From: Acidimicrobiaceae bacterium
GTDB taxonomy: Bacteria > Actinomycetota > Acidimicrobiia > Acidimicrobiales > Bog-793
Assembly (NCBI GenBank): GCA_003140595.1
Contig: PLKG01000138.1
Span: 1-58,055, forward strand
Direction of reading: 5' to 3'
DNA length: 58,055 bases
The position numbers and the translations under genes were made by a program. This document shows positions 1-58,055 of this stretch, piece by piece (within the stretch, counting starts at the first letter, position 1; each line of letters begins with the position of its first letter). The notes beneath the pieces were generated by a model, which had not been told where the DNA came from, searched no databases, and saw only the letters and a list, made by a program, of their open reading frames with translations.

Positions 1-581
1 CTTGGATCGTCGCGGCCATCGCTTTGCCTTCTTGTCGCTGTCGCTGTTGTCAGGCTCGGTGCCAGAGTCAAACATGGAATATCTGATCGGCCTTTCGCTT
101 CCTAATCCTGAGCGATTTCTTTCCCAATGTTGAGCACAGAGAGCTTTTGGCCATCCGTGCGCCATTAGTCAACCGATGCCGTCCTATTGCTGAGCGACGG
201 GAACGAGATCACGAGCCTCGAGGTCATGCGGGAACTTTCGCCAGCCATTTAGCGACCTCTTCTACCCAGAGTCACCGGACCGGCAGCGCCCTGATCCGCG
301 AAAGACGGGGTTTCGAGGATGTCGGCCGCTCGGGCTAGAGCTTGGGATCTGTCGCGGCAGCTGTCCGCGTCAAGGAACGGCGATTGCTTGCGGTGAGCCG
401 ATGGCCCTCCTCCAACTAGCTGACCAGGATGGCCTTACGCCACAAGCTCGTGCGACGGAGCTCGTAGTCGCTGGGCCGGACGCGGTCACTGGCACAGGGC
501 ACGACAGGTCGGGCAGCAGTTGTCGGACGGCTCTGGGTCCGCGAGGTACTCGCCGAGCTGTTGAGAAGTCAGAGGGCGCGC

Positions 582-1568
582 TCAGCCGCGCTCGACACGG
601 TCCAGCCATTCGGAAACGAGGGCCGAACAGACAGCGGGCTGCTCTCCCCACATCATGTGGCCAGCGCCGTCCAAGACAGCAAACGTAGCTCTCGCGAAAT
701 GCTCGAGAAGTTCCCAGGCGCCGCCGTAGCCGCAGACACTGTCCTGCCTGCCGGTAAGGATCAACGTGGGAGCGGGAAACGGTTCCGGCAGGGCACCCGC
801 ATCAAAACTGAACTTCCGCCGTGGGTACAGCCGCTCCAAGTACTGCGCATCAGCGGAGGCGGTCACGTGCAGGACCCGGGCGTACTCCAGCAAAGAGGCG
901 TTCTGGCTCACGGCCATCCCCTCCAGCCAGCTCATGCCCTCGGAGCGTGCCGTCTCCATGATTTCCCGGTTCTCCAAGGTCTTCACGAACTCCGGCAGCT
1001 CCTCGTCTTGGAGTAGGCCTGGCACGCTCATCAGCACACCTTCGATGCGCCCTGCCCGCCGGTGCACCAGGCCCAGAGCGAGGTAAGCGCCGTATGACGT
1101 TCCGGCGACCACAAAGCGATCGCCGCCAATGACGCTGTCGATGAACTCCTCGAGAAGGTCCAGGACCTGGTCCTCGCACGTGACCCACTCCGGTCCCGGC
1201 GTCTTGCCCATGCCAGGCAGATCCAGGTAGATGCGCTTCCACCCGCTGCGCTGCACGAAGTGGCGCTCCATCTCGAAAACCGGCTGTGTGTGATCGAGCG
1301 GCCAGCCGTGCAGCATCAGGATCGGCCGCCCCTCGCCGAAGGTCTCATAGCTGAAGGTGATACCGGCGAGATCGCACTCCACGACAGGCTGATGATAGTC
1401 AGTCGCTTCTCGATGCAAGAAGACGCTCTCACAGAGGCTGCGACCGAAAGCAGCTGCATGTCGTATCAAAAGCGGCAACAAGGGCCTCCGTTCTTCCATC
1501 GATGGCCCCTCACCCCGCGGGCGGCCACGCTTCCAGGGAGGTCGCCCTCTGACGATTGCTCTGGTCAC
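582..1568 (-). CDS. alpha/beta hydrolase (true start may be internal, at MEERRPLL)
   Basis: ORF with HGWPLDH oxyanion motif and GTSYGAYLAL nucleophile elbow. Confidence 0.85.
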   Translation of the reverse strand: MTRAIVRGRPPWKRGRPRGEGPSMEERRPLLPLLIRHAAAFGRSLCESVFLHREATDYHQPVVECDLAGITFSYETFGEGRPILMLHGWPLDHTQPVFEMERHFVQRSGWKRIYLDLPGMGKTPGPEWVTCEDQVLDLLEEFIDSVIGGDRFVVAGTSYGAYLALGLVHRRAGRIEGVLMSVPGLLQDEELPEFVKTLENREIMETARSEGMSWLEGMAVSQNASLLEYARVLHVTASADAQYLERLYPRRKFSFDAGALPEPFPAPTLILTGRQDSVCGYGGAWELLEHFARATFAVLDGAGHMMWGEQPAVCSALVSEWLDRVERG

Positions 1569-1652
1569 TGGTCAGGACCTAGGTCCCACCTGCCAGTAGA
1601 GCCCACAGGATGAGAACAGCTGGTCAGACGTCGCGGCAGTGCTCTTAAGTCC

Positions 1653-1950
1653 TCAGATGACCTGAGCGAACGTCCAGGCCGCGAAGTCCGAGGCCAGCAG
1701 GATCCAGAGACGGCGCACCGCACCCTGCCGGCGCGACGCATTAGGTAAGCACATCGTCCACACCGTCAGTGCCGCGTGTGCGATGACAATGTCGTCGTAG
1801 CCGCTGACGGCCCAGGTGGCGCCAACTTGAAGGACCAGACACAGAGCGAACACCAAGCTGACCAACAGGGCGACCACCGCGTCACGAACTCCACGCGCCC
1901 CGTATCGATCAGTCGAGTCAAAAGCGACCAGGAGCTTCGAGAGACAAGCA
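1653..1950 (-). CDS. possible small membrane protein; start uncertain
   Basis: C-terminal part of ORF 1653..2351 (DAVVALLVSLVFALCLVLQVGATWAVSGYDD...) is hydrophobic and protein-like; the N-terminal part overlaps the MFS gene. Confidence 0.35.
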
Positions 1951-1996
1951 GTTGCAGTCGGGCCGGTGCCATCCGATGTAGGGGCGTTACCTTCTG

Positions 1997-3238
1997 TCAG
2001 ACGGTCGTCACTACCTGAGCGCCTGGTTCGTAGGTCGACGCCGGGAGCACCGTCGGCCAGAAGCCTCCGACGACGGCGCACGACGCGGCGACGAGGAGCG
2101 TCAACGGTACCGAGTGGGTGAGCAACGCACCGGCTACGGCTGCGCCAATCGGGCTCCCAACAAAATTGAGGTTCATCGAGACTGCGAACGCGCGGCCGAA
2201 CCACGAAGGGTCGGTGGCGCGTTGGCGAAGCGAGAACATCGCAACGCTGAGTGGCCCGTTCGCGATGCCGATGACGGCGATCAACAGGATGAGGACCACC
2301 TCGTGGCGATCGAAAGCGAGGAGCACGAACGCCACCGCCGTCGTCATGCACGAGATCGCCAGCAGGCTCTTCTCCCGATTCTCAGTCCCGAAACGGCCGG
2401 TCAGTAGACCCGCTAGGAAGCCACCAGCACCCATGATCGCGAACAGCAAGCCGACAGTGGTCGACCCACCGTGCAGCCCACGGAGCACGATGAAGGGCAC
2501 CGCGACAGTCAAGATCCCACTGCAGGCGTTGAAAACCGTCATCGTGCCGGCGAGCATCCTGAGAATCCGGTTCCGCCACACGTAGCTCATCGCGGCTCGT
2601 GCATCGGTCAGCACTGGGACGGTCGTGGCAGGGAAGGCGTCGGGGACCACGAACCCGATGAGCAGCAGTGCTGCGAGCAGCATGACAATCGCCGGGAGGA
2701 GGAGCGCCACGCGGGGACCGACAAGCGCGACGGCGACGCCCGCCACGCCGGGACCTAGCACGGTGGCTATGACGTTCGTGCCCGAGTCAGCCGCATTCGA
2801 GCGATCCCAAAGCGGGCGCGGCACGAGGACTGGATAGAGGGACCGCCCGCCAACTCGACTGAGAGGAGCCGTGACCGATGCCGCCGCCACGACGACGAGT
2901 AGCACCCAGGTCGGCAGGCTGTGGAGCAACGACAGCACACCGATCATGGTGATGAAGGTCGAAGCGACAAGATAGTCAAATAACATCAGGGCGACGCGGG
3001 ACCCGCGATCCAACAGCGCGCCGGCGATCGGGCTCACGATGATCCCGGGCACCTGGCTGCAGACGACCACGATGCCTGACAGGCTGGCCGAATGATGGGT
3101 CTCGAGGACGAAGAGCACCAGCAGCACCGAGAACATCTGGGTCGCGATACGAGCCGCGAGCGTCGAAGTGACCAGCTGGGTGAAGCCGTGTACCCGGAAC
3201 AGAGCGCGGTAGCTCGTGTCCTCTGTTTCTCGCGCCAA
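1997..3238 (-). CDS. MFS transporter
   Basis: 413 aa, about 12 hydrophobic segments, MFS-like layout. Confidence 0.85.
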   Translation of the reverse strand: MARETEDTSYRALFRVHGFTQLVTSTLAARIATQMFSVLLVLFVLETHHSASLSGIVVVCSQVPGIIVSPIAGALLDRGSRVALMLFDYLVASTFITMIGVLSLLHSLPTWVLLVVVAAASVTAPLSRVGGRSLYPVLVPRPLWDRSNAADSGTNVIATVLGPGVAGVAVALVGPRVALLLPAIVMLLAALLLIGFVVPDAFPATTVPVLTDARAAMSYVWRNRILRMLAGTMTVFNACSGILTVAVPFIVLRGLHGGSTTVGLLFAIMGAGGFLAGLLTGRFGTENREKSLLAISCMTTAVAFVLLAFDRHEVVLILLIAVIGIANGPLSVAMFSLRQRATDPSWFGRAFAVSMNLNFVGSPIGAAVAGALLTHSVPLTLLVAASCAVVGGFWPTVLPASTYEPGAQVVTTV

Positions 3239-3432
3239 TTCCGTCGTTGTGATCGAACGAGACTAACAAGTCGGTCGTCCGGCGCCCCCTCTTCGGTGTT
3301 CTGAGCTGGGCTTGTTTGGCCAGTTTCGAGGCTTGGGGTTCAACGCGCGGCCGGACCCAAAGGCGCCGTTGGCGTTTACCGTTTTGAAGCCGGAGGGGCA
3401 CTAGCCCTTGGCGGAGGGCGAGCCTCGAGTTG

Positions 3433-4062
3433 TCACATAGCGCTTACTGGCGGCGGAAGGTTGGCGATGCGGCTGGCTAGGTTCACGGCATGGTCGCCCA
3501 AGCGCTCGTAGAACCGGGCAAGAAGGGTGACCTGTGCGGCTACCACGGTCGGCATCTCCCCACGAGCTACTTCTGCGGTGAGTCGCTCGTGAAGGATGTC
3601 GATCTCCTCGTCCTCCTCGTCTAGTTTGATCACTTGGGGCACGACGGCGCTGAACGCGTCTGCGGCCGCCTTCCACATCTCGAGGGCGACCTCTGTCATG
3701 CGCTGAACAATTCCGCGACTGAGGGGGCTCATCTCCGCGCCGAGGTTGAACACCGCGCGCTGGGCTACGTGCTCGGCGAGATCGGCGCTGCGCTCCAGTT
3801 CCGGCAGGATCAGCAGAATGCCGATCAGCCTGCGAAGCCGGTCACCGGTCGGCAACTCGGTCTCGATCTGATCCCAGACGGTCTGTTCGACCTCGGACGT
3901 GAGCGCGTCGATCAACTGGTCCCCCTCGATCACAGCGATGCCGACTGCGATCTCCCCGCGAAGCAAAGCCTGCGTCGCGCCGGCGAGGGCTTCGGTCACG
4001 AGAGCGAACAGCTGACCGACGCGGCGGTCGACCGGAGACCCTTCAAACGGCACTTGCATCAT
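3433..4062 (-). CDS. phoU: PhoU-like phosphate signalling regulator
   Basis: Two PhoU-type helical repeats (ELERSADLAEHVAQRA, FYERLGDHAVNLASRI); start likely ATGATG at 4062. Confidence 0.85.
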   Translation of the reverse strand: MMQVPFEGSPVDRRVGQLFALVTEALAGATQALLRGEIAVGIAVIEGDQLIDALTSEVEQTVWDQIETELPTGDRLRRLIGILLILPELERSADLAEHVAQRAVFNLGAEMSPLSRGIVQRMTEVALEMWKAAADAFSAVVPQVIKLDEEDEEIDILHERLTAEVARGEMPTVVAAQVTLLARFYERLGDHAVNLASRIANLPPPVSAM

Positions 4063-4102
4063 GAAGGAACCATAACCAAGTAGCACCTGGAATTACCACC
4101 TT

Positions 4103-4124
4103 GTTCATCTTGTGTTCATTCACA
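4103..4124 (+). promoter_or_regulatory. PHO-box-like direct repeat between phoU and the phosphate permease
   Basis: GTTCATCTTGT-GTTCATTCACA, two adjacent 11-bp GTTCA-type units. Confidence 0.65.
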
Positions 4125-4241
4125 TGTCGGTTGGAAGTCATCTATGCCGGCAAGAGTGTCTTAGACATGAATTTTCCGCGCGCGCGGAACCAGAGTTCCG
4201 CCGGATCGAGAGTCGACGTGTTGTTTGGCCAGGCTGAGAGC

Positions 4242-5708
4242 GTGAAGCAAGAGCCCACCGTCGTCACGGTAAGCGACCTCCTCAATGAGGCGCCGAGAAG
4301 CAAGTTCCACCGCCGGGCTGTACTCATCTCGGGCGTGGGCTTCTTCACTGATGCGTATGACCTGTTCGTCATCGGCACGGTTGCCGCCATCGTGACTACC
4401 CAGTGGCACCTGAGCACCACCAAAACCAGCTGGGTGACCGGCGCCGCCCTTCTGGGCGCTGTCATCGGAGCCTTCGTATTCGGACGGATTGCGGACGTTC
4501 TTGGCCGCAAGAGCGTCTACGTCCTAGTGGCGGCCATCATGATCGTCGGTGCGCTGGCCTCCGCGTTTTCCCCGAGTTTCGTATGGCTCGTCATGTCACG
4601 TTTCGTGCTGGGACTTGGCATCGGCGGCGACTATCCGGTCTCCGCCGTTCTCATGAGCGAGTACTCCAATCGGCGCGACCGAGGGAGGCTCGTCGGCATG
4701 GTCTTCTCGATGCAAGCACTCGGGCTCATCGTTGGTCCACTTGTCGGATTGGCGCTGCTGTCATCAGGAATTGGGCAAGCTCTCAGCTGGAGGCTGCTGC
4801 TCGGTCTCGGCGCGGTTCCGGCGGCCGGAGTCGTGTACCTCCGCTCAAAGGTGCCTGAATCGCCGAGATTCCAAGCGCGCGTGCAAGGGGAGGGTAAACG
4901 CGCCGCCCGTGAAGCGGCCGTGTTCTCCGAAGGTGTTCTCGACACCTCTGAGGTGTCCGCCGAAGACACGAGGCGGATGGGCCTCCGTGAGTTCCTGACA
5001 AATCCCCGGATGCTGCTCCTCCTCGTAGCCACCGCTGGAAGCTGGTTCCTGTTCGACTACGCCTACTACGGGAACACGTTGTCACTGCCGGCCATCCTGA
5101 AAGGTGTCGATGCCCACGCGACGCTCGAGGCGAAGCTGGCATGGACCCTTGCGATCTTCGCGGTATTCGCAGTACCCGGTTACGCCCTGGCCGTCCTGCG
5201 CATGGACAGGATCGGCCACAAGAGGCTGCAACTCATCGGGTTCTCCGTCATGGCTGTTGCCTTCATAGCCCTCGGCGCGATTCCCCGGCTGACTTCGACT
5301 GTCGTGCCCTTTCTGCTGGTCTTCGGGCTGAGCTACTTCTTTGTGGAGTTCGGGCCGAACACCACGACATTCGTCCTGCCGTCGGAAGTGTTCCCGGTGA
5401 GCATGCGAACAACCGGGCACGGTATCGCCGCTGGTGTCGGCAAGTTCGGTGCATTCATTGGGGTCTTCCTGGTTCCACAGCTGCAGCGGCACATCGGGCT
5501 GCGCGGCATGCTTCTCGTGGCGGCCTGCGCGTCCGTACTCGGGTTCTCGTTGAGCCTGGTGCTACCCGAGCCCGCACGCCGAACCCTCGAGGACGTTTCC
5601 GGCGAGGACGACGAGGCACGGCTGAGGATGGTCAGCAGCGTTGCGCTACTGCCTTCGGTTACTCTCCCGTCTTCAGAGGACATCCTCCTCGAGGCAGATA
5701 TCGGCTAG
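4242..5708 (+). CDS. MFS inorganic phosphate permease (PHS family); start 4167 or 4242, not 4101
   Basis: GFFTDAYDLFVIG, GGDYPVSAVLMSEY, PESPRF motifs; the ORF-track start (TTG 4101) lies at the PHO-box-like repeat. Confidence 0.85.
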   Translation: MKQEPTVVTVSDLLNEAPRSKFHRRAVLISGVGFFTDAYDLFVIGTVAAIVTTQWHLSTTKTSWVTGAALLGAVIGAFVFGRIADVLGRKSVYVLVAAIMIVGALASAFSPSFVWLVMSRFVLGLGIGGDYPVSAVLMSEYSNRRDRGRLVGMVFSMQALGLIVGPLVGLALLSSGIGQALSWRLLLGLGAVPAAGVVYLRSKVPESPRFQARVQGEGKRAAREAAVFSEGVLDTSEVSAEDTRRMGLREFLTNPRMLLLLVATAGSWFLFDYAYYGNTLSLPAILKGVDAHATLEAKLAWTLAIFAVFAVPGYALAVLRMDRIGHKRLQLIGFSVMAVAFIALGAIPRLTSTVVPFLLVFGLSYFFVEFGPNTTTFVLPSEVFPVSMRTTGHGIAAGVGKFGAFIGVFLVPQLQRHIGLRGMLLVAACASVLGFSLSLVLPEPARRTLEDVSGEDDEARLRMVSSVALLPSVTLPSSEDILLEADIG

Positions 5709-6420
5709 CGCTGCGAGAGCGAAGAGCCAGACGAGCACGTGGTCGAGGCCGTTTGGCTGCCGGAGTCCTCCGAGGACGGGCACGAACAGGGTCAACGGTT
5801 TGGTCGCATTCCGACGTGTTTCCTAGCTTCCCTCGCCGAACAGTCAAGATCAGCGGTTGTCCTGCGCCGGCGCACCGTTGCTTTTCTCGATCGCTATAGG
5901 TTGCCTTTCCAAGGCCCGTGCCTCGCGCAAAGAGGTCGCACAATCTCGCGAGACTGCGCCACTCCCAGCTGCGACGACGACAGACCGTGATCAAGCACCG
6001 ACACAAAAGGATGTGACCGCGAACACCCGCGCGCTCAGGGAATGGCCACACTTGCTGAACGGCTGTCTCGATCCGCGGTACGACGCCTTCGACGGCCATG
6101 ACATGCCCGCAGCTCTTGCGGATCGCGGCGAGCCGCACCGCCGGATGCGTGCCGAAAGACCCCATTGCTAGACCGACTTCAGTCGCTGGTTGACTCACCG
6201 CCTCTCCCCCGCATGAGGGCGTAGATCAGTTGCCCGCAGCTCCCATGTGTCACGGGAGTTGTCACCGTCTCGCTTTGGCACACAGCCGCGGCGCCGACCG
6301 AATTCCATCGTTCTGCTGGTCGGCTTCCAGTTGGCAGGACTCTGTGAGTACCTGCTGGGATCAGCCTTCCCGGGGAGCTTGGTTTCAGAGGGCTCATATG
6401 GCACGTCGTGCCATGATCAG

Positions 6421-7032
6421 GCTGTGCTCCCCGGCTTCACGGTCTACATCGCCGCTTTGATAGGCGTTTTCGGCGTCCTCGGCTACGTCCGTGACACCTT
6501 TCGCGGCAACTCGTTCCCCCACCGGATCACTTGGTTCCTGTGGGGGCTCATCCCGCTCGTGACCCTCGTGGTGCAGCTCCGGGCGCACGTCGGGGTCCAG
6601 GCTGTCATGACGTTCTCCTACTTCGTCACCCCGATGGCGGTCCTCGTCGTGAGCTTCGTCGCACGTCGAGGATCTTGGGCGATCACAGCGTTCGACTGGG
6701 CGTGCGGCGGAGTTTGCCTCACCGCCATCGCCGTCTACGCAGCGACCCTCAGGGGCGACCTTGCCATCGGCCTGTTGCTGACGGCGGAGTTCTTCGCCGC
6801 GCTGCCGACCGTGCGCAAGTCTTGGAAGGCACCCGAGACCGAGACCTGGACGGTCTTCTTCGCCGGGTTCGTGAGCTCGGTCCTCACGCTGTTGACGGTG
6901 ACGCACTGGACGTTCCCGACCTACGCACTGTCGTCGTGGATCACACTGCAGAGCGCTACCGAGGTCGCGCTCGTCCGGGGCCGTCTCGGTCCCCGCCTGT
7001 CACGGGTGTCGACTGCTCGAACCCAGCGCTGA
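6421..7032 (+). CDS. conserved-looking polytopic membrane protein of unknown function
   Basis: Several hydrophobic segments; GTG start at 6421 more plausible than 6247. Confidence 0.6.
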   Translation, partial: AVLPGFTVYIAALIGVFGVLGYVRDTFRGNSFPHRITWFLWGLIPLVTLVVQLRAHVGVQAVMTFSYFVTPMAVLVVSFVARRGSWAITAFDWACGGVCLTAIAVYAATLRGDLAIGLLLTAEFFAALPTVRKSWKAPETETWTVFFAGFVSSVLTLLTVTHWTFPTYALSSWITLQSATEVALVRGRLGPRLSRVSTARTQR

Positions 7033-7083
7033 TCCTCGGATGTGCCCGGTGACCGAGGTGGCGCGTGGTGGGGCTGGGACGCC

Positions 7084-10000
7084 TCAGATCTCGATGGCGT
7101 CGAGGTAGGTGACTTTCGCGCCGAGGTTGCCCGCTCTGACAACGGTGTGCTCTTCGAACTCGGCGACCAGGATCCGATAGGGGACGGTGCCACGCGCCTT
7201 GGGGAGCGTCACCGTGCCCTTCCAGACGGTGGTGGCCTCGCTCGAGCTCGCAACGGAGAGGACCGTGCCATCGGGCTGGGTCGGATCGATGATCCACTGC
7301 AAGTCCGGGTCGCTCGTCTCCACGGCCTTTACCTGCAGGTAAGCCCGCATCGTGTCGGGCGTGGCCCTGTTCGCCGTCGCGAGGTAGCCGGGGCCCAGCA
7401 CTTCGACATTGACCTTGGTGCCGGAAGGATAAGTCAGGCCCATCGACCGGTTCGGGGTGAGCTGGATGAAGTCGGCCTGCACGACACGCGAGAGCTCGAT
7501 GCCTGGCAGTGAGGCGGGCTGGTAGCGAACCAGCGCCAGCTTGACGAAGGGGAAATACGACTGCCCTGCCCCGATGGAGATGTCCGCGAACCACAGGCGC
7601 CGGGTCTTGTCCCAGTTGACCTCGTGGCCGGCGACGTCGACCCAGCCGATACTGGAGGTCTGCTCCTCGAGCTGGAGCGAGATCCCCTTGTGCACCGCGA
7701 GCGGGAAGTCCGTCACCTTCGCGGTTGCGACCGAGCCGGTCGTGAACACCGGGTCCGAGCCGAAGCCGCTCACGAACGGCTGCAGGCCCGACGGCAGTGC
7801 GGCACCGATCGGCGGCTTGGCCACAACCACCCCGAGCAGCTCGCCGATCCCGGACTCGAACCACGGGCGCCCGAGATACACCCGAAGCACGTTGCCGACC
7901 CGGCTGGAGCTCGGTGTCGCCGACTTCACGGTCACCCAGTTCCATGCCGGGATCATGTAGCGCAGGTCCGGGGCAGGTGGCCGGGCAGTGCTCGGGATCG
8001 ACAAGAGGTAACCGAACTTCGTCGGTGGTTTCGCGTCCTTCTCGAGGCTCGAGCGGGTCACGGGAGGAGCCACGAACTGCACCTCCACCGAGCCGCCCTC
8101 GGGGATCGAGCCGCCCCGGATACGAGCGATCGAGCCCGCCTTGTCGTCCTCGGTGAAGTCCACGCCGGACCGGTAGATCGTCGCAGTATCGCCAGCCGCG
8201 CGGACGTCAACGGTGCCGGGCGCGAAGCCCGCCTTCGAGCAGACGACCGCCACGGTGCCAGTGAGCCTCTCGGTGACGACCTCGGTGAAGTACTCGAGAA
8301 ACCGCGTCGTCGCTACGGCGTTGTAGAAAACCTCGTGATGCTGGGTGTCGCCGAAGTCGTGACGGATCTTGTAGAACGGGAGGAGGTCACTTTGGCCGAG
8401 AGCCAAGGGGATCTCGTCAACGCGTGAGGTCTTCTCGAGCAGCACGGTGCCCTGAGGGCTCTTGCCGTCGTCGTAGGGATCCGCCCAGGCAGCGAGCACA
8501 TCGACGCGGATCGTGCTCTGAACATGAGCCAGGGCGTCGCCGATCAAGAGCGCGTAGGTCGCGCCGGGCGATCGAAGGACGGTGAGCTTCGCGATTGCGG
8601 GCGGCGTCAAAGGCTGGCGGACGGCATGGACGATCACGAGCTCGCGATAGGGCGTGAACATGTAGTGGAGCCTGTCGAGGATCAACGCCCTGAGTGCGGG
8701 TGTCGCGGTACCTGCTTCGGCGAGCCACTGCCACAACGCCATCACTTCGAGGTCGCCCGGCGCGAAGTACGAGCTCATCAGCACGGCCGTGATGGACGCC
8801 TTCGGCGCCTTCACCTCGATCGCACCATCGAGGTCTCCCGATCCGGGGAGGACGACGGGGCTCTTTCCGGCACGGACGACAAGACGGACGGCGCGGCGCT
8901 CCGGCCAGGTGCCGACCGAGTCGAACGGCACCCGCACGAAGGCGCCCTTCTTGCCGGGCAAGTTGAGCAGGGCCACGCCTTTCGCGAGCACGTCCGGCAG
9001 GTAGGGCACACCGAAGGCCGGGTGTGCGGCCGTGGGCGCCGCTACGGGCGGGTAGTAGATCCAATCGTTCTTCCCGTTGAGGGGCTGGTTGTCGATCATG
9101 CCTCCGTACAGGTCGCGAACCAACCTCGACTTGTAGGTGAGGCCATCCCGATCGGCTATCAGGGTGTAACTGGAGCGATCCGGATGACCGTCGGCACCGT
9201 CGAGGACGCCGTGGGTCTCCGCCATGTCCTCACCGGTGGACGGCGGCGCGATGTGGCGCTCGCACGCGACAATGCTCGGGTCGTCGTCGGGGATGTCGTA
9301 GTTCGAGCGGATGACCAGGTGCTCGACGTGCTCACCCGGCGTCCTGGGCGCGGTCGGGACCAACACCGGTGAGGGCACGGGCTCGAACCGGCGGTAGGTC
9401 ACCTCCGGTGTCGCCCAGGTGAATCCACCGGTCTTGGTGAACGGGATGCTGTTGCCGGCAATGTCGACCGCCCGCGCCCGGAACCGGTAGGTACCACCGA
9501 AGCGGAGCGTCGGCAGAGTGCCCGGGGTGGCCGCGTAGTCGATCTGGAGCTGAAGGTTGCTGTTGGCCGGGTTCGCGACATCGGGCTCGAGCCCGTCCGA
9601 AGGCACGTCCGACAGGTGTTTTCCGGGACGGGCGCCGACAAGGCTCCACCCTGACCAGCGCATCAGGTACTCCGGCAGGTACACCGGCGGGTTGGGGGCT
9701 CCGCCCGAACTGGCACTCTGGGTCGTCGCGGGCTCGACCCAACCCTCGTCGCCGCTCGGAACCGGCACGACCGTCGGCGGCGATCCGATCCCGTAGCCGC
9801 CAAGCCCCGGGTTCTCGGCCCCGGTCCGGGCGCAGAGCTGGAACCACCGGCCCCTAGCCTTTGACCACACATCGACCCGGTAGCCCTGTGCGATGTCCTC
9901 GAAGTAGAGCGTGACAGCTCCTGGCGGGGACGCCTCGACCGCGGCGTTGAAACCGTTGTTGTTCTGCCAGTTCTGGTACAGCGAGAGGGCGCGGCCGGTC

Positions 10001-11067
10001 TTGGCCACCGCGAGGCCCGCCGAGCGGAGCGACGGAACGCCGTAGTGGGTGGGCGTGTCCGCCGTGACCATCTCGGTGTTGGCGCGTTGGATGCCCTGGA
10101 CGAAGTTGAAGGCTTTCAGCGTCGCCCCGTCCAGGTCCATCTCGACAACGTCGTAGTCCGCGGCGGAGAGGCGAAAGAACCCCGAGGTGATCGCCGGATC
10201 CGAAGTCCTCTGGGCCGGGATCCACTCGCCCGCGTTCGTCATGGTCACCGGCTTGACGTTGATCGTCAGCGGCGGACCGCCCAACTTCGGTCTCCAGCTC
10301 GGCAGCACCGAGACCGCGACGGTGCCTTTGAGCCCGTTCGGGCGCGTGAGCTCGAGCTCGTAGACCAGCCCGAAGAGGCGGAGCAGGGCAGGGTGACGCC
10401 CGAGCAGTGAGACGGCCTGGTGGAAGTCGAACTGTGGGACCGCAGGCGGCGGAGTGGTGCTGTAGCTCTGGCCCTTCACGGGTGTCGTGAGCGGTTGCAG
10501 GAACAGGTACGCCTGAGTGAGGTCCGACCCCGGGTCCGGTCCCTTCCCTGGTGGGATCGGGCCGCCCCCCTTCGGGAACATCGCTTTCACGGTCTCGATC
10601 CGGTCGTAGAGCTCCCGGCTGTCGAGCGGCAGGGCACCGAAACCGCCCTCACTCGTGAGGAGCTGGAAACTGGGCCAGTTGCCGACGGGCGCCGTGTTCG
10701 CGAGTGCCGCATAGGTGCTCTGGAAGAAGTGGCGCACGAACCCGGCAGGGTAGCTGTAGAGCGGAGAGGCGGTCGGACTCGAGTACTCGTAGGGTTCGAC
10801 AGTGGTCGACGCGGGGAACAGGGCGTGCCAGAGCGACGACGATGGCGGCGCGCTCACGATGTCGGCGTCGAAGGTCCTGGACCCGATCTTGAGCTTGAAC
10901 CTGACGTTTGTCGCCGGCCAGTACTGCCAGTCGGAGAACTCCGCCAGCGACGACACCGCGTTGCCGTTCGGGAAGAGCTGAGGCGCGACGTGCACCGAGA
11001 CCCGTAGCCTGCCGTCCTTCGCCTTCCCGTGCGGGCAGGCCGTCCAGAGCACCCGTTGCTTTGTCAT
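7084..11067 (-). CDS. very large (1327 aa) protein of unknown function
   Basis: Single uninterrupted ORF; overlaps the upstream gene by ATGA; Fn3-like strand motif TYRFRARAVDIAGN. Confidence 0.9.
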   Translation of the reverse strand: MTKQRVLWTACPHGKAKDGRLRVSVHVAPQLFPNGNAVSSLAEFSDWQYWPATNVRFKLKIGSRTFDADIVSAPPSSSLWHALFPASTTVEPYEYSSPTASPLYSYPAGFVRHFFQSTYAALANTAPVGNWPSFQLLTSEGGFGALPLDSRELYDRIETVKAMFPKGGGPIPPGKGPDPGSDLTQAYLFLQPLTTPVKGQSYSTTPPPAVPQFDFHQAVSLLGRHPALLRLFGLVYELELTRPNGLKGTVAVSVLPSWRPKLGGPPLTINVKPVTMTNAGEWIPAQRTSDPAITSGFFRLSAADYDVVEMDLDGATLKAFNFVQGIQRANTEMVTADTPTHYGVPSLRSAGLAVAKTGRALSLYQNWQNNNGFNAAVEASPPGAVTLYFEDIAQGYRVDVWSKARGRWFQLCARTGAENPGLGGYGIGSPPTVVPVPSGDEGWVEPATTQSASSGGAPNPPVYLPEYLMRWSGWSLVGARPGKHLSDVPSDGLEPDVANPANSNLQLQIDYAATPGTLPTLRFGGTYRFRARAVDIAGNSIPFTKTGGFTWATPEVTYRRFEPVPSPVLVPTAPRTPGEHVEHLVIRSNYDIPDDDPSIVACERHIAPPSTGEDMAETHGVLDGADGHPDRSSYTLIADRDGLTYKSRLVRDLYGGMIDNQPLNGKNDWIYYPPVAAPTAAHPAFGVPYLPDVLAKGVALLNLPGKKGAFVRVPFDSVGTWPERRAVRLVVRAGKSPVVLPGSGDLDGAIEVKAPKASITAVLMSSYFAPGDLEVMALWQWLAEAGTATPALRALILDRLHYMFTPYRELVIVHAVRQPLTPPAIAKLTVLRSPGATYALLIGDALAHVQSTIRVDVLAAWADPYDDGKSPQGTVLLEKTSRVDEIPLALGQSDLLPFYKIRHDFGDTQHHEVFYNAVATTRFLEYFTEVVTERLTGTVAVVCSKAGFAPGTVDVRAAGDTATIYRSGVDFTEDDKAGSIARIRGGSIPEGGSVEVQFVAPPVTRSSLEKDAKPPTKFGYLLSIPSTARPPAPDLRYMIPAWNWVTVKSATPSSSRVGNVLRVYLGRPWFESGIGELLGVVVAKPPIGAALPSGLQPFVSGFGSDPVFTTGSVATAKVTDFPLAVHKGISLQLEEQTSSIGWVDVAGHEVNWDKTRRLWFADISIGAGQSYFPFVKLALVRYQPASLPGIELSRVVQADFIQLTPNRSMGLTYPSGTKVNVEVLGPGYLATANRATPDTMRAYLQVKAVETSDPDLQWIIDPTQPDGTVLSVASSSEATTVWKGTVTLPKARGTVPYRILVAEFEEHTVVRAGNLGAKVTYLDAIEI

Positions 11068-14000
11068 GCGAAGGCCTCGCAGTAGGTCGTCCAGTTCTTC
11101 TCGGTGAGGGCTTGCTTGAAGCTCGGGTCACCACTGCCGCCGATCGTCTTCTGCATGGTGACGCTGACCGAGACGCTGACGAACAGCACGCTCACCGAGA
11201 CCGAGACGCTCGCCGTGCCGTAGGCCTTGCCGGGGTCGAGATAAGTGAGGCCGAGGTAGAACTCCATCGAGATCGAGATGATCCCGAGCACCGAGAGGTT
11301 GCCGTCGGCGCGGAGGAAACCGGTGAGCTGGACCTGCTTGTTCGGCACGGTCTGGAGCGAGAAGTAGATGCCGGCCATTATCGAGACGCCACCGCTAGCG
11401 ACGCCGAGATCGATGGAAAGGTCGGCGCCGAATTCGAGCGAGACCTCGATCAGCTCGATGCCGTCCGCCCCTATCCCGAGTGAGAAGAAACCACCCCCAC
11501 CGAACAGGTCGATCGTGAGGATGAACGGGTTGTCCCTTGACGAGAGGCCGAAACGGACCCGCACCGGCGTCCCGTCGAAGGGGATGTTGACCCCGGCGGA
11601 AAGGGCGAGGTTCTGGAGCGTGAACACGCCGACACCGACGTCGGGGAGGGCGAGGGAGTAGCTTGCCTCGATCCCGCCGTCGGTGACCGAGATCGACGGC
11701 CCGCCGAGCGAGCTCAACAGGTCTTCGAACGCGTTGATGAACCTGAGGGGACCGAGGAACGTTACCGAGTCGATGTCCGGCTGGATCGAGGTCTTCGCCC
11801 CGGTCTTCGAGTCGAAGGTGAACGAGTTGAACTTGATCCCGATGTACTGGTCGCCTTCGCCGAAAAGGAGCAGCTCGAAATTTGTGAGGTCTCCGTGAAT
11901 CGAGTACGTCGTCTGGCTCGGGTTGGCGATCGGCGTGTAGATCTCGGCGTGGATGGTGAGGGCAGCGTCGTCGTCGGGCTGGAAGAAACCGAGCGAGTCC
12001 TTCTGCACCACCGGGAGCCAGTCGATCTTGACGTCGAGAGCGGTCGGAGGCTTGGTGTCGTCGTTGCCCGGGTAGATGAACTTGTCGGAGATCTGCGGGG
12101 CTTGCGCGTTGCTGGCCGTCTCACTCGGGTCGATCGGCTTGATGATCTCCGCCACAGGTATGGCACCGAGGAGCTTGCCGGCGTCACCCGAGAGCATGTT
12201 GAAGTACTTCGTCGGGTCGAACTTCCCACCGATCAGGTCGCCCAGGTCACCGCCTACCGGACCGAGGTCGCGGGCAATTCCGCTCACGTTGAAGTTGGGC
12301 GTGGCCATTCCGCCGACGAGGTTCGGGGGAAACGAGAGCCCGGGCGCGTTCTGCGTCACGGTCAGATAAACCTCGGTCACACCTGTCTCGAATCCCTTGT
12401 CGAGGTAGTTCGAGGAGATCGACACGCTCGGGCTCGGAAGCGGTGTCGATCCGGCGCCAACGACCTGCTCTGCCCCGGGCAGATGGACCGCAGCGGAGTC
12501 GAGCGCCGGATAGACATTGGCCCTGCCGTTGTTGGCGACAAAGGCCGCGAGGCCGTAGGTGTTGACGTGCTGGGCCGTCGCTCCCGGTGGCGCGGCGACG
12601 GTCTCGGCGAAGGCGAAGAGCGACCCGCCGAACGACGGCGATCTCCGGCTCGGGTCGGCCGCGGCGTAGGCGTCAACGACCTTCTGAAGATTGCCCGGGT
12701 CCTGCGCGAACGTGGACGACACCCAGATGACTCCGGTGCTGAAGTCCACCTTCCTTCCTTCCGCATCGGTGCCGACGAAGGAGAACGGGACGTCTTCAAG
12801 GCCGCTTCTCACCCACAAGACGTCGTCGGTTTCAGCAGTAAAGGAACCGACGCTGATGCCTGGGTCGACCGAGTTGTCGAAGTCGATCGGCGGTGTCGTC
12901 ACCGTTTTCACGAGAAGGCTCCGTATCGGGTTGCCCCTCCCGTCGTACGGCTCGTCAAGATCGCCGGCGTAGGTGATCTGCGGCTCCTTCACGGCGATGT
13001 ACTGCTTCTGCACGAGGTAGGCGACCGCCTCGCCGTTCGAGTTGACCTGGATCTCCCGGTCCGAGATCGTGATCCGGCTGGCCCGGTTGCCCCATGGGAA
13101 CAGGTAGCCGATGTTGACGACACGGACGTAGCTGTCCCGCCCGATCGATGCCCGGTGCCACCACGAGGCAGTGTCGACGGGTGTGTTGGGACCCGGGACC
13201 CACGAGCCCTGGATGTTGACCGACGCCCCCAGTGTCGAGAGCAGGAGCAGGTCGACGTCGATCGTCGCGTCGCCGGGGGATGTGCCTGTGGTCAGGGCCA
13301 CGATGTCGACGCGGTCCCCCGGCGTAAGCGACATGAGCCACGGGTCGGTAGGAGCCGGTGCGAAGGCGGCAGGGTAACCAGGGGCCCAGAAAGCCTTGAG
13401 GCGCGGAGAGACCACGGGCGGCTCGAAGGCGCCGACTCCTAGGCGGGTATGCCAGAGTTCAGTGATCTGCTTGAAGACAACTGGTCTCGTCGAGTGGTGC
13501 CAGGTGCCGTGTTCGAGGGGCGTGAGCCAGAGCTGCCAGGGGATCTCGAGCGCGGTGTGGAGCGGATCGGGCGGGGCCGGTGCACCCGAGCTGGAGGTCG
13601 CGACGGGGACGAGTGCGGGTTCGGTCCCCGACCAGTCCAGCAGCCCCGCGATCGTGTAAGGAACCTTCGCCGTCCCAGCAAGCTCGAAGGCGAGCCAACT
13701 GAAACCGGCAAGGGCGCCCCTCATCGGCTTGGTCGGCCAGGTGACCGAACCAGGCGTGTAGGCAACGCACTCCTCGCCGAGGTGCTGGGAGGGGAACAGG
13801 ACGACCATGTGCATCGGCAGCTTGGGGTCCTCGGCAATGATCTCGGTCTGTCCGGCGGTGACGACCGCCTTGGCGTTGTAGAACTCGAAGCCCAGGTAGA
13901 CCATGTCCGTCGTCCGGATGGCTTGGAACACGAGGCTCGGCTTGGCTGTTCCGCCGAGTGCGGCGCGCAACGCCTCCGGCAGCGATTGGCCATAGGAATG

Positions 14001-14228
14001 GTACGACCGCATCGAGACGAGCGGGTACTTCGAGGAGGGAGCCGACCGCGCCAGCATCCGTGGGCTCATGACAGCGCCAGCGGCAGCCCCGCCGATCAGC
14101 TTGATCGCCGAGCGCCGATCCATCTCGTTCCGGGGCCTGCTCACCGTCTCGCCGCGCCTCCCAAGGCAAGGGCTCCTTTCGAGAGCCCCCACCGAGTCGA
14201 GTTTGCCGAGAGATGCGTCCGGCGTCAA
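11064..14228 (-). CDS. large beta-rich protein of unknown function with predicted Tat signal (true start likely at MDRRSAIKL)
   Basis: MDRRSAIKLIGGAAAGAV twin-arginine signal; long glycine-rich beta-repeat C-terminus. Confidence 0.9.
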   Translation of the reverse strand: MTPDASLGKLDSVGALERSPCLGRRGETVSRPRNEMDRRSAIKLIGGAAAGAVMSPRMLARSAPSSKYPLVSMRSYHSYGQSLPEALRAALGGTAKPSLVFQAIRTTDMVYLGFEFYNAKAVVTAGQTEIIAEDPKLPMHMVVLFPSQHLGEECVAYTPGSVTWPTKPMRGALAGFSWLAFELAGTAKVPYTIAGLLDWSGTEPALVPVATSSSGAPAPPDPLHTALEIPWQLWLTPLEHGTWHHSTRPVVFKQITELWHTRLGVGAFEPPVVSPRLKAFWAPGYPAAFAPAPTDPWLMSLTPGDRVDIVALTTGTSPGDATIDVDLLLLSTLGASVNIQGSWVPGPNTPVDTASWWHRASIGRDSYVRVVNIGYLFPWGNRASRITISDREIQVNSNGEAVAYLVQKQYIAVKEPQITYAGDLDEPYDGRGNPIRSLLVKTVTTPPIDFDNSVDPGISVGSFTAETDDVLWVRSGLEDVPFSFVGTDAEGRKVDFSTGVIWVSSTFAQDPGNLQKVVDAYAAADPSRRSPSFGGSLFAFAETVAAPPGATAQHVNTYGLAAFVANNGRANVYPALDSAAVHLPGAEQVVGAGSTPLPSPSVSISSNYLDKGFETGVTEVYLTVTQNAPGLSFPPNLVGGMATPNFNVSGIARDLGPVGGDLGDLIGGKFDPTKYFNMLSGDAGKLLGAIPVAEIIKPIDPSETASNAQAPQISDKFIYPGNDDTKPPTALDVKIDWLPVVQKDSLGFFQPDDDAALTIHAEIYTPIANPSQTTYSIHGDLTNFELLLFGEGDQYIGIKFNSFTFDSKTGAKTSIQPDIDSVTFLGPLRFINAFEDLLSSLGGPSISVTDGGIEASYSLALPDVGVGVFTLQNLALSAGVNIPFDGTPVRVRFGLSSRDNPFILTIDLFGGGGFFSLGIGADGIELIEVSLEFGADLSIDLGVASGGVSIMAGIYFSLQTVPNKQVQLTGFLRADGNLSVLGIISISMEFYLGLTYLDPGKAYGTASVSVSVSVLFVSVSVSVTMQKTIGGSGDPSFKQALTEKNWTTYCEAFA

Positions 14229-15120
14229 GGAACCCCGAGACCGGCTGTTCTAGTGCGCCGAAGGCTCCCCTCTGGCGACACTCTGGCGCCAGGACGACTC
14301 GGAGCTGCCGCTGGCTCAACTTTTGCGTGTGGTTTCCATGCCGCTCGATGAACCTCACCGGCTGGGCTGCTTCGCGGCCGATCCCGGGAGACACGAGCTC
14401 GTCAGGGCCCTCGCGACGATCGGGCGGGACAACGATCCGGCCGACGTGGCGCCCGTGCCCGACAATGCCCACCGGGGCGGTTCACCTCTCAGGCGCAACC
14501 GCTCCCGCGCTGCGCGGCGGTTGTGCACCACGCCGGCGACGGCACCAAGTCGCCGTCCTGTCGCACGGACACCCGTCCGTCGTGCTGCCTCAGAGCGCCA
14601 CAACTTCACAACGCCAATCGGCTCGCCGAGGCCGGCATCGCACCGACGCTGATGTGGGGCGCGAGATGAATGCTTTCGCGGTACGACCCTCGCTTTGCTC
14701 GGTCGCCAGGTTGACAGCTACCGTCGACGGGCGCGGCGGCTCGCTGTCGAGATTGCCGCAATCCCATCGCCCGACGGTCGCTGCGCGCCACAGCGAGCGG
14801 TTCGGCTTGGCCGCTGCAGGGGGCCGGGTTGCCGAGCCGCGACCCAGTTGAGCCTCAGCGCATTAGGGGTTCAGCCGCACCGGGCCGGACATGAGGCCAC
14901 TGCTCCCTCATGGCACAGCTCTTCTGGTCGCTTCCGCTTTCACCGGGAGTCAACACGGCCCCGGGGCTTGGCCCGGGGCCGGGGGGGAGCTTCACGGTCA
15001 CGCCGGAAGGACATGCTCTCCAAGTCCCAGTCAACAACTCTGCCATCTGTCTGTCAACAGCCCGGCGCCGAAGTCGCGAGCTGTCCTGGGTCACTGCGCG
15101 CCGGTCCTGCACCGAATATC

Positions 15121-15744
15121 TCAGCTCTTGTCCTCGATCTCCCAGGCGTGATCGAGGACATGCCAGGCGATTCGGCGGGCCGCATAGCGCGGCGGCCAGC
15201 CATTGGCCACCGGTGAGCTTCCGTCGGACGCTGCGGCGAGAACTGTGGCGATGGCGGACCGGTTCGCGTCCAAGTCTGAGCCGAGGCTGATGCCGAGCTT
15301 GCGGGCGTAGGAGAGTTCCGCCTCAGCGACGTGATCCACGATCCCGTCGCGGTCGCGCCCGCCGCCTCGAGGACCCCTCCGGAGCTCTGCGGGCGCGTGG
15401 CGAGCGACTCGCTCGAAAACCGCCCAACAGCCGACCACGAGCGACGCGGTCCGCGCAGCCTCGGCATCCTCAAGCGGCTCGCGCTCGGCTGTCGCGATGA
15501 CTGCCGGAGCACCCACGTCGGTGGTCACATTGCCCGGCGCCCTCTCGACGACGTCGAATTCGGCATCTTCGGATGTGAGGAAGAGGCCTGCACCAGTGAC
15601 CACTTGGGCGTATCGCCCGGCGTAACCGGCCAGGATCTCCAGCGCCTGGGGCTCGGTACGGCCTGAACGACACCAGCCCGGCCAGTCCAGAGCCGAGGCG
15701 AACACGCGTCGCTCACCGGTCTCGATACAAACGCGCGTCGTCAC
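15121..15744 (-). CDS. conserved-looking hypothetical protein, DinB-like C-terminus
   Basis: C-terminal HVAEAELSYARKLG ... RRIAWHVLDHAWEIED pattern. Confidence 0.65.
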   Translation of the reverse strand: MTTRVCIETGERRVFASALDWPGWCRSGRTEPQALEILAGYAGRYAQVVTGAGLFLTSEDAEFDVVERAPGNVTTDVGAPAVIATAEREPLEDAEAARTASLVVGCWAVFERVARHAPAELRRGPRGGGRDRDGIVDHVAEAELSYARKLGISLGSDLDANRSAIATVLAAASDGSSPVANGWPPRYAARRIAWHVLDHAWEIEDKS

Positions 15745-16103
15745 GGCTTCAGTTCAGCACGCGGACACCCGCTCGGACATCACAGACGGCTCTGTCCCCA
15801 AAGGCCCCATTCGGCGGCCGGCCAACCCGACGACTGAGGTCTTCTTCTCCCGCTGGGAGCGCCCTAGCTGATGCCCGACGGTGACGCGACAACAGCTCGA
15901 GCACGGGCTCGACCCGGTATCTCATGGACCGTCAAGCCATCGCGATCGCCCCGGCAAGCAGGCTCGGGAATCTCGGAGTGGTTCTCTCAGTTGAACCTTG
16001 TTCATAGGCCAGGCTAGAAGAGACACGGGGGGAGCAGCGATGCCTGTGTACGCCGTCGCCGGCTCAACAACGCGCGAATCGAATCCGAAGCGGCGGAGGT
16101 GCC

Positions 16104-16358
16104 ATGTCTGACGACGTCGAGTTCCAACTCCTCACACGCTCCCTCGTTGAGAAGGACTTTGCTAGAGGCGTGGTTGCGGTCGACAGGCTGAGGCGTGGGC
16201 TGTTGGTCGCCGCAGCCTGTCTCGGCCTGCTGGCGTTGACCGTGTTCATGACGCTCACGAACACTGCATCGCTCGTGATCTCACTGACAGTCGTGGGCGT
16301 GATCGCCCTCGAGGTCGCACGCCTGTGCCTTCGCGAATTCCGAAAGGAGTCCCGATAG
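16104..16358 (+). CDS. small two-TM membrane protein
   Basis: 84 aa, good RBS (GGAGG) upstream, two hydrophobic segments. Confidence 0.5.
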   Translation: MSDDVEFQLLTRSLVEKDFARGVVAVDRLRRGLLVAAACLGLLALTVFMTLTNTASLVISLTVVGVIALEVARLCLREFRKESR

Positions 16359-16565
16359 CCACGCGACTCCGGCGCCTCAGGTCACCCGCGCAGTGACCAG
16401 CCCGGCCATCCGGAAGATTCGACCGGATGTGCCGGGCTGGCTGCCCCACATGTTCACGCTCGAGAAAGGCCATCCATCCGAGACCACTCCGGTTCGCTTG
16501 GGTTACGAGCCCGGTAAGTGGACGGTGCTCGGCTCGAGGAGCGGCGGGGTGGACGCCTGCGAGCG

Positions 16566-18008
16566 TTACGACTGGATCGGCGGCGACCCCATGGGCGGAT
16601 CGTTGGGCTGGACGCCTGCTCCCATCGGCTGTGAAAGGCCGGTGTTGGCATACACCGGCGATCCTTTCTCCTTGGCACTCGGGGACGTGGCTTCGACAAT
16701 CGTCGCGAAAGCCGACGGCTGTCCGTCGTGGAAGACGCCGTAGCGGCTGAGCCACCTCATGAGCTGGAAGGCGATGATGGTGCCGAAGCAGCCCATCGCG
16801 ATGCCGTTGAACGACACGTTGCCGTGGTCGAATATGAGCGTGTAGTTCCCGGCGCCGGCGATCAGGCCGATCGCACACGGGATGAGGTTGACCGGGTTGT
16901 TGAAGTTGACCCGGTTCTCCACCCAGATACGACCGCCGAGGACCGCGATCAGCCCATACAGGATGGTTCCCGCACCACCTAGGACACCAGCGGGCAGAGT
17001 GGAGATCAAGGCCCCGAACTTCGGGATGCATCCGAACGCGATCGCCACGACGGCGGCCACGTAGTAGGCGGATGTCGAGTACACCTTGGTGGCTGCCATT
17101 ACGCCGATGTTCTCGGCATATGTGGTCGTACCGCTACCGCCACCGAGGCCCGCGATCATCGTTGCAAGGCCGTCGGCCATGTATCCACGTCCGAGCGACC
17201 GGTCTAGGTTCCGTCCGGTCATCGTCGCCACCGCCTTGATGTGGCCTGTGTTCTCAGCGATGAGAACTATTACGACCGGGACGATAAGGAATATCGGGCG
17301 CATGGAGAAATGCGGCCCGGTGAAGTGCGGCAACCCGATCCATGCCGCCGACTTGACGGCGGTGAAGCTGATCTGACCCTGTGCCCAACCGATCAGGTAA
17401 CCGAAGGCCACTCCGACCAGGATCGAGAGGCGGCCGATGAAGCCGCGGAACACGACGGTCACCAGGATGACCCCACACAGGGTCGCAAACCCGGTCCAGG
17501 GCTGCTTGTTGAAATTGGTGAAGGCGCTCGAGGCTAGGTTCAGCCCGATGAGGGCGACGACAGCGCCGGTGACAACCGGCGGCATCAGCCACTCGATGAA
17601 GGCTGAGCCCCACTTGTTGACGATCACGCCGATGACGAAGAAGACCGCTCCTGCGACCAGGATGCCGGCCAGCGCCGAGGGGATACCGCCGTGCTGCTCT
17701 GCCACCAGCACCGGGGATATGAACGCGAAGCTGCTCCCGAGGTAGCTCGGCAGGCCGAGCCGCTGCCCACGCCCGATCGTGACGAGAAGGAAGATCAGCG
17801 TGCCGATTCCGGAGAAGAAGATGGTCGTGTTCGGCGGGAAGCCGATCAACACCGGCACGATGAATGTTGCCCCGAACATCGCCAGGACGTGCTGGAAGCC
17901 CAGACCTATGGTCTGAGGCCACGCAAGTCGCTCGTCAGGCGCGACCACCTCCGTCGGGGGAATGTGTTTGCCGTCGCCATGAACGGTCCATAGGCCTAGT
18001 GAACTCAC
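16566..18008 (-). CDS. uracil/xanthine permease, NCS2 family
   Basis: QHVLAMFGATFIVPVLIG, AENTGHIKAVATMTGR; SD AAAGGGG before GTG start. Confidence 0.9.
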   Translation of the reverse strand: MSSLGLWTVHGDGKHIPPTEVVAPDERLAWPQTIGLGFQHVLAMFGATFIVPVLIGFPPNTTIFFSGIGTLIFLLVTIGRGQRLGLPSYLGSSFAFISPVLVAEQHGGIPSALAGILVAGAVFFVIGVIVNKWGSAFIEWLMPPVVTGAVVALIGLNLASSAFTNFNKQPWTGFATLCGVILVTVVFRGFIGRLSILVGVAFGYLIGWAQGQISFTAVKSAAWIGLPHFTGPHFSMRPIFLIVPVVIVLIAENTGHIKAVATMTGRNLDRSLGRGYMADGLATMIAGLGGGSGTTTYAENIGVMAATKVYSTSAYYVAAVVAIAFGCIPKFGALISTLPAGVLGGAGTILYGLIAVLGGRIWVENRVNFNNPVNLIPCAIGLIAGAGNYTLIFDHGNVSFNGIAMGCFGTIIAFQLMRWLSRYGVFHDGQPSAFATIVEATSPSAKEKGSPVYANTGLSQPMGAGVQPNDPPMGSPPIQS

Positions 18009-18160
18009 TTGGCACCCCTTTCAATAAAGGCCTTGTCCCACAGCCAGGGGCCGCGCCAACCGGTACGCGGCCTTTCCGGCACTGGCACTCAGTTCCTCTG
18101 TCGCACGCTAACGATGCGGACGACCCTTGAACAGAGTCCAATGTCACATGAGTGCCAGGA
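18009..18160 (-). promoter_or_regulatory. candidate structured 5' leader of the NCS2 permease
   Basis: Nested inverted repeats plus competing pairings around the SD, read by eye. Confidence 0.45.
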
Positions 18161-18547
18161 AAAGATGACCCGATCCCGCATGATTCACTGAAGTAGCCTC
18201 GCGGCGTGAACAGTCGGCGAGGCCGCGTTGGCTGAGAACTCCCTGCTCAAAAAGGTCGACCCTTCAAACGACGGGGCCGGGAAGGTTTCGGGGTCCGCAA
18301 TGATGGCGGCAATGGAGCGTGACACGACCGCTCGAGGTATCCGAGCTTCCCGTCCCATGCCGCGGCCGGCCGCGCAACAAAGGGGGGCTCTCGACACCGG
18401 CACCCTCGTCGCAGGCCTCGTGACGGGATCGGTCAAGTTCCTGCCAGAATCATGGGCCCGCTCCGTCGCCTCATTGACACAATGGCCGGTCTCGCCGCGC
18501 CTGCTGACACCGTCAGGGCCCGCTGACCTAGCGGGACCTGCTCGCTC

Positions 18548-18883
18548 ATGACCTCATCGCTGAGCCACTGGTTCGGCCAACCCAAGTTGGACACGACAGG
18601 GCTTAGGTGGGCCCGCCCCGCCAACCATATCCAGCACGGTGTCGCACGAAATGGGCTGCTCTACATGACAGAGGACAGGCTGGGGTTCGAACCGAAGCGC
18701 ATCGATGCCCTTTTCGGCGCTAAGGCCGCGTCCTGGGACCTGTCCTCGTTGACCGACATTCAGCTCACGCCGACCCTTCGCAAGCTCCGCGTCACGGTCA
18801 CCACCGACACCGGGCGCCAGCGCTTCCTCGTCTCGGACGGGCTTGTCGTCTACCAAGACCTGCGGCCCCGGCAGTCGGGCTAG
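18548..18883 (+). CDS. small bacterial PH/GRAM-like domain protein
   Basis: YMTEDRLGFEPKRID ... W.LSSLTDI pattern. Confidence 0.5.
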   Translation: MTSSLSHWFGQPKLDTTGLRWARPANHIQHGVARNGLLYMTEDRLGFEPKRIDALFGAKAASWDLSSLTDIQLTPTLRKLRVTVTTDTGRQRFLVSDGLVVYQDLRPRQSG

Positions 18884-18939
18884 GTTGGCGGTCACCGCTC
18901 CTGACCCGAACCACGCCGGGAGAAAGGGGAAGTGCGCCG

Positions 18940-19182
18940 ATGGACACGGTATGGATCGTTGTCGGGCTCGTTGTCGCGGCATTCGTACTGGTCGTGATCG
19001 ACGCCCGATGGGGGTCGGGCCGCTGGCGGAGGCCGACCTCGAGCGGCGCTGCGTCGGACCGAACTCCCCCGAGTCGCACTCCCGCTGGGCGCACATCTTC
19101 GGGCCGGATCACGCCAAAACGCACTCCACCAGGCCGTGGCTCACCGGCTCGCCGAGACAGCCGGGCGCGCAAGTCCCGTTAG
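18940..19182 (+). CDS. small protein with N-terminal TM and basic/proline-rich tail
   Basis: VWIVVGLVVAAFVLVVID followed by Pro/Arg/Ser-rich tail. Confidence 0.45.
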   Translation: MDTVWIVVGLVVAAFVLVVIDARWGSGRWRRPTSSGAASDRTPPSRTPAGRTSSGRITPKRTPPGRGSPARRDSRARKSR

Positions 19183-19245
19183 CGCGCACTGAGGCGACTA
19201 GCGCCCGGTCGCGGACAGCCGGGACGAGGTCGGTCAACTGGAGGC

Positions 19246-20334
19246 CTACACCACGTCGGGGACACGTGGAGCAACCAGCACGTCGCGCGAAATGACCGTC
19301 GGGTGAACATGGGTGCCCAACTCGATGTCAGCGGCAACCTCGCTGCGGACGTCAACACGAACCGAGATCTCCCCCACCTGCACAACCAGTCGCGTCGTCG
19401 AGCCGAGGAAGCTCCTATGGGTCACGAACCCCTTGGCATCCGGGTCGACCTCGATGGCGACATCCTCGGGACGAAGCAGCGCATCAATGCCGCCGCCCGT
19501 TGTGCTTACGGTCTCACCGCTGCGAATCGCGCACCGCTGGCCGAAGATGACGACCTCGTTGCCAGTCCGCTCGACGGGGATCCTGCTCGAGACGCCTACG
19601 AATTCGGCGACGAAGGCCGTCGCGGGACGCGCGTAGAGCATGGCGGGCGTCGCTGTCTGCTCGATGCGGCCGGCCTGCATCACACAGACCCGGTCGGCCA
19701 ACGAGAGAGCCTCCTCCTGGTCGTGTGTGACGAACATCGTCGTGATCGCGAGGCGCAGCTGGAGGGAACGGATCTGGTCGCGCAATTCGGCGCGGACTTT
19801 CGCGTCGAGGGCCGAAAGCGGCTCGTCGAGAAGGAGGACCCGGGGTTCGACTGCGAGAGCCCTCGCAAGTGCGACGCGCTGTTGTTGTCCTCCGGACATC
19901 TGATGGGGGTACTTCGCTGCCTGGTCACCGAGGCCGACCAGCTCGAGCAGCTCGCTGGCCTTCTTTCGTCTCTGGTGGGCCCTCTGTCCGCGCATTCGCA
20001 GGCCATAGGCGACGTTGTTGACCGCGTTCATGTTCGGGAAGAGCGAATAGCTCTGGAACACCATCCCCATATCGCGCTTTTGCGCGCTGATTTGCGAAAG
20101 ATCCTTCCCGTCCACGACCACGGTGCCGCTGTCTAGCCGCTCGAAGCCTGCGAGCACTCTGAGAGCAGTCGTCTTGCCACAGCCTGACGGTCCGAGAAGA
20201 GCCACGAACTCCCCCGGCTCGATGGAGAGCGAGAACCCATCGAGGGCGCGTGTCTGACCGAAGACCCTGACCAGGCGGTCGAGCTCCACCCGCGCGCCCT
20301 TGGCGGGTGTGTCGTAGGTCAGCGGGCCGGCCAT
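19246..20334 (-). CDS. ABC transporter ATPase (spermidine/Fe/2-AEP-type)
   Basis: Walker A GPSGCGKTT, signature MSGGQQQRVALARAL, Walker B LLLDEPLSALD; start ATG at 20334. Confidence 0.9.
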   Translation of the reverse strand: MAGPLTYDTPAKGARVELDRLVRVFGQTRALDGFSLSIEPGEFVALLGPSGCGKTTALRVLAGFERLDSGTVVVDGKDLSQISAQKRDMGMVFQSYSLFPNMNAVNNVAYGLRMRGQRAHQRRKKASELLELVGLGDQAAKYPHQMSGGQQQRVALARALAVEPRVLLLDEPLSALDAKVRAELRDQIRSLQLRLAITTMFVTHDQEEALSLADRVCVMQAGRIEQTATPAMLYARPATAFVAEFVGVSSRIPVERTGNEVVIFGQRCAIRSGETVSTTGGGIDALLRPEDVAIEVDPDAKGFVTHRSFLGSTTRLVVQVGEISVRVDVRSEVAADIELGTHVHPTVISRDVLVAPRVPDVV

Positions 20335-20357
20335 CGGCAGTTCCTCCTGAGTCGTGA

Positions 20358-21215
20358 TCACAGTGTCCCAGTCCTCCTGCGAGAGCGTCGAGATTGCGAA
20401 CGGTCCACTGAGACGATCACAGTGAGAAGCACCCATGTTCCGATGAGCGAGAACATCGACACGGCGGTGGCGATATGGCCGTCGGTCTGCTGGAACTGGT
20501 AGATCCACACGGGCAGGGTCGTCCACAGGTCCAGGCTTGCCATCGTGAACTCGCCCAGGACCAGCGCGATGGTGAGCACCGTCGCCGACAGCATCGCCGC
20601 CCTGATGTTCGGAAGGATCACGTGCAACAACGTGCTTACCCATTTGCCGCCGAGCGATCGTGACGCCTCGACGAGGGTCTTGAGATCGATCGCGGACAGT
20701 CCTGCGTCGAGCGAGCGATATACGAACGGAAGAGCGAGGATGACATAGATGAGGCTCAGCAGGTAAGGCGAGGACCTGAGCCACAGCGGCGCGGCGTGGA
20801 GCACGCCGAGGATGAGCACGATCGGCGGGATGACGATCGGCAGGATGGTGACGAAGTCGAGCACCCGTCGCATCCTGGGCAGCTTGAGGTGCACATACGT
20901 CGCAGTCGGGACCATGAGCACCATGGTCAACACCGTGGTCACGGCGGCAAGCCGCAGGGACAGAAAGAAGGCGGCCGAGAAGCCGACCTGCGAGGGGATG
21001 GCGCGCACCGCGTATAGCGAGAACTGGCCGGCGTCGTTCTGGAGCGAGAACCTGAGCCCAGCGTAAATGGGGATGAGGAAATAGACGCCAGCGAAGAACA
21101 GGACTATGCCCCGCCAAAAGCGGATCCGCGGGCGTCGCCGACGCTGTGGATCCGACTCGACCCTCGGGACACCGAGGAGCTCTTCGGAGGCGATCTCGGG
21201 GATCAACGCAGCCAT
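20358..21215 (-). CDS. ABC transporter permease
   Basis: EASRSLGGKWVSTLLHVILPNI EAA-loop; adjacent to permease and ATPase. Confidence 0.85.
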   Translation of the reverse strand: MAALIPEIASEELLGVPRVESDPQRRRRPRIRFWRGIVLFFAGVYFLIPIYAGLRFSLQNDAGQFSLYAVRAIPSQVGFSAAFFLSLRLAAVTTVLTMVLMVPTATYVHLKLPRMRRVLDFVTILPIVIPPIVLILGVLHAAPLWLRSSPYLLSLIYVILALPFVYRSLDAGLSAIDLKTLVEASRSLGGKWVSTLLHVILPNIRAAMLSATVLTIALVLGEFTMASLDLWTTLPVWIYQFQQTDGHIATAVSMFSLIGTWVLLTVIVSVDRSQSRRSRRRTGTL

Positions 21216-22141
21216 CTCGACGCCCTTCTGCGCACGAGGCTGTAAAGGACCATGGTGATCGTCAGGACGATCAGCATGCCGAGACCGATGGCATAGCCGA
21301 TGTTCTCTTCCCCGGAAATGACGTTGCCGTTGAGTACCTCTCCGATCTGGATTGGCGCCAGAGTTACCGTCCCGGCCGTCAGTGTGTCAGCCGTGGCGTA
21401 GGCAGCGAAAGCGCTGCCGAACAGAAGCAACATTCCCCCGAGCACCGAGGGGAGAAGGACAGGAATGCCCACCGTGCGCCAGTAACGAAAGCTCGATGCT
21501 CCCAGGTTCTCCGCCGCCTCCCGCCATGCCGGACGAAGCCCGCCGAGCGCCGGGGTGATGACGAGCACCATCAGCGGGATCTGGAAGTACAGGTAGACGA
21601 ACGCGACGCCGTAGAAGGAGTAGAGGTTGAAACCGTGGTTCCACGGATTGAGGTGGGCGACGCTCAACCATGCCGTCAGCACCCCGGTCGATCCGAGCGT
21701 CGCTATGAACATGAAGGTCAGGTTGATGCCACCGAAGTTGGCGAGCACACCCGAGGCGGTCGCGACGAGGCGACGCAGCACGCCGCTGCGGGAAGTCTCG
21801 ATCGCGTAGGCGAGGAACACACCGAGTATCCCCGGCACGACAGAAGTGATCGCCGCGAGCAGGATGCTGTTCAGGAACCCGAGGCGGTAGGTGCCATGCA
21901 TGACGGTGTGCACGTTGGCAAGCGTGAGCTTGCCTGTGTCGCTCCTGAAGGCCTCTTCGATGACGGCCAGCGTCGGGATGCCAAGGCCGAGGACCGTGTA
22001 AATGACAAAAGGCGCCATCGCGAGTGCAGGCCGGACAGCACGACGCAGGCCCTTATTGCGGGCCTGCGTCGTAACGGCATGGCCTCCGGCCTCGGGCACT
22101 GAGCTGCCCGGGCCAGAGGCCAACGCTTCAGTGACGGTCAC
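21203..22141 (-). CDS. ABC transporter permease
   Basis: EAAENLGASSFRYWRTVGIPVLLP EAA-loop. Confidence 0.88.
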   Translation of the reverse strand: MTVTEALASGPGSSVPEAGGHAVTTQARNKGLRRAVRPALAMAPFVIYTVLGLGIPTLAVIEEAFRSDTGKLTLANVHTVMHGTYRLGFLNSILLAAITSVVPGILGVFLAYAIETSRSGVLRRLVATASGVLANFGGINLTFMFIATLGSTGVLTAWLSVAHLNPWNHGFNLYSFYGVAFVYLYFQIPLMVLVITPALGGLRPAWREAAENLGASSFRYWRTVGIPVLLPSVLGGMLLLFGSAFAAYATADTLTAGTVTLAPIQIGEVLNGNVISGEENIGYAIGLGMLIVLTITMVLYSLVRRRASRWLR

Positions 22142-22162
22142 ATCGACCTCGGGTCGGATGAC

Positions 22163-23326
22163 TTATGCGTCCGAGCCCATCTCCGTCGGCCAGTCAGCCG
22201 CGACGATCGCCTTGGCCGCCTTGGACTGCGCCTGTGTCGGGAAGTTGGTGACGCCGGCGGGAGCGGCCGGCAGAGCTGCCAGCGCCTTCGCGTTCGCCAG
22301 GTGGTTCGCCACTAGGTACGGCAACTCGATCGGACGGGCCTCACCCGCTAGCCACAGGTTCTGTCCGGCGGTCGAGTAGAGGTACTCCTCCCAGAGACGT
22401 GCGGCCGCTGGGTCCGGGGCGCCCTTGTTGATGGCCTGGTCGTAGTACTCGGCAAAGGAGGCATCGGTCGGGATAGCGACCTTCCATCTCTTGGCGTACC
22501 CGGGCAGAGCCTGGATCTCCGAGGCCTGCAGGTAGTCCCACCAGATCACGATGTTCGTCGCGCCGCTTTGCACCGTTGCGGTACCGGCGACTGTCGGCAC
22601 GAAGTTGCCCGCCTTGTTCAGCTTCTGGAACCAGTCGACGCCGGGCTTGATGTTGTTGAGCGAGCCCCCGCTTGCAAGAGCCGCCCCCCACACCGCCGCG
22701 AAAGCCGCTGCGGACTCGGTCGGGTTGTTGTTGATGCCGATCTTGTAGCCCATGCCGGGCTTGAGCATCTGCTTGAAAGAGGTCGGGCAGACTTTGACGG
22801 TCTTGGAGTCGCATCCGATCGCTACGTAGCCGCCGTAGTCGCCATACCAGTCAGCGCCGGGAGCCTTCTGTCCCGCGGGAATGGCGGCCCAGGTCGTCAC
22901 CCGGTACGGCGCCAGGTAACCCTGGTTGGCTGCCTCGATCGCGAAGCTCTGACCGACGTCAATCACGTCCGGGTCGTCTGAACGTCCAGCGTCGGACTTG
23001 ATCGCGTTGAGCTCGTCCTGGCTGGAACCATCGGGGTTCGCCGAGTTGACCGAGATGTGGTAGAGCTTCGAGAAGGACGAGATGATCGCCCCGTAGTTCG
23101 CCCAGTTGTTAGGCAGGGCGATCACGTTGAGGTGGCCCTCCTTCTTGGCAGCCGCTACGAGCGCCGCCATCGAGGTAGGTCCGCTCTTCGTCAGGGTTGT
23201 CACGGTCGACCAGTTCACGCCGCTCGCGTGCCGGACGGTCGCCGCTGAGCCGGGAATCGCTACGGCCACTAGACCGACCGTCGTAGCCCCGGCAAGCAGT
23301 ACCGCCTTGAGCTTCCTTAGCGCCAC
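22163..23326 (-). CDS. ABC transporter extracellular solute-binding protein
   Basis: Signal peptide; GHLNVIALPNNWANYG, YDQAINKGAPDPAAARLWEEYLYS. Confidence 0.9.
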   Translation of the reverse strand: MALRKLKAVLLAGATTVGLVAVAIPGSAATVRHASGVNWSTVTTLTKSGPTSMAALVAAAKKEGHLNVIALPNNWANYGAIISSFSKLYHISVNSANPDGSSQDELNAIKSDAGRSDDPDVIDVGQSFAIEAANQGYLAPYRVTTWAAIPAGQKAPGADWYGDYGGYVAIGCDSKTVKVCPTSFKQMLKPGMGYKIGINNNPTESAAAFAAVWGAALASGGSLNNIKPGVDWFQKLNKAGNFVPTVAGTATVQSGATNIVIWWDYLQASEIQALPGYAKRWKVAIPTDASFAEYYDQAINKGAPDPAAARLWEEYLYSTAGQNLWLAGEARPIELPYLVANHLANAKALAALPAAPAGVTNFPTQAQSKAAKAIVAADWPTEMGSDA

Positions 23327-23391
23327 TAGAAACCACCTCCGCTGGGTTTCCTTGAACCACCGAACTGGTAGCCCGGCCGCAACATAACCAA

Positions 23392-23413
23392 CGAAGGTGA
23401 AGTGAAGATGAAC
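23392..23413 (-). promoter_or_regulatory. PHO-box-like direct repeat upstream of the ABC solute-binding gene
   Basis: Minus strand GTTCATCTTCA-CTTCACCTTCG. Confidence 0.5.
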
Positions 23414-23599
23414 GGAATGCTAAATCGCGGAAACATGTCCTGGCACAATAGTTAACGGAAGGTAAATTCATCGAACGTTTCACCCCGTCCGTCGCACAGA
23501 ACATGAAGGATCTGTGACGAAGCCGGGCCGCCGAGAAGGGGTGCGGGACAGCGCGACAAGTGACGCTACGAGCAATGGGCATTGACGCAGCGACGAAGG

Positions 23600-23995
23600 A
23601 GAGCAAGTCGCGAAAGCGACGAAAAGCGCCGACAGCCTTGTGGTCGAGATGGAGGGCTTGGACAAAGTTTGGCGTTCAAGAGCCAGCTGACGATCCCGCT
23701 GACATTGGTGCACGGAGCGACTGCGGACCCCGAGATCGCCGAGAACCGGTCGGGACGGCGCGGCCCGGGGACCTGCGTGCCAGGAGTGGTCAGTGCAGGC
23801 ACTTTCCACCAACACCGAGAGCGCATCTTCTGGGACGTGCACAGCGCCAACGCGGTGGTGATCGGCCCTCGGGCACGAGAAGTCACGGAGGCTGATCATC
23901 GAGGTGCGCCACCCCAACGAAAGCGTCCAGCTCATCGAGGGCGCTATTCGACACGGAGGGTGTCCAGCCAGTCCGGCCACCCGGGCCGTGAGGCG
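23600..23995 (+). pseudogene. frameshifted PH-like domain protein remnant
   Basis: Homologous-looking protein split over frames: VEMEGLDKVW / SQLTIPLTLVHGATADPEIAENRSGRRGPGTCVPGVVSAGTFHQHRERIFWDVHSANAVVIG / EKSRRLIIEVRHPNESVQLIEGAI. Confidence 0.55.
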
Positions 23996-24016
23996 GCCCG
24001 GTGAGGCCCTCCGGTC

Positions 24017-24817
24017 CTACTCAGGCTTTATGACCTGGCCCCCGTCGACGGGGATGACCGCACCGGTCACGAACGAGGAGACGGGGCTGAGCAGCAGTGC
24101 CACCCAGCGGGCGACCTCGTCCGCTTCTCCGATCCGCCGGAGCGGAACCTGGGTGGCTAGCCATCGGTAGGCCTCTTCTAGGTCGTCGGCCCACGTCTTG
24201 TGTATCGGGGTGTCGATGGGCCCGGGCGCCACGGCGTTGATGCGGACTCCGCTACCTGCGAGCTCACCCGCCAGTGACTGGGTGAGGTAGTTCAGCGCGG
24301 ATTTGGTAGTCCCATATACCGACTGGCCGATGAGCCGCAAGGTGCCCGACGACGAACTCACGTTGACCACCGAGCGGATCGGCGACGCCTGCAGGAACGG
24401 CAGTGCGTCGCGCGTAAGGAAGAACGGGGCCCTCAAGTTGACGGCCACGTGCTCGTCGAAGCCTTCCACTTTCCACTCGGCCAACGGCACATGGCGGACG
24501 ATCGCGGCGTTGTTCACCAACCCGTCCACGGTCCCGAAACGGTTGACCGCCTCGGCGACGATTCGACCTGTGCTTTCGACCTTTGACAGGTCGGCCACCA
24601 CACAGTGGGACTGGCCGCCCGCGTCCTGCACCGCACGCGCGCTCAACTCGAGGGGCTCGGACCTTCGTCCCACGAGCACGACATGGGCGCCGGCAGCCCC
24701 GAGACGCAAAGCGGTAGCGGCACCGATACCGCTTCCGGCGCCCGTCACGACGATCACCGCCCCATCGAGGCCCAAGTCAGGGAATCCACCACCGCCTGCG
24801 ATCGTCGACCGGTCCAC
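24017..24817 (-). CDS. SDR-family oxidoreductase
   Basis: TGAGSGIGAATALRL, NNAAIV, Y-x3-K (YGTTK); GTG start at 24817 preceded by GGAGG. Confidence 0.9.
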   Translation of the reverse strand: MDRSTIAGGGGFPDLGLDGAVIVVTGAGSGIGAATALRLGAAGAHVVLVGRRSEPLELSARAVQDAGGQSHCVVADLSKVESTGRIVAEAVNRFGTVDGLVNNAAIVRHVPLAEWKVEGFDEHVAVNLRAPFFLTRDALPFLQASPIRSVVNVSSSSGTLRLIGQSVYGTTKSALNYLTQSLAGELAGSGVRINAVAPGPIDTPIHKTWADDLEEAYRWLATQVPLRRIGEADEVARWVALLLSPVSSFVTGAVIPVDGGQVIKPE

Positions 24818-24912
24818 TGAACCTCCAGTCATGTAGCTGTACGGACAGCCTAGAGTCGTCCCGGACAGTCCAGAGGACCGGCGACCGGCTGTCAAACACA
24901 GAGCCTCGGCGC

Positions 24913-26181
24913 TCAAGTGCCCCGGAAGACGGGCTGGCGTTTCTCCGCGAACGCGTTCAGGCCTTCGAGATAGTCACTGCTGTCGTAGGCCTCCCGCCGC
25001 AGGCCCTGGATGCGTTCATACACCTGTGCTGCGATGGGCTGGTAGTCGTTGAGGACGCGGAGCTGTTCTTTGATCACCGTGATGGCCAGCGGCGACTTCG
25101 ATGCCATGGTCGCGGCCAGGTCCAACGTGAACGCCTCGAGCTCGGCGGCCTCCACCAAATGGTTTATGACGAGCCACTCCTTGGCCTTCTGAGCGTCGAC
25201 AGGCGCGGCGCCGAAGAACAATTCCTTGATGAGATTGATCGGCAGCCTCCCGAGGAAGTGCAACAGGCCCGTGGTGTTGTAGGGAAGTCCCAGGTTCGCC
25301 GGAGTGATGGCGAACATCGCCGTCTCGTCAGCAATGACCATGTCACAGCTGAGCACCAGGTCGAACGCCCCTCCCCACACCGATCCGTGCACCATCGCGA
25401 TGATCGGGGCCGGGAAGGTTCGCACGGCACGGATCAGCTCCTCGAGAGGGTCGTTGTAGGCCAGCGGATCGCGCCGGCCCCGCGGAAGCTCGGTGATATC
25501 GCGGCCCGAGGACCACACTCGCATCCCCTCCGCCGCACGTAGCACGACCGCACGCACCTCCTGGGACCGCAGGCTCTCGAGAGCGGCGACAATGCCGTTC
25601 GCCAACTCGCCGCTCAAGGCGTTGCGCCGGTGTTGGTCGCCGAGGGTGATGACTCCAACTCTTCCGGAGATCGCGCTTGTCAGCTTGCCGCCCGCGAAGC
25701 CCCCGGTCCCGGCCGGATCAGCACCGGCCGTCTCGTCTCTGTCTCCGGAGCTCGCTGACCGCTCGTCGCGCGAGTCGCCCGCGCCACTGGCGAGTGCCAC
25801 GTAGGTCCGTGCCAACGCGTCCCTGCCCGCACCCAAGACAGCGCTCAGGAGCTCGAGCGTCTCGATCCGCTGGTCACCGCTCAAGGTGCCGGCCACATGG
25901 CGCCAGAGCACCTCCTCCAGCACGTTGAACTCTCTTTGCACCTCGCGAATGTCAAAGCCTGCAGCAAAGCGGTCCGAAGCGACTTGGTGCGACGAGGCAA
26001 TGATCGGTACGACGGCGTCGTCGTGCACGCACTTGACAACGAGCTCGAACAGGTCCCGCAAGTGCCGACGGCTCATCTCCGGAGTGGAAGCCTGGTCACT
26101 GGTGTGGCGCCGCTCGAGCTCGGCGACGGCTTCGTCAACGACTCGATCCTCGGCATCGGCGAGAACTGCTGACGTTTCCAT
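24913..26181 (-). CDS. fusion: RsbRD_N-like helical domain + methylmalonyl-CoA-decarboxylase-like enoyl-CoA hydratase
   Basis: N-term ASDRFAAGFDIREVQREFNVLEEVLWRHV ... LSAVLGAGRDALARTYVALAS; C-term crotonase SSGRDITELP, GSVWGGAFDLVLSCDMVIA, PYNTTGLLHFLGRL. Confidence 0.85.
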   Translation of the reverse strand: METSAVLADAEDRVVDEAVAELERRHTSDQASTPEMSRRHLRDLFELVVKCVHDDAVVPIIASSHQVASDRFAAGFDIREVQREFNVLEEVLWRHVAGTLSGDQRIETLELLSAVLGAGRDALARTYVALASGAGDSRDERSASSGDRDETAGADPAGTGGFAGGKLTSAISGRVGVITLGDQHRRNALSGELANGIVAALESLRSQEVRAVVLRAAEGMRVWSSGRDITELPRGRRDPLAYNDPLEELIRAVRTFPAPIIAMVHGSVWGGAFDLVLSCDMVIADETAMFAITPANLGLPYNTTGLLHFLGRLPINLIKELFFGAAPVDAQKAKEWLVINHLVEAAELEAFTLDLAATMASKSPLAITVIKEQLRVLNDYQPIAAQVYERIQGLRREAYDSSDYLEGLNAFAEKRQPVFRGT

Positions 26182-26350
26182 GACTCGGACCTCCGTTCGA
26201 TTGCCGTCTCCCCGGTGACCATGTGAGGCGGCCGGGGCCTTCCGTTCCTCCTCGGAGGTGGACGGGGCCCCTGAACGCAGGCGACGAGCGAGACCGGCTT
26301 AGCGGCGAGTTTAGAACCTCGCCGTTAGGAGACCTCCGAGGCAGGGGCCC
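26182..26350 (-). promoter_or_regulatory. candidate structured 5' leader of the fusion gene (crossing inverted repeats, alternative anti-SD pairing)
   Basis: 10-bp (26250-26259/26332-26341), 9-bp (26265-26273/26342-26350) and 7-bp (26303-26309/26318-26324) inverted repeats. Confidence 0.45.
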
Positions 26351-26361
26351 GGAGCGGTAAA

Positions 26362-26376
26362 CGGGCCGAAGGCCCG
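26362..26376 (-). terminator. hairpin just after the GH3 stop codon
   Basis: CGGGCC-TTC-GGCCCG followed by TTTA on the minus strand. Confidence 0.5.
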
Positions 26377-26377
26377 C

Positions 26378-27577
26378 TCAGCGCGCTGTACACAAACTGA
26401 TGTGCTTTGCGTCCAGGATGTGTGTGACTGCGCTGACAAGCCGTGCGAGCCCGAGCTTGCCCGCGCGAACAGCGGAGACCACCGCTGAGACGGTGTCGTC
26501 GGTGACCGAGGCCACAGTCCCTGGATCAGCATTGAACAGGACCATGTCCGCGCCGGCCTCGATCGCCGCCACCGTCGCCCTTTCGACCGAGTAGCCGATC
26601 GCGCTGAGCGAGACCACCGAGAGTGAGTCGGTTATGACCAGGCCCCCGTAGCCGAGCTGATCGCGGAGCAGCCCTGTGACGACAGCGGGAGACACGCTCG
26701 CGGGCAGCGCCGTCAGTCCGGGGATCGTGGCGTTGGAGACCATGACGGCTGGAAGTTTTGCGTCGAAAGCATTCTCGAATGGAACAAGGCCAACGCGTTT
26801 GAGCGTGCTCCAAGGCGGGGTGGCGGCGGACATCATGTCGGTGTTGCCTGTCGAACCACCGAGCCCGGGAAAGTGCTTGACGACCGGGATTACCCCGCCC
26901 GCCTCGAGGCCGGCCGCGAACGCGAGTCCGTCCGCCGACGCGATCTTCTCATTGGCACTGAACGACCTCGTGCCGTCCGGGTCCTGGTCGTCCGGTCCTT
27001 GCCCGCCGTCCACATCGAGCACCGGAGCAAGGTCCATCGTCACGCCAGTTGCCCGCATGCGCCTGGCAAGGCCTTTGGCCAAGCGGCGGATCTGGGTGGG
27101 GGTCATGGTCGCGCCCATCTGCCTCGCCGAGGGAATCGACCCGACCAGATTCGCCATCCGCTGGATCACACCCCCCTCCTCATCGGTCATCACGAACGGC
27201 ACGATGCCACCGCGGGCCGATGAAGCGACCCTGCGCAGGGCTGCTGCGAGATCCGCGGGGGCTGAGGCCCCGAGCAGGATCACTCCGCCGACGCCTGCGG
27301 CGACTTCGGGAGTCGCGGATGCCACGTCGCCCTCGTCGACGGGCACGACAACGGTCTGGGTCGCGAGGCGTCGCAGGCTCCAGGTGGAGAGAACCCTTCC
27401 TGTCGAGCAGGTGAGCATCGTCGCGGAAATCCGCGACTTCGTCGTGCTCGACGAGGCCACCGGCGCCCCCCACACCGATACGAACGAGACAACCAGAGCG
27501 ATCGCGATCGCACCGCGCGCATGGCGCCAAGACTTCAGGCGGGGTGGGACTGAACCTGAGACCCGGACGGCGCACAT
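26378..27577 (-). CDS. secreted glycoside hydrolase family 3 (beta-N-acetylhexosaminidase-like)
   Basis: VMTDEEGG, KHFPGLGGSTGNTD, LVITDSLSV. Confidence 0.88.
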   Translation of the reverse strand: MCAVRVSGSVPPRLKSWRHARGAIAIALVVSFVSVWGAPVASSSTTKSRISATMLTCSTGRVLSTWSLRRLATQTVVVPVDEGDVASATPEVAAGVGGVILLGASAPADLAAALRRVASSARGGIVPFVMTDEEGGVIQRMANLVGSIPSARQMGATMTPTQIRRLAKGLARRMRATGVTMDLAPVLDVDGGQGPDDQDPDGTRSFSANEKIASADGLAFAAGLEAGGVIPVVKHFPGLGGSTGNTDMMSAATPPWSTLKRVGLVPFENAFDAKLPAVMVSNATIPGLTALPASVSPAVVTGLLRDQLGYGGLVITDSLSVVSLSAIGYSVERATVAAIEAGADMVLFNADPGTVASVTDDTVSAVVSAVRAGKLGLARLVSAVTHILDAKHISLCTAR

Positions 27578-27629
27578 TACGCGTCCATCTTCTCGCGGAC
27601 CCGGCGCGGACTGGTTCACCTCCCGTTGC

Positions 27630-28715
27630 TCACTCTTGGCCACTTTCCGGATCGGCACGGCTCGACCGGCCCCCGTCGGGCCAAGCGACGACGTCGCCGC
27701 GAACCGAGACCCCAACACGTGCGCCCAGCGGAGGCACGGTCGAAGCGTCTGAGATGCGGGCGACGACGATCGCCGAATCGTCCCAGTCGGCGCGAAGGCG
27801 GACCACGGCGTCGTGACCGTAGAACTCGGCCTCAACGACACGAGCGCCGCAGTGGTCCTCACCCGGGTCGTGGGAGAGGACGATCTGCTCGGGACGGACG
27901 AGGACGACAAGCGCGGTGCCGACTGGTGCAGCTGCCGCTTTGAGACAGAGGAGCCCGAGCGGGGTCTCGACCGCGTCGCCGCGCGCCTTGCCGCGGAGGA
28001 AGTTCGTCTCGCCGAGACCGACGGCGAGCTCGGGGCTCGCCGGGCGGCCGTAGAGGGCCTGGGGCGTGTCGCATTGTCCTATCTGGCCGTCGTGAATTAT
28101 CGCGACGCGATCGGCAAGCGAGAGCGCCTCGTCCTGATCGTGTGTCACGAGAAGCGCTGTCGTGCCCGCCTTCTTCAGCACGCGACGCACGTCCTGGCGC
28201 AGGGCCGCCCGCAGGCTCGCGTCGAGGGAGGCGAACGGCTCGTCCAACAGCACGAGCGACGGTTCGATCGCGAGCGCCCTGGCGAGGGCAACGCGTTGCT
28301 GCTGGCCGCCGGAGAGCTGATGGGGATAGCGCCTTTCGAGACCGCTGAGCCCGGCCATGTCCAGCAGCTCCACGACCCGCCTGCCACGGCGCTCGCGCCG
28401 GGGCAGGCCGAAACCGACGTTCTGTTCCACCGACAGGTGCGGGAACAGGCTCCCGTCCTGCGGCACAAAGCCGATGCGTCGCCCTTCGGGAGCCACATAG
28501 CGCTCGCCGTCGTCGACGCTCTCGCCCCCGAGCCGCACAGCGCCGTGATCGGCACGCTCGAAGCCGGCGATCACCCGGAGCAGTGTCGTCTTCCCGCTGC
28601 CTGACGGCCCGAGGATGGAGGTGAACGAGCCGGCGACGACCGCGAGATCGATGCCGCGCAGCACCGGCTGGGAACCGTAGGACTTATGAAGGTCGGTAAC
28701 CTCGAGACTGATCAC
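27630..28715 (-). CDS. Fe3+-type ABC transporter ATPase
   Basis: GPSGSGKTT, LSGGQQQRVALARALA, C-terminal TOBE-like region; GTG start at 28715. Confidence 0.88.
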   Translation of the reverse strand: MISLEVTDLHKSYGSQPVLRGIDLAVVAGSFTSILGPSGSGKTTLLRVIAGFERADHGAVRLGGESVDDGERYVAPEGRRIGFVPQDGSLFPHLSVEQNVGFGLPRRERRGRRVVELLDMAGLSGLERRYPHQLSGGQQQRVALARALAIEPSLVLLDEPFASLDASLRAALRQDVRRVLKKAGTTALLVTHDQDEALSLADRVAIIHDGQIGQCDTPQALYGRPASPELAVGLGETNFLRGKARGDAVETPLGLLCLKAAAAPVGTALVVLVRPEQIVLSHDPGEDHCGARVVEAEFYGHDAVVRLRADWDDSAIVVARISDASTVPPLGARVGVSVRGDVVAWPDGGRSSRADPESGQE

Positions 28716-30280
28716 ACCACTTCCCTTTGGGCCTGAGCGAGGCCGCGGCGGGGAAGCCTGTCGAAAAAACGCCCGAGAACGTAGCTCGGGACCGCTGCGA
28801 TGGCGATGATGACAAGGGCGAAGGGTGCTGCCTGGCCGTAGGAGAGATTCTGCTGATAGGCCCAGAACTGTGTCGCGAGCGTCTCCGCATTGGTCGGAAT
28901 CAGGATCAGAGTCGCCGTGAGCTCTGTCACAGCGGACAAGAACACGAGACAGAAGGCCGCTCCGATCCCTGGGGCGATAAGGGGCAAGGTCACCCGTAAG
29001 ACAGCGGGCAGGCGACGCACCCCGAGCGAGCCCGCAACCTCCTCCAACGAGACGCTTGACTGCGCGACCGAGGCCCGTACGCACACAAGGGCGAGCGGGA
29101 AGAACATGATCGAGTAGGCGAGAACGAGAAGTGGCGCTGTCTGGTAGCCGAAACTGTTCGCGTACTGCGTGGAGAAGTACGAGATCGCGAGCGCGACGAC
29201 GAGCCCGGGCATGGCGAGGACGAGGAACGTTGTTCGCTCGAGCATCGCGTGCACACGGCCGGGGTGGCGGGTCACCAAGAGCGCGACGGGCAAGGCCATC
29301 GCGGTCGCCACGAGCGCGGCGCCGAGGCTGTAGCCAGCGGTGTACAACGCTGCTGAGCCGAGCGACGCGCCGACGAGCGAGTCCGCCCCTCCTTCGAAGA
29401 TCCAGTAGACCGACGACCCGATCGGTACTCCGAGCGCCGCGACGACGAGAAGGGCGTACGCCACAAGCACGGGCAGGCGCGCGTGCCCAAGGTGCCTGCG
29501 CACGAGCGCACGCTGGACTCCGGAGCCTGTGCGGCTGACGCGACCACCGCCACGCGAGGCGCTCTCTCCCATGAGCACGAACAGACCGAGCACGACGAGT
29601 ACGAGCGAGAGGGCACAGGCAACCGAGGTGTCGACGATACGGAACTCGGTGAATATCTCGGTCGTGAAGGTCTGGAACCCCAGAATCTCAAAGGCGCCGT
29701 ACTCGGCAAGGATGACGAGGGCGACAAGGAGGCACCCGCCGAAGATTGCGCGGCGCGCCTGACCGAGGGTGACACGGAAAAAGGTCACGAGGCGGCCTAC
29801 CCCGAGGCTGCGCGCGATGTCCTCCTGGCCCGGGTCGGCGCCTCGCAGGCTCGCCGCCACAGGCAGGTAAACGAGCGGGTAGACGGCAAGGGTCATGACG
29901 AGGACCGCTCCCCTGAAGCCTTGCACCCAGCTCGACAGCGACGACCACCCGAAGCTCACGACAAAATCCGGGATCGCGAACGGAACCACGACGAGCACCG
30001 CCCAGACCCTCGCACCGGGAAGGTCGGTCCGCTCGACGCCGTAAGCGGCAAGGGTCCCGATCACCGCACAGAGAACGGTGACCACGACGGTGAGGCGGAC
30101 CGTGTTCCACAGAAGGCTCGCCGTGAGCGAACGCCAGATGAGGTGCCAGAGGTTGGAGACGCCCGCATCGAGCGCCTCGCGCAACAGGAAGGCGAGCGGG
30201 AGCGCGAGCACGGTGACCACGAGCAAGCTCGCGGCAAGAAGGCCCTTCGGCCGCGTGGTAGCTCGGGCGGCCGCAGTCAA
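28712..30280 (-). CDS. Fe3+-type ABC transporter permease (two fused permease domains)
   Basis: 522 aa with two EAA loops (IARSLGVGRLVTFFRVTLGQ; EVAGSLGVRRLPAVLRVTLPL). Confidence 0.9.
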   Translation of the reverse strand: MTAAARATTRPKGLLAASLLVVTVLALPLAFLLREALDAGVSNLWHLIWRSLTASLLWNTVRLTVVVTVLCAVIGTLAAYGVERTDLPGARVWAVLVVVPFAIPDFVVSFGWSSLSSWVQGFRGAVLVMTLAVYPLVYLPVAASLRGADPGQEDIARSLGVGRLVTFFRVTLGQARRAIFGGCLLVALVILAEYGAFEILGFQTFTTEIFTEFRIVDTSVACALSLVLVVLGLFVLMGESASRGGGRVSRTGSGVQRALVRRHLGHARLPVLVAYALLVVAALGVPIGSSVYWIFEGGADSLVGASLGSAALYTAGYSLGAALVATAMALPVALLVTRHPGRVHAMLERTTFLVLAMPGLVVALAISYFSTQYANSFGYQTAPLLVLAYSIMFFPLALVCVRASVAQSSVSLEEVAGSLGVRRLPAVLRVTLPLIAPGIGAAFCLVFLSAVTELTATLILIPTNAETLATQFWAYQQNLSYGQAAPFALVIIAIAAVPSYVLGRFFDRLPRRGLAQAQREVV

Positions 30281-31359
30281 AGGAGCTGCACGTCGCGTAG
30301 GAGGTCGACCGCTTGTGCCCCGGTGCCGAGCTCTGCAACGTCGATCGGGTTCGGTTCGAGCTCGTCGAAGGGCGTCTCGCTCTGCGCGCTCTTGACCCCG
30401 GAGACGATCGGGTACTCGAAACTGATCGAGTGGGCGATGATCTCCTGAGCCTTTGCAGAGACCAAGAAGCCGAGCAGCCGCTGCGCCGCCGCCTCATGGC
30501 GGGAGGACTTCATGACCGCGGCACCCGAGATGTCGAGCACGTAACCGGGGTCCCGCGGTGAGAAGTAGGCGATACGCGAATGGACGTTCGCGGCGCCGAT
30601 CTCCGCGCGCATCCGGTACCAGTAGTACTGATTGACGACCCCGAACGCGACGATCCCGCGGTTCACCGCTGCTGAGATCGCCTCGTTGTCCGGGTAGATG
30701 TGGCTCTCCGCGTTGGTCTTGATACCGTCCAACCAAGTGAGCGCCTCGGCCTTCCCGTAAGTGCGCAGTACCGATGTGATCACAGGCTGGAAGTCTGTCT
30801 CGCCTGGGGCGAACGCGAGCTTGCCCCGGTAGCGCGGATCGGCGACCTCAAGGACATGGGTCGGGAGCGCGCTCTTGTCGATGAGGCTCGGGTTGTAGAT
30901 GAGCACGCTGACCCGCGCCGAGATCCCGACCCAGTTCCCCCGTGGCGAGTTGAACTTGGCCGGGGTGCGCGCGAGCGTCGAGCGGTCGACCGGCGCCAGG
31001 AGACCTCTTGCCTGCAGGTACTCGAGAGCCGGGGAGTTCTCCGAGAAGACAACGTCGGCTGGCGAACGGGACCCCTCCGCGACGATCTCAGCGTCGAGAA
31101 CGTCCTCGTCGTCGCTTCGGACCGCGACGTCTATCCCGGTCGCCTTCTCGAATGCGGCGACGAGGGCCTCTGTCGTCTGCACGTGCTGGCCGTTGTAGAG
31201 CGTGAGCGTCACCTTGCCGGACGAAGCCGACGGTGAGCCGCCCGTGCAGGCCGCGACCGACAGCGGAACCAGGGCGATCGCTGTGATGCTGACGAGGCCC
31301 CTGACTACGAGACGCGCGCTGTAACGGGCGCGGACGCGAGTGCGGGCCGGCGAGGACAC
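30277..31359 (-). CDS. Fe3+-type ABC transporter substrate-binding lipoprotein
   Basis: Lipobox LSVAAC; LTLYNGQHVQTTEALVAAFEKATGI, YWYRMRAE; GTG start proposed at 31359. Confidence 0.88.
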   Translation of the reverse strand: MSSPARTRVRARYSARLVVRGLVSITAIALVPLSVAACTGGSPSASSGKVTLTLYNGQHVQTTEALVAAFEKATGIDVAVRSDDEDVLDAEIVAEGSRSPADVVFSENSPALEYLQARGLLAPVDRSTLARTPAKFNSPRGNWVGISARVSVLIYNPSLIDKSALPTHVLEVADPRYRGKLAFAPGETDFQPVITSVLRTYGKAEALTWLDGIKTNAESHIYPDNEAISAAVNRGIVAFGVVNQYYWYRMRAEIGAANVHSRIAYFSPRDPGYVLDISGAAVMKSSRHEAAAQRLLGFLVSAKAQEIIAHSISFEYPIVSGVKSAQSETPFDELEPNPIDVAELGTGAQAVDLLRDVQLL

Positions 31360-31490
31360 AGGGCCGCGCGCTCGGACGGAGAATGGAATCGCGGACGCTC
31401 CCCTTCGATCTGTGGTCCCCCCACGCGTCAGGCCGACTGATGAATCATACCGAGCACCTGGACCCAAAAGCGCGCTCGGACGCCAGAGAC

Positions 31491-32837
31491 CTAGTCGCAG
31501 TAGGCGTCCGCGGCCGAGAGGGCCTCGTCGAGGATCTCGATCCCCTCGCGGGCTTCTGCCTCGGTCACGTTGCAAGGTGGCACCGCGTGCAGACGGTTGA
31601 AGTTCGTGAAGGGCAGAAGGCCACGTTGCTTGCAGGCCTTGACGAGTTCGGTCATCGCCGCGCTCGTGCCACCGTAAGGCGCTATCGGCTCGCGAGTCTC
31701 TTTGTTCTTGACGAGGTCGAGCGCCCAGAACACGCCGAGGCCTCGAACCTCGCCGACGCACCGATGGCGGCCCGCAAGCGCGGCGAGACCCGGACCGAGC
31801 ACGTTCTCGCCGATCCAGGCGGCGTTCTCGACGATCCCTTCCTCGGCCATGGTGTTGATCGTCGCGACGGCGGCCGCGCACGCGAGCGGATGGCCCGAAT
31901 ACGTGTGGCCACCCGCGTAGACGCGCTCGTCGAATGTCGCCGCGATCGGGTCGGAGATGATGACACCACCAAGGGGCACATAGCCCGAGTTCACGCCCTT
32001 CGCGAACGTCACGAGGTCGGGGATGACGTCATAGTTCTCGAACGCGAACCACTTTCCTGTCCTGCCGAAGCCGGCCATGACCTCGTCCGCGATCAGGACG
32101 ATTCCATGACGGTCGCAGATCTCGCGCACCCCGGCGAGATAGCCGGGAGGCGGGAGCATGATGCCGGCGGTGCCGGGGATCGTCTCGAGGATGATCCCTG
32201 CGATCGTCGAAGGTCCCTCCAGAGCCACGGCCTGCTCGAGGTGCTCGAGCGCCCTCTTCGACTCCTCTTCCTGGCTGGAAGAATGGAATGGCGAGCGGTA
32301 GAGGAACGGACCGAAGAAGTGCACGACGCCGGCGCTCCCGTAATCGTTGGGCCAACGCCTCGGCTCGCCGGTCAGGTTGGTAGCCGTCGTCGTGCTCCCG
32401 TGGTAAGAGCGGTACCGGGCCATCAGCTTGATCCGCCCGGTGTGGAGCCTCGCCATTCGGGACGCGTGCTCGACGGCCTCCGAGCCGTCGCAAGTGAAGA
32501 AGACCTTGTTCATGCCGGCCGGGGCGAGCTCGCAGATCAGGCGCGCCGCCTCGTTTCGCATGTCATTGGAGTGCAAAGGACTCACCGTGCACAGCCGGTC
32601 CGCCTGTGCCTTGATGGCGGCGACAACCTTGGGATGCTGGTGGCCGATGTTGGTGTTGACGAGCTGGCAGGAGAAGTCCAGATAGCGCTTGCCGCTGTCA
32701 TCGAAGACGTAGGAACCCTCCGCGCCTGCTATGACCATCGGCCTGATCTGGGCCTGGGCAGACCAGGAGTAGAACACGTGACCCGACTCTGCGGCGTTGG
32801 CGACTACGCCCTGTTCGGCGGAGACAACCTGGGTCAT
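31491..32837 (-). CDS. class-III (PLP) aminotransferase in the hopanoid cluster, candidate HpnO-type
   Basis: LIADEVMAGFGRTGKWFAFE, FAKGVNSGY; placement at 3' end of hpn operon. Confidence 0.85.
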   Translation of the reverse strand: MTQVVSAEQGVVANAAESGHVFYSWSAQAQIRPMVIAGAEGSYVFDDSGKRYLDFSCQLVNTNIGHQHPKVVAAIKAQADRLCTVSPLHSNDMRNEAARLICELAPAGMNKVFFTCDGSEAVEHASRMARLHTGRIKLMARYRSYHGSTTTATNLTGEPRRWPNDYGSAGVVHFFGPFLYRSPFHSSSQEEESKRALEHLEQAVALEGPSTIAGIILETIPGTAGIMLPPPGYLAGVREICDRHGIVLIADEVMAGFGRTGKWFAFENYDVIPDLVTFAKGVNSGYVPLGGVIISDPIAATFDERVYAGGHTYSGHPLACAAAVATINTMAEEGIVENAAWIGENVLGPGLAALAGRHRCVGEVRGLGVFWALDLVKNKETREPIAPYGGTSAAMTELVKACKQRGLLPFTNFNRLHAVPPCNVTEAEAREGIEILDEALSAADAYCD

Positions 32838-32963
32838 GTCGTTCCTCGTTTCTCTGACGGGCCCTTGGCTCGCTCGCGGTCACGTTGGGGGATCAGGAGA
32901 AAGGTTACGCGAGCGACATGTCCGGCGCGGAGGCCTTTGCGTGTCGAACGCCCGGCTAGCTGG

Positions 32964-34763
32964 TCAAAGGTGGTCGAGCACCGCCCGGCTGATGCCCGCA
33001 GCGTCGAGGCCGAGATAGGCCAGGATGTCGGACGCCTCGCCGTGGGGAAGGTAGGCAGTCGGCACACCACAGTTCACGATCACTGGCCCGGCGCCTGGTG
33101 GGCCGCTACGGCGAATAGCCGCGTTGACCAGTGTGCCCACGCCGCCCTCTACGATCCCGTCTTCGGCCGACACGACAAGTTCGTGGTCCGCGGCGTCGTC
33201 GATCATGGCGGGGTCGAGCGGCGAGGCGACGCGCGCGTCCCACACCGTGGCGTCGATGCCCCTCTCGGCGAGGATGTGGGCGGCCTGCTCGCAGGCCCCG
33301 ACTAGCTTGCCGACACCGACGAGGCAGACGCGGGACCCCGCTCGGACCTTGCGTGCCCGCAGGCCGCTGCCGATCTGGCGAGTCGGGCAGGCTTCGCTCT
33401 TGGGCCACCGGATGGCGACCGGGCCCGAGGTGATCGTCAGGGCCTCGTGGAGCATATTGGCGACTTCCCCATACGAAGAGGGCGCGAAAACCGTCATCCC
33501 GGGAACCTTGGTGAGCAGCATCAGGTCGAGCACGCCGTGATGACTGGGCCCATCGTCGCCGGTGATGCCCGCCCGGTCCAGGCAGAAGACCACGGGAAGG
33601 CGGTGGAGACCGACGTCGTAATAGACCTGGTCCCACGCCCTGTTGAGGAACGTGGAGTAGATCGCAACGACCGGTCGCAGGCCGCCCATGGCCATGCCGG
33701 CGGCTGCGTTCACGGCATGCTGCTCCGCGATCCCGACGTCGAAGAAGCGGTCCGGGTAGCGGTCACGGAACTCGATCAGACCCGTCGGTCCCGGCATGGC
33801 GGCGGTGATCGCGACGATCTCGGGACGTACCGCCGCCTCGCGCACCATGGCCGATGAGAACGCCTCGGTGTAGCTGAGCCGCCCTCCAGCCGCGGCGAGC
33901 GCGCGGCCCGTCTCCGGATCGAAAGGACCGACGTCGTGAAGGCGCTTCTCCTCATCGAGCTCCGCAGGCTTGTAGCCGCGACCCTTTGTCGTGTGCACGT
34001 GCAGCACGACCGGCCCGGTGAGCTCGGCCGCAGCACGCAGCGCCGTCTCGAGGGCGGCGAGGTCGTGGCCGTCCACCGGCCCGAGATAGCGGACTCCGAG
34101 GGCCTCGAAGAAGTCGCCCGTAGAACAACGGTCCGGTGCAGGGCCTGTGCCGCGGCCCGGTGCCGCCGACCGGCCTGCAGTCGAGATCCTCGACACCGTA
34201 GGGGCGTAGGAACGCCCGTTGTCGTTAAGGACTATGACGACGTTTGCTCCCGAGACCCCGATGTTATTGAGCGCCTCGTACGCGACGCCGCCGGTCAGTG
34301 CCCCATCGCCGACCACGGCCACGACGCGGCGCTTGTCCCGGTGGAGCCGGCGCGCCGAGGCGAGCCCGTAGGCGTACGACAGAGCCGTCGAAGCGTGGCT
34401 GTTCTCGACCAGGTCGTGCTCGGACTCGGATCGGTTCGGGTAGCCCGACATGCCGCCGGCTTGTCGTAGACCTGCGAACCGGTCCTGGCGACCGGTGACG
34501 AGCTTGTGGACATAGGCCTGGTGGCCGGTGTCCCAGACGATGGCGTCCTCGGGAGACGAGAACACGCGGTGCAACGCGACGGTGAGCTCCACGACTCCGA
34601 GGTTCGAGCCGAGATGACCGCCCGTCGTCGAGACGCTCGAGACGAGGAACCGCCTGATCTCGGTCACGAGCGAGCGGAGCTCGAGGGGGCTCATGTCACG
34701 CAGGCACTCCGGCGTGATGGTGCTGGTGAGCACGGACTCGGCGGGGACGGTGATGACGCTCAT
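32964..34763 (-). CDS. dxs: 1-deoxy-D-xylulose-5-phosphate synthase
   Basis: GGHLGSNLGVVELTVALH, VGDGALTGGVAYEALNN, GDDGPSHHGVLDL. Confidence 0.95.
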   Translation of the reverse strand: MSVITVPAESVLTSTITPECLRDMSPLELRSLVTEIRRFLVSSVSTTGGHLGSNLGVVELTVALHRVFSSPEDAIVWDTGHQAYVHKLVTGRQDRFAGLRQAGGMSGYPNRSESEHDLVENSHASTALSYAYGLASARRLHRDKRRVVAVVGDGALTGGVAYEALNNIGVSGANVVIVLNDNGRSYAPTVSRISTAGRSAAPGRGTGPAPDRCSTGDFFEALGVRYLGPVDGHDLAALETALRAAAELTGPVVLHVHTTKGRGYKPAELDEEKRLHDVGPFDPETGRALAAAGGRLSYTEAFSSAMVREAAVRPEIVAITAAMPGPTGLIEFRDRYPDRFFDVGIAEQHAVNAAAGMAMGGLRPVVAIYSTFLNRAWDQVYYDVGLHRLPVVFCLDRAGITGDDGPSHHGVLDLMLLTKVPGMTVFAPSSYGEVANMLHEALTITSGPVAIRWPKSEACPTRQIGSGLRARKVRAGSRVCLVGVGKLVGACEQAAHILAERGIDATVWDARVASPLDPAMIDDAADHELVVSAEDGIVEGGVGTLVNAAIRRSGPPGAGPVIVNCGVPTAYLPHGEASDILAYLGLDAAGISRAVLDHL

Positions 34764-34768
34764 GTCGA

Positions 34769-35779
34769 TCAGTGCGTGTTCATGAGCGCGCGAAGTGACT
34801 GGCGAAGCGAGCCGAGGCTGGCTATGACGGCCGAGGGCTCATAGCCGCAGTGCGCCATGCAGTTCTCACACCGGGGATCCTTCCCTCTTCCATAGGCGTT
34901 CCAGTCGGTGGTTTCCACCAATTCTTGGTAGGTGGTGGCATATCCGTCCGCCATGAGGTAGCACGGTCGCTGCCAGCCGAAGACCGAATAGCTGGGGACG
35001 CCCCAGGCCGTGCACTGGAAGTCCACCTTGCCCTCGAGAAAGTCGAGGAAGAGCGGGGAGTGGTTGAGGCGCCACTTCTTCCTCTGCTTGTCACCGAAAG
35101 CCTTCCTGAATAGCTCGCGGGTCTGCTCGACCCCGAGGAAGTGCTCCTGATCCGGCGCCTTCTCATAGGCGTAGGCGGGCGAGATCATCATCGCGTCCAC
35201 GCCGAGGTCGTCATTCAGGAAGTTGAGGACGTCGCGAACCGTCTTCGGCGAATCGGTGTTGAAAAAGGTCGAGTTCGTCGTCACGCGAAAGCCCTTCGCC
35301 TTGGCTTCACGAATCGCCGCCACTGCGGTGTCGAAGACACCGGCCCTGTCGACCGCGGCGTCGTGGCGCTCGCGGGTGCCGTCCAAGTGGACGACCCAGG
35401 AGAAGTAGTGGGACGGGCTGAATCGGTCGAGGCGCCGGCTCAGGAGCACCGCATTGGTACAGAGGTAGACGTAGACCTTTCGACGCACGAGCTCGCGGAC
35501 CATGCGCTCGATGTCCGGGTGGAGCAGTGGCTCGCCACCGGCGATCGACACCATAGGTGTGCCGCTCTCGGCTACGGCACCCAACACGTCCTCCACCGAC
35601 AGTCGTTGGCGCAGGACCTCGGTCGGGTGCTGGATCTTCCCGCAGCCCGGACATGCCAGGTTGCAGGCGAAGAGCGGCTCGATCTCGACGATGAAGGGGT
35701 AGTACTTGGTCTTCTTCAGGCGGTGCCGAACGAGATGGGCACCGATACGGACGTTCTGACGGAGAGGAATCGGCATCAT
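34769..35779 (-). CDS. hpnH: HpnH-type radical SAM protein (adenosyl hopane synthesis)
   Basis: CNLACPGC cluster motif, SIAGGEPLLHPDI, hopanoid context. Confidence 0.93.
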   Translation of the reverse strand: MMPIPLRQNVRIGAHLVRHRLKKTKYYPFIVEIEPLFACNLACPGCGKIQHPTEVLRQRLSVEDVLGAVAESGTPMVSIAGGEPLLHPDIERMVRELVRRKVYVYLCTNAVLLSRRLDRFSPSHYFSWVVHLDGTRERHDAAVDRAGVFDTAVAAIREAKAKGFRVTTNSTFFNTDSPKTVRDVLNFLNDDLGVDAMMISPAYAYEKAPDQEHFLGVEQTRELFRKAFGDKQRKKWRLNHSPLFLDFLEGKVDFQCTAWGVPSYSVFGWQRPCYLMADGYATTYQELVETTDWNAYGRGKDPRCENCMAHCGYEPSAVIASLGSLRQSLRALMNTH

Positions 35780-37260
35780 CGCACCTGAGTCGGGAGGGAA
35801 AAACGGACGGTTTCTTCTGCGGTCCTCTCCTCACTCAGGCTCACGGGCCCGAGCAGACGGAGAGTGTCGAGCACTTCTTCGACAAGGAGATCGGGGGCCG
35901 AAGCGCCGGCGGTGAGCCCCAGGGTTGTGACGCCAGCGAGCCAGCCAAGCTCCAGCTGCGAGACGTCCTCGATGAGCTCCGCGCGGCAGCCCTCCCGCTG
36001 GGCGACCTCCACGAGGCGGGCGGTGTTGGACGAGTTCGCCGAGCCCACCACAAGCATCAGGTCGCATCGATGGGCGATCTGGCGGACAGCGTCCTGGCGG
36101 TTCTGGGTGGCATAGCAGATGTCGTCCGCCGGGGGCGCGGTGATCTCGGGGAACCGCTCACGCAGTTCCGCGACTATCTCGGCCGTCTCGTCTGTGGCGA
36201 GCGTCGTCTGTGTCAGGTACGCGACCGGGCGCCTCGGCTCGAGCGCGAGCTCCAGCCGGGCGACGTCTTCCGCGCGTTCCACGACGTGGAAACGGTCCGG
36301 TGCCTCACCGAAGGTCCCGATGACCTCCTCGTGGTCGGCATGGCCGATCAGGACGAGGTTGTAATCCTGGCTCGCGTAGCGACGCGCCTCGGTGTGCACC
36401 TTGGCCACGAGCGGGCAGGTCGCGTCGATGACCTTCAGATCGTTGCGATCGGCGGCCTGGCGGCGAACGGCCGGGGAGACACCGTGCGCGGCGAGCACAA
36501 CGACCGCGCCGTGTGGCACCTCGTCGATCTCCTCGACGAAGACCGCGCCCTTGGACTCGAGGTCGCGGACGACGTGCAGGTTGTGGACGATCTGGCGGCG
36601 GACGTACACGGGCGCCCCGTTGAGCAAGATCGCCCGCTCGACGATCTCGATCGCACGATCCACCCCGGCGCAGAACGACCGGGGGGCGGCCAACAACACC
36701 TCGTGCTCACCACAAGCGCGTGCCCAGCGTTCGAGGGGCCGGCGGACCGCCAGCAAGGACCCGAGCGCGCGGGCACCACCGAGCACCGGCCCGCGCTCGC
36801 TTGTGTCGGATATAGAGCGGACGACCGCCAGCGGGTTGTTGGGCAGATATCCCATGACCCAGGCCGACTCCATGTCGACTGCTACAGCGCCCGAGGCGGC
36901 GAGCGCGTCGCGTTCACGGGCGCGCACATAGCGCGGCGAGGACACGAGCGGTCCTGTGTGGACACCGAGGCCGGCACGGCGGAATTCGGCGGCCAGGAAC
37001 GAGACCCCGGGGAGGTTGAGCGACGCCGTCGACTCTGTGTTGCGCAGCTCGCTGGCAATGACAAGGTCCCCCGGGTGCAGCTCGGGCGAAAGTCCGCCCG
37101 CCACGCCCACAAGCGCTACGGCCGTCCTCTCATCGAGATTCGCCGCAAGCTCGGCGCCCGCACGCCGGGCCCGATCGCGACCGGCGCCGATGATGACATC
37201 GGCGCCGCCTACTGCGAAGGCTTCGACCCGCAGTGCGGTGAGGACCTTGAGATCAGCCGT
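35776..37260 (-). CDS. HpnG (hopanoid nucleoside phosphorylase-like) fused to IspH (HMBPP reductase); 5' end uncertain
   Basis: N-term GVAGGLSPELHPGDLVIA ... AVDMESAWV; C-term LLAAPRSFCAGVDRAIEIVERA, IDATCPLVAKVH, TQTTLATDET, CYATQNRQ. Confidence 0.9.
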   Translation of the reverse strand, partial: TADLKVLTALRVEAFAVGGADVIIGAGRDRARRAGAELAANLDERTAVALVGVAGGLSPELHPGDLVIASELRNTESTASLNLPGVSFLAAEFRRAGLGVHTGPLVSSPRYVRARERDALAASGAVAVDMESAWVMGYLPNNPLAVVRSISDTSERGPVLGGARALGSLLAVRRPLERWARACGEHEVLLAAPRSFCAGVDRAIEIVERAILLNGAPVYVRRQIVHNLHVVRDLESKGAVFVEEIDEVPHGAVVVLAAHGVSPAVRRQAADRNDLKVIDATCPLVAKVHTEARRYASQDYNLVLIGHADHEEVIGTFGEAPDRFHVVERAEDVARLELALEPRRPVAYLTQTTLATDETAEIVAELRERFPEITAPPADDICYATQNRQDAVRQIAHRCDLMLVVGSANSSNTARLVEVAQREGCRAELIEDVSQLELGWLAGVTTLGLTAGASAPDLLVEEVLDTLRLLGPVSLSEERTAEETVRFSLPTQVR

Positions 37261-39172
37261 GGGCCTCTCCGTTCACGAAACGCCCCAGGGCCGTGACCGG
37301 GAACACAAGACGGTAAAGGTGGTAGTTGATGTAGAAGTCGCCGGGAAAACCGGTCCCCGTGAAGAAAGGCTCGTCCCACGAGCCGTCCTCGCGCTGGGTG
37401 GCGATGAGGTACGCCACACCGTTGTGAGTAGCTTCGGAGCGCTCACCTGCGGCGAGCAGCGCCAGTAGGGCCCAAGCCGTCTGGGACGCCGTGGACGGCC
37501 CGCAGCCCCGCTGCGAGTAGTCCCGATATGAGCGCAGGTCCTCGCCCCAGCCGCCGTCGGAATTCTGGTGGCCTTCCAGCCAGGAAACGGCCTGGCGCAC
37601 AGCAGGGTCATCGATCTCGAGCCCTGCGGCAATGAGCGCCGGGACCACGGCTCCTGTGCCGTACACGTGGTTCGCGCCCCAACGCCCGAACCAGGAGCCG
37701 TCCTCCTCCTGCGAGCGCAGCAGCCACTGAACGCCGCGATCGACGGCATCCTCGGAGCGCCCGAGCTTGGCCAGCATCTCGACGACGTGTGCGGTCACGT
37801 CCGCGCTCGGAGGGTCGATCAGCTCACCGAAGTCACAAAAGGGGAGCTCCCGGCACAAAGTTCGCGTGTTGTCGACGTCGAAGGCCCCCCAGCCCCCGTC
37901 CCTGCACTGCATGCCCTCGATCCAGATGACCGCGCGATCCACGGCGGCACCTGCCGGCTCATCGGTCCGCCCGAGCGCGATCACGACTTCCGCCGAGTCG
38001 TCGATATCCGGGTAGTAGTCGTTGGCGAACTCGAAAGCCCAACCGGCCGGCCGAAGATCCGGGCGGCGGACGGACCAGTCGCCCTTGACCGAGATCTCCT
38101 CTGCAAGCAGATAGCGGGCCGCGGACCGAAGCACCGGGTCGCCCGGCGCGAACCCGCCGTCGGCAAGCGCCGTGACCGCGAGCGCAGTGTCCCAAACCGG
38201 GGACTGGCAGGCTTCGATGCGCCTGCCGGCGTCGTCTTCGATCGTGAAGCCGTCGAGACCCTCGATCCCCGCCCTCATCACCGGGTGCTCGAGCGCGTAG
38301 CCCTGCAGGCTCAGGGCGATCAACGAGTAGACCCAGGGCGGCTGGATTCCACCCCAGGAACCGTCCGCTTCCTGGCGCCGCACTATCCAGCGCTCAGCCC
38401 GGCTGAGCGCCGCCCGACGCACGAACTTGACCTGGTGACGCTCGTAGGCCTTGAGGACGCGGTCCAGCGCCTGGAACCGGCCCGCCCACGAGCTGAGCGG
38501 TTCGGGCGCAGCCGCGGCGAGGCCGCTTCGGAGCTCGTCGATGCCGAATCCGATGGTGTGAGCCGGCCGGTGCGCGCTCACCACCGTGAGGGCGACCACG
38601 GTCTGGCGCGCCCAGCAGCCGAAGTCGTAGATGTTGAGCGGGACGAAACTCGGCAGGAAGATCAGCTCCGGCGGCAACGTCGGCAACTCGTCCCAGGACC
38701 ACAAGTCGAACAGCGCTAACCAGATCCGGGTGAAGACCCGAGTGCGCTCCACGCCACCGCAGCTGTGGATGAACCGCGCCGCGCTTCGCATGTGCGCAGC
38801 ATCCACCGGGTCACCGGCCAGCCGGAGGGCGACATAGGCCTCGACGGTGGTCGAGAGGTCGGGAGGGCCTCCGTGGAAGTTCGCCCACGTCCCATCCTCA
38901 CGCTGGCGCGACCTGATCCAGCGCGCCGACGAAGCAGTCTGCTCGGCGGTGCGGATGCCCAGGAACTCGCGCAGCAGAAGATCCTCCGCGTCGATGGTGA
39001 CGTTGGTCTCGAGCTCGCCCTTCCACCAGCCCTGCGGATGCTGGAGCGCGACAAGGGCATCTACGGCTCGCCCGAGGCACCCCCGGGCCGCATCCTCCGT
39101 TTGCCAAGCCCGCGGCGGCGAGCCTGCGCCAGCCTCGGAACCTGCCGCCTGAGGACGGGAGAGCACGTTCAT
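37253..39172 (-). CDS. shc: squalene-hopene cyclase
   Basis: Catalytic DxDD (YYPDIDDSAEV), many QW repeats. Confidence 0.96.
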   Translation of the reverse strand: MNVLSRPQAAGSEAGAGSPPRAWQTEDAARGCLGRAVDALVALQHPQGWWKGELETNVTIDAEDLLLREFLGIRTAEQTASSARWIRSRQREDGTWANFHGGPPDLSTTVEAYVALRLAGDPVDAAHMRSAARFIHSCGGVERTRVFTRIWLALFDLWSWDELPTLPPELIFLPSFVPLNIYDFGCWARQTVVALTVVSAHRPAHTIGFGIDELRSGLAAAAPEPLSSWAGRFQALDRVLKAYERHQVKFVRRAALSRAERWIVRRQEADGSWGGIQPPWVYSLIALSLQGYALEHPVMRAGIEGLDGFTIEDDAGRRIEACQSPVWDTALAVTALADGGFAPGDPVLRSAARYLLAEEISVKGDWSVRRPDLRPAGWAFEFANDYYPDIDDSAEVVIALGRTDEPAGAAVDRAVIWIEGMQCRDGGWGAFDVDNTRTLCRELPFCDFGELIDPPSADVTAHVVEMLAKLGRSEDAVDRGVQWLLRSQEEDGSWFGRWGANHVYGTGAVVPALIAAGLEIDDPAVRQAVSWLEGHQNSDGGWGEDLRSYRDYSQRGCGPSTASQTAWALLALLAAGERSEATHNGVAYLIATQREDGSWDEPFFTGTGFPGDFYINYHLYRLVFPVTALGRFVNGEAHG

Positions 39173-40179
39173 CGGTCCCGTTCGGTCACGAACCGGGCGA
39201 TCGCAGCCAGCTCCGTACGGGGTCCGATTGCGAGAGGCACCCGCCCGAGGGACTCAAGGGCGGCTTGAAGCTGCACCTCTCCGATCGCCAGCGTCTCCTG
39301 GCGCGCGCCGCACTGCTCCAAGGCCAGCGTCGCCTTGGCGACCTCGGCCTCGCTGAGCTCACGCTCGTGCAGGCATCCGAGCCCTGCTGGCAGGTCGGTG
39401 CCGCGGGCAAGCGCTATCGCGACCGGCAGCGACTTCTTGTGCTGGCGCAGGTCGTTGCCGACCGGCTTGCCGGTGACGCTCGGCTCGCCCCAGATACCAA
39501 GCACGTCGTCGACGGCCTGGAAGGCGATCCCGAGGTGGCGGCCGAAGTCCGCCAGCGCGTCAACGGTCGGCGCCGGTGCGCCGGCGAGGAGTGCGCCCAT
39601 CGAGGCAGCACACGACAGCAGAGCGCCCGTCTTGCCGGCTTCCATGTGAAGGCACTCCTCCACCGACAGCGAATCCAGGAGCTCAGAGGCCATGTCCTCG
39701 GCCTGCCCCGCGATCATCGCCTGAGTCGCCTCGGCGAGCCGCGCGGCAGCCCTCACCCGCTCGGCGGTCGGCTCCTCCAGCAGAATCTGGAACGCGAGCG
39801 TGACGAGCGCATCGCCGGCGATGATGGCATGGCCGACACCGTGCTCGGCCCAAAGAGTCGGGCGGTGCCTCCGTTCGAGGTCGCCGTCGATGATGTCGTC
39901 GTGGACGAGCGAGAAATTGTGGACCATCTCGATGGCGACGGCACCGACCACTCCCGCACCGGCGTCGGCGCCGACCGCAGCCGCCGAGACGAGCGTGATA
40001 CCCGCGCGCACGAACTTTCCTCCACCGGCAAGATGCTCACGCACCGCAGGCCTCAAGGCCGGGCAGAGGCGGAGCACGGCCGCCTCCATAGCCGGCGTCA
40101 CCACCGATCTCGCCCGCGCCAGTGACTCGGCTGCAAGCAGCGCGCTGTCGCCTCTCGCCGGCGATGAGATCGCCGTCAT
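39169..40179 (-). CDS. polyprenyl diphosphate synthase
   Basis: First Asp-rich motif DDIIDGD, second DDVLGIWGEPSVTGKPVGNDL; start ATG at 40179. Confidence 0.92.
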   Translation of the reverse strand: MTAISSPARGDSALLAAESLARARSVVTPAMEAAVLRLCPALRPAVREHLAGGGKFVRAGITLVSAAAVGADAGAGVVGAVAIEMVHNFSLVHDDIIDGDLERRHRPTLWAEHGVGHAIIAGDALVTLAFQILLEEPTAERVRAAARLAEATQAMIAGQAEDMASELLDSLSVEECLHMEAGKTGALLSCAASMGALLAGAPAPTVDALADFGRHLGIAFQAVDDVLGIWGEPSVTGKPVGNDLRQHKKSLPVAIALARGTDLPAGLGCLHERELSEAEVAKATLALEQCGARQETLAIGEVQLQAALESLGRVPLAIGPRTELAAIARFVTERDR

Positions 40180-41546
40180 GTCCCGGCCCCTTCCAGCTGT
40201 CGTCGGTCCCCCAAGCCTGTGCCCGCAAGGAGGGCCACTGCTTGCGAAGCAGCCTGACGGCCGCTGCGGACCGCGCCCTCCATCGTCGCCGGCCACCCGG
40301 TGTCGCACCACGCGCCAGCGAGAAACAAGCCCGGCACCTCGGTCGTCGTCGGAGGGCGGAACGCCCTGGTGCCCGGGGCCGCCCGGAACGTCGCGGCCTT
40401 CTCGCGGGTGACGACCGCGTCGACGAGGCGCGCCTGACCCGCAGCAGGAAACAGCGCGCGCAACGCCTCCAAGAACATTCTCACGAGCTCAGCCGAGCCC
40501 GTTGAGATGTAGCTGTCCGCAGCCGAGAGCGAGATGGCCAGACACTGGCCCGACTTGGCTCCGCTCGCGACCGTGCGGTCGAAGACGAATTGGACCGGCG
40601 AGTCGACACATGCCGCGAACGGCAGGTCCGTCACCTTCCGGTCGAGGACCAGATGGACATTCACGATGGGAGAGATACCGAGACGCTCCGCGTCGGCTCC
40701 GGCGGTCGATCCGACTTGGGATGCGAGGCTCGACGACACGCGCAGCGGTGTGGCGAGGATCACCGCGTCGACGACCACGCTTCTCGCAGCCGCGCTAACT
40801 GTGAATGCACCGAGGGGCGAGCGGCCGATGGAGACGACCGGACCGCCCAGCACGGTCTCGACTCCCGCAGACTCCAACGCGCGTGCCGCGATGGCACCGT
40901 GAAGCTCGCCCAGCGGGACCCGTGACCACCCGATGTCACCGGCGTCAGATCGATCTAGGAGACCGACGCGGAAGACCTTCGTAGCCAGAGCGAGGGATGC
41001 TTCGCCGGCCGCGACATTGAGCGTCGGCAATGCGATCAGGTTCCAAAGTCGGTCGATAGCCCGCGCGCCCTGGCCCCGCGCTGCGAGCCAGTCGCCGAAG
41101 GAGATGCCGTCGAGTGAGGCGTCGTCGGGATCGAGCCGGCGAAGCGTCATCGCAGGACGCAGCAGGCGCGCCCGCTCGCCGAGCGAGAGATGGCGGTACC
41201 TCGCGAGCGACCGGGCCATGTGCAGCGGGGCGGGCAAGGCCGACCTCTTGATCGACGAGCGCGAACGATCCGGCGCGAGCACGGGCACGTCGAGCCGGTC
41301 CTGGAGGAACACCTGCCCCGTTGCCCCGATCCGGTCGACGAAATCCCGATAGGCGGTACAACAGCGGAGGAACACGTGCTGACCGTTGTCGAAACTGAGC
41401 CCGTTGTGGCGAATCGAGGCCGTGAGACCACCGAGGACCGGGCGCCGCTCGAAGATCACGACCTCCGCACCGGCATCCGCGGCCTCAAGTGCTGCGGCCA
41501 TCCCGGCCAGGCCGCCACCGACAACAGCGATGATGGGCGCGCTCAT
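40176..41546 (-). CDS. hpnE: hydroxysqualene dehydroxylase HpnE
   Basis: FAD GxGxxG (VVGGGLAGMAAALEA), LFLAGAWCDTGWPATMEGAVRSG. Confidence 0.92.
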   Translation of the reverse strand: MSAPIIAVVGGGLAGMAAALEAADAGAEVVIFERRPVLGGLTASIRHNGLSFDNGQHVFLRCCTAYRDFVDRIGATGQVFLQDRLDVPVLAPDRSRSSIKRSALPAPLHMARSLARYRHLSLGERARLLRPAMTLRRLDPDDASLDGISFGDWLAARGQGARAIDRLWNLIALPTLNVAAGEASLALATKVFRVGLLDRSDAGDIGWSRVPLGELHGAIAARALESAGVETVLGGPVVSIGRSPLGAFTVSAAARSVVVDAVILATPLRVSSSLASQVGSTAGADAERLGISPIVNVHLVLDRKVTDLPFAACVDSPVQFVFDRTVASGAKSGQCLAISLSAADSYISTGSAELVRMFLEALRALFPAAGQARLVDAVVTREKAATFRAAPGTRAFRPPTTTEVPGLFLAGAWCDTGWPATMEGAVRSGRQAASQAVALLAGTGLGDRRQLEGAGT

Positions 41547-42382
41547 GGCCGCGCCCCGGCGAGGCTGCGGGCTGCGACCAGTGCCTTCTCCCAGGTGGGC
41601 AAGGACATGCGGCCCCGGGTGACAGCGATCGGCTCACCCTTGATCCGGACCAGCAAGCGCCTGTAGATCCCGGCCATGGCTCCGACACAGGCCCGGCTCC
41701 GGCTGTCGAGCAACGTCAGGAGCTGCAGCCCCTCGGCAAACCACTGGTCCGCACGACCGCATTCGAGCGCGACGAGCCTCGCCACGTCCGCTGCCGGGCC
41801 CTTGAGGTCTGCGGCGCAGCCGACCGACTCGGCGTCGACGCTCGGCAGGTACACGCGCCCGGAAGAGCGGTCCTCGACGACGTCGCGGAGGATGTTCGTG
41901 AGCTGGAGCGCGACGCCAAGCGAGTCTGCGAGAGAGACCGCCCTGTCGGGGTCGTTCGACCCGAACACCGCGAGCGAGAGCCGGCCCACCGAGCCTGCCA
42001 CCTTGCGGCAGTAGCCGACAAGATCGTCGATCGTCTCGTAGGAGGTACCGAGGACATCCATTTCGCAACCGTCGATGATCTCGCCGAAGCACGACATCGG
42101 CAGCCCGTAACGGCGACCTGCGTCGGCTACCGCCACCAGCACCGGGTCCGCCGATTGCGCGTCGATCGCGTCGATGCTCTTTCGGACCGCCTGCAACCCA
42201 CTGAGCTTCTCGCCCGGGGCTGCCTGTCCGTCGCCGATGTCGTCTATGCGCCTTGCAAGTGCATAGACGGCAGACAGTGCCCGGCGTTCGGGCTTACGGA
42301 GCAACCTGATGCCATATGCGAAGTTCTTCGCCTCATGGCGCGTCACCGACTCGCAGAAGTCGTAGGCGAACTCGGTGTTCAC
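41543..42382 (-). CDS. hpnD: presqualene diphosphate synthase HpnD
   Basis: Squalene/phytoene synthase motifs (YALARRIDDIGD, LQLTNILRDVVED). Confidence 0.92.
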   Translation of the reverse strand: MNTEFAYDFCESVTRHEAKNFAYGIRLLRKPERRALSAVYALARRIDDIGDGQAAPGEKLSGLQAVRKSIDAIDAQSADPVLVAVADAGRRYGLPMSCFGEIIDGCEMDVLGTSYETIDDLVGYCRKVAGSVGRLSLAVFGSNDPDRAVSLADSLGVALQLTNILRDVVEDRSSGRVYLPSVDAESVGCAADLKGPAADVARLVALECGRADQWFAEGLQLLTLLDSRSRACVGAMAGIYRRLLVRIKGEPIAVTRGRMSLPTWEKALVAARSLAGARP

Positions 42383-43260
42383 GATGCGCCTCGCCTCGCG
42401 CTCGCGACCACAAAGCCGTAGACGGCTCGCCTCGCGAAATCGAGCTTATGGGGGCCGCAGTGGGACTTGAGCACGTCGCCACCGGCCCGCTCGATGGAGT
42501 CGAGGGCGGCCATCCCCCCTACAGCAAAGCCCACGACGGCCGCCCGGGGACCGAGCCGCAACGACGCTGCGAGCGGCGCGCCCGCGGCGAGCAGAGCGCG
42601 CGCTCGACCCACCTCCATCGCCACGACCCGGCGCAGGGCGGGAGACGCCTCGGTCGCTAGCAGCTCGGCCTCGGTGCACGAGAAACGCTCCATGTCATCA
42701 GCCGGCATGTAGATGCGACCCCGCCGGGCATCCTCTCCAATGTCTTGCAGGTGCTCGACGACCTGCAACCCGATACAGACCTCGTCCGAGAGCGCTATCC
42801 GCTCGGCCGTCGATACGCCGAAGACCGCCAGCACGAGCCGACCCACCGGGGCGGCTGAGAACATGCAGTACTCGACGAGGTCGCCGAAACTGCGATAGCG
42901 CGTTGTGCGCTGGTCCATCCGGTTGGCTTCGATGAGGTTGCGAAACGGGTCCAGATCCAGGTCGAGTTCCCGGATCACGGGCGTGAGCTGCTGGAGGGCA
43001 GGGTGGGTGGCGTTCCCCGAGGCCGCACGATCGAGCTCGGAGTCGAGCCAGTCCAGCAGTGCCAGACGGTCACCCTCTGCCTCGTCGCCGAGGTCGTCGG
43101 CCAGTCGTGCGAATCCGTATATGGCCATCAGCTTCACACGCACGTCGCGCGCCAGCAGATGCGAGGCAACAGGAAAGTTCTCGTTTCGTGCCTTCGCGGC
43201 GAGCAGAGCGGGCGCGTCGAAGTCTCCTCCAATGGAGCGCCCTGACTCAGTTGACACCAT
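42379..43260 (-). CDS. hpnC: hydroxysqualene synthase HpnC
   Basis: ARNENFPVASHLL, IYGFARLADDLGDEAEGDR, LQVVEHLQDIGEDARRGRIYMP. Confidence 0.93.
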   Translation of the reverse strand: MVSTESGRSIGGDFDAPALLAAKARNENFPVASHLLARDVRVKLMAIYGFARLADDLGDEAEGDRLALLDWLDSELDRAASGNATHPALQQLTPVIRELDLDLDPFRNLIEANRMDQRTTRYRSFGDLVEYCMFSAAPVGRLVLAVFGVSTAERIALSDEVCIGLQVVEHLQDIGEDARRGRIYMPADDMERFSCTEAELLATEASPALRRVVAMEVGRARALLAAGAPLAASLRLGPRAAVVGFAVGGMAALDSIERAGGDVLKSHCGPHKLDFARRAVYGFVVASARRGAS

Positions 43261-43305
43261 CGGCTACTCCTTCGCGTAGTGCCGATGACTACCAGTTCCA
43301 CCTTT

Positions 43306-43333
43306 GTTATACGTGCAAGGACGCCTGCGTCAA
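43306..43333 (-). promoter_or_regulatory. predicted hpn operon promoter
   Basis: Minus strand TTGACG-N16-TATAAC; about 45 nt upstream of hpnC start. Confidence 0.55.
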
Positions 43334-43345
43334 GGGACGCAGGCG
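43322..43345. repeat. 10-bp perfect inverted repeat with 4-nt spacer overlapping the predicted -35
   Basis: CGCCTGCGTC-AAGG-GACGCAGGCG. Confidence 0.8.
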
Positions 43346-43449
43346 CGTCAGTTGGCCCTCAAGGCATGCCCACCAGAGGCCGGAGAGGAGAAATCCTGGT
43401 CGTGACCTGCGGGTTCCTAGCGTCCCGGACTCAGGTGCCGGGAGAAGAA

Positions 43450-44376
43450 TCAAGAAGACGAAGTTTGCGAGGAAGTGGTCGACCCGAGCGTCGGCCTCAA
43501 CAGCCCCACGAGGGCCGCGTCGACGACCCGCCGGGCCGCCGTCCTGGCGGACTTACCTCTCGTGCGTAGCCTGGGCACGACACGACTGGCGAGGCCGGCG
43601 GTGATGACACCGACGACGCCTATGAGATTCGGTTGGTGCCGGAGCTCTCCGGTCGCCACCTCGAGCAGCAGCGGGGCCATGGGAGCAAGCAAGAGCTTCA
43701 GCTTCTCGATCGCCTGGGGCTCGCTCATGGGCGCCGGGAGCTCGTCGAGCTGCTCTCCGACGGCCTCGACTGTGGAACGGGCGGCGGCGAGGAAGATCGC
43801 CTCTTTCGAGTCGAAGTAGCGATAGAAGGTCCCCTTGGCTACATCAGCCGCGTTGCAGATATCCGCGACATTGACTCCCGCGTAGCCGTGCCGGGCGAAC
43901 GCCTCTCGGGCGGCCACGACAAGCCGGGCGGAGACGACCGCAGGACCGGACCGTTCCAGGTACGCGTCGATGACCTCGTCCCAGGTGTCTGGGCTGAACT
44001 CGCTCTCACGGTTGAAAGCGAGCAGCTCGGGCAACAAATCGCGGATCGTCTCGAGCGGCATGTTCCGTCGCTCACGGAGCAGGCGGATGACATTGAGCAC
44101 CTCGACATGTCGCTCGTCATAGAGGAACCGATTCGAGGCGAGCTCGGTGGCTTCGGGCAGAAGTCCTAGGTGACGGTAGTGGTGGATGGTGGGCACAGGA
44201 GTGCCCGACTTCTCGGCAAGCACCGAGATCGTAAAACCGGCCGGCGCTGCAACAAGGGGAGTCTCCGCGCGAAGCGACGACGCCGGAGGCTCGTGGCTCC
44301 GTAGCGTTCCTGCCTGACTCCAGCCGCTGCCTTCCACCGGCCCTCTTCTATCACTCCATCGCCCGCTTGCTGCCAA
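43450..44376 (-). CDS. transcriptional regulator with MerR-type and TetR-type HTH domains in one chain
   Basis: MerR-like FTISVLAEKSGTPVPTIHHYRHLGLLPEA; TetR-like AAREAFARHGYAGVNVADICNAADVAKGTFYRYFDSKEAIF. Confidence 0.88.
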   Translation of the reverse strand: MAASGRWSDRRGPVEGSGWSQAGTLRSHEPPASSLRAETPLVAAPAGFTISVLAEKSGTPVPTIHHYRHLGLLPEATELASNRFLYDERHVEVLNVIRLLRERRNMPLETIRDLLPELLAFNRESEFSPDTWDEVIDAYLERSGPAVVSARLVVAAREAFARHGYAGVNVADICNAADVAKGTFYRYFDSKEAIFLAAARSTVEAVGEQLDELPAPMSEPQAIEKLKLLLAPMAPLLLEVATGELRHQPNLIGVVGVITAGLASRVVPRLRTRGKSARTAARRVVDAALVGLLRPTLGSTTSSQTSSS

Positions 44377-44463
44377 TCAAGATCCTATTTCCAGATTGTC
44401 ACCCGAAAGAAACGCCGACGGCAATAGCAGGGTCGATCCGAGGTCCGGGCGGGGACCGGGCTC

Positions 44464-45387
44464 CTAATCGGAGACGGCTTCGGGACGACCGAAAAGATAG
44501 CCCTGACCGGCCTGAACGCCGACTCCCCTGAGAAGGTTGAGCTCCTCCTCGGTCTCGATGCCTTCGGCGAGGCTCATCGCGCCCAAACGATCCGCGAGCG
44601 CCTTCAGGGCGGCGGCCATCGCCTCTTTCATCGGGTCCGACTCGATCCCGCGCGTGACGTCGATGTCGATCTTGATTATGTCGGCATGAACATCGAACAG
44701 GCTGTTAAAACTGACCGACCCCGACCCGGTGTCGTCCAGGGCGATCCGCACACCTGTAGCACGAAGCGCGCCTACGGCTTCGCTCACTTCGTCGAAGTCT
44801 CCGGCGGCGGCATTCTCGGTGATCTCCAGAACCACACGCTTCGGATCAACCTCGCCGAGAACATCCCGGAGCTCTTCGGACCCGGCCGTCGTCGGGGAAA
44901 CGTTGAGAGAGATGAACGCTTCGTGTGGCAGACGTTCCAGGTGTGCGAGGGCCGTACGGATCGCTGTCATTTCGATCTCGAGCAACAGCCCGACCTCGGC
45001 GGCCTCCGCGAACCATGTACGTGGCGAGACGGCCGAGTCCCCGGGGAAACGGGCGAGTGCCTCGTAGCCGATCACCTTGGTCGTAGCCAGATCGACGATG
45101 GGCTGGAACACGACTCGAATCGAGCCGTCCGATGGGAGGTCCTCGACGCGGCGACGGACTTCGGTCAACCGCTCGTCCTCTGGCGATAAGTCGACTTGCT
45201 CGGACACGACACTTTCGGGGGACTGCTCGGCAACAACGTCCTCGACAAGTCCGGGGCCGTCGACTGGCTGCTCGTCCGCTGGCGGAGAGTCGACCTGCTC
45301 AAACACGACACTTTCGGGGGACTGCTCGGCAGGATCTGACGCACGCGGCTTGGCCGCAGGCTTGACGGCCTCGCGCGAACGGCTCAC
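44464..45387 (-). CDS. EAL-domain c-di-GMP phosphodiesterase
   Basis: EALARF, SLNVSP, LEITEN, ALDDTGSG, IKIDID, LAEGIET, GQGYLFGRP. Confidence 0.9.
   Translation of the reverse strand: MSRSREAVKPAAKPRASDPAEQSPESVVFEQVDSPPADEQPVDGPGLVEDVVAEQSPESVVSEQVDLSPEDERLTEVRRRVEDLPSDGSIRVVFQPIVDLATTKVIGYEALARFPGDSAVSPRTWFAEAAEVGLLLEIEMTAIRTALAHLERLPHEAFISLNVSPTTAGSEELRDVLGEVDPKRVVLEITENAAAGDFDEVSEAVGALRATGVRIALDDTGSGSVSFNSLFDVHADIIKIDIDVTRGIESDPMKEAMAAALKALADRLGAMSLAEGIETEEELNLLRGVGVQAGQGYLFGRPEAVSD
45191..45331. repeat. tandem 99-bp (33-codon) duplication in the 5' part of the EAL gene
   Basis: Near-identical blocks 45191-45232 and 45290-45331; protein EQSPESVVFEQVD / EQSPESVVSEQVD. Confidence 0.85.
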
Positions 45388-45624
45388 CCTGCTCCCTTTC
45401 CTGGCCAGTGTCCCGCCTCCTTGCGCGTTCGCTCACCTATTTCATCGTCCATCGGACGAAGCGACTTAAGAATGCCACTTGTCGCAGTGCGAGCACGGGA
45501 CTTCCTCTGACTCCGGCGGCAGGACGACGGCGCCCGACAGCTTGCGGCCTGACCTGACCGGCGACTAGGCGACTCGACCAAGAAACGAGCGGTACGCTCC
45601 AGGCGCCGTCGTAAGAAGTGCACG

Positions 45625-47103
45625 ATGTTTCGAGGTGGCAGCCGATTGAACCTGCTCTTGGTGACACTGGATCAATTCCGGGGCGAGTGCCTGTCGGCTG
45701 GCGGTCATCGGGTGGTCCGCACCCCGAATCTCGACCGTCTCGCCGCGTCGGGTGTTCGCTTCGATCGCCACTACAGCCAGGCCGCGCCTTGCTCGCCGGG
45801 GCGCGCCTGTCTTTACACCGGCACCTATCAGATGAACAATCGGGTCGTCACGAACGGCACACCGCTCGATGACCGGCTGGACAACCTGGCGCGAGCCGGT
45901 CGTCGGGCCGGGTTCGATCCCACATTGTTCGGGTACACCGACCAGGGAGTCGACCCGCGTGTCGTCCGGAGCCCTGACGACCCGCGCCTTTCCAGCTATG
46001 AGGGGGTGCTGCCAGGCTTCACAGTGGGTCTCGATCTCACCGGCGAGCACGCGAGATGGACCGAGTGGCTCCGGGACCTCGGCTTCGACGTGGGCTCGGG
46101 AGGTCACGAGACACTGGCGACCGAGCCAAGACGGCCTGAGGACGTCGGCGTGTCCGCTTTCCTCACGACCTGTTACCTGGACTGGCTCGAGCGACAGGAC
46201 CGCCCGTGGTTCGCCCACCTGAGCTACTTGAGACCGCATCCTCCTTACGCCGCCGCGGGCCGCTGGGCAGTCGCCTTCGACCCCGATGAGGTCGACATGC
46301 CCATCGCCCCATCGCCGCATCGCCATCGGCTTCATGAGGCGGCGCTCGGCTTGGCGGAAACGGCGGCTCCGACCGACGAGGGCGCGCTCCGCTCGATGCG
46401 CGCCCAGTACTACGGGATGATCGGAGACGTGGATGCCCAACTGGGCCGGGTCTGGGACGCCCTCGAGCGGCTCGGCCAGTGGGAGGACACTTTCGTGCTT
46501 GTCACCTCGGATCATGGCGATCAGCTCGGAGACCACGGACTCACGAACAAGCTCGGCTTCTTCGAGGAGAGCTACAGAGTGCCGGGCATCGTGCGCGCCC
46601 CCGGGCCTGGCGCGGCTCGCGGGAGGGTTGTCGACGCCTTCACCGAGAACATCGACTTCTTCCCGACTGTTTGCGAGGCTCTCGGTCTCGAGGTCCCCTC
46701 TCAGTGCGACGGGCTGGCACTGACTGCTTTCCTCGAAGGACGCGATCCCCCATGGTGGCGCTCCGCGGCGGCCTGGGAGTTCGACTGGCGGTATCTGGGC
46801 CTTCCCGGAGGCGCCTTCGACTGGCCTTGGGACCGGCATCTCGAGCGGGACAACCTCGCCGTACGGCGTTTCGACGACGGTGCCTACGTCCAATTCGGCG
46901 ACGGCTCCTGGCGCTGCTACGACCTCGGCGCGGACCCGACCTGGCGCACAGAAGTCGAGGACACGTCCCGGATCCTCCGCTACGCACAATCGATGCTCGC
47001 CTGGCGGGCAGAGCACGCGGATCGGCAAGTCACGAGCTTCCTTCTGGAAAGCGGCGGGGTCGGCCGCTGGCCGACCGGGTCGATCGTGGCGCCGGCAGAG
47101 TGA
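45625..47103 (+). CDS. sulfatase / phosphonate monoester hydrolase-like arylsulfatase
   Basis: FGly motif CSPGR in APCSPGRACLYTG; VTSDHGDQLGDHGL. Confidence 0.92.
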   Translation: MFRGGSRLNLLLVTLDQFRGECLSAGGHRVVRTPNLDRLAASGVRFDRHYSQAAPCSPGRACLYTGTYQMNNRVVTNGTPLDDRLDNLARAGRRAGFDPTLFGYTDQGVDPRVVRSPDDPRLSSYEGVLPGFTVGLDLTGEHARWTEWLRDLGFDVGSGGHETLATEPRRPEDVGVSAFLTTCYLDWLERQDRPWFAHLSYLRPHPPYAAAGRWAVAFDPDEVDMPIAPSPHRHRLHEAALGLAETAAPTDEGALRSMRAQYYGMIGDVDAQLGRVWDALERLGQWEDTFVLVTSDHGDQLGDHGLTNKLGFFEESYRVPGIVRAPGPGAARGRVVDAFTENIDFFPTVCEALGLEVPSQCDGLALTAFLEGRDPPWWRSAAAWEFDWRYLGLPGGAFDWPWDRHLERDNLAVRRFDDGAYVQFGDGSWRCYDLGADPTWRTEVEDTSRILRYAQSMLAWRAEHADRQVTSFLLESGGVGRWPTGSIVAPAE

Positions 47104-47352
47104 CCACGCGAGGGCTGTGATTGCCGATCGACGACGACCGTGATGTTCGGACCGCCGATCAAGGCGATGGTGGCGACGAGACTGACGCAATCAGAGGCTT
47201 TTGCTCGTTGTAGGTGTCAAGTTCGCGAACTTGGCGTCGACAATTCTCTTGATGAACGTCCATGCGATCTTTCGCTCGTCGGTGTCCTCGCCACCCCGTC
47301 GACCGGCTGCACTCTCCGACCGGAGGCTCGTGGGGAAACCGCGAGCGATCCG

Positions 47353-49197
47353 ATGACCGTCTTCAACCGAGTCGTCCCGACCGAGGAACACCCACCAGCA
47401 CCCGCCGCCAAGGCGGAGGAGCGCGGCACCGAGGATCAGTTCAGGTCTCTCGTCGCGAACATCCCTGGCGCCGTCTACCGCCGCGAGTGCGTCGAACCTT
47501 GGAGGATGCGATTCATCAGTGATCATGTCGAAATGCTCACCGGCTACCCGGCGAGCGAGTTCGTGCAGGAGAACCTACGACCCTTCGAGTCGGTCATTTG
47601 TCCTGCCGATCTCGATCACGTGCGCGGCGTAGTCCGCGAGGCACTTAGCCGAGGGGACGCCTTCTCGCTCGAGTACCGCGTGATCCACGCGAACGGCTCT
47701 TCCCGGTGGGTCGCCGAACACGGTCGAGGTACGGCCGATTCCGGCGGGAGGCCGCTGTGGATAGACGGCGTGATCCTCGATCTTTCCGCCCAGAGGGAGA
47801 CCGAACGGCTGAGTGAGCGTGGCGAGGTGCATCGTCGTCATCAGACGGGACATGACTTTCTGACATGTCTCCCGGATCGGACTCTCATCCGAGACCGTCT
47901 CCAGCAGATGCTGCTGCGATCTCAACGGGATCACTTCCTCATCGCCGCCTTCCTCGTCGATCTGGACAACTTCCGGACCGTCAATGAGAGGCTGGGACAA
48001 CAGGCCGGGGACGAGCTGTTGAAGGCGGTGGCCGCGCGCCTCACGAGTGTGCTCCGGGCGAGCGACACCGTCGGGCGACCCGGGGGCGACGAGTTCGCGA
48101 TCCTGGCCGAAGGACTGTCGCTTGCTGCCGGTCCGGAACTGCTCGCCGAGAGACTGCTCGACTCCATGAAGGAGCCTTTCCGAGTCGAAGGTTTCGTCGA
48201 CATTCCGCTTTCGATCACGGCAAGCATCGGGATCGCGACCAACGACGGTGATGAGCCGGACGATCTCCTACGCGACGCAGCCATCGCGCTGTGCCAGGCG
48301 AAGGCCCAGGGGCGGAACTGTCACGTCTGGTTCAAGCCCGAGATGAAGACCGCCGCGATGGAGCGGCTCGAGATCGAGGCCGATCTCCGGGAGGCCCTGC
48401 AGGAGAACCAGTTCTTCATCCTCTACCAACCGATATTCGAACTTGACCACGTCGGGGTGTGCGGCGCCGAAGCACAGCTGCGCTGGCGGCATCCCGTCCG
48501 GGGCATCGTCGACCCGGAGTCATTCATGCCTGTGCTGGAGGAGACGGGGATGGTCGCACCGGTCGGGTCGTGGCTGCTGAGGCAGGCCTGCCGACGGGCC
48601 GCCACATGGCATCGGCTCGGCCACCACCTGACGATGTCGATCAACGTCTCGACGCTTCAGCTCGAGACCGACGACATCGTCGAGCAGGTGCGGGGTGCTC
48701 TCTCGGCCACGGCGCTTGAACCCAGATCACTGATCATCAATGTCGCCGAGCAGAGCTTGACAAAGGACATGGAGACGATGCTCGGCAGGCTTCGCGCGCT
48801 CAAGGAGCTTGGCGTGCTCGTCTCGGTCGACGACACGGGCGCCGGCTATTCCGCCCTGTCCCGTCTTCGCCACGTCCCGATCGACGCCATCAAGATCGAC
48901 CGGTCGTTCGTCGCCGCGATGGGCGACTCGCCCGAAGCCGTCAGCTCCGTCCACAACCTTGTCCAGTTGGGCCGGACGCTCGGCATCGAGACGCTCGCCG
49001 AGGGCATCGAGCAGAGCTGGCAGCTCGCAAGCCTCCAGGATGAGCACTGCAGGTTCGGCCAGGGGTCATTGTTCTCCCAACCGATCGCTCCCGAAGCCCT
49101 GGAGGCCATCCTCGGCCTCGAACCCGTTGTCCCGATAAGAGGCCACCTTCCGCGTCAGAGCCGCCCGGCGTCCACTATCCGGCGAAGGAACTGCTGA
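47353..49197 (+). CDS. PAS-GGDEF-EAL protein
   Basis: PAS-like N-term, GRPGGDEFAIL, EAL-like region with altered residues. Confidence 0.9.
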   Translation: MTVFNRVVPTEEHPPAPAAKAEERGTEDQFRSLVANIPGAVYRRECVEPWRMRFISDHVEMLTGYPASEFVQENLRPFESVICPADLDHVRGVVREALSRGDAFSLEYRVIHANGSSRWVAEHGRGTADSGGRPLWIDGVILDLSAQRETERLSERGEVHRRHQTGHDFLTCLPDRTLIRDRLQQMLLRSQRDHFLIAAFLVDLDNFRTVNERLGQQAGDELLKAVAARLTSVLRASDTVGRPGGDEFAILAEGLSLAAGPELLAERLLDSMKEPFRVEGFVDIPLSITASIGIATNDGDEPDDLLRDAAIALCQAKAQGRNCHVWFKPEMKTAAMERLEIEADLREALQENQFFILYQPIFELDHVGVCGAEAQLRWRHPVRGIVDPESFMPVLEETGMVAPVGSWLLRQACRRAATWHRLGHHLTMSINVSTLQLETDDIVEQVRGALSATALEPRSLIINVAEQSLTKDMETMLGRLRALKELGVLVSVDDTGAGYSALSRLRHVPIDAIKIDRSFVAAMGDSPEAVSSVHNLVQLGRTLGIETLAEGIEQSWQLASLQDEHCRFGQGSLFSQPIAPEALEAILGLEPVVPIRGHLPRQSRPASTIRRRNC

Positions 49198-49982
49198 GTA
49201 CGACTGTTGACGGGGGCGGTGAACACCTGTCTTGGCGGGCCCTGTTCGAGTATCACGCCTTCGTCCAAGAAGCAGACCCGGTCGGCGATGTCCCTGGCGA
49301 AGCCCATCTCATGAGTGGCTATCAACATGGTCATGCCGGCATCGGCCAGCTCCCGGATAACGCCGAGCACCTCTGACACGAGCTCGGGATCAAGTGCGCT
49401 CGTCACCTCGTCCAACAACATGATCCCCGGCCGCATCGCGAGAGCCCGGACGATCGCGACCCGCTGTTGCTGACCGCCGGAGAGCCGGTCGGGATAGTCG
49501 TCCCGTTTGTCGGAGAGGCCGAAGCGGACAAGCAGCGCCCGTCCCGCCTCCTCGGCTTGGTCGCGTGGGACCCCGAGAACTCGAATCGGCCCGAGGGTGA
49601 TGTTGCGGAGCACCGTCATGTGCGGGAACAGGTTGAAGGACTGGAAGACAATGCCGATGTGGCGTCGCACCGCGTTCTCGTCGACTCCAGGCGCCGTGAC
49701 ATCTTGGCCCCAGAGCAAGATACGTCCGCGATTGACCGGCTCCAGAAGGTTCACGCACCGAAGCAGCGTGGACTTGCCCGATCCCGATGCTCCGATGAGA
49801 CAGATGACCTCATGGGGCGCCACGGACAGGTCTATCCCGCGCAGGATCTCGAGGACGCCGAACGACTTGTGGACGCCTTCCAGCCGGACCGCCTCCTGGC
49901 CGACGAGAGCCGGGTTCCCGCTCAGCGACGCGTCGCCGCGCGCGGCCCCGCCGAACCCTCCGGTGGCGTCCGCCTCGCTCAT
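49155..49982 (-). CDS. polar amino-acid ABC transporter ATPase
   Basis: GASGSGKST, LSGGQQQRVAIVRALA, LLDEVTSALDPELV; start ATG 49982. Confidence 0.92.
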   Translation of the reverse strand: MSEADATGGFGGAARGDASLSGNPALVGQEAVRLEGVHKSFGVLEILRGIDLSVAPHEVICLIGASGSGKSTLLRCVNLLEPVNRGRILLWGQDVTAPGVDENAVRRHIGIVFQSFNLFPHMTVLRNITLGPIRVLGVPRDQAEEAGRALLVRFGLSDKRDDYPDRLSGGQQQRVAIVRALAMRPGIMLLDEVTSALDPELVSEVLGVIRELADAGMTMLIATHEMGFARDIADRVCFLDEGVILEQGPPRQVFTAPVNSRTQQFLRRIVDAGRL

Positions 49983-50923
49983 CTGACCGTTGCGCCCCCG
50001 GCCATCCGGCGACTTACGTCGCGGGCTATGAGGCGGTCGGTGAAGCGAGCTAGCGGGATGGTCAAGCACAGGAACAAGAGCGCGGCAACCGTGTAGGACG
50101 AGTACACGAACAACGTCGAGCTGTCGATCTGCGCTGCCCGGTTCGCCTCGATCACCGCACCGAGCGTCGACACGAGCGCGGTGTCCTTCTGCAGGCTTAT
50201 GAAGTCGTTCAACAGCGGCGGGATCACGGTGCGAACAGCCTGCGGGAGCACCACGAAACGCAGGGACTTCCACTGCGACAACCCGAGCGATCGAGCTGCT
50301 GCCACCTGGCTCTGGTGCACCGAGTTGATGCCGGCCCGGTAAACCTCGGCCACATAGGCCGAGTACGACAGCACGAGTGCGACGATGCCGTACACGAAGT
50401 CCGACTGCGTGGAGACTCCGCGTATGTAAAGGGCCGGGGCGCCGAACCCGATGCCGTAGATCACGATAATGAGCGGCACTCCCCTGAAGACATCGGTATA
50501 CACCACAGCCAGCATGCGGAACGGGAACAGGACCGGATTGCGCAGTTGGCGCAGCACCGCGATCACGAGAGCGAAGAACAGGATCAGCACCTCGGCGATG
50601 AGGAACATCTCGATGTTCAAGATGAGCCCCTTGCCCACCGAGTAGAGCCCCTTGCTCGGATCGCCGAGGAAGGCCTGTTTCATCTGCTGCGGATTGAAAA
50701 AGGTGTGCCGCACCGCGGCGGCGCCCGGTGCGAACACGAACAGAGCTATCACACCTCCGATGAACACCACGGTGCTCACCGTTGAGACCGCGGCAGCGCG
50801 TTGGCCGCCGAGCAGGTGTGACCCCCTGCCATTGCCCTCGAAGCTGCCCGGTGCGGGGGCACCGGCGGCGACCAGGGTCTGCTGGTCTAAGTAGGTGCCC
50901 CCGCGACTCCCCCTGACGGGCAA
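49979..50923 (-). CDS. polar amino-acid ABC transporter permease
   Basis: FRGVPLIIVIYGIGF, YVAEVYRAGINSV, AARSLGLSQWKSLRFVVLPQAVR. Confidence 0.93.
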   Translation of the reverse strand: MPVRGSRGGTYLDQQTLVAAGAPAPGSFEGNGRGSHLLGGQRAAAVSTVSTVVFIGGVIALFVFAPGAAAVRHTFFNPQQMKQAFLGDPSKGLYSVGKGLILNIEMFLIAEVLILFFALVIAVLRQLRNPVLFPFRMLAVVYTDVFRGVPLIIVIYGIGFGAPALYIRGVSTQSDFVYGIVALVLSYSAYVAEVYRAGINSVHQSQVAAARSLGLSQWKSLRFVVLPQAVRTVIPPLLNDFISLQKDTALVSTLGAVIEANRAAQIDSSTLFVYSSYTVAALLFLCLTIPLARFTDRLIARDVSRRMAGGATVR

Positions 50924-50948
50924 CCGGTCCGCTTCCTTCCCGCCCTGG

Positions 50949-51827
50949 CTACGGCTTGATCGTCGGGACGGAGGTGTAGATGCCGAGGTACTCCTTTTGG
51001 AACTTGGCGAGTGACCCGTTTGCCTTCAGGGTGGCTATCGCCTTGTTCACACACGCGACGAGTGGATCGTTCTTGGCGAACAGCAGTCCGTAGTGCTCCC
51101 CCGTGCTCGGGAACTGGCCTACCAATACCGACTTCGGTATCTCCGAGGAACTGATGTACTGCGCCGTCGGCGTGTCGGCCACCAGTGCCTGGATCCTGCC
51201 GTCCTGAAGGGCCGACTTGGCGTCGTTGAGAGTGTTGAACACCGAAGGCTGCTGGGTCGGCCGCAGCTCGGTGTTGATGAACGCCAGGCTCGTGGAGCCG
51301 ATCTGGTCGCCGAAGACGTAGGTGCGGAGATCGGCCGGAGTGTGGTGCTTGACGATACGACTGTTCCTCATTGCGATCAGTGCCTGCTGCACGTCGTAGT
51401 AGCTGGCGCTGAAAGACACGACCGTCGCGCGCTCTTCGGTGTAGGAGATCTCGTTGATGTCGAAGTCGAACTTCTTCGGGCCAGGTGCGAAGGAGGCGTC
51501 AAAAGGCTCGACTGTCCATTTCACCTGCGACTTCGAGAAACCGAGCTGCTTGGCGATCGCGTACGCGACCGCACTCTCGTAGCCCTTGCCGTTTGAAGGC
51601 GTGTTGTTGGAGAACCACGGCTCGTACGCCGGGCTGTCGGTCGCGACCGTCAGCGAACCGATCTTGTATACGTCGCGCGCGATCGACGCGTGCGAACACG
51701 AAGAGGCCTTGGCCGTCAAGACAGCCGACGCCGCCTTCGACGAAGACGCTGGCGAGGCCGACGACGCGACCGCAGTCAGACCGAGACCGATCAGGGCAAA
51801 TATCACGAGAACAAAGGTCTTACGCAT
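50949..51827 (-). CDS. polar amino-acid ABC transporter substrate-binding protein
   Basis: Signal peptide, KKFDFDINEISYTEERATVVSFSASYYDVQQALI. Confidence 0.92.
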   Translation of the reverse strand: MRKTFVLVIFALIGLGLTAVASSASPASSSKAASAVLTAKASSCSHASIARDVYKIGSLTVATDSPAYEPWFSNNTPSNGKGYESAVAYAIAKQLGFSKSQVKWTVEPFDASFAPGPKKFDFDINEISYTEERATVVSFSASYYDVQQALIAMRNSRIVKHHTPADLRTYVFGDQIGSTSLAFINTELRPTQQPSVFNTLNDAKSALQDGRIQALVADTPTAQYISSSEIPKSVLVGQFPSTGEHYGLLFAKNDPLVACVNKAIATLKANGSLAKFQKEYLGIYTSVPTIKP

Positions 51828-52162
51828 TTCAGCTCACCTAACTCTTCGCGAAACGGTTTCCTGGTCGCCGCGTCCGGGCGCGCCGCGGTCGCAAGGAAGC
51901 GTATCGCCGGTCCAGGCTCGTCGGCATCGATTGGCTCCAGCGCCAGAATTTGGCTCTCGACCTGTTGACGGCCCGCCTCGGCGCGCATACGGTATCGACA
52001 CTTCGTGCCTGGCGCGACCGGGGGGTTGAGCGCCGGGTACCGCGGTGGAGGGGGTGCCGGCGAGCGACCTCGTTGGCGCCGGCGCCCTCACCACCCACCT
52101 TTGGCCCGACCGACGGATCGTCACCTCCGGTGGCCCTGGCGTCGTGGTTGACTCGAGACTCG

Positions 52163-52700
52163 ATGGCCAGAATTGTCGTCACCTCGCGGCTGTCCGACGA
52201 CAAGCTCGAACCGATCGCTGGCCACGAGCCCCTGATGCACAATCGCGGCGGCCAGCTGACAGCCGAAGAGATCGCCAGCCTCCTGCGACCTCGGTACGAT
52301 CGTCTGCCATCTCGAGGATCGGATAGACGAGGCTCTGTTCGCCTTGGCACCGCGTACTGTGGTCGTCACAACGATCTCTGTCGGCTACGACAACGCCGGC
52401 ATAGCCGTTGCGTCAAAGGCCCGTATCGCTCCCGGGGGCCCGCGCCGGACGAAAATGGGTTCTGTGGCGCGCTCGAGTCGGAGCGGCTGTGCGCTGTCGG
52501 CCCCGATGTCTACGAGGACGAGCCGAACCTCAACCCCCGCTTGTCGCCGCGCCTCGGACCGTCCTGCTCCCACGAGTCGATAGCGCGACTCTCGAGACCG
52601 CGCGGCGATGGCACGGCTCGCGACGACCACAGGCGCCGGGCTCCTCGCCGGCGGCCATCCTCCTAACTCCGTCAATTATGAGGTCTACGCCAAGTGGCCA
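52163..52700 (+). pseudogene. decayed D-2-hydroxyacid dehydrogenase (glyoxylate reductase-like)
   Basis: Family-like segments in alternating frames: MARIVVTSRLSDDKLEPIAG; IVCHLEDRIDEALFALAPR..VVVTTISVGYDNAGIAVASKARIA; VGPDVYEDEP; PRTVLLPRVDSATLETARR; MARLATTTGAGLLAGGHPPNSVN. Confidence 0.7.
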
Positions 52701-52749
52701 TGCCCAGCACCGGGCTTGTGCGCGGTCGATATCCTGCTGAAGCTGCCGT

Positions 52750-53304
52750 CTAGATCCGCACCTCGGCTGCCGGCAGCACCTCGATCGTCCGCCCGGGAAG
52801 TCGCAGCGTCTCCACATGGCTCTTGACCAGCGCGACAACTACCTCGGCGTCGAGCTCGGCGCCGGGCAGCGTGGCCGAGGACGTCGTGTGCGCGTCGCTG
52901 ACCAAAGTGATGTCATATCCGTGAAAAAGGGCGGACAACGCCGTCGTATGTACACAGAAGTCCGACTGCGCACCGGTCAGCACGAGCCGTTGGGCTCCCG
53001 AGGCGGCGAGCACTGCTGTGAGATCGGTATCTGCGAAGCTGTCTCGGTAGGTCTTTTCCACGACTATGTCCGAGTCGAGCCGATCGAGAGCGCCCACGAG
53101 CTGCCATCCGGGGCATCCCGCGGTTAGCTCCGAGCCGTCGGCTTCCGAGTGCTGGATGAACACAACCGCTGCACCGGACTCGTGGGCGCGCTGGAGCAGG
53201 TAATTGATCCGATCGATAACGCCCGCGACGTCCGCGCAGCCGACGACCACCGCCTTCTGCATGTCGATCACGAGCAGCGCCGTCCGAGCCTCGGTGCTTG
53301 GCAC
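52750..53304 (-). CDS. isochorismatase-family cysteine hydrolase
   Basis: LLVIDMQKAVV (Asp), VEKTYRDSF (Lys), GAQSDFCVHTTA (Cys). Confidence 0.9.
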   Translation of the reverse strand: MPSTEARTALLVIDMQKAVVVGCADVAGVIDRINYLLQRAHESGAAVVFIQHSEADGSELTAGCPGWQLVGALDRLDSDIVVEKTYRDSFADTDLTAVLAASGAQRLVLTGAQSDFCVHTTALSALFHGYDITLVSDAHTTSSATLPGAELDAEVVVALVKSHVETLRLPGRTIEVLPAAEVRI

Positions 53305-53452
53305 GGCAACATCCTCGCGTACGCCGTTGCTGACCTGTGAGACGACGGCTAGACAGTCCGTTCACTCACTAGGTTGGATGCGTGTGCCAGATGGTCGGTA
53401 ATGGACAGCGCCAGAAAGTGTGCAACACGGGCCCGCACGTAGCGGAGGTCTG

Positions 53453-54256
53453 ATGATGAGAGTCGCCGTCGCTCAGTTCGCATCCAAACCCGACGCCGCC
53501 GTCAATCGCGCGCGGGCACTCGAGCTCCTCAGGAACGCCGCTGAGGGCGGTGCCGAGCTCGTCGTGCTGCCCGAGGCTGCGATGTACCCGCTCGATAGGC
53601 CGGCGTCAGAGATCGCCCGTGCGGCCGAGGCCCTAGATGGGCCATTCGCCACTTCCCTGGCCGAGGCGGCCGGTGCACTCGGCGTGACCGTGATCGCCGG
53701 GATGTTCGAGAAGGTGCCAGGCCAACGAAAAGTGCACAACACGGTCGTCGCAGTCAGTGCGCAAGGGCTCGTTGGCCGGTACCGCAAGCTCCACCTCTTC
53801 GACGCACTGGGTCACAAGGAGTCGGACTCCCTCTTGCCAGGCCCGATCGACGGTGGCGAGCTGTTGGTCCTGTCCATCGCCGAGTTCTTGGTCGGTGTCC
53901 TTACTTGCTACGACTTGCGTTTTCCCGAACCGTTCCGAGCGCTGGTCGATCAGGGTGTCACCGTCTTCGCCGTGCCTGCCGCATGGGTGGCGGGGCCGCT
54001 GAAGCCGGAGCACTGGACGACGATGTGCCGCGCACGCGCGATTGAGAACACCTCTTACCTGCTGGCCGCGGCGCAGCCGCCGCCCGTCTACTGCGGACAC
54101 AGCCTCGTGCTCGACCCCATGGGGGTCGAGATCGCCGGACTCGGCGACACAGACGGTGTCGTGACCGCCGAGATCTCGCCTGAACGGGTCAGCTCAGTGC
54201 GCGAGACCCTGCCGGTGCTGTTTCAGAGGCGCTACGAGGTGAGGACGAAATCCTGA
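53453..54256 (+). CDS. carbon-nitrogen hydrolase (nitrilase superfamily)
   Basis: LPEAAMYP (Glu), GRYRKLHLFD (Lys), LTCYDLRFPE (Cys). Confidence 0.92.
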   Translation: MMRVAVAQFASKPDAAVNRARALELLRNAAEGGAELVVLPEAAMYPLDRPASEIARAAEALDGPFATSLAEAAGALGVTVIAGMFEKVPGQRKVHNTVVAVSAQGLVGRYRKLHLFDALGHKESDSLLPGPIDGGELLVLSIAEFLVGVLTCYDLRFPEPFRALVDQGVTVFAVPAAWVAGPLKPEHWTTMCRARAIENTSYLLAAAQPPPVYCGHSLVLDPMGVEIAGLGDTDGVVTAEISPERVSSVRETLPVLFQRRYEVRTKS

Positions 54257-54272
54257 TACTCGAGGTGAGCCG

Positions 54273-55214
54273 TCAATGCTTGGTGATGGCGAGCGGCCCG
54301 AGACGGCGGAGCAGCTCATCAACCGTGCCCGCCCTGGGCAACGACGTCGTCGCACCCGCCACTCCCACCGCCAAGGCCCCCGCCGCGGTCGCCCGGACGA
54401 GGCACGCACCCACCTCGGAACCGCGGGCCATCGTGCTCGCGAACGTCCCACAGTAGGCGTCGCCCGCGGCGACCGTGTCGACGACCGGGACCGGTATCCC
54501 AGGCACCTCGAGCACGCTCTCGTCGTCGACGTAGACCGAGCCCTTGGCTCCGAGGGTCACCACGACCGCTCCACACCCACGGGACAGCAGTACCCGGGCG
54601 GCCCCGATCGCCCCATGGACGTCGTCGACTCTCGTATGGGTAAGCGCCGCGGCCTCGACTTCATTCGGGAAGCAGATATCGACCTTCGACAAGATCTCCT
54701 CATCCAATTCCAGCGCGGGCGCCGGGTTGAGCATCGTCGTCTTGCCGGCTTTCCTGGCCACTTCTAGCGCCTCGCGAACGACTTCGAGCCTCACCTCGAG
54801 CTGAACGAGAAGAACAGCGGCGTCTTCGATCACCCCCGCGGCCGCCCGCACGTGTTCCACCGAGAGGCCATGGTTGGCCTGGGGCACGACAATGATGAAG
54901 TTCTGTCCGGTGGCGTCGACGGTGATGTGCGCGATCCCGGTGGCATTGCCTGGGTCTGTCGTCAGATGCGAGACATCGACACCCTCGGCGACGAGCTGGG
55001 CCCGGATGGCGTCTCCGAACGCGTCGCGGCCTACGCGGCCAACCATTGCAGTGGCCACGCCCTGCCGGGCACACGTCACGGCCTGGTTATTGCCCTTGCC
55101 CCCCGGCACCATCGTGAACAAGCTCCCGATGACGGTCTCACCCGGCGACGGCAGCGTTTCGGTGCTCGCCGTGAGATCCATGGACAGACTCCCAACAACC
55201 ACGACATCAACCAT
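54273..55214 (-). CDS. rbsK: ribokinase / PfkB-family sugar kinase
   Basis: VPGGKGNNQAVTCARQG, VDTVAAGDAYCGTFAS. Confidence 0.92.
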   Translation of the reverse strand: MVDVVVVGSLSMDLTASTETLPSPGETVIGSLFTMVPGGKGNNQAVTCARQGVATAMVGRVGRDAFGDAIRAQLVAEGVDVSHLTTDPGNATGIAHITVDATGQNFIIVVPQANHGLSVEHVRAAAGVIEDAAVLLVQLEVRLEVVREALEVARKAGKTTMLNPAPALELDEEILSKVDICFPNEVEAAALTHTRVDDVHGAIGAARVLLSRGCGAVVVTLGAKGSVYVDDESVLEVPGIPVPVVDTVAAGDAYCGTFASTMARGSEVGACLVRATAAGALAVGVAGATTSLPRAGTVDELLRRLGPLAITKH

Positions 55215-55558
55215 GCTCCTGCACCGCCTGCCGGTCACTCGGAGCGGGGTGATCCCTGGCTCCTTCGTACATTTCAGTTTCTAGCCTCGCCTCCATCCGC
55301 GCACCCTTCTCTTGAGTCTCGAGTCGGACCCGGAGGAAGTCCCCAGAAAGCGTCCCGGCAGAGCAGGTCCCGGTCGAGTCAGTGTCACGGTCCAAGACAG
55401 GTCACAGCAACAGCGTCTTCGCGTGACGTCGCGGTCAAGCGCGTCACGGCCTCGCGGATGACCGCAGGGGCGTGGACTTGAGTTGCTGAGGCGAAGGCTC
55501 GGGCCCGACGAGCCGCCGCCGGCTCTGTGCCGGCGTCGGTGTTGTGTGGGTCACCTCG

Positions 55559-56605
55559 TCACTGCCTACTTGCTCTCGAGAACGCGTCAGCGTTTGGAGG
55601 CAGCAGGTCGATGTGTGTCGTCGACTCGCGCACAACGAGCTCAGGCGTCATCGAAATACGCTGGTAGGGACCATCCGGACGGTCGAATCGTTCGGTCAGC
55701 AGTCTGAGTGCCTCGAACGCTATTGCGTCATGGGGCTGCCTCACAGTAGTTAACGACGGCGCCGACAACTCAGCTGAGGTTATGTCGTCGTAGCCGGTCA
55801 CCAAGACGTCGTCAGGAACGCGGACCCCCGCTAGGAGGAACTGTCGGAGCAGGCCGATGGCGATCAGGTCGTTGCCACACACGACGGCGTCGGGCAAGTG
55901 CCGCCCCGCTAGCAACACACGTGCAGCTTCAATTCCCCAGGCGGCGGTGAAGTCCCCGAGGAGCGGCTCCGATGTCTTTAAGCCGAAGCCCGAGGACTCG
56001 GAAGCAAAGGCCTCAAGGCGTAACAGTGCAGAAGAGTTCGTCGGCACCGATCCGACGAACACCGCGGTGCGCGCCCCGGCCAAGGCCACGTGCTCGACGA
56101 CAAGCCGCATCCCCACCTCGTCGTCGACGCCGATCCAGTCGGTCGCATCTCCTGTAATGCGACGGTCGATCTGCACAAGGGGCACTTGACGCGCTGTCGT
56201 GTGAACGGCATCAGCGCTGCGCAGCGCGTCACAGGGGCTGATCATGATTCCATCGACTTGTCGGTCCACGAGCGCCTGCAACCTAAGTTGCTCGACCTCC
56301 GGGTCGCCCCGAGAGTCGCAAAGCAAGAGCTGTCGGGTCGTCGATTGGAGCTGCCACTCGATCGATTCCACGAGGGTCGGGAAGAACGGGTTGCTGATCT
56401 GCGGGATCACGAGACCGATCGTGTTCGTGACCTGCCGGCGCAGCGAGGACGCTACCAGGTTCGGTCGGTAGCTGAGCTCTGCTGCCGCTCCGATCACCCG
56501 CCGAAGGTTCTCATCCGACACGCGTCGCCTGCCGCTCAGGGCCCGCGACGCGGTGGCGACTGAGACCCGCGCCCGGGCAGCGACATCACGGATAGTGGCT
56601 GGCAT
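55559..56605 (-). CDS. LacI-family transcriptional regulator
   Basis: MPATIRDVAARARVSVATASRALSGRRRVS HTH and periplasmic-binding-like effector domain. Confidence 0.93.
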   Translation of the reverse strand: MPATIRDVAARARVSVATASRALSGRRRVSDENLRRVIGAAAELSYRPNLVASSLRRQVTNTIGLVIPQISNPFFPTLVESIEWQLQSTTRQLLLCDSRGDPEVEQLRLQALVDRQVDGIMISPCDALRSADAVHTTARQVPLVQIDRRITGDATDWIGVDDEVGMRLVVEHVALAGARTAVFVGSVPTNSSALLRLEAFASESSGFGLKTSEPLLGDFTAAWGIEAARVLLAGRHLPDAVVCGNDLIAIGLLRQFLLAGVRVPDDVLVTGYDDITSAELSAPSLTTVRQPHDAIAFEALRLLTERFDRPDGPYQRISMTPELVVRESTTHIDLLPPNADAFSRASRQ

Positions 56606-56617
56606 TGTCTTGTTTTG

Positions 56618-56633
56618 TGGCAATCGGTTTCCA
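56618..56633. promoter_or_regulatory. candidate LacI-family operator next to the lacI-type gene start
   Basis: TGGCAATCGGTTTCCA, imperfect palindrome with central CG. Confidence 0.6.
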
Positions 56634-56750
56634 GGTGTGACCTTAGCGGATGGAGTCGCTGTGCTGGTGAAGTGTCAGCCTTTCATGCACATCTCCGTCT
56701 CGACACCACGCACTTGACAGGGTAGCCAAGTGCCCTATCATCTGGTTTAT

Positions 56751-56766
56751 GGTAACCGTTTGCCAC
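56751..56766. promoter_or_regulatory. candidate LacI-family operator upstream of the ThuA-like gene
   Basis: TGGTAACCGTTTGCCA, imperfect palindrome with central CG. Confidence 0.6.
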
Positions 56767-56810
56767 GATCCGGATCACGCAAACACAGCAAACCAGAGCT
56801 GACGGCGACC

Positions 56811-57575
56811 ATGGCTCGGATTCTTGTCGCCGGAGAGTCGTGGCAGGTGTTCTCGACTCACACCAAAGGGTTCGACTCCTTCTTCACCGCGGACTACGGC
56901 GAGGGGGTCGCAGACTTCCGCGCGGCGCTCGAGTCGGCGGGACACGTCGTCGAATTCCAACCGAACCACGTAGCTGCAGCGAAGTTCCCGGACACCGACA
57001 CTGCGCTCAATGAGTTCGACGCTGTCGTCCTGAGCGACATCGGCTCGAATACGCTCCTCATACCGTCGGCCACCTTTATGCGGGCTGAGCCGCGCCCGAA
57101 CCGCCTGGTGGCGCTGCGCAACTGGGTGGCCAACGGCGGAGGCCTCGCAATGATCGGCGGCTACCTGAGCTTCCAGGGAATCGAGGGGAAGGCAAACTAC
57201 CGCGCGACCCCGCTGGCAGAAGTGCTGCCCGTCGAGCTCGAACTAGGCGACGACCGCCAGGAAGCTCCTCAGGGTGCCGTCGCGCACTTAACCGAAACCG
57301 GTCACCCTGTCACGGCCGGGATCTCGGGCGAGTGGCCTACGTTGCTCGGCTTTCAGCGACTCGTCGCCAAGCAGGACTCCCAGGTCCTGGCGACGATCGA
57401 CGGCTGGCCGCTCCTCGTCGTCGGCCGCTTCGGCAAAGGACGCGTTCTCGCGTTCGCATCCGACATGGGGCCTCATTGGGCTCCTCCCGGCTTCACCGAG
57501 TGGCCGGGCTACACCAGGTTGTGGGGGCAAGCGGCCACCTGGCTCGCCGGGGACTTCAAGATGGGGCAAGAGTGA
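56811..57575 (+). CDS. ThuA-like / glutamine amidotransferase-like protein
   Basis: ILVAGESWQVFSTHTKGFDSF, DAVVLSDIGSNTL, WVANGGGLAMIGGYLSFQG, GKGRVLAFASDMGPHW. Confidence 0.85.
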   Translation: MARILVAGESWQVFSTHTKGFDSFFTADYGEGVADFRAALESAGHVVEFQPNHVAAAKFPDTDTALNEFDAVVLSDIGSNTLLIPSATFMRAEPRPNRLVALRNWVANGGGLAMIGGYLSFQGIEGKANYRATPLAEVLPVELELGDDRQEAPQGAVAHLTETGHPVTAGISGEWPTLLGFQRLVAKQDSQVLATIDGWPLLVVGRFGKGRVLAFASDMGPHWAPPGFTEWPGYTRLWGQAATWLAGDFKMGQE

Positions 57576-57873
57576 TGGCAAGCCCCTGCGCTGACGCGTC
57601 CTCCCGCTGTCAGCTCGCGTGCGGAAACCGGCCGTTCCTCGATGAATTGCGCATGGCTGAGACCTGGGTCCGGCGTCGTAATACCATTGACACACTACCG
57701 CAGCCACATGTACACTTGCATACAGAATACCGAGAGCTGCTGCGTGGTTTTGTGCCAGCCCTGCACGTCCTGTATACCTTCGATAATAGTGTCATGCCAT
57801 ATCACAGTTGGAGAAGAGTGCTTTAGGTAATAACGTCCGTGCTACTTAATGACCTGAAAGGGATGGACTCGCC

Positions 57874-58055
57874 GTGAACATTCGTGACCACAACGAAGAC
57901 AACACCGAGCCTGGGAGGCCAATCAGCCGCCGAGCACTCTTGGGCGGAATAGCAGCGGGGGGAGCAGCCGTGGCACTCGGCGCTGCCACTGGACCGGCGT
58001 CCGCGACGACTCGCCTCCAACGTGCTGTCCGCACGAGCACGGCGAGCCTCACGAA
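57874..58055 (+). CDS. 5' end of a Tat-exported protein, truncated by window edge
   Basis: GTG start: MNIRDHNEDNTEPGRPISRRALLGGIAAGGAAVALGAATGPASA; open to window end. Confidence 0.7.
   Translation, partial: MNIRDHNEDNTEPGRPISRRALLGGIAAGGAAVALGAATGPASATTRLQRAVRTSTASLT

Follow-up and report, generated by a model that had tools for sequence, protein, structure and literature searches.

An apparently undescribed pair of giant proteins encoded together in at least a dozen phyla, with a predicted Tat signal on one partner

What are the two giant genes that fill positions 7084-14228 of an Acidimicrobiaceae contig, and do their products work together? The window analysed here is the whole stretch of 58,055 nucleotides; reading of its open reading frames (ORFs) places two minus-strand ORFs in this interval, an upstream one encoding the protein called UP here and a downstream one encoding DN. 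The initial annotation described two minus-strand genes sharing an ATGA, and the overlap is indeed seen at 11064-11067, with DN of the claimed size (1327 aa, 7084-11067). The 1054 aa given there for UP are obtained only by counting from a far-upstream TTG, but the start is more likely ATG 14123 or GTG 14144 in the same frame, which gives 1019-1026 aa. The Tat peptide MDRRSAIKLIGGAAAGAV begins at ATG 14123 (1019 aa), and similarity to the congener G003 reaches slightly upstream of that codon. The features are as follows.

11064..14123, minus strand: UP gene, predicted Tat-signal protein of 1019 aa and 107.9 kDa; alternative in-frame GTG start at 14144
7084..11067, minus strand: DN gene, 1327 aa and 142.9 kDa, without signal peptide, predicted chain of Ig/Fn3-like beta domains
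11064..11067, minus strand: ATGA overlap, start codon of DN and stop codon of UP
14049..14123, minus strand: predicted Tat signal peptide region of UP, MDRRSAIKLIGGAAAGAVMSPRMLA, kept in the congener; UP residues 1-57 have pLDDT below about 50
12024..13946, minus strand: beta-rich N-terminal two thirds of UP, residues 60-700, from alignment and structure model
11142..11699, minus strand: predicted C-terminal amphipathic beta sheet of UP, residues 809-994, the most constrained part of the pair
11026..11055, minus strand: N-terminal motif of DN, RVLWTACPHG; family consensus QTxxWTxLPNG
9451..9492, minus strand: Ig/Fn3-like strand of DN, TYRFRARAVDIAGN, residues 526-539; family hallmark PGSLPxLRFGxxYRxRxRxVDLAGNS
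7070..14234, minus strand: block common to the window and congener G003 as one unit, with different flanks in G003

Comparison with the congener gives dN/dS values of 0.20 for DN and, within UP, 0.22 for the N-terminal and 0.11 for the C-terminal part (290 residues, 96% identical); UP and DN are therefore real, constrained genes. Each is present in the window genome as a single copy, and sequence comparison reveals no relationship between the two proteins. Between residues 60 and 700 UP has a set of near-invariant polar residues (R70, D73, Q113, E117, E193, W224, R329, R356 and D453), and the Fn3-like strand claimed for DN, TYRFRARAVDIAGN, proves to be among the most conserved spots of its family. 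The glycine-rich beta-type repeats that the initial annotation saw in UP are not borne out: there are no sequence repeats, and the segment is a conserved series of strands in which hydrophobic and polar residues alternate.

The initial annotation had named as its test for a system that homologues should regularly be found as a coupled pair, and this is what we found. A scan seeded with the C-terminal domain of UP, with one genome per species (the A1 profile was too diverged), returned at least 194 relatives, of which 80 from 13 named phyla were fetched. In all 78 of these loci with enough downstream sequence, DN lies directly downstream of UP on the same strand (76 recognised by profile, L078 by a partial match and L032 by reading of the frame). 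In 398 evenly sampled genomes of the window's phylum, DN occurs in 12 and UP in 13; the 12 are the same genomes, and in each the two genes are adjacent. The thirteenth UP genome, G188, has a weak C-terminal UP match only and holds a remote relative of the pair, described below. Searches seeded with DN agree: among 99 related genomes the three others with DN all have UP, and UP is present in 10/10 plasmid records with DN. The gap between the genes has a median of about 21 nt and is at most 50 nt in 71 of 86 cases, where start codons were picked by rule, so that single gaps are approximate; for the window the start picked is later than that in the ATGA. Loci that seemed to have one gene only were explained by gene-calling errors in GC-rich DNA or by the end of a contig, and two apparent UP-DN fusions (L061 and L071) by long spurious upstream frames. 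Homologues occurring alone, or folds from well-known unrelated families, were what the initial annotation had set against a system; co-occurrence is essentially complete, and no known family or fold emerged.

The two proteins also share their history. Distances in the UP and DN trees correlate with r = 0.90 over 55 pairs, a value that also includes shared species history, and the best of 2000 label shuffles reaches 0.13. The tree contains cross-phylum placements, with Nitrospira beside Caballeronia and a Bradyrhizobiaceae bin among Ignavibacteria, which suggests that the two genes have moved together. The block shared with the congener spans window positions 14234 to 7070, little more than the two genes, and has different flanks there; a block of an MFS transporter and PhoU (window 3433-5708, compared with contig C325 of G003) lies on the opposite side of the giant pair. 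The pair is sparse, being found in about 3% of the sampled species of the window's phylum. As far as genome comparison can tell, the two genes are paired in a fixed order and coupled, they co-evolve and move as a block, and a signal is carried by one partner only; the pair is kept together in at least a dozen phyla. Two loci are worth recording separately. On an Agrobacterium vitis plasmid (L021:19400-24938) DN is split into two annotated genes of 1262 and 592 aa, just downstream of which lie dpdE/dpdF of 7-deazaguanine DNA modification. A contig of 1.6 kb assigned by binning to a Methanosarcinales archaeon (L043) also carries a UP homologue; at that size contamination is possible.

The initial annotation could assign neither protein to an enzyme, transporter or secretion family, and the library and fold searches, which gave no convincing match, leave that judgement standing. 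Neither UP nor DN scored above the curated cut-off of any model in Pfam, NCBIfam, PHROGs or PADLOC, the last including its anti-phage defence models, and neither matched a solved chain in the PDB by sequence profile. Pfam found no SpvB, TcdB or RHS repeat domains in the two window proteins or in their homologues. The two protein families thus have no relatives in the libraries searched, and no description of the pair was found in a literature search that reached few subscription papers. The weak matches that did appear raise the idea that the pair is left over from a phage virion or a contractile-particle module: 4 of 11 DNs match a phage tail tube model weakly (best E 9e-4), the only weak match that recurred, and there is a weak match to tail fibre J (E 0.03). 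The tail tube score of the window DN is, however, 13.1 bits against a cut-off of 60 bits; UP is unmatched in 50,697 phage records, IMG/VR holds one relative, no phage genes surround the loci, and a search of viral folds (BFVD) returned nothing convincing. A phage origin is largely refuted by these results, and we consider it highly improbable.

Structure prediction indicates what kind of proteins these are. An AlphaFold2 model of UP from a 61-sequence alignment has a mean pLDDT of 81, and one of a 1200-residue stretch of the Nonomuraea DN, used as the window DN is over the length limit, has a mean pLDDT of 89 (65-sequence alignment). These models show DN as a string of Ig/Fn3-like beta domains, and UP as all-beta with its first 57 residues disordered, as expected of a signal and linker. 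Across the 61 sequences, residues 809-994 of UP form a succession of long strands that are hydrophobic on one face and polar on the other; on the Kyte-Doolittle scale the strands from residue 714 on average +2.2 on the hydrophobic face versus -0.9 on the other, and the N-terminal strands +1.2 versus -0.4. Foldseek relates UP generically to outer-membrane barrels and lipid-transfer proteins with TM-scores of at most 0.34. Since Gram-positives have the pair as well, UP is unlikely to be a plain outer-membrane barrel, and its hydrophobic sheet may be nothing more than a buried core. For DN, Foldseek returns generic Ig chains only (mastigoneme, insulin receptor, alpha-2-macroglobulin and complement), with TM-scores of about 0.1 by query length. 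A peptidoglycan-binding domain, PG_binding_1, is present in 5 of the 31 DNs tested; in the Streptomyces DNs that carry it, the pair is without Tat signal. Together with the predicted Ig-chain fold, these inserts support an extracellular location for DN.

The amphipathic sheet also invites a reading as an antagonistic or host-directed system that forms pores or seizes lipids, in which the UP sheet would enter a foreign membrane and DN would be the binding arm. The sparse presence of the pair, the cross-phylum tree placements, the variable N-terminal modules and the generic Foldseek matches of UP would all suit such a system. Against it, no immunity gene or toxin domain is near or fused to the pair in the loci examined, both proteins are conserved over their full length including the termini, unlike polymorphic toxins, and the TM-scores of those Foldseek matches are low; we think this reading improbable.

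Genomic neighbours give no function, because none is conserved beyond close clades. No common third gene stands beside the pair in the UP-seeded loci, and the neighbours shared within clades include a LytTR regulator, a DNA-alkylation repair protein, an RCC1 protein, an MMR GTPase and others. In Streptomyces (L052:6459-7544, also L086 and L098) the gene of a 362-aa protein without Pfam match precedes the pair by 27-163 nt; this protein has an SxxK-like motif (SASLLK) of the kind seen in serine beta-lactamase-like proteins.

The Tat signal claimed for the upstream product consists of a twin-arginine motif followed by a hydrophobic stretch, MDRRSAIKLIGGAAAGAV, and is kept in the congener. A Tat-like N-terminus is present in about 45 of the 80 UPs (about 55%), a count made up of 40 found by a simple rule and five found by eye (L034, L060, L065, L070 and L079), from which one false call (L023) is subtracted; of shuffled N-termini, 2% pass the rule. 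None of 75 DNs has a genuine Tat signal, the single call, in L025, lying upstream of the true start, which upholds the claim that DN has no recognisable signal peptide. The DN consensus QTxxWTxLPNG lies so close to the start codon, a few residues away at most, that a signal would have no room. DN is equally signal-less in lineages where UP has none.

The cytoplasmic chaperones of the TorD and HybE type release a partner protein to the Tat system and remain inside the cell. DN might likewise be a folding partner or proofreading chaperone that encloses UP, hands it over to Tat and remains in the cytoplasm, and the facts that it never has a signal and is translated right after UP would agree with this. 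DN is, however, larger than its supposed client, it is equally conserved where UP lacks a Tat signal, and a predicted chain of Ig domains that in some members includes PG_binding_1 suits a protein on the outside; we judge a chaperone role unlikely. The initial annotation had predicted opposite locations for the two proteins. The lack of a signal on DN holds, but it points to hitchhiking on UP more than to a separate location, since DN is signal-less also where UP is and some DNs have peptidoglycan-binding domains.

About 45% of UPs have no Tat signal, including those of Streptomyces, Arthrobacter, Burkholderiales, Neobacillus and others. Some of these have distinctive ends: in Streptomyces pairs (L052, L063, L069, L086 and L098) the N-terminus of UP and the C-terminus of DN carry tails rich in Gly and His, and the UPs of Caballeronia and Nitrospira (L047 and L051) begin with a proline-rich stretch of the PPYPPFPPY type. 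A second two-gene family, remote from the first and alike in gene order and size, is found in G188 (L109) and on plasmids of Tistrella, Microvirga and Chlorohelix. Its pairs are located as follows.

L109:1455-10295, second-family pair in G188
L113:7285-15657, second-family pair
L114:6850-15582, second-family pair
L115:7169-15633, second-family pair

The downstream protein of this family matches DN around the Ig hallmark, where 151 profile columns align with a probability of 96.8%. Its upstream protein has a short stretch similar to UP with a non-significant profile probability of 1%, so that the comparison is only suggestive of a relationship. No Tat signal was found in the three plasmid members. 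Tat export is therefore not universal, since this family and about 45% of UPs lack the signal, and members without it must leave by another route or act inside the cell. One may go further and suppose that both proteins are intracellular in most lineages and perform the same basic job in either compartment, the twin-arginine motif being a lineage-specific addition. The signal-less clades and the second family would agree with this, as would the UP tree, which needs only about five changes of Tat state. Yet the signal is present in 36 of the 61 tree rows and across many phyla, DN has peptidoglycan-binding inserts, and the Gly/His- and Pro-rich tails of members without Tat signal resemble surface sequences; we accordingly give this reading little weight.

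A much larger version of the pair is on plasmid pC of Sinorhizobium meliloti LMB1, a conjugative plasmid, with proteins of 3052 and 1766 aa (331 and 192 kDa, 523 kDa together). Directly after it (L019:24646-24813) is encoded a TatA of 55 aa (WLIVLAIVVLLFGRGRISGLMGDLG), and a TatA beside the pair was found in no other of the loci. The plasmid TatA is possibly a private Tat component of the giant pair, and we take it as a pointer rather than proof.

We propose that translational coupling would bring UP and DN together in one place, where they would fold and assemble in the cytoplasm as an obligate heteromeric complex; where UP has the twin-arginine signal, the complex would leave through Tat, UP taking DN along. 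Once exported, it may form a large all-beta assembly at the cell surface with a binding or structural role, to which DN would contribute a rod of Ig/Fn3-like domains, and the hydrophobic face of the UP sheet might hold a lipid-like ligand, dock on a membrane or pack against DN. The physical UP-DN complex and the hitchhiking of DN on UP are inferred; the surface role, the ligand and the use of the hydrophobic sheet are largely guessed. The size of the cargo argues against Tat export: at 1:1 stoichiometry the window complex would have 251 kDa and that of S. meliloti 523 kDa, and both exceed the 135-kDa PaoABC. On balance we give an obligate, Tat-exported heteromer at the cell surface, with DN hitchhiking on UP, an even chance. 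The dedicated two-component surface or assembly system first suggested for this locus is supported by the pairing, the mirror trees and the lack of a known family, but the surface itself is a deduction. More doubtful, though conceivable, is the fuller claim of a two-protein surface machine unrelated to others, spread as a two-gene block, with a second family that does without Tat and the largest Tat cargo so far proposed, of about 250 kDa in most lineages and more than 500 kDa in rhizobia with a private TatA. If the proposal is true, an undescribed obligate pair from at least a dozen phyla comes with a direct experimental handle, and the limit that Tat sets on the size of folded complexes could also be tested, with the 250- and 523-kDa pairs as natural cargoes.

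Three known systems come closest. With bacterial alpha-2-macroglobulins and other Ig-chain surface proteins DN shares a long chain of predicted Ig/Fn3-like domains, and Foldseek lists weak matches to the E. coli and Salmonella proteins; DN differs in having no profile match to the A2M or MG domains, and a TM-score of about 0.1 means that the match reflects the Ig fold only. Two-partner secretion, as in FhaB/FhaC, likewise involves a pair of large exported proteins that are rich in beta structure and have adjacent genes, and FhaC is weakly listed for UP by Foldseek. In contrast to that system, UP and DN have no Pfam match to an Omp85/POTRA partner of the TpsB type or to a TPS-domain cargo and no Sec signal, the pair also occurs in Gram-positives, and the TM-score is too low. 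There is also a likeness to the Tat hitchhikers, subunits without a signal that cross the membrane on a partner that has one, HybC on HybO and PaoB/PaoC on PaoA (PMC4273604); PaoABC, at 135 kDa, has been called one of the largest Tat exports (PMC4273604). As in E. coli hydrogenase-2 (HybOC) and the aldehyde oxidoreductase PaoABC, the twin-arginine signal is on one subunit only, the gene of the signal-less partner is adjacent and co-translated, and the partners are inseparable in genomes. The difference is that HybOC and PaoABC are cofactor-loaded redox enzymes, whereas UP and DN are predicted to be all-beta and match no cofactor-binding family; as a mode of export, a non-redox and very large Tat hitchhiker would be new.
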